DNA of 36,699 nt. Origin: a virus. The stretch spans positions 1 through 36,699 of IMG/VR virus record IMGVR_UViG_3300037502_001878; one strand, written 5' to 3'. Under the pieces are notes generated by a model. That model was not told where the DNA came from. It did no database searches and saw only the letters and a program-made list of their open reading frames with translations. Both the position numbers and the translations under genes were made by a program. Positions 1 to 36,699 of this stretch are shown one piece after another. The stretch's first letter is position 1. Every line of letters begins with the position of its first letter.

Positions 1-127
1 CAGAGGCTACAAGGTAATCGAAGCTTACAGTCAGCATCTTAGCTTGATCAGCCTTATCGATTGTGAAGTTGTAGCTAAAGCCTTGCCCTTGCCTGTTTGC
101 TGCATCATGTGTGAAGAGGAAGTTTGT
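1..127. repeat. Left copy of 127-bp terminal direct repeat (contig overlap)
   Basis: Bases 1-127 are identical to 36573-36699 at the far end. The repeat lies inside one open reading frame, which stays in frame when the two ends are joined. A perfect repeat of exactly 127 bases is what a de Bruijn assembler with k=127 leaves on a circular contig. I therefore read it as the closure overlap of a circularly permuted or circular genome, not a packaged terminal repeat, though a short packaged repeat cannot be excluded from sequence alone. Confidence 0.95.
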
Positions 128-376
128 AGTGCCTCGGATGTCACTATTGGTGCTGGTTGCAAAAGTTACGTTAGCAGAGCCGCCTGTTCCATCCACTGGG
201 CTTGTGCCTGCTGCATCGGCATAGGTCGCCCATCCTGTGATAGATAAGCCGTCGTTACGAGTGATGTAGTTGATCGCTCCATCGTAGTCGATGGTTGTAC
301 CGTCTTTTAAAAGTAAGCCTTTTGACGTTAAAATCTTAGTCCTTGATCCGCCGTAAATTGCTGGTGAATTACCCAC
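1..376 (-). CDS. Tail fibre / receptor-binding protein, N-terminal part (cut by contig end)
   Basis: This is the 5' part of a gene that continues at 36572 and ends at 35035; joined, it encodes about 637 residues. The start is a GTG at 374-376. It is preceded by an in-frame TAA two codons upstream and by an AAGAGG Shine-Dalgarno that overlaps the end of the 553-residue fibre gene (stop at 387). The N-terminus begins MGNSPAIYGGSRTKIL and includes a motif describing a painted or coloured start of the fibre shaft, then a Gly/Thr-rich beta region. When joined, the frame runs directly into the C1q/TNF-like domains described for 35035-36699. No ATG start would restore a full-length product. The junction is therefore an artefact of linearising the contig, not a truncation. 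Confidence 0.85.
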   Translation of the reverse strand, partial: MGNSPAIYGGSRTKILTSKGLLLKDGTTIDYDGAINYITRNDGLSITGWATYADAAGTSPVDGTGGSANVTFATSTNSDIRGTTNFLFTHDAANRQGQGFSYNFTIDKADQAKMLTVSFDYLVAS

Positions 377-386
377 TGTTTACCTC

Positions 387-2048
387 TTACGCGTAAAGAT
401 TGATTGCTAGATAGCCTTCGATTGCTGTTGCTGTTTTGGCCTTAACGCTAATCCTTGAGCTTGCAGGGATAGCAAGATCCAAAACACCGTTGCCGCCTGG
501 GAAAATGTAAAGCTGATCAACTTCAGCACCAGCACCACCAACAGCCAAGATCATCACTTCACCCGATGAATCAAAAATCTCAATGCGTGAAACAATAGCA
601 GAAGTGCTTGCAACAAGTTGAGTATAAGCCGCAGTCGTAACATTGCTTAAGCTGTAATCAAGGAAAAGCTGCTGGACTTTTGATCGGCCTGAAGCTTTAA
701 AATCTAAGACCTGATCGCTTGCAACAGTAACACTCAATGAGCCTGACTTGGTAGTCTGCCCAAGGGTAGCAGGTAACTTTCCGCTGATTGTGCTGAGTGT
801 GCTGCTTTGAGTTTGTTGCTCACTAAGGGTTGCGGCTCCAGTCGGAAGCGGCAAACTTGCAGCACTCACTGGTTGAGTCACAGCCGAGCCGTCTACCTTG
901 ATTCCATTAACAGTGGTCACAATCTTAGTATCAACACTTGCTAAGGTTGTCTCAGTGGCTGCGCCCGTTGGAAGTGGTAAGCTTGCTGCACTAACTGGTT
1001 GTGTAACCGCAGAGCCATCAACCTTAATACCGTTCGCTGTGGTCACAACTTTGGTATCAATGCTTGCAAGAGTTGTCTCGGTAGCAGCTCCAGTCGGTAG
1101 GCTCACAGTGCCAGTGATGTTTGTGATGTTCCAAGTGCCTGATTGAGTTGCAGCAACAGTGCTTCCTGTTACATCAGCAGTCAAAGAGCCTGAAGGGTTT
1201 ACTTTAACAGTGTGATAAGTACCACCGCCAGAAGTAGATAAACCCCAAATAACGGACTTGGTTAGGTCTGCCATCATGTACGAGTTCACAGCTTGTGCAA
1301 GGCTATACTTAGACGGAGTTGTGTTGGTGCGCTTTAAAATAGTGGTAAGTCTAAAGCTTGATTGAGCTACTGCACCGTTGGTGTAAACTATTCGGAAATA
1401 ACGAAGTTCTGCTGCTTGGTTATAACTAACACCTACGCCGCCAACGACATCAAAATTATGTGTATGATCCCAATTCACACCGTCTGGGCTGAACTGCATC
1501 GATAGGCCGCCAGAAGCAGAGGATACATCCGAGAAAGCTGCAATGCTTATGCTTGAGAAGTTTGTCACCTCAATGGAAGCACCTGTAAACACGCCGCCAA
1601 TACCTAAAGGAGTTGTGGAGCTGTTGGTTAAATCAACAACACTAGCTTGTTGATCGCTAATTTCATAAAGGACATTCGTTTGAGTTATTTGCTCACCATT
1701 AGTTGCAAAATCTTTGGCTTCTAAGCTTGCCAAAGTTGTTTGAGTGGCAAAGTCTTTACCTTCTAAGCTTGCAAGTGTGGTTTGTGTTGCATAATCAACA
1801 GCCGCAAGCGTTGCCGTATCCCCTGCGATCGTTCCAACATTTGTGTCAATCGTTGCCAAGTATCCTTCAATGGTTGACGGATCAAATGGCGTGACTGGAT
1901 TGCCACTAGAATCAATTTGAATAACAGGAAGTGGCGTTGAGTTCGCAGGTGTAACCGTGTTTATGCTAACATCGGTTAGACTTCCGTCATTGATGAATTT
2001 AACAGGGGCTGCTGTGCTTGCTTGAGTAGGCCAGGTAAAATTTGCCAT
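387..2048 (-). CDS. Tail fibre protein with internal 42-residue tandem repeats
   Basis: A 553-residue beta-rich, low-Cys virion protein. Residues 1-60 are a Thr/Pro/Asp-rich start. Residues about 85-117 hold short repeats of the type ATQTTLASLE. Residues about 155-240 form a probable beta-sandwich with conserved aromatic residues (FSPDG, NWDH, FRIVY). Residues 317-400 are two near-identical 42-residue units beginning LPTGAATETTLAS, followed by a partial third unit. Residues 440-553 are a C-terminal beta domain. LPTGAAT/ETTL repeats are common in phage fibre and side-tail proteins. The gene sits between the 120-residue protein gene (two bases away) and the junction fibre gene, whose ribosome binding site overlaps its stop. 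It probably forms a trimeric appendage; its receptor is unknown. Confidence 0.75.
   Translation of the reverse strand: MANFTWPTQASTAAPVKFINDGSLTDVSINTVTPANSTPLPVIQIDSSGNPVTPFDPSTIEGYLATIDTNVGTIAGDTATLAAVDYATQTTLASLEGKDFATQTTLASLEAKDFATNGEQITQTNVLYEISDQQASVVDLTNSSTTPLGIGGVFTGASIEVTNFSSISIAAFSDVSSASGGLSMQFSPDGVNWDHTHNFDVVGGVGVSYNQAAELRYFRIVYTNGAVAQSSFRLTTILKRTNTTPSKYSLAQAVNSYMMADLTKSVIWGLSTSGGGTYHTVKVNPSGSLTADVTGSTVAATQSGTWNITNITGTVSLPTGAATETTLASIDTKVVTTANGIKVDGSAVTQPVSAASLPLPTGAATETTLASVDTKIVTTVNGIKVDGSAVTQPVSAASLPLPTGAATLSEQQTQSSTLSTISGKLPATLGQTTKSGSLSVTVASDQVLDFKASGRSKVQQLFLDYSLSNVTTAAYTQLVASTSAIVSRIEIFDSSGEVMILAVGGAGAEVDQLYIFPGGNGVLDLAIPASSRISVKAKTATAIEGYLAINLYA
849..1100 (-). repeat. Two tandem 126-bp coding repeats in the fibre gene
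   Basis: Two consecutive 126-bp units (1100-975 and 974-849, read on the minus strand) encode 42-residue units that differ at only about three residues. The DNA differs at many third codon positions. The units are therefore old duplications held by selection on the protein, not a recent slippage. A third, partial unit of seven residues follows. Confidence 0.8.
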
Positions 2049-2049
2049 A

Positions 2050-2412
2050 TTACACCATCTTTACTTGAAGAGTTGCTGTAAGGTTTCCGGTTCCGCTTGT
2101 TGCATTGTACTTCAAACGAAGTGCGTTAAAAGGAAGGTTATTGCAACTGATAGCATGATCACCAGAGTTACCAGAGATTGTGATAGGAGCGCCAAAATCT
2201 AGAGCGGTCCATGTGATTGTCTCGTTGGGATTTTCCTGCTGATTGGAAACCTCTACAACCAGCTCACCGACTGGAGTGGTGCCAGACCATGCCACTACTA
2301 TGCCCACATTATCCAAATAGGGCACATAAACAATTGGGCTTGTTTGGTTCCCTGATATGTCCACACCATCAAACATCTTGAACCCCTTTGGGTTCAGTAC
2401 ATCTTTACGCAT
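2050..2412 (-). CDS. Small beta-rich virion protein, paralogue of the 115-aa protein at 28813
   Basis: A 120-residue protein with no signal peptide. The start ATG at 2412 follows a GGAGG Shine-Dalgarno. The second half holds W-T-A-L-D, ITIS and TSGTGNLTATL, which align in the same order with W-A-P-I-D, ITIS and NSGTGTLTLVL in the protein encoded at 28813-29160. It lies between the largest ejection-type protein and the fibre genes, so a small appendage or fibre-attachment component is likely. The function is not known to me; the structural role is inferred from position and beta composition. Confidence 0.7.
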   Translation of the reverse strand: MRKDVLNPKGFKMFDGVDISGNQTSPIVYVPYLDNVGIVVAWSGTTPVGELVVEVSNQQENPNETITWTALDFGAPITISGNSGDHAISCNNLPFNALRLKYNATSGTGNLTATLQVKMV

Positions 2413-2436
2413 AAAGCCTCCTTGATAGGTTCGGGA

Positions 2437-5064
2437 TTACTCGCCCCTAGACCTGATTAGTTGTTCAGATTGTCCCATTCCTTGCTTTAAAAAGTCACTT
2501 TCAATTTTCTTCGACTTTGGTCTGGCCTGCTGTTGAGCCTCTTCTTGTTGCCCTGCTTCGATCGCACCCATTTGCAGTCGTTGCATCATCTGAGCATCTT
2601 GGGCATTTGTTAATGGTTGGCCCAATAACAAGCTTAACTGAAGTTGTTTATTGAATGGAATATGTTGGCTATGATCGCCGACCTGCTTAACTGCCTCAGT
2701 CACTATTCGATTATAGATGTCTGGGTAAATAGTCTTCACAGCCTCAACAGCTTCACCAGTCAAAACACCTTGCTCAAGATCAGTAAGGATCGAGAACGGA
2801 TCATCAACAGCTTTTAAATAGCGATTGAACTTAGAAAGCTCCGCATCTGATGGCTTCCACTTGACCTTGCTCTGAAACATAGAGCCTTCAAATGGATTCT
2901 TTGGCGCTTTTGACTCCAAGAAGCTCACAGCCTCGATAGAAGTGTTAGCAATGGCTTGTTGTAAGCTTGGATCTACGTTAGCAAGGCCACGAGTTGATTC
3001 ATCGATCTTTGCTGCGTACTCATCAGGATTAGTTGCCATGCGCTGCACATAATCCAAGTTCTTCTCGTAATCTTTGAATGAGCTAGTGATTGCAATGGTG
3101 CTCGCTGGCACAATTGTCTTTTTGGTTGATGTGATAAAGTTTTTAAGCCTTGATGCGACTTCTTTCGCCTGCTTTTCCTGAACATCAAGGGCAATCTTAC
3201 CAGCTTGATAAACTCCGTACTGAGCAAAATCAGCCGCCCACAATGTAGGTTTCAAGATGTCAGTGTACCACATCCCCTCAGGTGTTCCGCTCGGCCCAAT
3301 CTTTCTAGGGATCTTACGGTAAAGCTGGTGCAAATTGTTAATGCTTCTGATCTTGTCTTTACCCAAGATCAATTCAGCCGCTTCTGGTGCATATTTATCT
3401 AATTCTTTTTTAAGCTTCAAAACATCAGTGATGGAGTTACCCATAGGATCAAAGCCTTGAGTTTTTGACGCAAGCTTTGCGATCTCTATTCTGCGGTATT
3501 TCTCAAAAATGTCTGGGAATGATTCCTTCATGAATCGTAAAGTCTTTGGAGACTTCACATCGAAAAGATTCCTAGCAAGTTTAGCGTTGTCGATGTTTTC
3601 AACCCGATCAATAAACTGGTCAAAGCTTTTAATCTTTCCTAGTCCTGCTTCCTCTCCAATATCTTCTAGGAAAACCTTAAACTCTCGCCATCCCTTTTTT
3701 GCCTCTTTCAAATCAGACAAAAACTCTTTTGCTAACGCTTGTCCGTTTGGCATTTGCAAGGCTTGGTCAATTGCAGCCTTCTTAACTTGGCGCTCTAGGT
3801 AGCTATCAATTTTGTCTTTGAGATTCCCAATCAATCTTGCTTCATTCCCAAAACCAGTTTGGCGCATATTCTGAGCACGTTGGCCAAGATCACTTGAGAT
3901 TTCTTTTATCTTCGACAAAGGCATATCAATCATTTCTGCCATGTTGTCGATTGAATCCTTGGCAGCTTTTCTTGCAGCACTTTGTCTGAGTGTGTTCTTT
4001 TCGGCCCAATCGTTGATGCGCTTGACTAAGTTTTGCCGAAGCTCTGGAGTAAGTGTGATTGCCTCAAACTCTGTGTTCATCTTTTGGTAAAGAGTCGATG
4101 CAGGATCATAAAGCTGGTGGGCTCTTGAAACGAGTTCATTTTTCACCTGATCAGCAACGCTCTCAGCCGTTTCCTCGGAGGCTTCCTCAACAACCTTTGA
4201 GGCTTGTCGTTGAAATGCTTTGTAAGTGGGCTTTACCTCTTCCCGCACCCACATCCCAGGCAAAGTAGGCTTTTGCGCTAGAGATGATTCAAGCCCTCGG
4301 ATGACCTCGCTATCTGATAGCATCCCCTTGGTAAGCGGTATGCCTTCAATCTCAGCAAGTCTTTTCAATTCATCAATGTTTGGTGCTGCTTTTTTAAACT
4401 CTTCACCTAAATAGTCATCAGCTTCACCGATAAACTTTGAAATAGCCCCTTCGCCTCTTAAAAGCTTTGAGACTTGTTTCTTTACAATTTGAGCACCTTC
4501 GGCAACGCCATGAGCGCCCATTCCAAAAGTACCGCCTATAATAGAGCCAAGCCCTACGTTCGCTATAAGGCTCTCTGCGACGCTTTCAGGAGTACCCAAG
4601 GCTTGATCAGAAATAGTTTGCCCGACGCCGTATAGAGCACCCTCAAGAGCCTCACGAGCCCCTGCGCGAACTAATGGACGAGCAATGCCAGCCGTTGCAG
4701 CTTGAGCACCACGAGCAACCACGGCACCAGGGCCAAGAAATGCGCCAGCAATACCGCCAGTCACTTCACCGGCTGTGGACAATTCAGGCAAATAGGCCTG
4801 GAGCTTTCTGGCTTCTTCGGCGAGCCCTGCGCCCTTTAAAATCGCATCAGAGATCCCAAATGTTAAACCCCTTGCAGCACCAGCACCAAAGGCTGCGGCT
4901 GCTGAAGGCAAAGTCTGATATTGAGCTTGCTCTTGTCGGTAAGCTAATTGCTCAGGGCTTACTGTCTCACCGCCAAGATCAGCCAAAGGATCTGTTTGAC
5001 TACCTTGCGGCTTTTGTTGAGCCGCCATTTCTTCCCTAACTATCTGCTCTAATGGATCATTCAT
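2437..5064 (-). CDS. Large internal virion (DNA ejection) protein, membrane-active type
   Basis: An 875-residue protein. After a charged N-terminus, residues about 55-205 are rich in Gly and Ala, with several amphipathic or hydrophobic stretches (for example around GAGAARGLTFG, GGIAGAFLGPGAV and GLGSIIGGTFGMGA). This pattern is typical of ejection proteins that enter the host envelope. The middle, about residues 210-640, is long charged helix. The C-terminus is Gln-rich. It is the third of three consecutive large proteins (534, 327 and 875 residues), like the ejection trios of P22 (gp7, gp20, gp16) and T7 (gp14, gp15, gp16); this is positional analogy, not homology shown here. No lysozyme or transglycosylase motif was seen. 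The start overlaps the previous gene's stop by 4 bases. Confidence 0.7.
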   Translation of the reverse strand: MNDPLEQIVREEMAAQQKPQGSQTDPLADLGGETVSPEQLAYRQEQAQYQTLPSAAAAFGAGAARGLTFGISDAILKGAGLAEEARKLQAYLPELSTAGEVTGGIAGAFLGPGAVVARGAQAATAGIARPLVRAGAREALEGALYGVGQTISDQALGTPESVAESLIANVGLGSIIGGTFGMGAHGVAEGAQIVKKQVSKLLRGEGAISKFIGEADDYLGEEFKKAAPNIDELKRLAEIEGIPLTKGMLSDSEVIRGLESSLAQKPTLPGMWVREEVKPTYKAFQRQASKVVEEASEETAESVADQVKNELVSRAHQLYDPASTLYQKMNTEFEAITLTPELRQNLVKRINDWAEKNTLRQSAARKAAKDSIDNMAEMIDMPLSKIKEISSDLGQRAQNMRQTGFGNEARLIGNLKDKIDSYLERQVKKAAIDQALQMPNGQALAKEFLSDLKEAKKGWREFKVFLEDIGEEAGLGKIKSFDQFIDRVENIDNAKLARNLFDVKSPKTLRFMKESFPDIFEKYRRIEIAKLASKTQGFDPMGNSITDVLKLKKELDKYAPEAAELILGKDKIRSINNLHQLYRKIPRKIGPSGTPEGMWYTDILKPTLWAADFAQYGVYQAGKIALDVQEKQAKEVASRLKNFITSTKKTIVPASTIAITSSFKDYEKNLDYVQRMATNPDEYAAKIDESTRGLANVDPSLQQAIANTSIEAVSFLESKAPKNPFEGSMFQSKVKWKPSDAELSKFNRYLKAVDDPFSILTDLEQGVLTGEAVEAVKTIYPDIYNRIVTEAVKQVGDHSQHIPFNKQLQLSLLLGQPLTNAQDAQMMQRLQMGAIEAGQQEEAQQQARPKSKKIESDFLKQGMGQSEQLIRSRGE

Positions 5065-6665
5065 GGTGTGAGCCTTTTGAAAGGAATGTTGCGAGCCTTA
5101 GCGTTGCGCTCATAAACTTCTGCTTCCTGAGGAGTCACGTCTTTAGTAATTGGCCCAGCTTGCCCTTGATATTCAATGGTGACTCTGGTTAATGGCGAAG
5201 GACGCATTTTGGTTTGCAACCCAAGGATTTTGGCCTGTTCACCTTTTCTAAACTCCATCGAATCCACTAAGCTTTTAAGCTTTGCTTTAACTCCAGCATC
5301 AAGCTGCAATAGTTTTGTTGGATTACCAAGAACATCGTTTAGGACTAATTCTCTTTCTTTTTCTTGAATAGTTCCAGGTCCCAAGATTTCATCTTTTAAA
5401 CCACCACCGACAAGTCTTTGAGAAATAGCTTTTACCTCATCTTCGAGAACAGGATTTAAAGATTTTCCAGGCTTTTTTGCGATTTCAAAAAGACGGTTCA
5501 AATCTTTCATTGTGCTACGATAGCCAGGCAGAGTTTTTCTAAAGTCCATTGCCTCCTCTCTTGTCGGAGCAAAGCCAAAAAACTCTGAGTCACGAATATA
5601 TTTTTCCTCATCCTTATCAGACAAAACACCACGAGGAACTGGAGCTTCCTGTTGTCCAGCTCCTTTCATGGCCTCAAGTCTTGCAAGCTGCTCAATTTGC
5701 TTTGCTTGCACTTCCATGCGGCTCTTTTCAATGTCCCCTCGTAACGACTGAATCCTCATGGCTCGTTCTGCATTTTGGGCCTGTGATTCTTGGATCTGAA
5801 GCTTTGTGTTGATCATTCGATAAGCATTGTTAACCATCGCAGCACTTGCAGCTTCTTCGCTTCCAAGTTTAGCCACTAAATCACCATAAGCATTTCTGGC
5901 AGTAGCCCCGCGTTCTTTTGCTCTAAGGTACTTTTCTTTTTGCAAGGCTAAGTCTTGCTGAATAGCGCCATCAATGATTTGTTTTGCTGTGTTTGGCCCA
6001 CCAGTCATGGCACTAGCGTAAGCGCCAACACCCATCGCAATAGCAGCAGCAATACGAGAACCTGTGGATTTGTTAGCCCAAAAGTCTTGAGGTTCAATTT
6101 TACCCGCTTCAGCTTCGATTTGCTGCACTTTTAGTTGAGCATTGGCAATAGCTTCCTGATTGGCCTTTTGTTTTTCAGCGTAAGCCTTTGTCTGAGCCTC
6201 AAGCTCATCCATCATGCCCTTTTGTCTACCAACTTGAAATGCGCCTTCTTGATAGCCTTTCAAAGCTTCTTGCATTCCATCTTTTTCAACCTGCTCCTGA
6301 GCTTTAAATTCTTGAGCTGTTGGTGCTCTCATTGGTTGAGGCTGCTCACTTGGAACTTGCAAAGGGATTGCAGAAGGCTGCATGGGCTCACTCATATCAA
6401 CAGGGATGCGCATCTGACTGAGCTGCTGGCTGTAAGGTTTAATATCTAATTGCCCTTTGGCTAACTGCAAAGCAGCGGTGGGATCTTGGCCGTACTGAGC
6501 AAGTTCTTGCGCTTTTAATTGCTTTTGCAATTGGCTACCGCCGCCTAAGCTTTGCAAAGCCTCAAGCGGTGCAAATTCACCAAAGGCACCTGGAGTCGTG
6601 TCATATTGCTGGGAAGGTAATTCGCCTAGAGCTTGATAGGTTTGCTCTTGAATAGTTTTTGCCAT
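5061..6665 (-). CDS. Internal virion (ejection) protein, coiled-coil rich
   Basis: A 534-residue Gln/Ala/Glu-rich protein. The first 130 residues are low-complexity and Gln/Pro-rich. Residues about 130-190 and 270-340 are strong heptad coiled coils. In between, about residues 197-225, lies an Ala/Gly/Met-rich, membrane-compatible helix (AAIAMGVGAYASAMTGG) followed by an NTAKQIIDGAIQQDL segment; helix-plus-segment of this style recurs in phage ejection proteins. The C-terminal 150 residues are a globular charged domain. The gene follows the S74-domain protein by 2 bases and overlaps the 875-residue protein gene by 4, so the three are expressed as a unit and probably assemble inside the capsid. 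Confidence 0.65.
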   Translation of the reverse strand: MAKTIQEQTYQALGELPSQQYDTTPGAFGEFAPLEALQSLGGGSQLQKQLKAQELAQYGQDPTAALQLAKGQLDIKPYSQQLSQMRIPVDMSEPMQPSAIPLQVPSEQPQPMRAPTAQEFKAQEQVEKDGMQEALKGYQEGAFQVGRQKGMMDELEAQTKAYAEKQKANQEAIANAQLKVQQIEAEAGKIEPQDFWANKSTGSRIAAAIAMGVGAYASAMTGGPNTAKQIIDGAIQQDLALQKEKYLRAKERGATARNAYGDLVAKLGSEEAASAAMVNNAYRMINTKLQIQESQAQNAERAMRIQSLRGDIEKSRMEVQAKQIEQLARLEAMKGAGQQEAPVPRGVLSDKDEEKYIRDSEFFGFAPTREEAMDFRKTLPGYRSTMKDLNRLFEIAKKPGKSLNPVLEDEVKAISQRLVGGGLKDEILGPGTIQEKERELVLNDVLGNPTKLLQLDAGVKAKLKSLVDSMEFRKGEQAKILGLQTKMRPSPLTRVTIEYQGQAGPITKDVTPQEAEVYERNAKARNIPFKRLTP

Positions 6666-6667
6666 GA

Positions 6668-7651
6668 TTATCGCTCCATCTTTTCAAGACGTTTGTTCAA
6701 ATGAGATACAGCAGCAAGCAAAGCACCAACAGACTGAGGCACATTGACCATTTTCCCATGAGCTGTGTCTTGCACTAAGCTTTTGCCCATTTCTGACTTT
6801 TCTAGGTCTTGGGCTATGATGCCGTAACGCTTCCCTTGAGCAGCCCCAGGCAATGAGCCATCTTTGTAGTCATAACTTTTTGCTGAGATGGCCTTGAGAA
6901 ACTTTGATACGTCTTTATCGCCGCTCTTGATGTTTTCCTTCTGGTTTACATCAGACATTAGTGCTCCAGCAGCAATAGTAGAACCAGCTTGCAATAAAGC
7001 TGCTTGCTGTTGTGCTCCTGTTTGAGCTTGTGCCATTCTTGCTTGTTGTCGCATCTGTTCAAGTTGTTGGTTGGCCAAGAACTGGGCCTGATCAACATTC
7101 ATACCCATTTGCACATATTGTTGAGCCAGTTGGTTAGCTTGCATCATTAGAGCTTGGTCTTGCGCTCTGGTTTGTCCGAGAGTTCCCGCAAGGGCTTGTT
7201 CGGCCTGCGCTTGCTCTTGAGCACGCAACATGCCTCCTTGAGCTGCTTGTTCTTGCATAGTCCCTGCGGTAGCTCTGGCAAGGTTACGTTGCGCTAAGCC
7301 AGCACCAGCGCCACGCTGGGAAGCTGCTTGAGAGGCTAAGGCTTGACGGGTTAAATCCATGCCTCTCCCCATTTGAAGCTCTGCGATTGAAGGGGCTTGA
7401 CCAAGGGCTCGCTGTTGCATCTGAGCAATCAGTTGTTGTTGCTGTTGTCCGACTTGAGTTTGACCAGCCAGACCTTGAGTTCCGACGGCTTCTTGGGCTT
7501 TTCTTTGTTCTTCAAGCAGTTTTTTGTTTTCTTCGCGGTATGGATCTTGAAAAGCTCCACCTTGAATGCGTCCAGGTCCCATCGATGCGGGCCCTTCACC
7601 ACTTAACATCCCTCCGATAGCCTCTACACCTTGTTTTACGAAACCCATCAC
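6668..7651 (-). CDS. Internal virion protein with C-terminal S74-type self-cleaving chaperone domain
   Basis: A 327-residue protein. Residues 1-230 are Gln/Ala/Met-rich helix of the ejection-protein type. Residues about 232-327 match the intramolecular chaperone (peptidase S74) family: S233-D-V-N-Q-K238-E-N-I at the start, then YDYKDG, YGIIAQDLEKS and a C-terminal amphipathic helix (LLAAVSHLNKRLEKM). In the family, a Ser-Lys pair five residues apart cleaves the domain off after folding; here Ser233 and Lys238 have that spacing. S74 domains are best known on fibres and spikes, so one on an ejection-type protein is notable. Cleavage would release about 95 residues. The start overlaps the upstream GNAT-like gene by 4 bases. 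Confidence 0.7.
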   Translation of the reverse strand: MMGFVKQGVEAIGGMLSGEGPASMGPGRIQGGAFQDPYREENKKLLEEQRKAQEAVGTQGLAGQTQVGQQQQQLIAQMQQRALGQAPSIAELQMGRGMDLTRQALASQAASQRGAGAGLAQRNLARATAGTMQEQAAQGGMLRAQEQAQAEQALAGTLGQTRAQDQALMMQANQLAQQYVQMGMNVDQAQFLANQQLEQMRQQARMAQAQTGAQQQAALLQAGSTIAAGALMSDVNQKENIKSGDKDVSKFLKAISAKSYDYKDGSLPGAAQGKRYGIIAQDLEKSEMGKSLVQDTAHGKMVNVPQSVGALLAAVSHLNKRLEKMER

Positions 7652-8007
7652 AACCCCCTAGAAAGTAAAACTTTTTGTTTTTCAATTTTAAAACTATGCT
7701 TGAATGCTCGCTCAACAACAGCAGTCACATCAGTTAAAGCATAGCAATTCTTAAATCCCAATGCAGCCCCAACTTGAATGCAAGCATTAACAACTGCGTC
7801 CATTTCTTCATCTTTAGTCGGCACATTCCTAGCAACAAGCCACTCGATAAAACAGGCATTGCTATTGGTAGTAATCAAAAAGCAAGCCGCGTTCTCAGTC
7901 ACAAAGCCAATTGATGGCAGTTGCGACTTACAAATGAGCTTGCCTCTTGAGTGGAAAAGCTCAAACACATGATCAAAGTCGCTGAAGTCATACCGCTTCA
8001 AAGTCAT
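7648..8007 (-). CDS. Small GNAT-fold-like protein of the virion operon
   Basis: A 119-residue protein. It resembles the short GNAT-like proteins that podoviruses often carry next to internal virion proteins: a strand-rich first half (LPSIGFVTENAACFLITT), a segment with CFIEWLVA, then a long helix (VVNACIQVGAALGF) and a final strand. The canonical acetyl-CoA loop (R/Q-x-x-G-x-G/A) is not visible, so catalysis is doubtful and a structural role is possible. The gene overlaps both neighbours by 4 bases (nozzle-like protein upstream, S74 protein downstream). The fold assignment is by pattern only. Confidence 0.5.
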   Translation of the reverse strand: MTLKRYDFSDFDHVFELFHSRGKLICKSQLPSIGFVTENAACFLITTNSNACFIEWLVARNVPTKDEEMDAVVNACIQVGAALGFKNCYALTDVTAVVERAFKHSFKIEKQKVLLSRGL

Positions 8008-10997
8008 GATGGCCCCACTCGCTTGTCGATGTTTGGCCTGAAAAGACCTTGCTTAATACCGACCTGAATAGTCATGCCAGTTAACTCAAAACCTGCACCA
8101 TCAACACCATCATCGTTTAAGTCTTGAATGGTAAATCTAATTGCTTGGCACTTTTGAATCCCAGGCCTGATTTCAATTTGGTATACAGGATCAGCGCCAC
8201 CATAATAACTTTCTTCCCCATAATAGCCTTCGCCGTAATAGCTTGAGCCCAAGATGGTTTCAGTATCATAGAGAAAAGTCTCACGGATTGATGGATCAAA
8301 GTCATAAGCCAAATCAATTTTGAGGCGGTGCTTTGATTTCAGCTTTCCAATAAAAAGAACGCGGTAAATCCGTTGAGCCCCCTGAAGATTTGCTGCTTGT
8401 ATCCAAGCTGTGGTGATCTTTTTGGTAACAGGAATAAGCCCATCAAAGTAGGTGCTAGTGTTTTCAACATAGATCGAACCATCATCCTTTAGGATTGTCC
8501 ATTTGTTCTGCCAAAGAACAGAGCTAAGAGCTTCCTTATAGGTAAACGCCGACCATTCGCCTGCGTTGTAGTTATAGCTCAATGTCACGCCATCGCTTGT
8601 GGTGAAGCGCACTTCATTGAACTGATCGCACAGAATCGCACCAGTCACAGTCAAATTATTGTACCGCTCAACACTTTGTCCGATGTAAATAGGCTCAAGA
8701 GAGCGGCTCAAAAGATAGTAGCCTTTATTAGACTTAAACATGATTCCTAGAGGCATACTAACGATCGACCTTGGCTCAGTGGTGCCCACATCGGTCGTGA
8801 TAAAGATGGGCTGCTGATAATCGTCTAAGGCTCCGGTTGATGTTGGCCCTTGTCCGATTTGGTAATAGATTTCACTCTCTTTAAAAATGAGAAGCTTTTC
8901 ATCTAAGCGGGCAATCCCTTCGACTCTTCCCTTACCACTATCAGCTCTAAAGCTTAACTCTTCGGCAAAGTCCATTGATTCATTTATGATGTGCTCTTTG
9001 GAATAGCGAACCAGCATCCCATCCTCAAGACCTGCAACGATCAAGCGGTTTCGGTACTCCTCAACAAGTCTCGCTGATCCTGGGGAGTAGTTTTCAAGCA
9101 CCCCACCAGTCGTGTATAAAACGTCATTAGCGCCGATTGTAGCATCGCTTGTTAAGTCAGTGATGGTCACAGAATCGACTGTTGTGTCGTTGAGCTTGGG
9201 GCTTGATTGGCTAGTAAAACGATAGAATGTGGTCTCGTTCTTCTTGGTTCTATACCCTACAATCAGCACCTCAGTTCGGCCTGACAAAGCCGTTTTCTTA
9301 GTCACTCTCAGCGTTGGAATGTTAAAGGTGATCTGCTGAGTATTGGTGCCGCCTGAGAATGTAGCAGTAAATGGAATGCTCGGGGCTGATCGATGGAGTT
9401 GCCCTTGGTTATCCGTCCATTCATAACAAAACACATACTGATAGGAGCCATTCTCAAGATTCCCGCCTGTCAATGATCTTGTGTTTTCTGTGATTGGCTC
9501 AGGGAAAAAGTGGAAGTTATGCTCAAAAGCACTCACGCCGTCGTAGTCATAGAGCATTCCGCCTGCTATATGGACGTTCTTTCCGATCTCTTTAAAGTTA
9601 AAAAGATTCTTTTCATCAAAGTTAAACTCTGTGACCTGAACGCCCAAAGTGGTGAAAACATTCCCATCAACGCTTTGAAGCTGTGTTTTAATCAGGTTTG
9701 GATATTTATTTGAAAATATGTTAGAGAGGCTTGAGTTCTTAGCCGTCAAACCACCGCCCTCATATTTGGCAATTACTGAGGCAACCTGAAGCTTCTCACC
9801 AGAAAAGTCATCATTGAGAACAAAATAGGTGCTCTGCAAAGTCGATTCATGTGCCCCGATCATGTAGACGTTTGAATCAGCACCAAGAAACGCCTTACCA
9901 GTTAAGCCAAGTGAACGAATTGAAACCTCAGCAGTCCCAACAACACCGCCAAATGTGATGGTGTTAGTTTTGATTAAGGCATTCGATTTGGTCGCATTAA
10001 AAAGCTCATAGTAAACATGAAGAGTTGTGTCTCCGATTAGAATGCCTGTGATGTTTCTGATGACTGTGGTGGTGCTATCAATAGTGCCAGTGTGAGCAGT
10101 GGAAAGATCCAAGTTTAATACTGAGCACGTTAATCCATCGGTCGGGTTAGCATAAAGCGCATAGATCGCATCATTCAAAACACCATCAAACTTTGAAACT
10201 ATGGCAACGCTTGAATCCCCAGGCAATGAAGTGAGAACAGGCGCAGGGGAGCCAGTCAAAGAGGTCCCAATCAATCCATTTTGCTGAACGTAGCCTACCT
10301 CGCAAACGCCTGAATTGTTGTTGAAAATATACACAAGGTTATTGCCATGAGGATGCAGGTCATAATTGTTTTCTATATTGCTTGCAACGGTAACAACAGT
10401 CTCAAAGACAGAGGGATTAAATGGATTAAGCCGTCTTAGTTTCCAATTGCTTCCATCAATAAAATAGACCAAGAGATAGGTTTTGCTTGCAAAGACTTTT
10501 GGCTTAACACCACTGGCTGCAATCGTAACATCCGACAAGATAGGGAGACCTGAAGCATCGTCAATCACAGTAGCATTGATGCCCGAGCCTTGCTCATAAG
10601 CATAGACTGAAACACCTTTGAGGCTATTCCCATCAGGTACAGATTGCGAAAGGCTATTTCGCACAATGCTTTTCGAATTGATCGCGACAGCACTAATGGA
10701 ACCTCGATCAGACCACGCATCATTGGATTGGATGTAAGAAAACAAACAATCATTAGTTACAAGTAAAAGCTCATCTTGGAAAGTCATAAGCTTCTTGGCG
10801 TTCTCATAGGATGTTGTTGTCCCTATGACGTGATTGCCAAGAAGATCAGCCCCATACCGAGTTGAAAGCGTCATCTTCTTAGTGAAAACAGCGTTTTCAA
10901 GTTCGTGCATCTTATCGGCCTGCACGACCTTCTCATCAAACTTTGTTTCTATCCCTTTGCCGAAAATAATAGGGATGTTTTGTTTTTGAAGTGGCAC
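8004..10997 (-). CDS. Tail nozzle / tail tubular protein B-like
   Basis: A 997-residue beta-rich protein, the longest in the genome. It has repeated strand patterns of the beta-propeller type (for example LLVTNDCLFSYI, TYLLVYFIDGSNWKLRRLNP, RLIVAGLEDGMLVRYSK, KLLIFKESEIYYQIGQGP). Near the C-terminus (about residue 925) is a Tyr/Gly-rich stretch with three YYGE/YYGG units. Large propeller-like proteins encoded between the adaptor and the ejection proteins are the nozzles of short tails (P22 gp10, T7 gp12 analogues). Size, composition and position all fit. No peptidase or glycosidase motif was seen. An enzymatic tail protein is the main alternative. Confidence 0.65.
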   Translation of the reverse strand: MPLQKQNIPIIFGKGIETKFDEKVVQADKMHELENAVFTKKMTLSTRYGADLLGNHVIGTTTSYENAKKLMTFQDELLLVTNDCLFSYIQSNDAWSDRGSISAVAINSKSIVRNSLSQSVPDGNSLKGVSVYAYEQGSGINATVIDDASGLPILSDVTIAASGVKPKVFASKTYLLVYFIDGSNWKLRRLNPFNPSVFETVVTVASNIENNYDLHPHGNNLVYIFNNNSGVCEVGYVQQNGLIGTSLTGSPAPVLTSLPGDSSVAIVSKFDGVLNDAIYALYANPTDGLTCSVLNLDLSTAHTGTIDSTTTVIRNITGILIGDTTLHVYYELFNATKSNALIKTNTITFGGVVGTAEVSIRSLGLTGKAFLGADSNVYMIGAHESTLQSTYFVLNDDFSGEKLQVASVIAKYEGGGLTAKNSSLSNIFSNKYPNLIKTQLQSVDGNVFTTLGVQVTEFNFDEKNLFNFKEIGKNVHIAGGMLYDYDGVSAFEHNFHFFPEPITENTRSLTGGNLENGSYQYVFCYEWTDNQGQLHRSAPSIPFTATFSGGTNTQQITFNIPTLRVTKKTALSGRTEVLIVGYRTKKNETTFYRFTSQSSPKLNDTTVDSVTITDLTSDATIGANDVLYTTGGVLENYSPGSARLVEEYRNRLIVAGLEDGMLVRYSKEHIINESMDFAEELSFRADSGKGRVEGIARLDEKLLIFKESEIYYQIGQGPTSTGALDDYQQPIFITTDVGTTEPRSIVSMPLGIMFKSNKGYYLLSRSLEPIYIGQSVERYNNLTVTGAILCDQFNEVRFTTSDGVTLSYNYNAGEWSAFTYKEALSSVLWQNKWTILKDDGSIYVENTSTYFDGLIPVTKKITTAWIQAANLQGAQRIYRVLFIGKLKSKHRLKIDLAYDFDPSIRETFLYDTETILGSSYYGEGYYGEESYYGGADPVYQIEIRPGIQKCQAIRFTIQDLNDDGVDGAGFELTGMTIQVGIKQGLFRPNIDKRVGPS

Positions 10998-11007
10998 AAA
11001 ACCTCCC

Positions 11008-12294
11008 TTAAATTTCTACATAACGAATACGGCCATTTACAATACTCATTGTCAATGCGCTATTGCTTACTCTTATTTGAAATTCAATCGTTGTTGAAAT
11101 TCCTGATGCGCCTAATGGATAAAGCATGGAAAACATACTGAGTGGGTAATAATAATCATCTAAAGCATCTAAAAAACCGCCGACAGTATTTGTGTAAAAC
11201 GAAGAACCTTGAACAATTTTGAACTGCCCAAAATAATTCCCACTCGCAGTTGATCTAAGCTTGATGTAGCCATCAGTGTTAGGCTGCGGAGTCATGGTCA
11301 AATAGATCCAAGGGCTTTCAAATGTCTGAGTGAAGCTTCCCAAAGAAACAAAACCAGTTGAAGTTGTTGAGGTGTTAACATTGATCACATTACTAAAGTT
11401 AGTCGCTCTCAATTTTCCACGGTTAATGTTTGCAGAGCTAAACACCTTCGCATCGGTCAACATATCATCAGCAAGACGATTGGTTGTGATGCCTCCGACT
11501 TTGATCTGCTGATAGTCAATAGTTTCATCAGCTATTTTCGCACCAGTAACATTTTTATCAACAAGCTTTCCAGTAGTGATACTAAGGTCGGCAAGTTTTC
11601 CAGTCGTAACATTCAGATCCTTGATCTTGGCAGTCTCTACCGCATCCGTTGCAATATCAGCAGCTACGATCTGCCCAATCTCAAGAACGCCGAGGTTTGA
11701 AGACTTAATTGGAAGAGTGCTTGCTGGATAGTTGTCAGGAAGGCTCCATGTAAGGTTGCCGGCCTGAGTGTTTTGCTGTTGGATCTTAGCAAAAGGGCTG
11801 CTTGCTAAGTTTCGGTAAATGCTAATAGGGCCAGAGTCGATGAATGCCGTGACACCTGGAGCCTGTAAGAATGAGTAGCCCTTAGAAATGTCACTGTAAT
11901 TCACAGCAACGCCTGGAGTGGTTGAATAGTCCCCACCGATGCCGCCCACGCCTGATACGTTAATTGCACCGCCAGAAGTGATCTGCACAGGAGTACCGGT
12001 ACCATCATTGAAAAACAATTCGTTTCCAAGCTCATAAATCAAGCTTGAGGCAGTTGGTGCGCTGCTAAGATTCTGCAAAGCAAGAGAGGCAATCTCTGAA
12101 AGCTGATTGTTATTAAGGCTCAAAGTCTGATTGATATTTAAGCCTGATGGAGTGATCTTTTTCCCGTTGCTTGTTGAGTGGTCATGCTCATCAATCAGAG
12201 TAAGGGATGCATTGATCTCATTGGCCCAGTCAGGTCCTTGCGTTCCTAAAGGTCCAACAACCGGAAGAACTAGATTCATATATGGAGTTGCCAT
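11008..12294 (-). CDS. Tail fibre protein
   Basis: A 428-residue protein. The N-terminus contains the pattern DWANEINASLTLIDEHDHSTS..GKKI, a recurrent phage fibre head with an HDH motif that probably binds metal or the virion. Residues 205-290 are a repetitive shaft with units such as TGKLADLSITTGKLVDKNVTGAKI. The last 130 residues are a beta-rich tip (ESPWIYLTMTPQ, GYIKLRST). It is encoded between the 109-residue protein and the nozzle. It is likely a fibre anchored at the tail hub, and its placement apart from the other fibre genes suggests a separate appendage. Confidence 0.7.
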   Translation of the reverse strand: MATPYMNLVLPVVGPLGTQGPDWANEINASLTLIDEHDHSTSNGKKITPSGLNINQTLSLNNNQLSEIASLALQNLSSAPTASSLIYELGNELFFNDGTGTPVQITSGGAINVSGVGGIGGDYSTTPGVAVNYSDISKGYSFLQAPGVTAFIDSGPISIYRNLASSPFAKIQQQNTQAGNLTWSLPDNYPASTLPIKSSNLGVLEIGQIVAADIATDAVETAKIKDLNVTTGKLADLSITTGKLVDKNVTGAKIADETIDYQQIKVGGITTNRLADDMLTDAKVFSSANINRGKLRATNFSNVINVNTSTTSTGFVSLGSFTQTFESPWIYLTMTPQPNTDGYIKLRSTASGNYFGQFKIVQGSSFYTNTVGGFLDALDDYYYPLSMFSMLYPLGASGISTTIEFQIRVSNSALTMSIVNGRIRYVEI

Positions 12295-12303
12295 TCTCTC
12301 TCC

Positions 12304-12636
12304 TTAAAAAATATAGAGCTTCGCGGTGACAGTTGCCGAAGCCTTTAAAATAATTTGTTTAGATTTAAAGTTATTAACTGTTGATGATTCCCAAATATCA
12401 GCTTGAGCGTCTTTTCCTACAATGGTCCATCCTTGGGCCACCCGATCAAGTCCATGATTTATGATATTGTCTGCCCCTCCAGAAGAAAGCAACACAACAA
12501 CTAAGACACCATTCTGGAAAGGCGCATTCTGAAGCTGTGATAAACCAATATCAATATTGTCCTGAATTTGAGTCAGGTGGAACCCAAGGATGGGATCTTT
12601 AGGATTTAATACAAGGCGCTTCAGCTTAGTAGCCAT
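12304..12636 (-). CDS. Small tail-associated beta protein
   Basis: A 109-residue protein. I place the start at the ATG at 12636 (MATKLKRLVLNP), 11 bases inside the end of the adaptor gene. The longer upstream reading frame would overlap the adaptor by over 130 bases and is Ser/Arg-rich shadow sequence. The core has the pattern INHGLDRVAQGWTIVGK, then a short gap and a terminal strand-rich tail ending ATVTAKLYIF. A similar NHGL-x-R-x-P/A-x-GW layout is widespread in small phage tail or head-closure proteins. The exact role is unknown; position between adaptor and fibre argues for a virion part. Confidence 0.65.
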   Translation of the reverse strand: MATKLKRLVLNPKDPILGFHLTQIQDNIDIGLSQLQNAPFQNGVLVVVLLSSGGADNIINHGLDRVAQGWTIVGKDAQADIWESSTVNNFKSKQIILKASATVTAKLYIF

Positions 12637-13303
12637 AGTCGAAGAACCTATACTGATCGTAACGTGAACCGATAATGTCAGTAGTCTTTTGCGGCTCACC
12701 CTGATCACGATCTTTAGACATTGTAGCAATACGGTCTTTGACCATCTGAAGCTGTGCAATCAAAGCAGAAGGATCTGACTCTTCTTTGACCATACACTTA
12801 ATTGCAGCATCAAGAATGATGAACTCTTCCCAGCCATTCACACCGTCAAGCACGTCAGAATCAGTTACAAGCTTCGTGAATGTTGGGACATACCAAAGCA
12901 CCACCGATGCGATTTGCGGGGCTTGTGGCTTAAATACAAGCTTTTGGCCCCATACTCCGTAACGGACGATCTCAGGCCGAGCATCAAGATAGTTGTAGAG
13001 ATGCCGGTCACGGAAGTTAAAGCGAGACATAGGCACAGGCTTGTTATTGACGTAGTAGTCAACGCCTAGAGTTTTGTACCAATCAGATGGCAAATTGTAC
13101 TCGTCTTGACCAGCCACAATTGGAATAGTCTGAGACTTAACAAAGTAATCCTCTGCTGCCTGCACTAACAAGTCATGCAGAGCAGACGCCGAGCCGTTGA
13201 TAAAATCAGTCAGCTCGGCATCTTTAATAAATAGTGAGTTTTGTTGATCGGCCCGCGCGCGGACCTCATCTTTTAAATAGGACAAAGTTACGGTTTGGGC
13301 CAT
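12626..13303 (-). CDS. Head-tail adaptor (connector) protein
   Basis: A 225-residue mostly helical protein. The N-terminal region (YLKDEVRARADQ, LFIKDAELTDFINGSASALHDLLVQA) is typical of podoviral adaptor proteins. A middle segment (LPSDWYKTLGVDYYVNNKPVPMSRFNFRDR) is followed by beta strands carrying Y-V-P in VLWYVPTF, and then a long helical region with EEFIILDAAIKCM. This layout is common in phage adaptors that bind under the portal. It lies between an acidic 88-residue protein gene and the tail block. The gene closes with RFFDYGY. Confidence 0.65.
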   Translation of the reverse strand: MAQTVTLSYLKDEVRARADQQNSLFIKDAELTDFINGSASALHDLLVQAAEDYFVKSQTIPIVAGQDEYNLPSDWYKTLGVDYYVNNKPVPMSRFNFRDRHLYNYLDARPEIVRYGVWGQKLVFKPQAPQIASVVLWYVPTFTKLVTDSDVLDGVNGWEEFIILDAAIKCMVKEESDPSALIAQLQMVKDRIATMSKDRDQGEPQKTTDIIGSRYDQYRFFDYGY

Positions 13304-13308
13304 CTCAA

Positions 13309-13575
13309 CTACTCCATTTCTTCAATATAAGACTTTTCGCCTTCCATCTCTTCTTCTTGTGCTTCGTGCTCTTGACCACAAAGCTGAATAAAAGACTTCA
13401 AAGCACCAACCAAAGAGCTAAGGCTGTTCGTTTTCACAGCACTCATGATCTCTTCAGCAGCAGCCATCAAACCAACTTGGTCCTTTGGCTCTTTTACTTC
13501 CTTCTCGTTGCCTTTTTCATCACCAAGGATGATCGCGGCAATTCTCTTTTGATCGTTAAGCATACCTGGCAACAT
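13309..13575 (-). CDS. Small acidic helical protein of the head operon
   Basis: An 88-residue protein. The middle is AAAEEIMSAVKTNSLSSLVGALKSFIQLC and the rest is strongly Glu/Lys-rich. Similar short proteins with an AAE-I-x-x-A-V..ALK-F-I-x-L-C pattern sit near capsid and adaptor genes in many phages. No enzymatic motif is visible. It follows the decoration-like protein gene by 11 bases and precedes the adaptor by 5, so it is part of the head-completion group. Its function is not known. Confidence 0.6.
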   Translation of the reverse strand: MLPGMLNDQKRIAAIILGDEKGNEKEVKEPKDQVGLMAAAEEIMSAVKTNSLSSLVGALKSFIQLCGQEHEAQEEEMEGEKSYIEEME

Positions 13576-13586
13576 TAGTTACCTCC

Positions 13587-14249
13587 TTACTTAACAACAG
13601 AAGAGTTACGAAGAAACGCCTTAAAGTGAACTTTGCAAGCTGCTGCAACTTCAGTAGGAGTCGCGCCAGAAAGCAATGAGAAAACGATAGTCTTGGCACC
13701 GCTAACATCGGTTGATTTGATTTGTGGAACCAAGTCAACAGGAGTAGCAGCTTCAAGAGTGAGCTGAACATCCATCAAAGCATTGAACTTGTTGTCCAAG
13801 GTTACAGTGTACTCGCCAACGCCTGTGCGGGCAGCAGTAGCACCTTGGATAGTTTCAGACGCAACACCATCAACGCCACCAGTCAAGAAGACAGCAGCAG
13901 CCGCAGAAACGGCAGTTGATCCTGAAGCAACTGCAACGCTGATAAGAGCAGCAGCAGGAACAGAAGCATCAAGAGCAGTCTTGAGTTGTGTTTGAGTAGT
14001 AACGCCGGTCTCGATAACAACGCTGATGCTGTTACCAGAAACAGTTACAACCTCAGCACCAGCAGTACCGCCAGCTACTAAAGTGATGTTGATAAGGTTA
14101 CCAGCAGCACCGAAAGCATCAGCAGTGTAAGTCATACCTTGAGCAGTAACAGCTGCTTTAACAGCTTGAACAAGGCTGATTGTTCCGTGAATGCTTGTGA
14201 GCATTTTGGTATGTGAGTACAAGAATTGTGTGAAAAGTCTATTTGCCAT
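13587..14249 (-). CDS. Probable capsid decoration / minor head protein
   Basis: A 220-residue Ala/Thr/Val/Ser-rich protein with almost no Trp or Cys. Residues about 35-125 hold a domain with GGTAGAEVV, GNSISVVIETGVTTQTQLKTALDAS and GSTAVSAAAAVFLTGGVDG; that GVTTQTQL..ALDAS pattern is frequent in phage structural proteins. The C-terminal third is a second beta region. It is encoded immediately downstream of the major capsid protein gene, separated from it only by a strong hairpin, which is the usual place for decoration or auxiliary capsid proteins. A head fibre is the alternative. Confidence 0.6.
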   Translation of the reverse strand: MANRLFTQFLYSHTKMLTSIHGTISLVQAVKAAVTAQGMTYTADAFGAAGNLINITLVAGGTAGAEVVTVSGNSISVVIETGVTTQTQLKTALDASVPAAALISVAVASGSTAVSAAAAVFLTGGVDGVASETIQGATAARTGVGEYTVTLDNKFNALMDVQLTLEAATPVDLVPQIKSTDVSGAKTIVFSLLSGATPTEVAAACKVHFKAFLRNSSVVK

Positions 14250-14281
14250 GTGAAAACTCCCTTAATTGGTATGGGTTAGAC

Positions 14282-14307
14282 GAATAGGGAGGCCCCCCTC
14301 CCTATTC
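14282..14307 (-). other. Strong hairpin after the major capsid gene
   Basis: A perfect 11-bp inverted repeat (282-292 and 297-307) with a 4-base loop lies between the capsid gene stop (14320) and the next gene start (14249). On the minus strand no U-run follows, so it is not a standard intrinsic terminator. A 3'-end stabiliser or RNase-processing site that raises capsid mRNA relative to downstream genes is plausible. Confidence 0.7.
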
Positions 14308-14319
14308 CAATCAATTTAA

Positions 14320-15549
14320 TTATACTTTGAAATGTCCGTTGTAGCCTGGAGCATTGCAATGCATGTTTGCGTAGTATCCGATACGGATTTCGATGCCATC
14401 AGAAGTGGCTTCTCTGAGTGCTTCCAAAGTATCCATGTTGAGGATACGAGGAGCGCCTTTAAGAGATGCAACTTCCCAGCTCATGCGAGTCAAGAAGAAC
14501 GCTGAATCAACAGGGATCATCTTATCACAGTAAACAGTCACAATCTTGTTGTGGGCCTGAAATTTACAGCCTTGGAAGCTGATCTCAGGAGTCACCTGCA
14601 TAGTTGTGTATTGAACCTTAGCACCCAAAGCCATGATCAACTCTGCGTACTTGGTTTCGTTCAACCAAATAGCATCGTATTTGTTCATACCTTCTCGGTA
14701 CATAAGCTTCGCAGCTTGGATCAAAGCTTCTTCGATAGAGTAAGAAGAAAGGTCTTCAGTGATACCAGCCAAACGAGTTGGGTCAACGGTACGATCAACA
14801 CCGAAGAAAGGAGTTGCAGAAGGACCGCCGTAAGGAATCCAAGCTTGCAAACCAGCCATCTTCAAATCGTAGTCACCAGCAACAAAGATATAGTCAGAAG
14901 CAGCAGCAGTTCCGACGATAGTTCCGATGTTAGCAGGAGCGCCACCTTGAGAAGCAGAAACTACAAAAGTTCCAGCAATACGGTTAACGCTTACGATGTA
15001 CATAATGCCAGACTTAACTGAACCACCGCCGTCAGCAGCAGAAAGCACAAGAGGCATTCCAACTTCAAACTTAACGATGTCTTCAGGTTGAGCCAAGACA
15101 ACAGTAGAAGAAGAAAGGTTCTGAGATGCAGACAATTGTCCACGAGAACCTGATCCAGTTCCTACAACGTCGGCAGCCATATCGTTAGAGATGTTTTGGA
15201 AAGCACCATCGATCTCAACTTGGCGAGCAGATGCGAAAGCACCAGCGTCGTTTTGAGAAGCTTCGATAGTCTCGTTGTCGATGCTGATGAGTTCGTAGTT
15301 ACGAACGCGCTCAACCAAGAAAGCAGCAGACTTAGTGTTAGTCTTGTTCCCTTGAGCAGTTGTAAAGGTAGCGCTTCGGCCCGCAGGGTTTCCGTAGATC
15401 AGGGGCACTTTCTTATTTTCACCGTAGAAAGTGTCTGACTTAGGAAGCCAAGCAAGAAGAGGACGATCAGCGTATACAAGGTTCTCAACGCGCTTCTTTG
15501 GATAAAGCGTTTTGAGCATTGGTGCAAAGTTAGTTAAATTTAAACCCAT
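14320..15549 (-). CDS. Major capsid protein
   Basis: A 409-residue protein beginning MGLNLTNFAPMLKTLYPKKR. It has the composition and length of HK97-fold capsid proteins, with an N-terminal arm, a long central helix pattern (DAGAFASARQVEIDGAFQNISNDMA) and beta-rich P- and A-domain-like segments. The ending GIEIRIGYYANMHCNAPGYNGHFKV is typical. It lies directly after a scaffold-like gene and before a decoration-like gene. No N-terminal protease-type delta domain is evident, so assembly probably uses the separate scaffold. A dense set of well-used codons and the flanking hairpin suggest high expression. Confidence 0.85.
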   Translation of the reverse strand: MGLNLTNFAPMLKTLYPKKRVENLVYADRPLLAWLPKSDTFYGENKKVPLIYGNPAGRSATFTTAQGNKTNTKSAAFLVERVRNYELISIDNETIEASQNDAGAFASARQVEIDGAFQNISNDMAADVVGTGSGSRGQLSASQNLSSSTVVLAQPEDIVKFEVGMPLVLSAADGGGSVKSGIMYIVSVNRIAGTFVVSASQGGAPANIGTIVGTAAASDYIFVAGDYDLKMAGLQAWIPYGGPSATPFFGVDRTVDPTRLAGITEDLSSYSIEEALIQAAKLMYREGMNKYDAIWLNETKYAELIMALGAKVQYTTMQVTPEISFQGCKFQAHNKIVTVYCDKMIPVDSAFFLTRMSWEVASLKGAPRILNMDTLEALREATSDGIEIRIGYYANMHCNAPGYNGHFKV

Positions 15550-15582
15550 TTTAATACTCCATAAAGTTTAGTTAGTAGTTAT

Positions 15583-16497
15583 TTATCTCTGCAAAAGTCG
15601 TTTAGCTTTCTCAAGCAATACTCTCGGGTCTGCCTCATCAACTTCATCGGTTGATGTGGAGCCACTGGAGGCGGTGTTTGACAGCGTTGTAGACATCGAA
15701 CTAGCTCTAACTGGTTCACTCTCTGCTTGGTGATTTGTCTCTGCTTCTTTGTTCTGAGCTTGGCTAAGGTCTGGCACGCCAAAAAGCTTTCTTAACTTTT
15801 TCGAGCCTTGGTATTTTTCCGATTCTTTTTCTAGGTATGCTTCAACTTTTTTTGCTGCTTCATCGATCGGTAAAACTTCTTCCGTTTTATTGTAATGCTC
15901 TTGTATCACACTGTAAACTAGATTATGAGCGCCCCAAATGTTAACAAGCTCAAAGTCATCGGCCTTTTCTAAACATTTTGCCTTTATTTGCTCATTGAAC
16001 TGTTGGAGTTGAGCCTCCTGAAGTTGCTTCTTAGCATTCTCTTCACGCTCTTTTGCTTCTCGCTCCATCTTCTCTAGCTTTTCCTCAAGGGCTCGAACGC
16101 TTGGGTCTTTTGTATGCTTACCACTGATCACATAATCAGTTAGCTCATCATAAGTGAGCCCAAACTTTTCCATCAGTGCCAAGGGATCTTGCTTCGCTGA
16201 GCTTTTGAGCTTTTTGTACTCAAGGAACTCCTGAAATTCAGGGTCCTTCTTTTGCTCCATCAGGCGCTTTCGTTCTTCTTGCAGGCGCTTTTCTTCTTTG
16301 GCCAGCATGGCAAACCTTGGCGAAATGTATTCATCCTTTGGCGGCTCAACTGCTGGCTTAGCTTCTACACTCTCAGTCTTTGGAGCTTCTCCTCCGACTA
16401 TGGCTTGGGCTTCGGCTTTAATCTCACCAGAGGAGGCTTCCCCTTCATCGCTAACGGTTACTGGTGTGGGGCTGCTTAATATACTTACTGCGTCCAT
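15583..16497 (-). CDS. Scaffold protein
   Basis: A 304-residue, highly charged, Glu/Lys/Gln-rich protein with almost no aromatic clusters. Residues about 60-180 are long coiled coil (KEEKRLQEERKRLMEQKK, LEEKLEKMEREAKEREENAKK). After this comes a segment of the form ELVNIWGAHNLVYSVIQEHYNKT..VLPIDEAAKKVEAYL, a recurrent pattern in podoviral scaffolds. The tail is acidic and Ser/Thr-rich. It sits between portal (1-base overlap with the portal stop) and capsid, where scaffolds are normally encoded. It would guide procapsid assembly and leave the head before maturation. Confidence 0.8.
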   Translation of the reverse strand: MDAVSILSSPTPVTVSDEGEASSGEIKAEAQAIVGGEAPKTESVEAKPAVEPPKDEYISPRFAMLAKEEKRLQEERKRLMEQKKDPEFQEFLEYKKLKSSAKQDPLALMEKFGLTYDELTDYVISGKHTKDPSVRALEEKLEKMEREAKEREENAKKQLQEAQLQQFNEQIKAKCLEKADDFELVNIWGAHNLVYSVIQEHYNKTEEVLPIDEAAKKVEAYLEKESEKYQGSKKLRKLFGVPDLSQAQNKEAETNHQAESEPVRASSMSTTLSNTASSGSTSTDEVDEADPRVLLEKAKRLLQR

Positions 16498-18320
16498 TAT
16501 AATCCCTCAGTGGTTGCTAGTGTTGGTTGCTGTTGTGCTGCTAGTGTTTGCATCTCAGTTGGTGCGACTTGTGGCGCTGGCATTGGAGGAGGCTGGCTTG
16601 CCACAATTTGCAGGCGCTTTTCTTCCAGGGCATTAGCTTGCTCCATATAGCGCCTTAGCATTTCAAGCTTGATCTCATCGGCACCATGAAGCTTTGCATA
16701 ATTGTAGTACATTTGAGCGTACTTGATGGTGTAGTTTAGATCCTGAAAAGGCTCTGGTGCTACATAATCCCCACTATCCATCATCTGTTGCACAGCCTCT
16801 CTGATCACGCGTCGGCCTGCAAAAGTGAGGTTTGAGAACTGCTCAAGGTCTGGCATATCCAGTAGCTCTTGCGCTGTCTCTGGGTCGATGTAACCAGCGT
16901 TTTGCATTTCAGTCACATATTGCATCTTCGCGTAAGGAGTTCTAGGCAATTGTGATGTAGGGAAAACTTGCATTTGATACTTGTCCTCGCTCATGTTGAC
17001 ATCTTTCCAGTTGATACGCTCAACAAAGCTTCCTGATTTAACCAATACGCTCAGTTTAGGATCAATCTCAGCCACGATCTTTGCCTCATCAATCATCAGG
17101 CCAGCAATGTCCATGTGGAACTGTTCCCACTTCTGGCCAAGCTTAATGAATCGCTCGGATTCAATGTCGTTGTATTCTCTTAGAGCTTTACCACTATCAA
17201 GACCAGCGGGCTTTGATCCAGTCGCAGATAAAGCTGTGATGCCCACTTCCTCATAAGCTCTTTGAATATGCTGTTGGATCTGAGAGTACATCTCAGGGTT
17301 CACAGCAGCCCAAGTCTTTAATTCTGGTGGAATCCCTCGGTACTTAACAATGTGGCCAATGTCGTTGTTGAGGTGAGCACTCACAATGCCTGAGTTCTCC
17401 TCAACAAGCCATGCAGCAGCTGCGTGCAAGTATTGGCTAATATCATTATTTCTAAGGATACGGTTAACGCTGATCTGCACACCCATCAGGATCTCAGCAA
17501 TACCTTGGCCGTACCATCCAGCAAGGCGATCACGGAACGTCATCTTAGCAAAAGGGAACTTGTGGCGGTTGTACTCTTCAAACACAAGATCACAGTTCCG
17601 AGTAGAAATAACATGACGTCCGTCTTTAGTGTTAAGCCCACTTGGTAAGTGCCAAGCTTCCATCACTTCCACATAATCAGCATCAGTCACGTTATAAAAG
17701 CCAAACTCATCAGCAGGCTTCGGAAGATCCATGATCTCAGACTTAAACTTCGGGAAAAGGTTTAAAAGCATATCACGGTCAACAAGCTTTTTTTGGTACA
17801 TATTCCGAGGCTGGTTATGTACAGCTTCAGCATCATCGACAATGATCTCATCAGGGATTACGCGCTCAATCTTGATCTTACCCTCGGCACTAAAGACCTT
17901 TACAATGCCAGTTCCAAAGGTGCAGGCATCAATGAAGCTTTTGTCTGTTTCCGAGTAAGTCTTAGTTTCATAGAACTGACCATCGATGAACTTCTGAAGC
18001 TTCTTAGCTTTGTTTTGCAATACCCAATCACCACCATCAGTTAAAAAGAAGGGTCTAGGTCTGTTCTTGCTGATCTTGGCAGCGAGAGTGTCGATACATG
18101 ATGCCACAATGTTAAACTTAGGTCTCACCCCTTGGCTGATTGGATTAGGCCTAGAGTAAGTCGTGGGCGTTAAGCCCATGATGTCTACTGAACCGTAGAG
18201 CCTAGCCCACATCAGGTTATCAGAACGACGGTAGATCTGATTCTCTTGGATCTTATTCATTAGGGGAATAAGTCTAAGGTAGGTGTCACCGTCCTTTTTT
18301 ATGTTGTACCATTTTTCCAT
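16497..18320 (-). CDS. Portal protein
   Basis: A 607-residue protein. The N-terminus (NQIYRRSDNLMWARLYGS), the portal-like core (FVERINWKDVNM, KYQMQVFPTSQLPRTPYAKMQY, DMAGLMIDEAKIVAEID) and the Gln/Pro-rich C-terminal tail match the large portals of P22-like and related podoviruses in size. It lies downstream of terL and three small genes and immediately upstream of the scaffold. It forms the dodecameric DNA gate at the capsid vertex and docks terminase and adaptor. The neighbouring 66-residue ORF ends 4 bases upstream of the start. Family assignment is by length, motif style and gene order. Confidence 0.85.
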   Translation of the reverse strand: MEKWYNIKKDGDTYLRLIPLMNKIQENQIYRRSDNLMWARLYGSVDIMGLTPTTYSRPNPISQGVRPKFNIVASCIDTLAAKISKNRPRPFFLTDGGDWVLQNKAKKLQKFIDGQFYETKTYSETDKSFIDACTFGTGIVKVFSAEGKIKIERVIPDEIIVDDAEAVHNQPRNMYQKKLVDRDMLLNLFPKFKSEIMDLPKPADEFGFYNVTDADYVEVMEAWHLPSGLNTKDGRHVISTRNCDLVFEEYNRHKFPFAKMTFRDRLAGWYGQGIAEILMGVQISVNRILRNNDISQYLHAAAAWLVEENSGIVSAHLNNDIGHIVKYRGIPPELKTWAAVNPEMYSQIQQHIQRAYEEVGITALSATGSKPAGLDSGKALREYNDIESERFIKLGQKWEQFHMDIAGLMIDEAKIVAEIDPKLSVLVKSGSFVERINWKDVNMSEDKYQMQVFPTSQLPRTPYAKMQYVTEMQNAGYIDPETAQELLDMPDLEQFSNLTFAGRRVIREAVQQMMDSGDYVAPEPFQDLNYTIKYAQMYYNYAKLHGADEIKLEMLRRYMEQANALEEKRLQIVASQPPPMPAPQVAPTEMQTLAAQQQPTLATTEGL

Positions 18321-18323
18321 CTA

Positions 18324-18524
18324 TTACCTCGCAGCAGAGTAGAAAAGGAGTTCCTCTTCCTCTTGCTCTTTTGTTTTGTTAGTTTTTGCCAAGTCCTTAG
18401 CGTCAACAGGCGCAGCAACTTTCGGCTTGATTGTTAGTGTAAGAGTGCCGTCGCTAAACTCAACAACATTATGCTTCTCAAGTAAGCACAAGAGCTGCTC
18501 AAGCTGTTCCAAATTGTTAGTCAT
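18324..18524 (-). CDS. Small hypothetical protein upstream of portal
   Basis: A 66-residue acidic protein: an N-terminal helix (MTNNLEQLEQLLCLLEKHNV), a short beta hairpin (DGTLTLTIKPK) and a Lys/Glu-rich tail. It overlaps the upstream 87-residue gene by 8 bases and ends 4 bases before the portal start, so translation is probably coupled. No function is recognisable. It may be a short portal- or terminase-associated factor. Confidence 0.6.
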   Translation of the reverse strand: MTNNLEQLEQLLCLLEKHNVVEFSDGTLTLTIKPKVAAPVDAKDLAKTNKTKEQEEEELLFYSAAR

Positions 18525-18780
18525 TGGCTTTCCCTTTCTTAGATGGTTTTACGGCTTCAAACATTTCAGTAAGCCCTGAGCCTTCATCCATTGCATCAAC
18601 CCAAAACTTCACATTGGCCTTGGTGGTGTGAGTGGTGGCGAACTCGCCTTTCGTGTCTTTGAATGTGAAAATGTCACCGTTCAAAGTCACATCCCAGCGA
18701 TTGCCTCTGACATTGTGCCAAGATAGCTCTAAGGTTTTCCCGAGCTTTATCGCTGTTCCAAATTGTATTTCCTTAATCAT
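18517..18780 (-). CDS. Small hypothetical protein downstream of the GNAT gene
   Basis: An 87-residue protein with a beta-rich first half (FGTAIKLGKTLELSWHNVRGNRWDVTLNGDIFTFKD) and a short helical end (VKFWVDAMDEGSGLTEMFE). It overlaps the GNAT gene and the 66-residue gene by 8 bases each, so it belongs to the same unit. No catalytic motif is visible and I do not recognise the family. Confidence 0.6.
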   Translation of the reverse strand: MIKEIQFGTAIKLGKTLELSWHNVRGNRWDVTLNGDIFTFKDTKGEFATTHTTKANVKFWVDAMDEGSGLTEMFEAVKPSKKGKAND

Positions 18781-19243
18781 CTATTGCCTCCATGAAGGGG
18801 TTAAAAATTAAATTATATCGTTTCAAGATCCATCGTCGCATGGGAGTGAGATGCGTGATCACGTCAGCCTCTCCCATCTTTTGCATGAGCTTATTAGCAA
18901 TCCCAAAGCCCCTATAAACAGGCCGAACATAAAGCCATGACAAAATGTCTAGTTGGCCCACTGTTCGGAATACAATGTAGCCGAATATTTGCTCCTCATC
19001 TTCAGAGTTACAAGCAACATAGACTAGAGACTTCTTGAGGATCTTATCAATGCGGGCTCTTTGCTCTTTATAGTAAAGCTCACGAGGCATGAGTGCCACA
19101 TAACTTTGAATTGGCCTGTCAGACTTTTTTTGCTTAACAAAGTGTGAGCTTAGGTAGTCTTCCATCCATGAGCTGTAAATGTATGGAATATCAGCCTCGC
19201 ACATTTTCCTGATGCTTATCACCTTTAGGTCATCAATCGACAT
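18773..19243 (-). CDS. GNAT family N-acetyltransferase
   Basis: A 156-residue protein. Residues 83-105 are two core strands (QIFGYIVFRTVG, DILSWLYV), followed by the acetyl-CoA binding loop VRPVYRGFGIANKLM at 106-120 (R-G-x-G-x-A). This matches the GNAT fold, in which the loop holds the pyrophosphate of acetyl-CoA. The substrate is unknown: the last 30 residues (HLTPMRRWILKRYNLIFNPF) may shape the pocket. It overlaps the terL stop by 11 bases and the next gene by 8, so it is produced with the packaging machinery. It might modify a virion or host protein, or be structural. Confidence 0.75.
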   Translation of the reverse strand: MSIDDLKVISIRKMCEADIPYIYSSWMEDYLSSHFVKQKKSDRPIQSYVALMPRELYYKEQRARIDKILKKSLVYVACNSEDEEQIFGYIVFRTVGQLDILSWLYVRPVYRGFGIANKLMQKMGEADVITHLTPMRRWILKRYNLIFNPFMEAIDD

Positions 19244-20627
19244 CCCACCACTCCTTTGACTGAGGTCGTTCTTCTTTTTCTAGCCATTTCTTTTCTTGCT
19301 CCTTGAATCTTTCGGTTGGGTCTGTGATAGGCATTTGAATAGGCCGAGACACATAGTTATAAACAAACCTTGTGGAATAAAGCACAGCGTCACAGAGATC
19401 GTTATTGATGGTTGGATCTTCGTTGCCCTTGTCGTCTTTGGCTAAGGTTAAAAGCTGCTCTTTGTACTCAGTACACGAGTCATGCACCAACAAGTTGCCA
19501 TCGATAAACTCACCATTGATGAGGCTAATCCAAGCCCACTTATCCGTCTTCTCAGCCGCTTGAATGGGGAGGCTATACCTTCGGCGCATCTCTTCGGTGA
19601 TCGACTTACCTAGCCCTCCTGTGTCGGCTACAATGTGCCCTGGTCTATACTTAACAATGAGCTGTTGGATGCGGATGGCAATCTCACTTGGGATCATACC
19701 CTGATGCCCTTCGACGTGCTGAACCCATATTTTACGATGGTTCGGATGATAACTGACGATCCCAAATGCCGTCTTGTCGTTGAATCCATAGTCGATCCCT
19801 AGAACGCTGATGGAGCCAGCAGGCACATCCCCAGCATAGTCATTTCTTCCGCGCTTGTACTTGTAAACCAGAGCATCAAGATCCTCGACCCACTCGCCCA
19901 GCCACTCTCGTCTGAATGTTGGGTTGTCTCTGGTCTGGCCTTTCCTTTTAAGCATCTCATCAAGCCACTGATCAGTGATATGCGGCAAGTGCGGGTTGTC
20001 TACAACCGACCAGAAGTGTGATGTGAAGCCATGCTGCTTTAATTGAGATGCCTCATAGAAGAACCCTTTAGGCACTGGCCCTGGTGTACCACTAATGATG
20101 ATTTGGCCTTGGTAATCGGATATACAGGGCTCTAGGATGTCTTGAACAAGTGTTTGTAGAATGCCTTGTCTAAACGCCCCCACCTCATCGATAAGAGCCA
20201 GAGGAAACTTGGCACCCCTGAAGCGTTCAATGAAGTTCTTTTGATCGGCACCGATGAGGAATATCGTAGATCCTTTATCAGTTTTAATCTTGAGCTCGCT
20301 ATCGATCGCACGATATGGCAGCTCATACTTAGCGATAAACTCCTTTAAGACCTTCCAAATAATACGTTCGGTAGAATCACGAGTAAGGCCAATGTAAGGG
20401 ATCTCACAGCCTGGATACTTCTCAGCTATCTCAAGAGCCTTTGCACCTTTGGCGGTAGACTTACCGGCCCGCCGAGTGGTGCAGAGACTTACAAATGTAT
20501 TGGGATCACTGATTGCTGTGATTTGCTTAGAAAATAGGAGTTGCCGCAGGTCCTTCGCTTTCGGTGCCTTGGCCTTGGCTTCCAGTCGGCGAAGCTTCTC
20601 CATTTTGAGTTGACGTAGTAGGCTCAT
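19233..20627 (-). CDS. terL: Terminase large subunit (ATPase and nuclease)
   Basis: A 464-residue protein that packages DNA into the procapsid and cuts it. N-terminal ATPase: Walker A CTTRRAGKST at about 49-58, Walker B FPLALIDEVG at about 141-150, and a coupling motif IIISGTPG at about 176-183. C-terminal RNase H-fold nuclease: Asp279 in LGIDYG, Asp335 in VADTGG and Asp410/413 in NNDLCDA are the expected metal ligands. Length and motifs are complete. The start ATG at 20627 lies inside the 67-residue coiled-coil ORF; a GGAG lies 10 bases upstream. Alternative start Met9 is possible. It overlaps the GNAT gene by 11 bases. Confidence 0.93.
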   Translation of the reverse strand: MSLLRQLKMEKLRRLEAKAKAPKAKDLRQLLFSKQITAISDPNTFVSLCTTRRAGKSTAKGAKALEIAEKYPGCEIPYIGLTRDSTERIIWKVLKEFIAKYELPYRAIDSELKIKTDKGSTIFLIGADQKNFIERFRGAKFPLALIDEVGAFRQGILQTLVQDILEPCISDYQGQIIISGTPGPVPKGFFYEASQLKQHGFTSHFWSVVDNPHLPHITDQWLDEMLKRKGQTRDNPTFRREWLGEWVEDLDALVYKYKRGRNDYAGDVPAGSISVLGIDYGFNDKTAFGIVSYHPNHRKIWVQHVEGHQGMIPSEIAIRIQQLIVKYRPGHIVADTGGLGKSITEEMRRRYSLPIQAAEKTDKWAWISLINGEFIDGNLLVHDSCTEYKEQLLTLAKDDKGNEDPTINNDLCDAVLYSTRFVYNYVSRPIQMPITDPTERFKEQEKKWLEKEERPQSKEWWDVD

Positions 20628-20730
20628 TCTTTAGCTGCTCCAATATTTGCCTCAACAGTGATGTCTTCTTAGCCTCTAACAATTTGAACTGTATTTCAAT
20701 CTCACCTAGTTGCTTCAATAGGTCATTCAT
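20527..20730 (-). CDS. Small coiled-coil protein between terS and terL
   Basis: A 67-residue protein: residues 1-34 are an amphipathic helix (MNDLLKQLGEIEIQFKLLEA), then a Ser/Gly/Glu/Gln-rich tail. The start overlaps the terS stop by 8 bases and has a GAGGG Shine-Dalgarno at good spacing. It overlaps the terL start by 101 bases in another frame, which is unusually long. The reading frame is supported by its ribosome binding site and by the clean helix, but part of it is shadow of terL. A terminase-associated factor is a guess. Confidence 0.5.
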   Translation of the reverse strand: MNDLLKQLGEIEIQFKLLEAKKTSLLRQILEQLKNEPTTSTQNGEASPTGSQGQGTESEGPAATPIF

Positions 20731-21154
20731 CTTTGCCCTCTAGTTCCTTAATTTTTTTATCCAGCTCATCATCGGACAAGTTTTCAAGTCCGATTTGGAT
20801 CTTCTTGTCGTCTTCGGCTTTATCTTTCCAACCAAAGCGGTTGATCATGTTCATGCGGTAGACTGTTGGATTGAGACTTATCCCAGGCATTGATATAATG
20901 TTATCAATCCCGATGGATTCCCATTTCATCAGGCATTTTGCCTTGGCGCGTTGTTTGGCCTGTAAAAACTCAGGATGTTCTTTTTCCCAATTATAGAGAG
21001 TTTTGAAGACAACATTGACCACACCGGCAAATGATTCAAAAGAATAACCCTTAGCCATGTGCTCGACGAGCATTTCGCAGTATTCTGGCCGATAATTAGT
21101 AGGACAACCACCAAAGGATTTATCCTTCTTTTTCTCTTTTTTCTTTTTGCTCAT
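20723..21154 (-). CDS. terS: Terminase small subunit
   Basis: A 143-residue protein. A Lys-rich N-terminus is followed by a helix-turn-helix region (GYSFESFAGVVNVVFKTLYNWEKEHPEF) at residues about 36-63. Next come AKAKCLMKWESIGIDNII and an acidic C-terminal tail (LSDDELDKKIKELEGKDE). This arrangement (DNA-binding HTH, oligomerisation helix, acidic tail that contacts the large subunit) is typical of small terminases. It is encoded just upstream of the coiled-coil ORF and terL. It should recognise the packaging site, whose position I cannot identify. Start supported by an AGAGAG ribosome binding site. Confidence 0.85.
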   Translation of the reverse strand: MSKKKKEKKKDKSFGGCPTNYRPEYCEMLVEHMAKGYSFESFAGVVNVVFKTLYNWEKEHPEFLQAKQRAKAKCLMKWESIGIDNIISMPGISLNPTVYRMNMINRFGWKDKAEDDKKIQIGLENLSDDELDKKIKELEGKDE

Positions 21155-21219
21155 AAACTCTCTTTGTTGCGTCTAAACTTCTGCTGCTTCTAAGTTTACT
21201 GCATTAAATATAATTTGTT

Positions 21220-21360
21220 TTATTTCTTTTTGCTAGACTTGGATTTGCCAGCTTTTGAAAGGGCAATGGCGATCGCTTGCTTCTGGGGCTTGCCTGCCTT
21301 CATCTCTGTCTTAATGTTCTTGCTGATGGTTTTCTTTGATGTGCCTTTTTTTAATGGCAT
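21220..21360 (-). CDS. 46-aa Lys-rich microprotein ([14 protein letters not shown] motif)
   Basis: Too short to appear in long-ORF lists. The 46-residue product begins [17 protein letters not shown] and contains [18 protein letters not shown], then a Ser/Lys end. The same KQAIAIALS-x-AGKS core occurs in small phage proteins annotated DUF6496-like, which is knowledge by recall. The start ATG at 21360 follows an AAGGGATG Shine-Dalgarno. With a net charge far above zero it may bind DNA or RNA, or be packaged with DNA. It lies just upstream of terS in the late block. Confidence 0.75.
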
Positions 21361-21381
21361 TTTTCATCCCTTCAAATGAAA

Positions 21382-21420
21382 AGGGCCGACAATGACCATA
21401 GGATAATCAATGCCAGCCCT
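21382..21420 (-). terminator. Hairpin between the two Lys-rich microgenes
   Basis: Arms at 21407-21420 and 21382-21395 form a 14-bp stem with two G-U pairs and one mismatch, and an 11-base loop. On the minus strand it is followed by TTTT, then CATTTG. This is a short U-run, so it is a weak or leaky terminator or an mRNA spacer. It separates the 15-aa and 46-aa microgenes. Confidence 0.45.
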
Positions 21421-21429
21421 AGTTTTAAG

Positions 21430-21477
21430 CTACTTCTTTTTGCCGCCGCTTTTCTTAACTGCTTTTTTCTTAGCCAT
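21430..21477 (-). CDS. 15-aa Lys-rich micropeptide
   Basis: The peptide is MAKKKAVKKSGGKKK, then TAG. The start ATG at 21477 has a convincing AGGGGAG ribosome binding site about 10 bases upstream. Ten of the last fourteen positions are Lys, Ser, Gly or Val, giving a net charge of about +9. Very short Lys-rich peptides next to small terminase are known in phages. Without conservation data its reality rests on the ribosome binding site and the non-random composition. Confidence 0.5.
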   Translation of the reverse strand: MAKKKAVKKSGGKKK

Positions 21478-21566
21478 TGTGATGATCTCCCCTCTTATAG
21501 AATACTGCTACCCAGCGCATCAACCTCATTAAATAACTATGTTTATTTGATTGGCAAGGCTTTTTG

Positions 21567-21812
21567 TTAGTGGTGCGCTTTTCCTGATTGCAGGTACTCA
21601 TTAGTCTCGATGTAACTATCAGCATAAAGGTGAAAGGCTGCGATGATGGCTTGGTAGGGATCAGCGAATAGCTTTGCCTCGATGATGTGGGCCGCAAGTC
21701 CTTTGATCTCTTTCAGATCAAGTTCGGTTAGCTCAGAAAGGCGTATCACCCCAAGGCTGTGCTCAAGAGCTACGTCAACATCTTCTAAGGTCATTTTGTT
21801 TTTGCCTTTCAT
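21567..21812 (-). CDS. Small helical protein at the head of the late block
   Basis: An 81-residue predominantly helical protein (LTELDLKEIKGLAAHIIEAKLFADPYQAIIAAFHLYAD). ATG at 21812 lacks a clear Shine-Dalgarno. An alternative start is the ATG seven codons in (21794), preceded by AAAGGC. This is the first minus-strand gene after the divergent switch region, so its promoter must lie near 21813-21846. The function is unknown, and the composition gives no motif. Confidence 0.6.
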   Translation of the reverse strand: MKGKNKMTLEDVDVALEHSLGVIRLSELTELDLKEIKGLAAHIIEAKLFADPYQAIIAAFHLYADSYIETNEYLQSGKAHH

Positions 21813-21846
21813 AACATTTAACTAAACACTACCCGAAGGAGGGATC

Positions 21847-22062
21847 ATGCATCAATTCAAGGAAAACCCAGAGCTGTCACAAAAACAACTAGAGATTTTA
21901 AAACTCTTTTCTCAGGGGATGATGCACGACCAAGTGGCTAAGACGCTGAACATAGCATCTAAAACTCTGCGGGTTTATTTGACTGTGATCTTTAAAGCTA
22001 TTGGGGCAAAGAAGGTGCACCAAGCGGTGGTGTGGTACCTGTTAATCTATAAGTGTTGCTAA
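21847..22062 (+). CDS. Stand-alone LuxR/GerE helix-turn-helix regulator
   Basis: A 71-residue protein consisting almost entirely of a GerE-type HTH: LSQKQLEILKLFSQGMMHDQVAKTLNIASKTLRVYLTVIFKAIGAKK. The family signature (L-x-x-x-x-x-E-I-L-x-L..G, then I/V-A-x-x-L-x-I-x-x-x-T-V/L-R) is clear. No receiver or sensor domain is present. GGAGGG lies 5-9 bases before the ATG. The gene is plus-strand, between two minus-strand units, in the switch region. It is a likely DNA-binding transcription regulator, for example of the early/late change; the target is not shown by the sequence. Confidence 0.8.
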   Translation: MHQFKENPELSQKQLEILKLFSQGMMHDQVAKTLNIASKTLRVYLTVIFKAIGAKKVHQAVVWYLLIYKCC

Positions 22063-22096
22063 GAAAATTGGCCCAGCAGCACCATGCTGAGGGCCA
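22060..22096 (-). terminator. Intrinsic terminator between convergent units
   Basis: Stem TGGCCC/GGGCCA (22069-22074 and 22091-22096) is continued after a small asymmetric bulge by CAGCA/TGCTG (22077-22081 and 22085-22089), with a CCA loop. On the minus strand it is followed by ATTTTCTT. It would stop the small minus-strand operon (53-aa to 109-aa genes) before it reads into the LuxR-type gene. On the plus strand no close U-run follows, so termination of the LuxR transcript here is uncertain. Confidence 0.65.
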
Positions 22097-22154
22097 TGAG
22101 ACGCATATCTCATTTGGTGTTATTTTACTGATTGGGGGTGTGCTGACAAGAGTT

Positions 22155-22484
22155 TTACTTCACTTCCTTACCATCTGCCCATCCTTCAATCAATCCCACA
22201 TATTTAACCCACTCAACAGTCCCATACCATTTGCCTTCAAACATTGATGGTTTAACTTTGGCGACTGGCTCAAAACTATGAGTTGCACCATTCGGCAATC
22301 CTGCGGGTCTGTACTGAGAAATATCCTTTTCGCTGTTTTTCATTGCATCTGCAAAGGCTTCATATCGGTCGTTAAAGTCTTTGCCTACATATTTTATTTG
22401 TATTTCTGCGTAGTCTCCATTTCGTCGCCAGTGTCCAATCAAAGGTTCCGCATCAAACTTCATCCAATCAGTAATTATTTTCAT
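22155..22484 (-). CDS. Hypothetical protein, last gene of the small minus operon
   Basis: A 109-residue mixed alpha/beta protein rich in Trp and Tyr (GHWRRNGDYAEIQIKYVGKDFND, KWYGTVEWVKYVGLIEGW). A strong GAGGGAAG ribosome binding site precedes the ATG. It shares a 4-base ATGA overlap with the ribbon-helix-helix gene just upstream, so translation is coupled. No recognised domain. In this position a regulatory or anti-host role is possible but not shown. Confidence 0.6.
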   Translation of the reverse strand: MKIITDWMKFDAEPLIGHWRRNGDYAEIQIKYVGKDFNDRYEAFADAMKNSEKDISQYRPAGLPNGATHSFEPVAKVKPSMFEGKWYGTVEWVKYVGLIEGWADGKEVK

Positions 22485-22657
22485 TTAACTTCCCTCGGCT
22501 CTTTCCCCTTTGATAGTCTAACCGTCACCTTTCGGCCAAAGAGTTTGACTCTCACATACTCGCTCACAGTGTAGCCCGTTTCTCTGGCCATCTCTTGCAG
22601 AAGCTCTTTCTCTTTTGGTGTGCATCTAATATCGATGCGGGTTCGTAGCTCTTTCAT
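22481..22657 (-). CDS. 58-aa ribbon-helix-helix (MobC/Arc-type) DNA-binding protein
   Basis: Too short for long-ORF lists. The protein begins MKELRTRIDIRCTPKEKELL and continues with an amphipathic helix and SEYVRVKLFGRKVTVRL. The pattern of an N-terminal strand with Arg/Thr-rich residues, then two helices around a T-x-S-E-Y-V-R turn, is that of RHH proteins (Arc/MetJ, MobC). The start ATG at 22657 has an AGGATG site nearby. The stop overlaps the next start as ATGA. It is a plausible repressor of its own operon or of the inverted repeats upstream of it; this link is inference. Confidence 0.75.
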   Translation of the reverse strand: MKELRTRIDIRCTPKEKELLQEMARETGYTVSEYVRVKLFGRKVTVRLSKGKEPREVK

Positions 22658-22667
22658 TTTTCACATC

Positions 22668-22970
22668 CTAGTTACAATTAGTGTAAGTTGTTCCAAAGTA
22701 GGTGTTGCTTGTGCAGTTCACCGGTCTTGAGAATGATTGCTGTTGTTGCTGTTGCAGCGAGTTTTGGTATTGCTGCAATTGCTGCGACAATTGATAATTA
22801 GCATTTTGAATGCGTTGTTCCCTGGCCGCCTCACTCACTGAGAATGATTGCCAACAAGAATCTGCACTCACGCCATTTTGCCTGCACATTGTAGCATAGT
22901 CTTGCCATCTGTCTTCAAAGGTCGCGCATCCACTCACAACTAGCATTGATATAACTATTAGCTTTCTCAT
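22668..22970 (-). CDS. Lipoprotein (Gln-rich)
   Basis: A 100-residue protein with a type II signal peptide: MRKLIVISMLVVSGCATF, with VSGC as lipobox and Cys15 as the lipidated residue. The mature part is Gln/Asn/Ser-rich (LSQQLQQYQNSLQQQQQQ) and ends with two Cys in a PVNCTS..TNC pattern. Such small outer-membrane lipoproteins in phages may serve superinfection exclusion or lysis, but the family is not recognised. It overlaps the upstream gene by 4 bases. Being in the early small operon rather than with the lysis genes favours a role on the infected cell surface. Confidence 0.75.
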   Translation of the reverse strand: MRKLIVISMLVVSGCATFEDRWQDYATMCRQNGVSADSCWQSFSVSEAAREQRIQNANYQLSQQLQQYQNSLQQQQQQSFSRPVNCTSNTYFGTTYTNCN

Positions 22971-23251
22971 TTTGACCTCACAGTCATCACTTGAAATGAA
23001 CTAGAAGTCTCGTACTGCTTTATCAGATCCATCCCAAGGTCTTGCACCATTCTCTTTTTGTCTAGGTCTGTTCGTTGGCGATCATCAAGCAAGATCAGCA
23101 CCGGACCAGCCTCAAGCACTTTTTCGTCACCCATGATTTCTTTGACTGAATCCTTGAGTGACTTCTCTTCCTTTTCTAGTTCCTTGCGGGCTTCTATGAC
23201 TTTCAGAAGCCGCTCTGCCAATTCTACTTTTTCTTTTGCTACTGTTTTCAT
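22967..23251 (-). CDS. Small coiled-coil protein resembling the C-terminus of YqaJ-type nucleases
   Basis: A 94-residue charged protein. Residues 10-45 are a helix (ERLLKVIEARKELEKEEKSLKDSVKEIMG), then a beta part (VLEAGPVLILLDDRQRTDLDKKRM) and a KQYETSSSFQVMTVR end. This layout resembles the C-terminal tails of phage YqaJ-family exonucleases, which end in a K-x-S/T-x-x-R-x-F/V-T-V-x pattern. No nuclease domain is present here. Whether it is a stand-alone relative or convergence is unclear. Starts after AAGGA and overlaps the lipoprotein gene by 4 bases. Confidence 0.5.
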   Translation of the reverse strand: MKTVAKEKVELAERLLKVIEARKELEKEEKSLKDSVKEIMGDEKVLEAGPVLILLDDRQRTDLDKKRMVQDLGMDLIKQYETSSSFQVMTVRSK

Positions 23252-23274
23252 ATCGGATTCCTTCCGTTTATTGT

Positions 23275-23436
23275 TTATTTTAAACCAAAACTCATTGGAA
23301 TGTATTGCTTAGCCATTTCTATGATTCTTTCTAAGCTTGTGGTGCAATACATTGATCGCAAAGTATGAGCATAGTCTATTTGATCTTTTGTTAGTCCTGC
23401 GGCTTTGAAAATCTTTGTGTATTCTCTTTTAGTCAT
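23275..23436 (-). CDS. 53-aa hypothetical protein, first gene of the small minus operon
   Basis: Too short for long-ORF lists. The product starts MTKREYTKIFKAAGLTKDQI and is helical, ending MAKQYIPMSFGLK. The ATG at 23436 has an ideal GGAGT Shine-Dalgarno seven bases upstream. The gene lies 37 bases or so downstream of the promoter at 23480-23508. The function is unknown; a small early regulator is possible from its place only. Confidence 0.65.
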   Translation of the reverse strand: MTKREYTKIFKAAGLTKDQIDYAHTLRSMYCTTSLERIIEMAKQYIPMSFGLK

Positions 23437-23479
23437 TTTCGTACTCCTTACGTTTTGTTTCTTATCACCTTACAAACAC

Positions 23480-23508
23480 AGAATATCACTGTACGGACAC
23501 GTTGTCCA
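23480..23508 (-). promoter_or_regulatory. Promoter for the small minus operon
   Basis: On the minus strand: -35 TGGACA (503-508), 17-base spacer, -10 TATTCT (480-485). The expected start is near 23473, about 37 bases upstream of the 53-aa gene. Both boxes are near sigma70 consensus, with one mismatch in the -35 and two in the -10. The -35 is overlapped by an inverted repeat (495-507), consistent with repression. Confidence 0.6.
23495..23507. promoter_or_regulatory. Inverted repeat overlapping the -35 (candidate operator)
   Basis: GGACACGTTGTCC is a perfect 5-bp dyad with a 3-base centre. It covers most of the -35 of the minus promoter. The neighbouring sequence ACTGTAC occurs both here (about 488-494) and at 522-528, and a dyad TACCAATATGGTA lies at 526-538. 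A repressor such as the RHH protein would be expected to bind here; this is inferred. Confidence 0.55.
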
Positions 23509-23525
23509 CCACTTTATTCATACTG

Positions 23526-23538
23526 TACCAATATGGTA
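23526..23538. promoter_or_regulatory. Second inverted repeat of the switch region
   Basis: TACCAATATGGTA is a perfect 5-bp dyad with a 3-base centre (ATA). It is 18 bases upstream of the first dyad. Its place and similar size suggest a second operator. The same A-rich dyad style recurs further at 23564-23575. Confidence 0.5.
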
Positions 23539-23563
23539 ATTTCTTCAAATGAGACGCTCTAAT

Positions 23564-23575
23564 GCAATATATTGC
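23564..23575. promoter_or_regulatory. 12-bp palindrome GCAATATATTGC
   Basis: A perfect 12-base palindrome between the two divergent promoters. Related words occur within the downstream 53-aa gene (a GCAATACATTG near 23342 and its complement-like AATGTATTGC near 23299). A dimeric regulator site is possible; a chance palindrome is not excluded. Confidence 0.4.
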
Positions 23576-23604
23576 TTAAAAAGTGACCATTTTCGGCTTT
23601 TATG

Positions 23605-23631
23605 TTTACTTTTTACAGGGATTGATAAAAT
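23605..23631 (+). promoter_or_regulatory. Promoter with extended -10 toward the structured region
   Basis: Extended -10 TGATAAAAT (23623-23631), with TG at 23623-23624 and TAAAAT at 23626-23631. A -35-like TTTACT lies at 605-610 with a 15-base spacer. A start near 23638 would transcribe the structured segment and then the nuclease gene. The spacer is short, so the extended -10 is probably the main signal. Confidence 0.45.
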
Positions 23632-23637
23632 CTCTAG

Positions 23638-24045
23638 GGCAGAAAAAACAAAGGGGCTTGCAGGCCCCTGTTGTGAATACAAGCTGATAGTCAGGATCAG
23701 ATTGCACCTCGGATCACTCCGATAAGTTCAATTAACAAAATCCAAACTATTCTAGCAAGTATTTTTTTAACCTACGGCAATTTGTTGTTGCTATGGTTAC
23801 GTGGTCGCCAAAAACCTATTTGTTTAAGGACCGCATTCTAAGCGGCTAATTAAGTATCCGGTGCGAAAGCATGGCAAAGGATCGCCCAGGAAAGACGCCT
23901 GTGTGCTGTGGCAAGATAGGGGGACAGTGGTGTTGAGGGTTGGACCCTTGCCCATGATGTGCTTTGGGAAAGCTAGGCCCACCATGTTTCTAAAAGAGGA
24001 ACCGTAAACCCCAATACTCAGCTCATCCTAACGGTGGGATTGAAA
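23638..24045 (+). ncRNA. Candidate structured RNA (unrecognised)
   Basis: About 400 nt with no credible coding frame. GC is higher at 23881-24000 (about 54%) than in the AT-rich region beside it. Stems visible by pairing: 709-713/718-722; 768-772/795-799 enclosing 776-780/788-792; 831-834/842-845; 858-864/869-874, capped by a C(GAAA)G tetraloop; 887-890/898-901; a 6-bp helix 927-932/980-985 enclosing hairpins 936-940/944-948 and 961-965/969-973 as a three-way junction; and 24001-24005/24031-24035, whose loop can pair downstream (12-15 with 39-42) as a pseudoknot. The tetraloop favours the plus strand. I could not match it to RNase P RNA, tmRNA, SRP RNA, group I or II introns or a common riboswitch. 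A replication origin with secondary structure is the main alternative. Confidence 0.5.
23642..23669 (-). terminator. Intrinsic terminator on the minus strand at the edge of the structured region
   Basis: Stem AGGGGC/GCCCCT (652-657 and 664-669) with a 6-base loop; on the minus strand it is followed by TTTGTTTTTTC. It would stop minus-strand transcription coming from the 24-kb side before it reaches the promoter region. It also raises the option that the structured RNA is made from the minus strand. Confidence 0.7.
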
Positions 24046-24149
24046 AGTATTCCATTAACTTCTTCCTAGCCTCTTTACTTGTTAAAGGGGGTAGGGGGGA
24101 TTTTGTTTAATATCTAGCTAAGCCTTCAATGGGCTTGAAAGGGGTAGTT

Positions 24150-24518
24150 GTGAAAATTTTAAATACAAAAGAAAAAATAAAGCGCAAAGCAAGGCTCGCA
24201 AGGTTTTCTATTGAACTAAATCAATCTTTGCCAAAATCCGAAGTCTGGTTTTGGAAGGTCTATAAACAACATCAGGATAAGCATGATTTAAAGAACGGCT
24301 ATTGGGGCCCATTTATCTATGACATATTAAATCATAAGCACAAATATGCGGTAGAAATAGATGGTTCATATCATGACAGTCCAGTTCAGAAGCTAAGGGA
24401 TGAACAAAAGAATGAATTTGCTAGAAAACAAAACTACCTTCTTTTGAGAGTTAAAGCCTACGATCTTGCTGATGCTAAGTCGGCTATTGAGTTTTTATTA
24501 AAATATAGGAACAAATAA
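24150..24518 (+). CDS. DUF559 / Vsr-like endonuclease (candidate homing nuclease)
   Basis: A 122-residue protein. I choose the GTG at 24150 (MKILNTKEKI), which has an AAAGGGG ribosome binding site seven bases upstream. The ATG at 24129 has none. The core YAVEIDGSYHDSPVQKLRDEQKNEFARKQNYLLLRV matches DUF559 and Vsr-like nucleases: Glu69, Asp71 and His75 in the E-x-D-G-x-x-H motif, then a K-x-R-D/E-x-x helix and the L-L-R-V-K-A strand. The E-x-D-G..H pattern also defines phage Vsr-like (EDxHD) homing nucleases. The role is likely cutting of DNA at a specific site or acting as a mobile element. It directly follows the structured RNA. Confidence 0.75.
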   Translation: MKILNTKEKIKRKARLARFSIELNQSLPKSEVWFWKVYKQHQDKHDLKNGYWGPFIYDILNHKHKYAVEIDGSYHDSPVQKLRDEQKNEFARKQNYLLLRVKAYDLADAKSAIEFLLKYRNK

Positions 24519-24560
24519 TTCCGTTTCCGTGGGGGTTGCACTTCTATTGCCTTTTTTAAC

Positions 24561-24586
24561 TTTACACCATGCCACTTTGTTAATAT
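24561..24586 (+). promoter_or_regulatory. Putative early promoter upstream of the Gp157-like gene
   Basis: A -10 element TAATAT at 24581-24586 with a TTTACA at 24561-24566. The spacing (14 bases) is shorter than ideal. The next gene begins at 24614, about 28 bases downstream, after a GGAAGGAG ribosome binding site. The element is supported mainly by the -10 and the need for an early promoter here. Confidence 0.35.
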
Positions 24587-24613
24587 ACCTGACGCCAACC
24601 GGAAGGAGTACCG

Positions 24614-25174
24614 ATGTTAAAACACACGCTGCAAGTTGCACTATTCAACGCCCATAAACTAAGCGCACAAATCGAAGAGAAGCTCATCGAGTCAGAAGGT
24701 GAAGTCACGCCTGAGATTAACGAGTTGTTAGCTTTGAAGAATTGGGATCAAGGGATGCTCGAGTCAGAGACTGATCTTTTGGCCATGTCCTTAGAGCGCA
24801 TGGGCCAGCTTGCTCAATACTACAAAGATCAGATTGAACACCTAGAGAAGCTTGTAAAGGGGCTAGAGCAAGCCGAAGAGCGGATGGCTCTTGAGATCAA
24901 GGGGATGTTAGAAAAGTTGAACCTGGAGGCTGTGGAGGGCCAATACAAGCGCTTTAGTCTACGGCGAACACCGCCAAAGGTTGAGATCCTAGACGAGTCG
25001 GCTATTCCACAAGAATTTAAGGAACTGAAAATCACTGAAATGATCAAAAAGAAAGCAATCGGAGAGGCACTTAAAGCCGGTGAAGAGCTTCATTGGGCTA
25101 GACTAACATCGGGGCATAGCTTATCCATTTCAACCGCAAAGCCGAAACAACTGAAGGAGTCAGAAAATGAGTAA
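24614..25174 (+). CDS. Gp157-like phage protein
   Basis: A 186-residue protein. Residues about 45-105 form a long helix (LERMGQLAQYYKDQIEHLEKLVKGLEQAEERMALEI), followed by LRRTPPKVEILDESAIPQEFKELKI and the end KKAIGEALKAGEELHWARLTSGHSLSI. This is the layout of the Siphovirus Gp157 family (PF05565), known from Streptococcus thermophilus phages, where it has been tied to phage sensitivity; function is unclear. It overlaps the next gene by 8 bases and opens the early operon. Confidence 0.75.
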   Translation: MLKHTLQVALFNAHKLSAQIEEKLIESEGEVTPEINELLALKNWDQGMLESETDLLAMSLERMGQLAQYYKDQIEHLEKLVKGLEQAEERMALEIKGMLEKLNLEAVEGQYKRFSLRRTPPKVEILDESAIPQEFKELKITEMIKKKAIGEALKAGEELHWARLTSGHSLSISTAKPKQLKESENE

Positions 25175-26003
25175 CCTAGTGCAGCGTCCGAACATCACAA
25201 GCCATGAACTTGCCTTAGTGCAAAATGATTTGAGTAAGCTTAGCCCAACTGAGCGATTGAGCTTGTATAACAAAACGTGCGAAAGCTTGGGGCTCAACCC
25301 ATTGACACAGCCCTTTGGATATATCGAGTTTCGTGGTGGCAAACTTAGTCTATACGCCAAGAAGGATTGCACCGATCAGCTTCGTAAGATCCACGGCGTC
25401 TCTGTTGTGATTACAAGCAAGGAAACAATAGGCGATAACTTTGTCGTTATGGCCAAAGCAAAAGATTCCGCAGGCCGAGAAGACGAAGACATGGGCTCCG
25501 TATCAATCAAAGGACTTCATGGTGAGGCCCTTGGTAATGCTATGATGAAGGCGATCACCAAAGCAAAACGACGTGTGACGCTTTCAATCTGTGGCCTTGG
25601 TATGCTTGATGAGACGGAAGTCGAGACTGTTCCAAATTCAAAAGATGTAACGCCATCGGTGCAGGAGGCTGTGGCCTTTCCTACGTCTTCTGCGCCGGTA
25701 GCCCCCAAAGAATCAAAAGGCGGTGGTGTAGAAAACAATGGTGCGCCAGAGTTGTCGAGGACTGCGCCACCGCCTAATTTAGCCCCCACAACAAGACTTG
25801 ATAGCTACAAAACAACCTTCGCTTTTGGCACTTTCCAAGCTGGCAAGACCTTCAAGCAGCTTGGTGCAAAAGACACAACGAACTTACTTAATGCCATCAA
25901 AGCTTGGAAGCTTAAAAAAGAATCAGATGGTGGCAAGATACCTGCCCAATGTGAAGAATTCATAACATTGGCTGAACAATGGCTTAACAGGGAGACAGCT
26001 TGA
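25167..26003 (+). CDS. Conserved early protein with ETKAKRR-like motif (possible single-strand annealing protein)
   Basis: A 278-residue protein. Residues about 25-150 contain LSPTERLSLYNKTCESLGLNPLTQPFGYI, the LYAKKDCTDQLRKIHGVSVVIT block and the helix GNAMMKAITKAKRRVTLSICGLGM, followed by a DETEVE acidic segment. The A-x-x-K-A-I/E-T-K-A-K-R-R-V-T-L word is shared with phage RecT-like and related proteins of recombination operons. A Pro/Gly-rich linker (about 170-215) and a helical C-terminus follow. Together with the RusA resolvase this suggests a small recombination module; the annealing function is inferred. Confidence 0.55.
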   Translation: MSNLVQRPNITSHELALVQNDLSKLSPTERLSLYNKTCESLGLNPLTQPFGYIEFRGGKLSLYAKKDCTDQLRKIHGVSVVITSKETIGDNFVVMAKAKDSAGREDEDMGSVSIKGLHGEALGNAMMKAITKAKRRVTLSICGLGMLDETEVETVPNSKDVTPSVQEAVAFPTSSAPVAPKESKGGGVENNGAPELSRTAPPPNLAPTTRLDSYKTTFAFGTFQAGKTFKQLGAKDTTNLLNAIKAWKLKKESDGGKIPAQCEEFITLAEQWLNRETA

Positions 26004-26218
26004 TCAAGAAAGAACCGAACGAAGGCAACTTTGTAACTGAGATGAAAGAGGGTGAGACTTTGCAGACGAATGGGCCTGCGAAATTCACCATCGTTCAGAA
26101 TAATGTAAACAACAACACACGCAGAACTCTAGTAAGCGTCCGAGCTGATAAATCCACAAAGATTAAAAAGCTTGTCGAAGGAGCACTAGAGACTGCGAAG
26201 AAATGGGACCTAGCATGA
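26000..26218 (+). CDS. Small protein with weak CsrA-like pattern
   Basis: A 72-residue protein that overlaps the previous gene by 4 bases. The middle, EMKEGETLQTNGPAKFTIVQ then RTLVSVRADKSTKI, recalls the CsrA core (K-x-G-E-x-I, then V-x-I/V-x-A-P-x-x-x-x-I) but with two gaps and no clear RNA-binding R at the end. This may be chance. A small basic protein of the early operon is the safe call; function unknown. Confidence 0.55.
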   Translation: MIKKEPNEGNFVTEMKEGETLQTNGPAKFTIVQNNVNNNTRRTLVSVRADKSTKIKKLVEGALETAKKWDLA

Positions 26219-26463
26219 CACAAATACGAATTATTGAAACTGATGACATCGTTCAAGCGCTACTTGATGAGACGCATGAGACTGCTTGCTACTTTGATCA
26301 AGGCACGAATGACTTTCAGACTTTGACAAGTGATAGGTTTGAGATACTCGGGGAAGCAGAAGAGCCACAAGAGACTTTGCCTACTGGAGTGGACCAGCCT
26401 GTTTTGACGTTAGCAAATGTGCTTGGTGGAAAGCTCAAGTCTTTGACTGTGGAGTTTAAGTGA
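26215..26463 (+). CDS. Small hypothetical protein of the early operon
   Basis: An 82-residue protein if started at ATG 26215 (MTQIRIIET), which overlaps the previous stop as ATGA; the ATG at 26203 would give 86 residues and longer overlap. The protein is acidic (TDDIVQALLDETHE, LGEAEEPQETL). No recognised domain. The stop shares bases with the next start as GTGA. Confidence 0.6.
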   Translation: MTQIRIIETDDIVQALLDETHETACYFDQGTNDFQTLTSDRFEILGEAEEPQETLPTGVDQPVLTLANVLGGKLKSLTVEFK

Positions 26464-26687
26464 GAGGAAGCCTTTCTTTCGACTTACCCCAAGAGCGTGA
26501 TGAGTTTGAGGATGCTCAGCATGGATGGAAGTACAAAAGCCAGTTGCAAGAGATTTGGGAAAGGCTTTTCAGGCCATACCATAAGCATGGTTATGGCAAA
26601 GAGATCGATGATCTTTTGTTAGATCCTAATGCAAGAAAGCTTTTGGAATACCTTGAGAGTCAATACCAAGAGATACTTAGGGATTGA
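26460..26687 (+). CDS. Small conserved phage protein
   Basis: A 75-residue protein beginning at a GTG that overlaps the previous stop (GTGA). The pattern LSFDLPQERDEFEDAQHGWKYKSQLQEIWERLFRPYHKHG is a recurrent small phage protein with a 'LPEER-D-F..A..G..Y..AL' word, which I recall from siphovirus early regions. The function is unknown. Confidence 0.6.
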   Translation: MRGSLSFDLPQERDEFEDAQHGWKYKSQLQEIWERLFRPYHKHGYGKEIDDLLLDPNARKLLEYLESQYQEILRD

Positions 26688-26718
26688 TTTGTGGTGGGAA
26701 CGGTGGAACGATTAACTA

Positions 26719-27195
26719 ATGCAGTTCGCATTGATCAAATTTCCACTCTCCCCATCAGCCAATCAAAGCTTGAGGCCCATCCGCTCCACGGGCCGCCTTG
26801 TCAAAACAAAGGAAATCCAGTTGTGGGAAAAGCACGTCATGGTCTGGGGCTTTAAGTATCATCGACAGATTGACGCGATCAAAGAGTGGCTTAAAACCTA
26901 TGACGGAGCCCTAAGCCTTTCAATTCAGTTTGTCTTCCACAAGCCTCGAATTCTTAGAAAAGACGGCAAGATCAAGCTTGGCCGTAATGACCCAGACAAC
27001 CACCTTAAAAACACCAAAGACGCTCTTTCCAAACTCATAGGCATTGACGATGCCCGATTCAACTTCTGTTCCGTTGAGCGTTTAATCTGCGAAAATGAAT
27101 CAGATCAACAAGCCTTAATTAGAATCGGCATAACGGAGGTCAATAGCTATGATAGTCAGAGATCAATGGGGCATAATAATTCAGCACCCTGTTAG
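26719..27195 (+). CDS. rusA: RusA-type Holliday junction resolvase
   Basis: A 158-residue protein. The key motif is RNDPDNHLKNTKDALSKLIGIDD at residues 89-111, holding Asp91, Asp93, Asp101 and Asp110/111 in the R-x-D-x-D-N..K..DAL..DD layout of RusA (PF05866). RusA forms a dimer that cuts four-way DNA junctions; in phages it resolves branched replication intermediates before packaging. The end (27195) overlaps the 222-residue gene by 47 bases. Start at the ATG, 26719, after a weak ribosome binding site. It is the clearest DNA enzyme of the early block. Confidence 0.85.
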   Translation: MQFALIKFPLSPSANQSLRPIRSTGRLVKTKEIQLWEKHVMVWGFKYHRQIDAIKEWLKTYDGALSLSIQFVFHKPRILRKDGKIKLGRNDPDNHLKNTKDALSKLIGIDDARFNFCSVERLICENESDQQALIRIGITEVNSYDSQRSMGHNNSAPC

Positions 27196-27817
27196 TAAAA
27201 GTAGCGGCGGCGATTCGGCCCGCAGTACTGGTTTAATGGCGCTATTCGGCTCCACAGAGGATTTAAATCTCATAAAGGAGTTTGAGGTGCCAAAAGGTTC
27301 AGGGCTCCTTACAAGGCATCCTTGGGACTATACAGATGATTGCTTCACAAGAGACCAGGCTTTGCCGCTAATTGCAGGATTGTGGGCAGCAAAGGAATTT
27401 GAAATCACAAAGCGAGTATTCTGGAGTCATGCTAAACGAGGCTTTTTTTGTCAAAACTACCGCACTCAGTTTACTAGAGTTAACAAAGGCTTCTTTGGCC
27501 GTGATCCACTCTCACCCAGCCACATTGGCCATTTGATCCTGTGTGCAAAAATGTACTGGCTTTATCCAATACTGCCCTTTTGCTATCTGTGGCTTTTCTT
27601 CGACATTCTGTGGGCTACTAAAGTCAAACCTGACATGGAACAAAACCAACTCATATCAATGCTGGTTGTTTACGATATGTTGTGGCTCTGGGCTTGGCTG
27701 CATCCTGCTTGGCAAAAGCCTATTCTCAGTTATTGGTGCGGATGGCGTGATCAGTGTCAAATTGCAGAATTTATGATTAAAGGGATAGAGCGAAAACTCT
27801 ACCCGCTCAAAGATTAA
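27149..27817 (+). CDS. Early hypothetical protein with hydrophobic segments
   Basis: A 222-residue protein. The N-terminal half carries conserved-looking words (GDSARSTGLMALFGS, WDYTDDCFTRDQALPLIAGL, WFCQN-like FFCQNYRTQ, GRDPLSPSHIGHLILCA). Two hydrophobic segments follow, about residues 138-156 (YPILPFCYLWLFFDILWAT) and 165-185 (LISMLVVYDMLWLWAWL), then a Trp-rich end. The start has GGAGG nine bases upstream. I recall a similar phage-conserved protein but no function. It is the last gene of the early operon, so lysis-independent membrane action is possible. Confidence 0.6.
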   Translation: MIVRDQWGIIIQHPVSKSSGGDSARSTGLMALFGSTEDLNLIKEFEVPKGSGLLTRHPWDYTDDCFTRDQALPLIAGLWAAKEFEITKRVFWSHAKRGFFCQNYRTQFTRVNKGFFGRDPLSPSHIGHLILCAKMYWLYPILPFCYLWLFFDILWATKVKPDMEQNQLISMLVVYDMLWLWAWLHPAWQKPILSYWCGWRDQCQIAEFMIKGIERKLYPLKD

Positions 27818-27839
27818 GAAACAAAGTGAACAAAAGAAG

Positions 27840-27886
27840 TGCGAGACAAACAAGAATTGTTTTTGCTAATTCCCGATTGTCTCGCA
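27840..27886. terminator. Hairpin between convergent early and late ends
   Basis: A perfect 10-bp inverted repeat (TGCGAGACAA at 27840-27849 and TTGTCTCGCA at 27877-27886) with a 27-base loop that itself can form a small ACAA/TTGT hairpin. It lies between the plus-strand early operon end (27817) and the minus-strand HNH gene end (27896). On the minus strand it is followed by CTTCTTTTGTTC. A bidirectional terminator is likely. Confidence 0.6.
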
Positions 27887-27895
27887 AAGGTTGTT

Positions 27896-28363
27896 TCATC
27901 TTTTACGTTTTCTTCCTTCTAAGGAAATCTTTAAATTGTATGCTTTATAACGTTGAGTGTAACACGTTTTACAAAACCTTATATAAGCGCCAGTTCGACC
28001 AATTTTATAAATAGTATTCTCTTTCGTAAATTCATGGCCATATTTGCAATGATTTTTATCTGACCATTGATTTCGTAACCGTCCTTTTATGACTTTATCT
28101 GCCATGTTGGTCTTTGGCGTTCCAATAAATAAATGATCAACATTGCAACAAGACGGATTATCACAACGATGGCAAACCAAATCAGACTGATTTAATTTTT
28201 TGTGTATTAGAAAATAAATCAGCCTGTGTGAGCGCCAGTGTTTTTTATTGTAAAAGATTTTCCCATAACCATTTTTATCTTTACAGCCAATCCACTCAAA
28301 ACAATTAGTTTTTGAATTTATGGATAGCCTACTAAAAAATCTATTTACAATTGTGTCCTTCAT
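27896..28363 (-). CDS. HNH homing endonuclease (free-standing)
   Basis: A 155-residue protein. Residues about 45-90 hold the HNH core: RSHRLIYFLIHKKLN, then LVCHRCDNPSCCNVDHLFIGTPKTNMADKV, which is the HNH_3 type of phage homing nucleases. The C-terminal half carries HCKYGHEFTKENT and a C-x-x-C pair, a likely second Zn knuckle or DNA-binding part. It starts directly at the base after the endolysin stop, at the end of the late operon, and ends by the convergent terminator. Such genes spread by cutting genomes that lack them. Confidence 0.85.
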   Translation of the reverse strand: MKDTIVNRFFSRLSINSKTNCFEWIGCKDKNGYGKIFYNKKHWRSHRLIYFLIHKKLNQSDLVCHRCDNPSCCNVDHLFIGTPKTNMADKVIKGRLRNQWSDKNHCKYGHEFTKENTIYKIGRTGAYIRFCKTCYTQRYKAYNLKISLEGRKRKR

Positions 28364-28810
28364 CTAGTCCTTACTTGTCCTGTACGCGATAACCTGAGCG
28401 CGTGGATAAGTTGAAATTCTCAAGTCATTCTTTTGGTTGAATCCCAAGCACTCAACAGTCAAAAGATTCTTTTTATACAACATTGTTACATGGCCTTGCC
28501 ATGAGCTGGTTCCTCTGCGAAGAATTACAATGTCTCCAACTTTTCCATCTGATGCACGTCCCCAGTTACTCCACGATCTTGCGAGCCCTGATCTAGTACC
28601 AGTTCCACCGCATTTCTGACAAATCCAATTCATTAGAATTGAACAAGTTGCAATCGCTCCATCGTCCATATCTGACAAATCAAGACCATCAATTTTAACT
28701 TCCTCAAAGGCTTTTTTGATGTTTTCATTCATCAAAGCCCCAGGCTTTTCTTTCCAATCTTTTTTCGCTTCGGCCTGAATCAATGCCCACATTTTTTCAA
28801 TCAAACGCAT
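28364..28810 (-). CDS. Endolysin, NlpC/P60-like (TIGR02594-type)
   Basis: A 148-residue protein that would cut the peptidoglycan at lysis. Residues 51-60 (GAIATCSILM) contain the likely nucleophile Cys56; GLARSWSNWGRA and GDIVILRRGTSSWQGHV follow with His107; and LGFNQKNDLRISTYP supplies the third residue near Asn125. The S-x-L-A-R-S-W, L-R-R-G and G-x-N-Q words are the signature of this family (TIGR02594, CHAP/NlpC-like). No signal peptide is visible, so release needs a holin. It lies between the 115-aa protein and the HNH gene. Confidence 0.8.
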   Translation of the reverse strand: MRLIEKMWALIQAEAKKDWKEKPGALMNENIKKAFEEVKIDGLDLSDMDDGAIATCSILMNWICQKCGGTGTRSGLARSWSNWGRASDGKVGDIVILRRGTSSWQGHVTMLYKKNLLTVECLGFNQKNDLRISTYPRAQVIAYRTSKD

Positions 28811-28812
28811 AA

Positions 28813-29160
28813 CTACCCCTTTGTGTTTAAGACTAAAGTTAATGTGCCGGTTCCACTATTTGGAGTGAATACAACCTTGAACCATCGATAGCCCACACCG
28901 TCTTTGTTAGTGATGACAGAACCTGCTGCTGAGATGGTGATGGCTGAGTCAATCGGAGCCCAATCAGTCACGCCATTAGCTTCATAATCGCCAAGCTGAC
29001 AAGATCCAAAGAGTTGGTAGCTGCCTGCGAATACTGTTCCTTTTGTAATGGCCTGCAAAGCATAGCTATAAACCGCATCCAAAGGCATGATGAGGCTTGT
29101 GACTGGTGTTGTTCCGGCGAGTGTTGTGGCATCGAGTATGACAGTTGATTTGCTTCTCAT
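28813..29160 (-). CDS. Small beta-rich protein, paralogue of the 120-aa protein at 2050
   Basis: A 115-residue protein. Shared words with the protein at 2050-2412: W-A-P-I-D then ITIS, and NSGTGTLTLVLNTKG at the end. Composition is Ser/Thr/Gly-rich, no signal peptide. It lies within the lysis genes, between the 76-aa protein (4-base overlap) and the endolysin, so it may be a virion part that moved there. Its function is not known. Confidence 0.65.
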   Translation of the reverse strand: MRSKSTVILDATTLAGTTPVTSLIMPLDAVYSYALQAITKGTVFAGSYQLFGSCQLGDYEANGVTDWAPIDSAITISAAGSVITNKDGVGYRWFKVVFTPNSGTGTLTLVLNTKG

Positions 29161-29387
29161 TTCTTTTTCCCCTCTTGTTCAATTTTGTCCCATTCTTTAT
29201 TGGCTGCCTCAAGCTGATTTTTCTCGGCTCGGTTTCTGGCCTGAATAGTCTTGATGTTCTCACTGCGTGCAAGCTCTGCAAATTGTGCAAATGCTTTTTC
29301 TAGATCCTTATCGTTTGCATATTTCTCAATGACCCATTTGATGAGACCTAGTAGTAGTTGCAAAGCGACTGGTATAATTGCTGTCAT
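29157..29387 (-). CDS. Small membrane protein with coiled coil (holin or i-spanin candidate)
   Basis: A 76-residue protein: one N-terminal hydrophobic helix (MTAIIPVALQLLLGLIKWVI), then a charged coiled coil (NDKDLEKAFAQFAELARSENIKTIQARNRAEKNQLEAANKEWDKIEQ). This N-in, single TM plus periplasmic or cytoplasmic coil layout is common to small holin-like and inner-membrane spanin (Rz-like) proteins. It overlaps its neighbours by 4 bases on each side. Choice between holin and spanin is not possible from sequence. Confidence 0.6.
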   Translation of the reverse strand: MTAIIPVALQLLLGLIKWVIEKYANDKDLEKAFAQFAELARSENIKTIQARNRAEKNQLEAANKEWDKIEQEGKKK

Positions 29388-30121
29388 TTCACCACCTCAG
29401 AAGGATAAGGCAATACCGTATAGCCGACGGTTGAAAGTCTATGGTAAATCCGAACGCCTGACTTGGTCTTGGTGTTACTAACAAAGGCATATACGCACTT
29501 ATGGGGAGCGATCTCAAAGTCATATTTGAATCCATCGGATGTCTTAAATGTGTCGCACTCAGGATTCACACCAGCCAAAATAGTTTTTTCCTTGAACCAT
29601 ATACGCCCTTGTAATCCAGCAGCACCATGACAAAGAGACACGCCTTTTACCCCAAGCTCAGTTTTGCCATTGCATTGAAGACTTGCTTCAAGTGCTACCT
29701 CTGCTCTTTCGTCTTGAAACTCTAAGAAGGCAAAGCCGTTGTTAACAGTCTTTTTCTCGAGTGTTGCAATCTCTAGTGGGCATGAGTTTCTAGTCTCAAG
29801 CCCTGCCATGGGGATGTATTCAAAACTATACGCAGTCTTAAACCATCCATCCGTCTCAGGACTATCAATCACCTTATCACGGCCACAAGACTGCACAATA
29901 ATTCGATCAGCCTTACCTGTTGGGTAGAGTGTGATGTTGTAAACCGTGGCAATAGGAAGGACACCTGTGCCCCGATATGTCTTGCCATTGACCTCAACTT
30001 TAAGGTTTTTCCGATAGGTCTGCTCGGCCTGCTTCTTAAAATCTGGTACTTGCAAGAGTGAGCAGGATATACAAGAGAAAGATAACAAAAAGACGGATAG
30101 AATAATGAGGAACCACTTCAA
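29384..30121 (-). CDS. Secreted or lipid-anchored protein in the lysis block (TTG start)
   Basis: A 245-residue protein. I choose the TTG at 30121, preceded by AAGGGAG at six bases. It directly begins a signal peptide (MKWFLIILSVFLLSFSCISC). A longer frame to 30370 has no ribosome binding site and would overlap terminators. Cys in SCISC may be lipidated, though the lipobox is not canonical. The mature part is beta-rich with several Cys and repeated Gly turns (VNGKTYRGTGVLPIATVYNITLYP, CHGAAGLQGRIWFKEK). The function is not known; a surface-exclusion or lysis role is possible. Confidence 0.65.
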   Translation of the reverse strand: MKWFLIILSVFLLSFSCISCSLLQVPDFKKQAEQTYRKNLKVEVNGKTYRGTGVLPIATVYNITLYPTGKADRIIVQSCGRDKVIDSPETDGWFKTAYSFEYIPMAGLETRNSCPLEIATLEKKTVNNGFAFLEFQDERAEVALEASLQCNGKTELGVKGVSLCHGAAGLQGRIWFKEKTILAGVNPECDTFKTSDGFKYDFEIAPHKCVYAFVSNTKTKSGVRIYHRLSTVGYTVLPYPSEVVK

Positions 30122-30203
30122 AATGTCTCCCTTCGCTTTTATAAAAACATAAGTAACGATTAAGAAACCAGACGTTAATAGTATGTGTTTATAGTAACGA
30201 AGA

Positions 30204-30246
30204 ACGAAAAATAGGAGCCCAAGGTTGAACCGTTGCCTTGAGCCCC
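30204..30246 (-). terminator. Intrinsic terminator inside the late block
   Basis: On the minus strand an 11-bp stem (236-246 pairing with 214-224; two G-U pairs) with an 11-base loop is followed by UAUUUUUC. It lies downstream of the 84-aa gene (stop at 30261) and upstream of the 245-aa gene start (30121). The downstream lysis genes may thus need their own promoter or readthrough. A weak -10-like TATAAA lies at 30138-30143. Confidence 0.75.
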
Positions 30247-30249
30247 CGA

Positions 30250-30278
30250 CCTGAGCGTGATTACTCAGGCTTTTTTTT
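30250..30278 (+). terminator. Plus-strand intrinsic terminator with no plus-strand gene upstream
   Basis: Stem CCTGAG/CTCAGG (30250-30255 and 30264-30269), 8-base loop, then C and eight T. The 3' end of the 84-aa gene forms part of this hairpin. The nearest plus-strand gene ends at 27817, behind convergent minus genes, so the terminator would stop antisense readthrough coming from the early operon. Confidence 0.7.
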
Positions 30279-30515
30279 AAGAGCTTGGAATACCTCAGCA
30301 CCCAACAGAGCTGCAACATTGGCAGCCTCTGGAGCCTTGATTTCTTCTGCCATCTTTTCAAAACCTTCAATAGCTTGAATCAAAAGCGGCAAGTTCTCGC
30401 TCACGACTTCAGAAATCGATTTCTTCGCAGCAATATCTGCCACAAGCTCAACCAATGCTTTTTTCACTTCTGCCAATTCTTTTGGTAGTTTTACTACCTG
30501 TTCGATCAATTCCAT
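30261..30515 (-). CDS. Small helical hypothetical protein near the holin-like gene
   Basis: An 84-residue helical protein: LPKELAEVKKALVELVADIAAKKSISEVVSENLPLLIQAIEGFEKMAEEI, then an Ala-rich helix and KKKPE. The charge pattern of its helices recalls small phage proteins next to holins, with no predicted TM span. It starts 2 bases from the 80-aa gene stop. Function not known. Confidence 0.6.
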   Translation of the reverse strand: MELIEQVVKLPKELAEVKKALVELVADIAAKKSISEVVSENLPLLIQAIEGFEKMAEEIKAPEAANVAALLGAEVFQALKKKPE

Positions 30516-30516
30516 T

Positions 30517-30759
30517 TTATTCCCTCTCCTCTTTACTCCGCAGCCGTGTTTCGATCCGCGTGAGACTTATTTGAATTTGGTTAATATCTGCCATTAGCTT
30601 GTCTACTTTAGATTGGAAAAGCAAGTCAGTCTTTGTGGACGTATCCTCAAGCTTGTTATGGTCTTTTTCTAAATAAATTAGCTTTGCCTCTAGTCTGATA
30701 AACCAAATTAAAGCCGCAGCTATTGTTCCTATGGCTGGCACTAGAGTTTGCAAATCCAT
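30517..30759 (-). CDS. Holin-like small membrane protein with coiled coil
   Basis: An 80-residue protein: N-terminal hydrophobic segment (LVPAIGTIAAALIWFI) at residues about 6-22, then a charged coiled coil (EAKLIYLEKDHNKLEDTSTKTDLL, LMADINQIQISLTRIETRLRSKEE). A single TM span followed by a helix resembles XhlA- or small phage holin-like proteins. It lies upstream of the 84-aa gene, downstream of the 39-aa ORF. Confidence 0.6.
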   Translation of the reverse strand: MDLQTLVPAIGTIAAALIWFIRLEAKLIYLEKDHNKLEDTSTKTDLLFQSKVDKLMADINQIQISLTRIETRLRSKEERE

Positions 30760-30770
30760 TCACTGCTCCA

Positions 30771-30890
30771 TTATGCAGGGTTCAATTCATCCCATAAAAG
30801 CCTCAAAGAGACTTGTGATTCTTCTGGGAAGTCTACAATTAAGGTTTCAAGATGCTCTTTTGATTCCACCAAAATGCCATTTAAAATCAT
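30771..30890 (-). CDS. 39-aa small protein following the 602-aa fibre
   Basis: Too short for long-ORF lists. MILNGILVESKEHLETLIV begins the peptide, which ends LRLLWDELNPA. The ATG at 30890 lies directly after the fibre gene's stop (TAGATG) and has a GAGGGGG ribosome binding site in the fibre's last codons. This coupling favours a real gene. Small proteins after fibre genes often assist fibre assembly; that is inference. Confidence 0.5.
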   Translation of the reverse strand: MILNGILVESKEHLETLIVDFPEESQVSLRLLWDELNPA

Positions 30891-32699
30891 CTATACCCCC
30901 TCAATAATGAAAATAGAATTGGGCTGAAGGGTAGCTGTTTGCCCGTTTGTTTCAGTTCTAGTTTGAATAGCCACTGTTCCCGCAACCGTAACAACAAAGA
31001 CCCCGTTTCCTTCTACCGCAAAGTCAGTGTTTGCAGTTTGAACGGATGCCGAAGTAATATTGGTCGCTGATGTGAGTTGATCATATTGGTAGTTTGCAGC
31101 AGTACCATCAGCTGCTTGCTTGATCTTCCACTTTCCGTACATCCTGGAAACGGTCGCAGTTCCTGTACTGATCCTGATGCCCACCCCAGTGTTGGCAGCG
31201 CTGGACCTCATCAATCCATGGCAATAAAACTTATAAGTTCCTATCCCTAAGTTAATGCTTGTTAAATCGGCAACAGAGGCATAGGTCGCAGAGGTTGTGG
31301 CAACAGCGAGAATAGTTTTATAAGTAAATCTTGAGCTTGTGCCAGCTATTCCATCAGTCACGCGCCCCTTTGCATCCACGGTGACACTTGTGTAAGATCC
31401 TGGAGTCACACCTGTGTCTGATAGAGTGGCGGTCACAGATCCTGGTCCTGTTGCTGTAACATCACCAGTTAAAGCTGTGATATAGTTTCCGGTTGGTTGT
31501 TTTCCAGCAAGAGCCGTATCAAGAAAGCTTTGAGTGTAATATCTAGCATCACCTCTGGTTTGGTTAAAATATTGAGTATGGTCATCATTTAAAAGACCAC
31601 TCAAATTAGCGTGAGCCGTATTAAGACTTACAGCACTGATCTCTCGATCAGTTCCAAAGCGCACGTCATTAACATCCCTCACCGCTGATTTAACAGCATT
31701 TGTGTAGGTGCTAGAGGTTTCGAAGAAAATAATATGAGCAAGCTTGATCTCTTGAGCTGGTAAATCACCAAAGCTTACATTTGACCACGAAGCTCTTGCC
31801 TTTGCATCAGACAAGTCAGTGTATTCATCTTGGCCCATAATTGCGATAACTGGCTCTTTAATGTTAGTAGTCACAAAAATGTAAGAGACCAGAAACTTAT
31901 TATCGGCCGATGCATCTTCTAAAGACCAAGTGCCTGCGGTGTTTTTATTATATTGTGCTCTCGTTGTTCCAAACTTTATTGGATACTGAGTCGCTGTGGT
32001 TTTCTTCCAATTAGAATTTAAACGATAATAAATAGGTATTTCAGCGATAGGTGAAAGGATTTGCTGAAACCGTGCAGAAGGCGAGCTGTTATGACTAATT
32101 ACTGCCCTAATATCCTCATCCAATACCACAGCATCACTAATAGATACTTGAGCATCAGCCGCACTTGTTCCATCTCCAGTTGTGGTGAACCCAATAGCCG
32201 CACCTGATACAAGCTGAGTGCCACGAGTTAAATGGAGATTCGAGTGAGTTGCCGAATCAAGAATGATAGAGTGGCGCTCTTCTGCAAATGTAATTGCCTT
32301 GTTATCATCAGCATCCCACAAGACGTAAGCGCAATAAGCAACGCTTGAAAAAAGAGAAGTATCAAAAGCCGTTAAATATTGAAGCTCACCCAAGGCGTTT
32401 AGATAAAAGAAATAGCTTCCTGATGTGTCAGGGATTTGCTTCGTTAGAGTTGTATTAAAGGTGTATTTAGTTCCCTTAATGTAAATCGAAAAGCTTGTTG
32501 ATGCTGGGGCCAGTGTTAATGTCCGAGTACTATCATCAAAGCTTAAAACAGATTCAACTTGATTTAAAAAGCCAGTGGGCTCTGAGGTGTCAGTGAAAAT
32601 GTTATCCATGACAGATTTATCGAGCTTTAGAGCAAGCCCTGCGGATAACTCCGAATCATCGGTCATTTCTGGATCAATAAACTTTGGCTTTATTTTCAT
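30891..32699 (-). CDS. Tail fibre protein
   Basis: A 602-residue protein. Residues 1-25 are Lys/Asp-rich (KPKFIDPEMTDDSELSAGLAL). Residues about 45-330 are beta-rich, with a helix-turn word AEERHSIILDSATHSNLHLTRGTQLVSG and a region about residues 215-330 typical of a large trimeric shaft. Residues 357-400 contain the common phage fibre motif SLNTAHANLSGLLNDDHTQY, followed by NYITALTGDVTATGPGS and TVTVDAKGRVT-like words. The last 130 residues are the tip, beta-rich. It starts after a terminator hairpin at 32711-32735. Confidence 0.7.
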   Translation of the reverse strand: MKIKPKFIDPEMTDDSELSAGLALKLDKSVMDNIFTDTSEPTGFLNQVESVLSFDDSTRTLTLAPASTSFSIYIKGTKYTFNTTLTKQIPDTSGSYFFYLNALGELQYLTAFDTSLFSSVAYCAYVLWDADDNKAITFAEERHSIILDSATHSNLHLTRGTQLVSGAAIGFTTTGDGTSAADAQVSISDAVVLDEDIRAVISHNSSPSARFQQILSPIAEIPIYYRLNSNWKKTTATQYPIKFGTTRAQYNKNTAGTWSLEDASADNKFLVSYIFVTTNIKEPVIAIMGQDEYTDLSDAKARASWSNVSFGDLPAQEIKLAHIIFFETSSTYTNAVKSAVRDVNDVRFGTDREISAVSLNTAHANLSGLLNDDHTQYFNQTRGDARYYTQSFLDTALAGKQPTGNYITALTGDVTATGPGSVTATLSDTGVTPGSYTSVTVDAKGRVTDGIAGTSSRFTYKTILAVATTSATYASVADLTSINLGIGTYKFYCHGLMRSSAANTGVGIRISTGTATVSRMYGKWKIKQAADGTAANYQYDQLTSATNITSASVQTANTDFAVEGNGVFVVTVAGTVAIQTRTETNGQTATLQPNSIFIIEGV

Positions 32700-32710
32700 A
32701 CATCCTCAAG

Positions 32711-32735
32711 AAAAAGGGGGAGGACTTGCCTCCCC
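32711..32735 (-). terminator. Intrinsic terminator after the 267-aa fibre gene
   Basis: On the minus strand, GGGGAGG (729-735 side) pairs with CCTCCCC (717-723 side), loop of 5 bases, then CTTTTT. The stem lies between the 267-aa gene stop (32742) and the start of the 602-aa fibre gene (32699). It would lower transcription of the downstream fibre, acting as a step, not a full stop. Confidence 0.8.
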
Positions 32736-32741
32736 ACTAAA

Positions 32742-33545
32742 TTAGTACTGGTAAGTGAAATACAAGTTGTCGTTAGCATCAAGCTGGCTTTGGCCAGGAG
32801 ACACTAAATCACCTGCGAAAGTGATACGAGTAACACCGCCAACAGTAGAAACAGTGTAGTCAGAACCTTGGTGAATAGCCAAGCGATCAACGAAAGCTAC
32901 TACTGAGTTAGCAAGTGCCAAATGTGGAAGGTCAACATATCCGTTAGAAATGTCAGTGGCAGACAAATCAACAGAATGCTTTGCCCAAGTGACTGCATCT
33001 TGCTTCAATGCAAGAGCATCGAAAACCGCGTTTTGAGAAGGAGCAACATCAGTTACGCCGTCAACGATAGCATCTGCAACAGCCGCCGCTTTAGCGCGAG
33101 CCTCAGTAAACCAAAGATTTACAGGAGAGCCGTCTTCAGAAATATCATCAGTAACTAGAGTTACCACTCCGGTTTGGCCGTTTACAGAATCGACTGCGCC
33201 AGAAGTGATTTGAATGTAAGCAGAACCGGACCAGCGATAACATTTGCTGGTATCGATAGCTACATAGATTTTGCCAGTCTCACCAGTTACAGGGAAAGAC
33301 GCAAGATCAGCGTACTCCAATACATCATCAACATAAGACGGAAGAACAGCCGAAGGAACCAATCCGCTTGAATCGAGGATTTTGATACCTTTCAACAACA
33401 CTTCATCAGATGTGTTCAATTTGATGAGGTCTACTGTTGTGTCAGTAGAATCAACAACTCGAACCGCGTTGTTCTTTTCGATCAAGAGTTGACTTGCGCC
33501 GACCTGATCCGCTCCAATAAACTTCTTTTTAACTTGATTAGCCAT
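32742..33545 (-). CDS. Tail fibre protein (267 residues)
   Basis: A Val/Asp/Ala-rich protein. The first 75 residues are a repetitive head (VKKKFIGADQVGASQLLIEKNNAVRV). The word PSYVDDVLEYADLASFPVTGETGKIYVAIDTSKCYRWSGSAYIQIT-type section and SVNGQTGVVTLVTDDISEDGSPVNLWFTEARAKAA are recurrent motifs of phage fibre and baseplate-associated fibres. It is followed by a terminator hairpin, hinting at high expression. A shaft or fibre-tip role is likely. Confidence 0.7.
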   Translation of the reverse strand: MANQVKKKFIGADQVGASQLLIEKNNAVRVVDSTDTTVDLIKLNTSDEVLLKGIKILDSSGLVPSAVLPSYVDDVLEYADLASFPVTGETGKIYVAIDTSKCYRWSGSAYIQITSGAVDSVNGQTGVVTLVTDDISEDGSPVNLWFTEARAKAAAVADAIVDGVTDVAPSQNAVFDALALKQDAVTWAKHSVDLSATDISNGYVDLPHLALANSVVAFVDRLAIHQGSDYTVSTVGGVTRITFAGDLVSPGQSQLDANDNLYFTYQY

Positions 33546-33565
33546 ATTTTTTAACCCTCCATTGG

Positions 33566-33946
33566 TTAATATGTAACTGTAATAATATCGCCGACCTCTA
33601 GAAAATTATCTAGTCCTAAGCCATTCCATTGCAGGATATTATTAGTCACATCAAAATCAATACCATAAATTTGTTCTATTCCACCTTGGGGCAAAAGCTT
33701 AACAGAGCTTGGCACCACAGGAGCATTGCTCAATGTTATTTGTTTATTGTCTATGTCTGCTTGGATGAGAGTAAAAATCTCAACGACATATCCAGCCTGC
33801 CCGCTTGCGAGAGAAATGCCACCGGCTGTTATTCCATCTCCCCCAAAGTATGTATTCAAATTGGTATCAAAAACGATTTCTGCTTGATCTAACACAAGAC
33901 CCGCCCTCTGTGCCGTCGTAATCCTTGGTACTTTAAAAATAGCCAT
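33566..33946 (-). CDS. Fibre-associated protein (126 residues)
   Basis: The N-terminal part (MAIFKVPRITTAQRAGLVLD, then AEIVFDTNLNTYFGGDGITAGG) is a well-known beginning of phage fibre and receptor-binding proteins. The remaining 75 residues are beta-rich. It could be a fibre connector or a separate short tip protein. It starts 16 bases downstream of the 60-aa ORF stop. Confidence 0.65.
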   Translation of the reverse strand: MAIFKVPRITTAQRAGLVLDQAEIVFDTNLNTYFGGDGITAGGISLASGQAGYVVEIFTLIQADIDNKQITLSNAPVVPSSVKLLPQGGIEQIYGIDFDVTNNILQWNGLGLDNFLEVGDIITVTY

Positions 33947-33962
33947 TATTTGCCCTTTGCTG

Positions 33963-34145
33963 CTATTGTGCTATCACCCTACTGCCATTATCGACCAAAG
34001 AAGTGTCGTTTGTTCGGTCTCCAGTATCAAGATTTATGTCACCTGTTGTCGTGTCGCCAAAAAGAAGGCTGCCATCCGTAGTAAGGGATTTTGGTGGTAC
34101 GATGACAAAAACAAGTTGTCCGATAAAAGGGTTATAAATCCACAT
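33963..34145 (-). CDS. 60-aa putative virion protein
   Basis: I place the start at ATG 34145 (MWIYNPFIGQLVFVIVPPKS), which overlaps the upstream 117-aa gene's end by 14 bases. A longer frame to 34181 overlaps it by 50. The product has a beta-hydrophobic start and ends TSLVDNGSRVIAQ. No ribosome binding site is strong, so the call is tentative. Confidence 0.5.
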   Translation of the reverse strand: MWIYNPFIGQLVFVIVPPKSLTTDGSLLFGDTTTGDINLDTGDRTNDTSLVDNGSRVIAQ

Positions 34146-34485
34146 AGCTGCCACTCGCAAATCTGACTTTGGTGCTATCAACCCAGTTTAAAGTCACAAT
34201 CCGTTTCGGTACTCCGTTAAGATAATATGTAATCACTTCCTGAGTATCTGAGGGATAAACATAGGTGAAAGAGTCCCATACTATTCCAGAGGTATAGGTA
34301 AAGCTTGTCGAGTTAAAAATATTAGTCAGGGTTTGATTTTGATTAGCATCGCTAACCTGCAAGGCACCATCCGAGTTAACTTTTGTCTGAACGTACTCGC
34401 CCGAGCCGTTGGATTCGGGACCAGTAATCACAATCCCAATGAGCCTTGCTATATTTACAAAAAACCTTCCAACACTCGGCGGCAT
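34132..34485 (-). CDS. Small virion-associated protein
   Basis: A 117-residue protein: an N-terminal helix (SVGRFFVNIARLIGIVITGP), then beta-rich (GEYVQTKVNSDGALQVSDA, IVWDSFTYVYPSD, VPKRIVTLNWVDSTKVRFASG). No signal peptide. It lies between the Dps-like gene (3 bases away) and the fibre block. Probable fibre or virion component, function not known. Confidence 0.6.
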   Translation of the reverse strand: MPPSVGRFFVNIARLIGIVITGPESNGSGEYVQTKVNSDGALQVSDANQNQTLTNIFNSTSFTYTSGIVWDSFTYVYPSDTQEVITYYLNGVPKRIVTLNWVDSTKVRFASGSYVDL

Positions 34486-34488
34486 TTG

Positions 34489-34905
34489 TTACCCCTTCAA
34501 GCGGCGTTTAATTTTATAAACATTCACTTCCTCAAGGTCTGCAATAGTGCCAACCATTTGAATAGTGCCTTGGGAAAGCTTACCTGATTTTGCAAGCTTC
34601 TCAATCTCTGCCAAAACTTCTTTTGTGATGTTCAAAAGGATTTGAAAGCAGGCCTGATTGTCTTCTGCATTGTACTTGGCATTTTTGAGGTACTCAACGG
34701 CACTTGCTTGGATCGCAATCAGGTCCGGCGTCTCACCTAAGCCGATCATGCGCTCAATACAACCATCGTACCAGCCCTCTGCTTGTGAGTAGATGCTGCC
34801 AAAAAACTCATGGTCTGAGAAGAACGTAGGCTTCGACACAAGGTTGTGGCAGTTGTGAGCAAACAGTTGTTTGAAGCGTAAATAGATCGCTAGAGTTTTA
34901 AGCAT
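34489..34905 (-). CDS. Dps/ferritin-like protein
   Basis: A 138-residue helical protein. I choose the ATG at 34905 (MLKTLAIYLRFKQ), with an ideal GAGGT ribosome binding site six bases upstream; a longer frame to 34968 has none. His20, His32, Asp47 and Glu51 sit at spacings 12, 15 and 4, exactly as His31, His43, Asp58 and Glu62 of Listeria Dps ferroxidase sites. The fifth ligand (Asp47 there) is Gly36 here. The rest (YSQAEGWYDGCIERMIGLGETP) fits the family's dimer helix. No Lys-rich DNA-binding tail. Function could be oxidative protection or a virion part; it is embedded among fibre genes. Confidence 0.7.
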   Translation of the reverse strand: MLKTLAIYLRFKQLFAHNCHNLVSKPTFFSDHEFFGSIYSQAEGWYDGCIERMIGLGETPDLIAIQASAVEYLKNAKYNAEDNQACFQILLNITKEVLAEIEKLAKSGKLSQGTIQMVGTIADLEEVNVYKIKRRLKG

Positions 34906-34909
34906 ATAA

Positions 34910-35035
34910 TTACCTCGTCCAGGGATAAGCATCACAAACCCAGAATTTTTGATCCTGAGTTTGGACACAGTTTTTGTTTATAGATTTAATCGCACAGCCT
35001 GAGAGTAGGATGGTGAGGAGGAGGAGGTAGTGCAT
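34910..35035 (-). CDS. 41-aa lipoprotein (o-spanin-like)
   Basis: Too short for long-ORF lists. MHYLLLLTILLSGCAIKS gives a perfect lipobox LSGC with Cys14 as lipidation site, followed by 27 residues with two more Cys (NKNCVQTQD, WVCDAYPW). Its ATG overlaps the junction fibre's stop (TAATG), and its last codons hold the Dps gene's ribosome binding site, so translation is coupled. An outer-membrane spanin or entry-blocking lipoprotein is possible. Confidence 0.65.
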   Translation of the reverse strand: MHYLLLLTILLSGCAIKSINKNCVQTQDQKFWVCDAYPWTR

Positions 35036-36699
35036 TAGTAGTTACCAGTCCTTACAATCGACAGCGTGTTTCTTCCTGTGTTAGTAGTTAGAGCCAGGTT
35101 CCCTCCGCTAGTCTGCTGAGTGTATATTTTGATTGTCTGTCCCGCTAGTAATCTAACTGATTTTGTAAGAGCTAGAGAAAAGTCCACTCCTGTTACGGTC
35201 GGTGTCACTATGATTGCAGCGGTGGTTCCGTTAGCTTGAATCTCTAACGTCCTGAGTCCTGTTCCGTTGGCATTGTAATTTATGTTAGCTGCTACTAAAT
35301 ACCGACCGCTTATAGGTGCTGTAAAGGTGTTTGAACTCCATGAACCAGTAGAATCACCCTCAGTTGTTCCAAATGTTATTTGAGTTGCGCTGTTGTTTGG
35401 GATTGACTGACCTGCGGTTGTAGAGACTTCGACCGCCACCGTCTCACTCGCAGCGATTTGCGCTGGGCCGGAGATGCGTTCGATTTCAATTCTTGTGGCT
35501 CCTGATGATGCCAAGGTGGTTTGCGTTGACCCAGTGCTCTGATAAAATCCTGCCTGAATTGTATCTCCAGCATTGTACCAATATAATGCCCTAGCAGCTA
35601 TGGACCAATTCGCGGAAACTGCTTGGGTTATAACTGTGTCTCTAGAGATTGCAGTTGTGTTACGGTAGATATAACCAATTAAAGTGTTCACCGCTGAGAA
35701 ATCGGTAAATGTTAATGTTGCATTAACTCGATAATATCCAGAAACAGGAACAACATATCTCCAGCCAGTCCCTGCCGTTGTTACAGGTCCAGAGCCAAGA
35801 ACAGCAGCGTTGTTTGTGTCTATGACCTTATCCTCAAAATTAACAAAGGTTATTGTCGTGTTTGTTATGTTTTGAGCAGTGTTAGTTTCATAATTTGCCG
35901 CCACCACATTCGTCGCAGCATCCGAACTCATAACTGTGTTGGAGGACCAGCCGGTGATGGGGACGCGTATTCTTGCGGTGATTATGTCACCATTTGCAAA
36001 TGCCGACCCATCTATTGCAGCGGAGGCACCGTCGTTTAACAATGTAAATTGAGTTGTATTACCGTAGTTAACGGTTCCGGTCTTATGAGATGTTCCTGAA
36101 TCAAACCATCGAAAGTAGCCGACTGTTCCCTGAAGCGTTTTTGTTGAATCAACGGAATAGCCTGAAACCATGTTTAGGGCAAAAGTCCCACCATCTCCAG
36201 TACCAGAAAAGGTGACGTAGTAGTCTATTTCCATTGTGTCGCCATCACGACGCCACTTGTAGGTCACAGTTGAATTGTTTGAGGTGTCGGAGCCAGTAAA
36301 TGTAGCCGACCAATCAGTGAAAGGCACGCCCATGTTCTTGCCAATATCAGGACCCAGTGCAAAGTTATCAAAACGCATAGTGTACGCAGTCGCTGTACTT
36401 GTGGTGACATGAACGATTAGGCGGTAGCTTGTGGAGTTAGATGCAGTTTGAAACTCACCTTGCCAAGTCTGTGAGCCGATAGCATTCAGTATTTTGTAAG
36501 GAGCTGGCTGAATTAGTGTTGCGTTTGTTACGTCATAAATCCATACAGTCAAATCACCATCAGCATAGGTGCCAGAGGCTACAAGGTAATCGAAGCTTAC
36601 AGTCAGCATCTTAGCTTGATCAGCCTTATCGATTGTGAAGTTGTAGCTAAAGCCTTGCCCTTGCCTGTTTGCTGCATCATGTGTGAAGAGGAAGTTTGT
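35035..36699 (-). CDS. Tail fibre / receptor-binding protein, C-terminal part (continues at 1-376)
   Basis: The C-terminal 554 residues or so of the junction gene. Residues from the cut include a carbohydrate-binding-like beta region (LTVSFDYLVASGTYADGDLTVWIYDVTNA), then a region with WRRDGDTMEIDYYVTFSG, then two C1q/TNF-like jelly rolls: one with YVVPVSGYYRVNATLTFTDF and one with FTAPISGRYLVAANINYN, each followed by a G-R/I-x-I-E-R-I-type end. C1q-like folds form trimers at the tips of fibres. The gene ends one base before the lipoprotein's start codon. The joined gene has about 637 residues. Confidence 0.85.
   Translation of the reverse strand, partial: TNFLFTHDAANRQGQGFSYNFTIDKADQAKMLTVSFDYLVASGTYADGDLTVWIYDVTNATLIQPAPYKILNAIGSQTWQGEFQTASNSTSYRLIVHVTTSTATAYTMRFDNFALGPDIGKNMGVPFTDWSATFTGSDTSNNSTVTYKWRRDGDTMEIDYYVTFSGTGDGGTFALNMVSGYSVDSTKTLQGTVGYFRWFDSGTSHKTGTVNYGNTTQFTLLNDGASAAIDGSAFANGDIITARIRVPITGWSSNTVMSSDAATNVVAANYETNTAQNITNTTITFVNFEDKVIDTNNAAVLGSGPVTTAGTGWRYVVPVSGYYRVNATLTFTDFSAVNTLIGYIYRNTTAISRDTVITQAVSANWSIAARALYWYNAGDTIQAGFYQSTGSTQTTLASSGATRIEIERISGPAQIAASETVAVEVSTTAGQSIPNNSATQITFGTTEGDSTGSWSSNTFTAPISGRYLVAANINYNANGTGLRTLEIQANGTTAAIIVTPTVTGVDFSLALTKSVRLLAGQTIKIYTQQTSGGNLALTTNTGRNTLSIVRTGNY
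36573..36699. repeat. Right copy of 127-bp terminal direct repeat (contig overlap)
   Basis: Identical to 1-127. When one copy is removed and the ends joined, the fibre gene is uninterrupted. See the left copy for interpretation. Confidence 0.95.

Follow-up and report, generated by a model that had tools for sequence, protein, structure and literature searches.

The closest described counterparts of the locus studied here are the free-standing EDxHD/Vsr-like homing endonucleases of the I-Bth0305I type (DUF559), the large structured phage RNAs GOLLD and ROOL, the group I and group II introns that carry homing endonucleases, and primer RNAs such as those of ColE1 RNA II and the mitochondrial CSBII, in which a G-run and a T-rich tract hold an RNA-DNA hybrid that serves as primer. 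We analysed a virus record of 36,699 bases (the window), in which a long gene-free region precedes a small nuclease gene. The nuclease resembles the I-Bth0305I type in that it is encoded by a small stand-alone phage gene, scores above the curated DUF559 cut-off, keeps the invariant acidic, His, Lys and Arg positions and, in its predicted fold, comes nearest to the catalytic domain of I-Bth0305I, but it has no surrounding intron or intein and shares only 30–40% identity with its nearest relatives. As with GOLLD and ROOL, nested helices can be drawn in a long ORF-free phage stretch; unlike them, this stretch matches nothing in Rfam, is not unusually stable as a fold, yielded no homologues and has no tRNA genes nearby. 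A claimed structured RNA followed by an EDxHD nuclease recalls the introns with homing endonucleases, whereas no intron model matches this stretch even at permissive thresholds and no gene is split. The resemblance to the primer RNAs is one of layout, namely a region of leader length at a divergent site that ends in a G-run and then a T-rich tract, and the context here is a phage.

The first and last 127 bases of the record are identical (1–127 = 36573–36699) and an ORF of >600 codons runs over the end-to-start join, so the assembly is circular and probably represents the whole phage genome, of 36,572 bp (~36.6 kb). Its proteins match phage terminase, portal/connector, tail, head, Gp157/Mu-Gam-like and RusA families. 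The closest relative, an 8-kb contig (L086) with a 93% identical portal and ~81% identical DNA over the best part, does not include 23437–24149; further relatives are ~37 contigs with ~40% portal identity. A second free-standing endonuclease gene, of the HNH type, lies at 27896–28363 on the minus strand, at the other strand switch.

No credible ORF was found within 23437–24128, as the sequence-only reading had claimed, and six-frame translation gave no long frame, so that a coding remnant was rejected. The region is bounded on the left by a 53-aa minus-strand gene with a good SD (23275–23436) and separates a leftward operon (structural side) from a rightward early operon; the sign of the skew changes at ~24 kb, with the minimum at this divergent site. 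The higher GC content noted earlier was also confirmed, at 52–58% over 23890–23989 vs 30–46% over 23540–23790, and 23540–23640 forms an AT-rich flank. The extended −10 proposed upstream is present, but its −35 is poor and it was absent from the list of our promoter scan, which yielded fewer sites in the real sequence than in shuffles. Three operator-like repeats, GCAATAYATTG(C), cluster around a leftward promoter-like site, and terminator-like sites are found by consensus on both strands (Table 1).

Table 1 Positions of features in the window and in other phage loci
Record	Feature	Position	Strand	Basis or remark
Window	Divergent region without genes, flanked by the leftward and rightward operons	23437–24149		No credible ORF
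Window	Operator-like repeats (two of three)	23298–23308; 23344–23354
Window	Leftward promoter-like site, TGGACA-17-TATTCT with TG	23480–23508	−	Consensus only
Window	Operator-like repeat, perfect 12-bp palindrome GCAATATATTGC	23564–23575
Window	Extended −10 TGATAAAAT; a rightward transcript may start near 23638	23623–23631	+	Sequence; no good −35
Window	Terminator-like hairpin and U-run (would be a 5' hairpin on the plus strand)	23652–23669	−	−11.1 kcal/mol
Window	Long imperfect 64-nt hairpin, locally most structured segment	23687–23750	+	z −3.1 for 23681–23800
Window	Hairpin with 11-nt-receptor-like internal loop CCUACG/UAUGG	23768–23799	+	P 0.02
Window	GAAA tetraloop hairpin	23858–23874	+	GNRA P 0.01; competing fold favoured
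Window	Core with alternative helices; favoured pairing 23930–23940 with 24008–24017	23928–24057	+	z −0.24
Window	Motif ATACTCAGCTCATCCTAA, bipartite form common to the L213 and L215 leaders	24014–24031	+
Window	Further short shared motif site	24089–24099
L213	Short shared motif sites	2134–2150; 2181–2191
L215	Short shared motif site	2535–2551
Window	Terminator-like G-rich hairpin, then ATTTTGTTT	24065–24107	+
Window	Free-standing DUF559/EDxHD homing-type endonuclease	24150–24518	+	Annotated start ATG 24129
L195	Intein ORF / nuclease ORF	4751–6988 / 5433–5972
L219	Intein ORF / nuclease ORF	2187–3383 / 2572–3237
L250	Intein ORF / nuclease ORF	2037–4466 / 2410–3255
L261	Intein ORF / nuclease ORF	1716–4334 / 2548–3240
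L260	Intein ORF / nuclease ORF	669–3137 / 1270–1971
L221	Intein ORF / nuclease ORF	1911–3620 / 2626–3243
L262	Intein ORF / nuclease ORF	2025–4466 / 2617–3222
L252	Intein ORF / nuclease ORF	1749–4493 / 2632–3252
L237	Intein ORF / nuclease ORF	2127–4337 / 2686–3261

The "Vsr-like" nuclease said to follow the region was identified as such by the DUF559 Pfam model (28.4 bits vs a cut-off of 20.6). An AlphaFold model of modest quality (pLDDT 71) gives it the Vsr/EDxHD (PD-(D/E)XK) fold, and its top Foldseek match is I-Bth0305I (3r3p; prob 1.00, TM 0.55/0.67, E 0.0086), with Vsr itself (1cw0, 1vsr) lower in the list. The catalytic E, D, G, H, D, K and R are invariant in a five-member alignment and in the two nearest relatives. 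The nearest relatives (~40% identity for L215, ~32% for L213/L214/L212) share with the nuclease the subfamily signature LPxSExWF ... EIDGxYH; a subfamily profile search of 794 genomes of two bacterial phyla (E ≤ 1e-16) yielded none, although this search was weak, having no positive control. Taken with the domain score, the modelled fold gives good support for placing the nuclease, as a new member, in the EDxHD homing family. Translation probably starts at GTG 24150 rather than at ATG 24129, because the SD GAAAGGGG is properly placed for the former, and the gene-free stretch accordingly extends to 24149. The sequence-only reading had suggested a mobile or guide-like unit; a selfish mobile component is plausible because the neighbour is of the homing-endonuclease type by domain score and top structural match, while nothing indicates a guide function.

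The same reading had described a nested RNA fold for the gene-free stretch. The named helices can be drawn, but shuffled copies are just as stable as the plus strand itself (z 0.31 for 23790–24128 and −0.29 for 23720–24112). In a genome-wide sliding test, 120-nt windows of the core gave z values of +0.54 to +0.66 and some coding windows reached −3 to −4.9; the sole 120-nt exception to shuffle-level stability in the region was 23681–23800, within the lowest 1.1%. An RNA from the minus strand was considered and rejected (z −0.84). The 6-bp helix around 23928–23985 is drawable, but the three-way junction that it was proposed to close is not the favoured fold, in which 23930–23940 pairs elsewhere (Table 1). 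Likewise, the pseudoknot ACCGU/ACGGU (24001–24005 with 24031–24035) can be drawn but is at chance level, as H-type pseudoknots of this size occur ~1.6 times per shuffled copy (P 0.68).

Some elements stood out from the shuffles. The GAAA hairpin is present as described, albeit with a competing fold favoured, and the region holds two GNRA hairpins where shuffles give 0.18. The internal loop of the receptor-like hairpin at 23771–23796 is one mismatch from the canonical 11-nt GAAA receptor CCUAAG/UAUGG, and this hairpin is the only plus-strand match in the genome. The two hairpins would be parts of a tetraloop-receptor contact, which we take as a hint because our attention to the receptor was post hoc and other pairing is favoured over the GAAA hairpin. 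In addition, AACAAAAUCC and GGAUUUUGUU are perfect 10-bp long-range complements (23734–23743 with 24098–24107), and their pairing is predicted to form when the RNA ends at 24107. The folded RNA remains unproven, and the case shows how readily a single sequence gives an attractive fold at chance level.

The claim that the element matches no known RNA family held: Rfam covariance models, those of RNase P, tmRNA, SRP, introns, riboswitches and GOLLD/ROOL among them, gave no gathering match, and at E ≤ 10 only two meaningless matches, to plant-miRNA and plant-virus families. An RNase P-like reading, prompted by GTAAACCCC and AGGAAAG words, was dropped, with no Rfam match even at E ≤ 10. Homologues, which the sequence-only reading had hoped to align, were found neither in phages nor in plasmids. 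In IMG/VR, exact 17-mers gave no match and gapped patterns no homologue; the seven exact 17-mer matches in GTDB genomes are at chance level and include no homologue. None was seen among relatives by terminase, in 38 portal-related contigs, in 80 loci carrying the downstream gene or in 54 loci whose nucleases are related. A covariance model built from the single sequence (R1) was searched against 12 records and 667 kb of loci and recovered only itself. The collections searched exclude records very near the window, so that a near-identical copy would escape, and our gene-gap finder is too crude to place the equivalent region in distant relatives. One locus found by the pseudoknot pattern (L018) looked similar by eye, but its downstream ORF, judged by our reading of the translation, looks like an RNA-phage replicase, and the number of matches to the pattern fits chance.

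On co-occurrence of nuclease and RNA, each of the two nearest nuclease relatives, L215 and L213, is likewise preceded by a long ORF-free leader (one of 460 nt, one of at least 770 nt), but neither leader shows an RNA of significant similarity. Two out of two is only suggestive, because about ten of the ~45 DUF559 loci measured have gaps >380 nt, and the relatives' leaders are likewise not unusually stable (z 0.19 and −0.15). The motif ATAC[AT]C-N0-4-[CT]TCATC[CT]TA (M1) has three matches in 4.5 Mb, all in the three leaders (0.0025 expected in that of L213), and GGGTAGGGGG stands 3' of it in both the window and L213. When leaders were shuffled and any shared motif was allowed, ungapped motifs gave P values of 0.27–1.0; the bipartite form, chosen afterwards, gave 0.04. 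Since the ungapped signal vanishes and the bipartite form reaches only this value, we claim no shared RNA and treat the common motif as a suggestive lead.

Our interpretation, which we hold to be slightly better than an even bet, is that 23437–24149 serves as an early control region for divergent transcription, in which a long leader and a terminator-like hairpin precede a free-standing endonuclease of the homing type. It draws on the divergent gene order and the skew change, on promoter- and terminator-like sites on both sides together with the operator-like repeats, on the domain and fold of the nuclease, and on fold energies at shuffle level with no RNA family and no homologous RNA. Rightward transcription would probably start from the extended −10 and yield a long leader that is not translated and contains several local hairpins. 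The G-rich terminator-like hairpin may reduce expression of the gene that follows or set its timing, as in attenuation, before the endonuclease is translated from GTG 24150 and the early operon follows. The nuclease may be a selfish insertion that cuts nuclease-free relatives and spreads by repair, that is, by homing. Against this reading, a length of ~700 nt is more than a simple control region should need in a compact phage, the promoters and terminators are supported by consensus matches that hardly exceed those in shuffles, and the purine-rich, GC-raised 23850–24000 has a GNRA hairpin near the receptor-like hairpin. The long leaders of the nearest relatives also suggest that leader and nuclease may belong together.

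An alternative is a discrete structured non-coding RNA of ~370–470 nt on the plus strand (~23638 or 23731 to 24107), closed by the 10-bp complement and held by the GAAA-receptor contact, a phage RNA perhaps acting together with the nuclease. Its terminator-like 3' end, the GNRA and receptor-like hairpins above shuffle level, the complement predicted to form at that end, and the long leaders with a common bipartite motif all fit, but with z-scores near 0, no homologue anywhere searched, a shared motif that is not significant in unbiased tests and a 10-nt complement expected at an appreciable rate in 1 kb, we consider it rather unlikely. A more specific form, in which the window, L213 and L215 leaders represent a so far undescribed class of phage RNA, the long leader of this EDxHD subfamily marked by ATACWC-YUCAUCYUA, with the tetraloop/receptor contact in the window, and in which RNA and nuclease move as one unit, seems very unlikely. 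Should the leader RNA prove real, it would represent an orphan RNA of phages with a link to a selfish nuclease. The skew minimum at the divergent site and the AT-rich flank could instead mark a replication origin at which a leftover transcript primes DNA synthesis, its hybrid held by the G-run GGGGGTAGGGGGG and the T-tract after it (24087–24107); the word GGGTAGGGGGG also occurs in the L213 leader. This is quite unlikely, as there are no iterons in 23200–24200, DnaA boxes are at chance level, no replication initiator was recognised among the genes scanned, and the divergent coding strands also explain the skew change. We gave least credence to a decayed mobile intron or intein cassette of which the endonuclease is the only survivor. 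Group II introns of phages are reported to carry EDxHD/Vsr-like domains (PMC12350094), and inteins of other phages contain nucleases of this family, but no group I/II model matched, no intein fragment was detected near the nuclease gene and neither side shows a split host gene. As it stands, the locus contributes a single free-standing endonuclease of the homing type, preceded by a long leader, from a phage that has few close relatives.

The inteins of other phages gave what is, on present evidence, a stronger and more promising result than the claimed RNA. In all nine phage loci examined, the ORF of a DUF559/EDxHD homing-type nuclease (179–281 codons) is fully contained in a continuous intein ORF and is invariably read in the +1 frame. 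The Pfam intein splicing domain was detected in each (in some below the curated cut-off), and each intein ends ...HNC before the C-extein; the hosts are a large terminase (L195) and, for seven of the others, ResIII/DEAD-type helicases. To estimate how often the intein frame would stay open by chance, we fixed the nuclease protein and drew synonymous codons at local usage 2000 times. Between 5 and 15 stops are expected in the intein frame, which nevertheless stays open; it was open in ≤0.4% of draws, usually 0/2000 (P ≤ 0.004 at each locus). These nucleases thus differ from the in-frame endonuclease domains of inteins by being encoded in +1. They also appear to differ from the split-intein "fractured genes" named in a title cited in PMC3229294. 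The nearest precedent found is the ShiLan insertion of a phage methylase, which hides an HNH nuclease out of frame without splicing domains (PMC11855218). In Streptococcus phage SW2 (L208, 595–1731), a DUF559-type nuclease gene immediately precedes a terminase large subunit whose annotation is split into two pieces, an arrangement that again ties this nuclease family to interrupted terminases.
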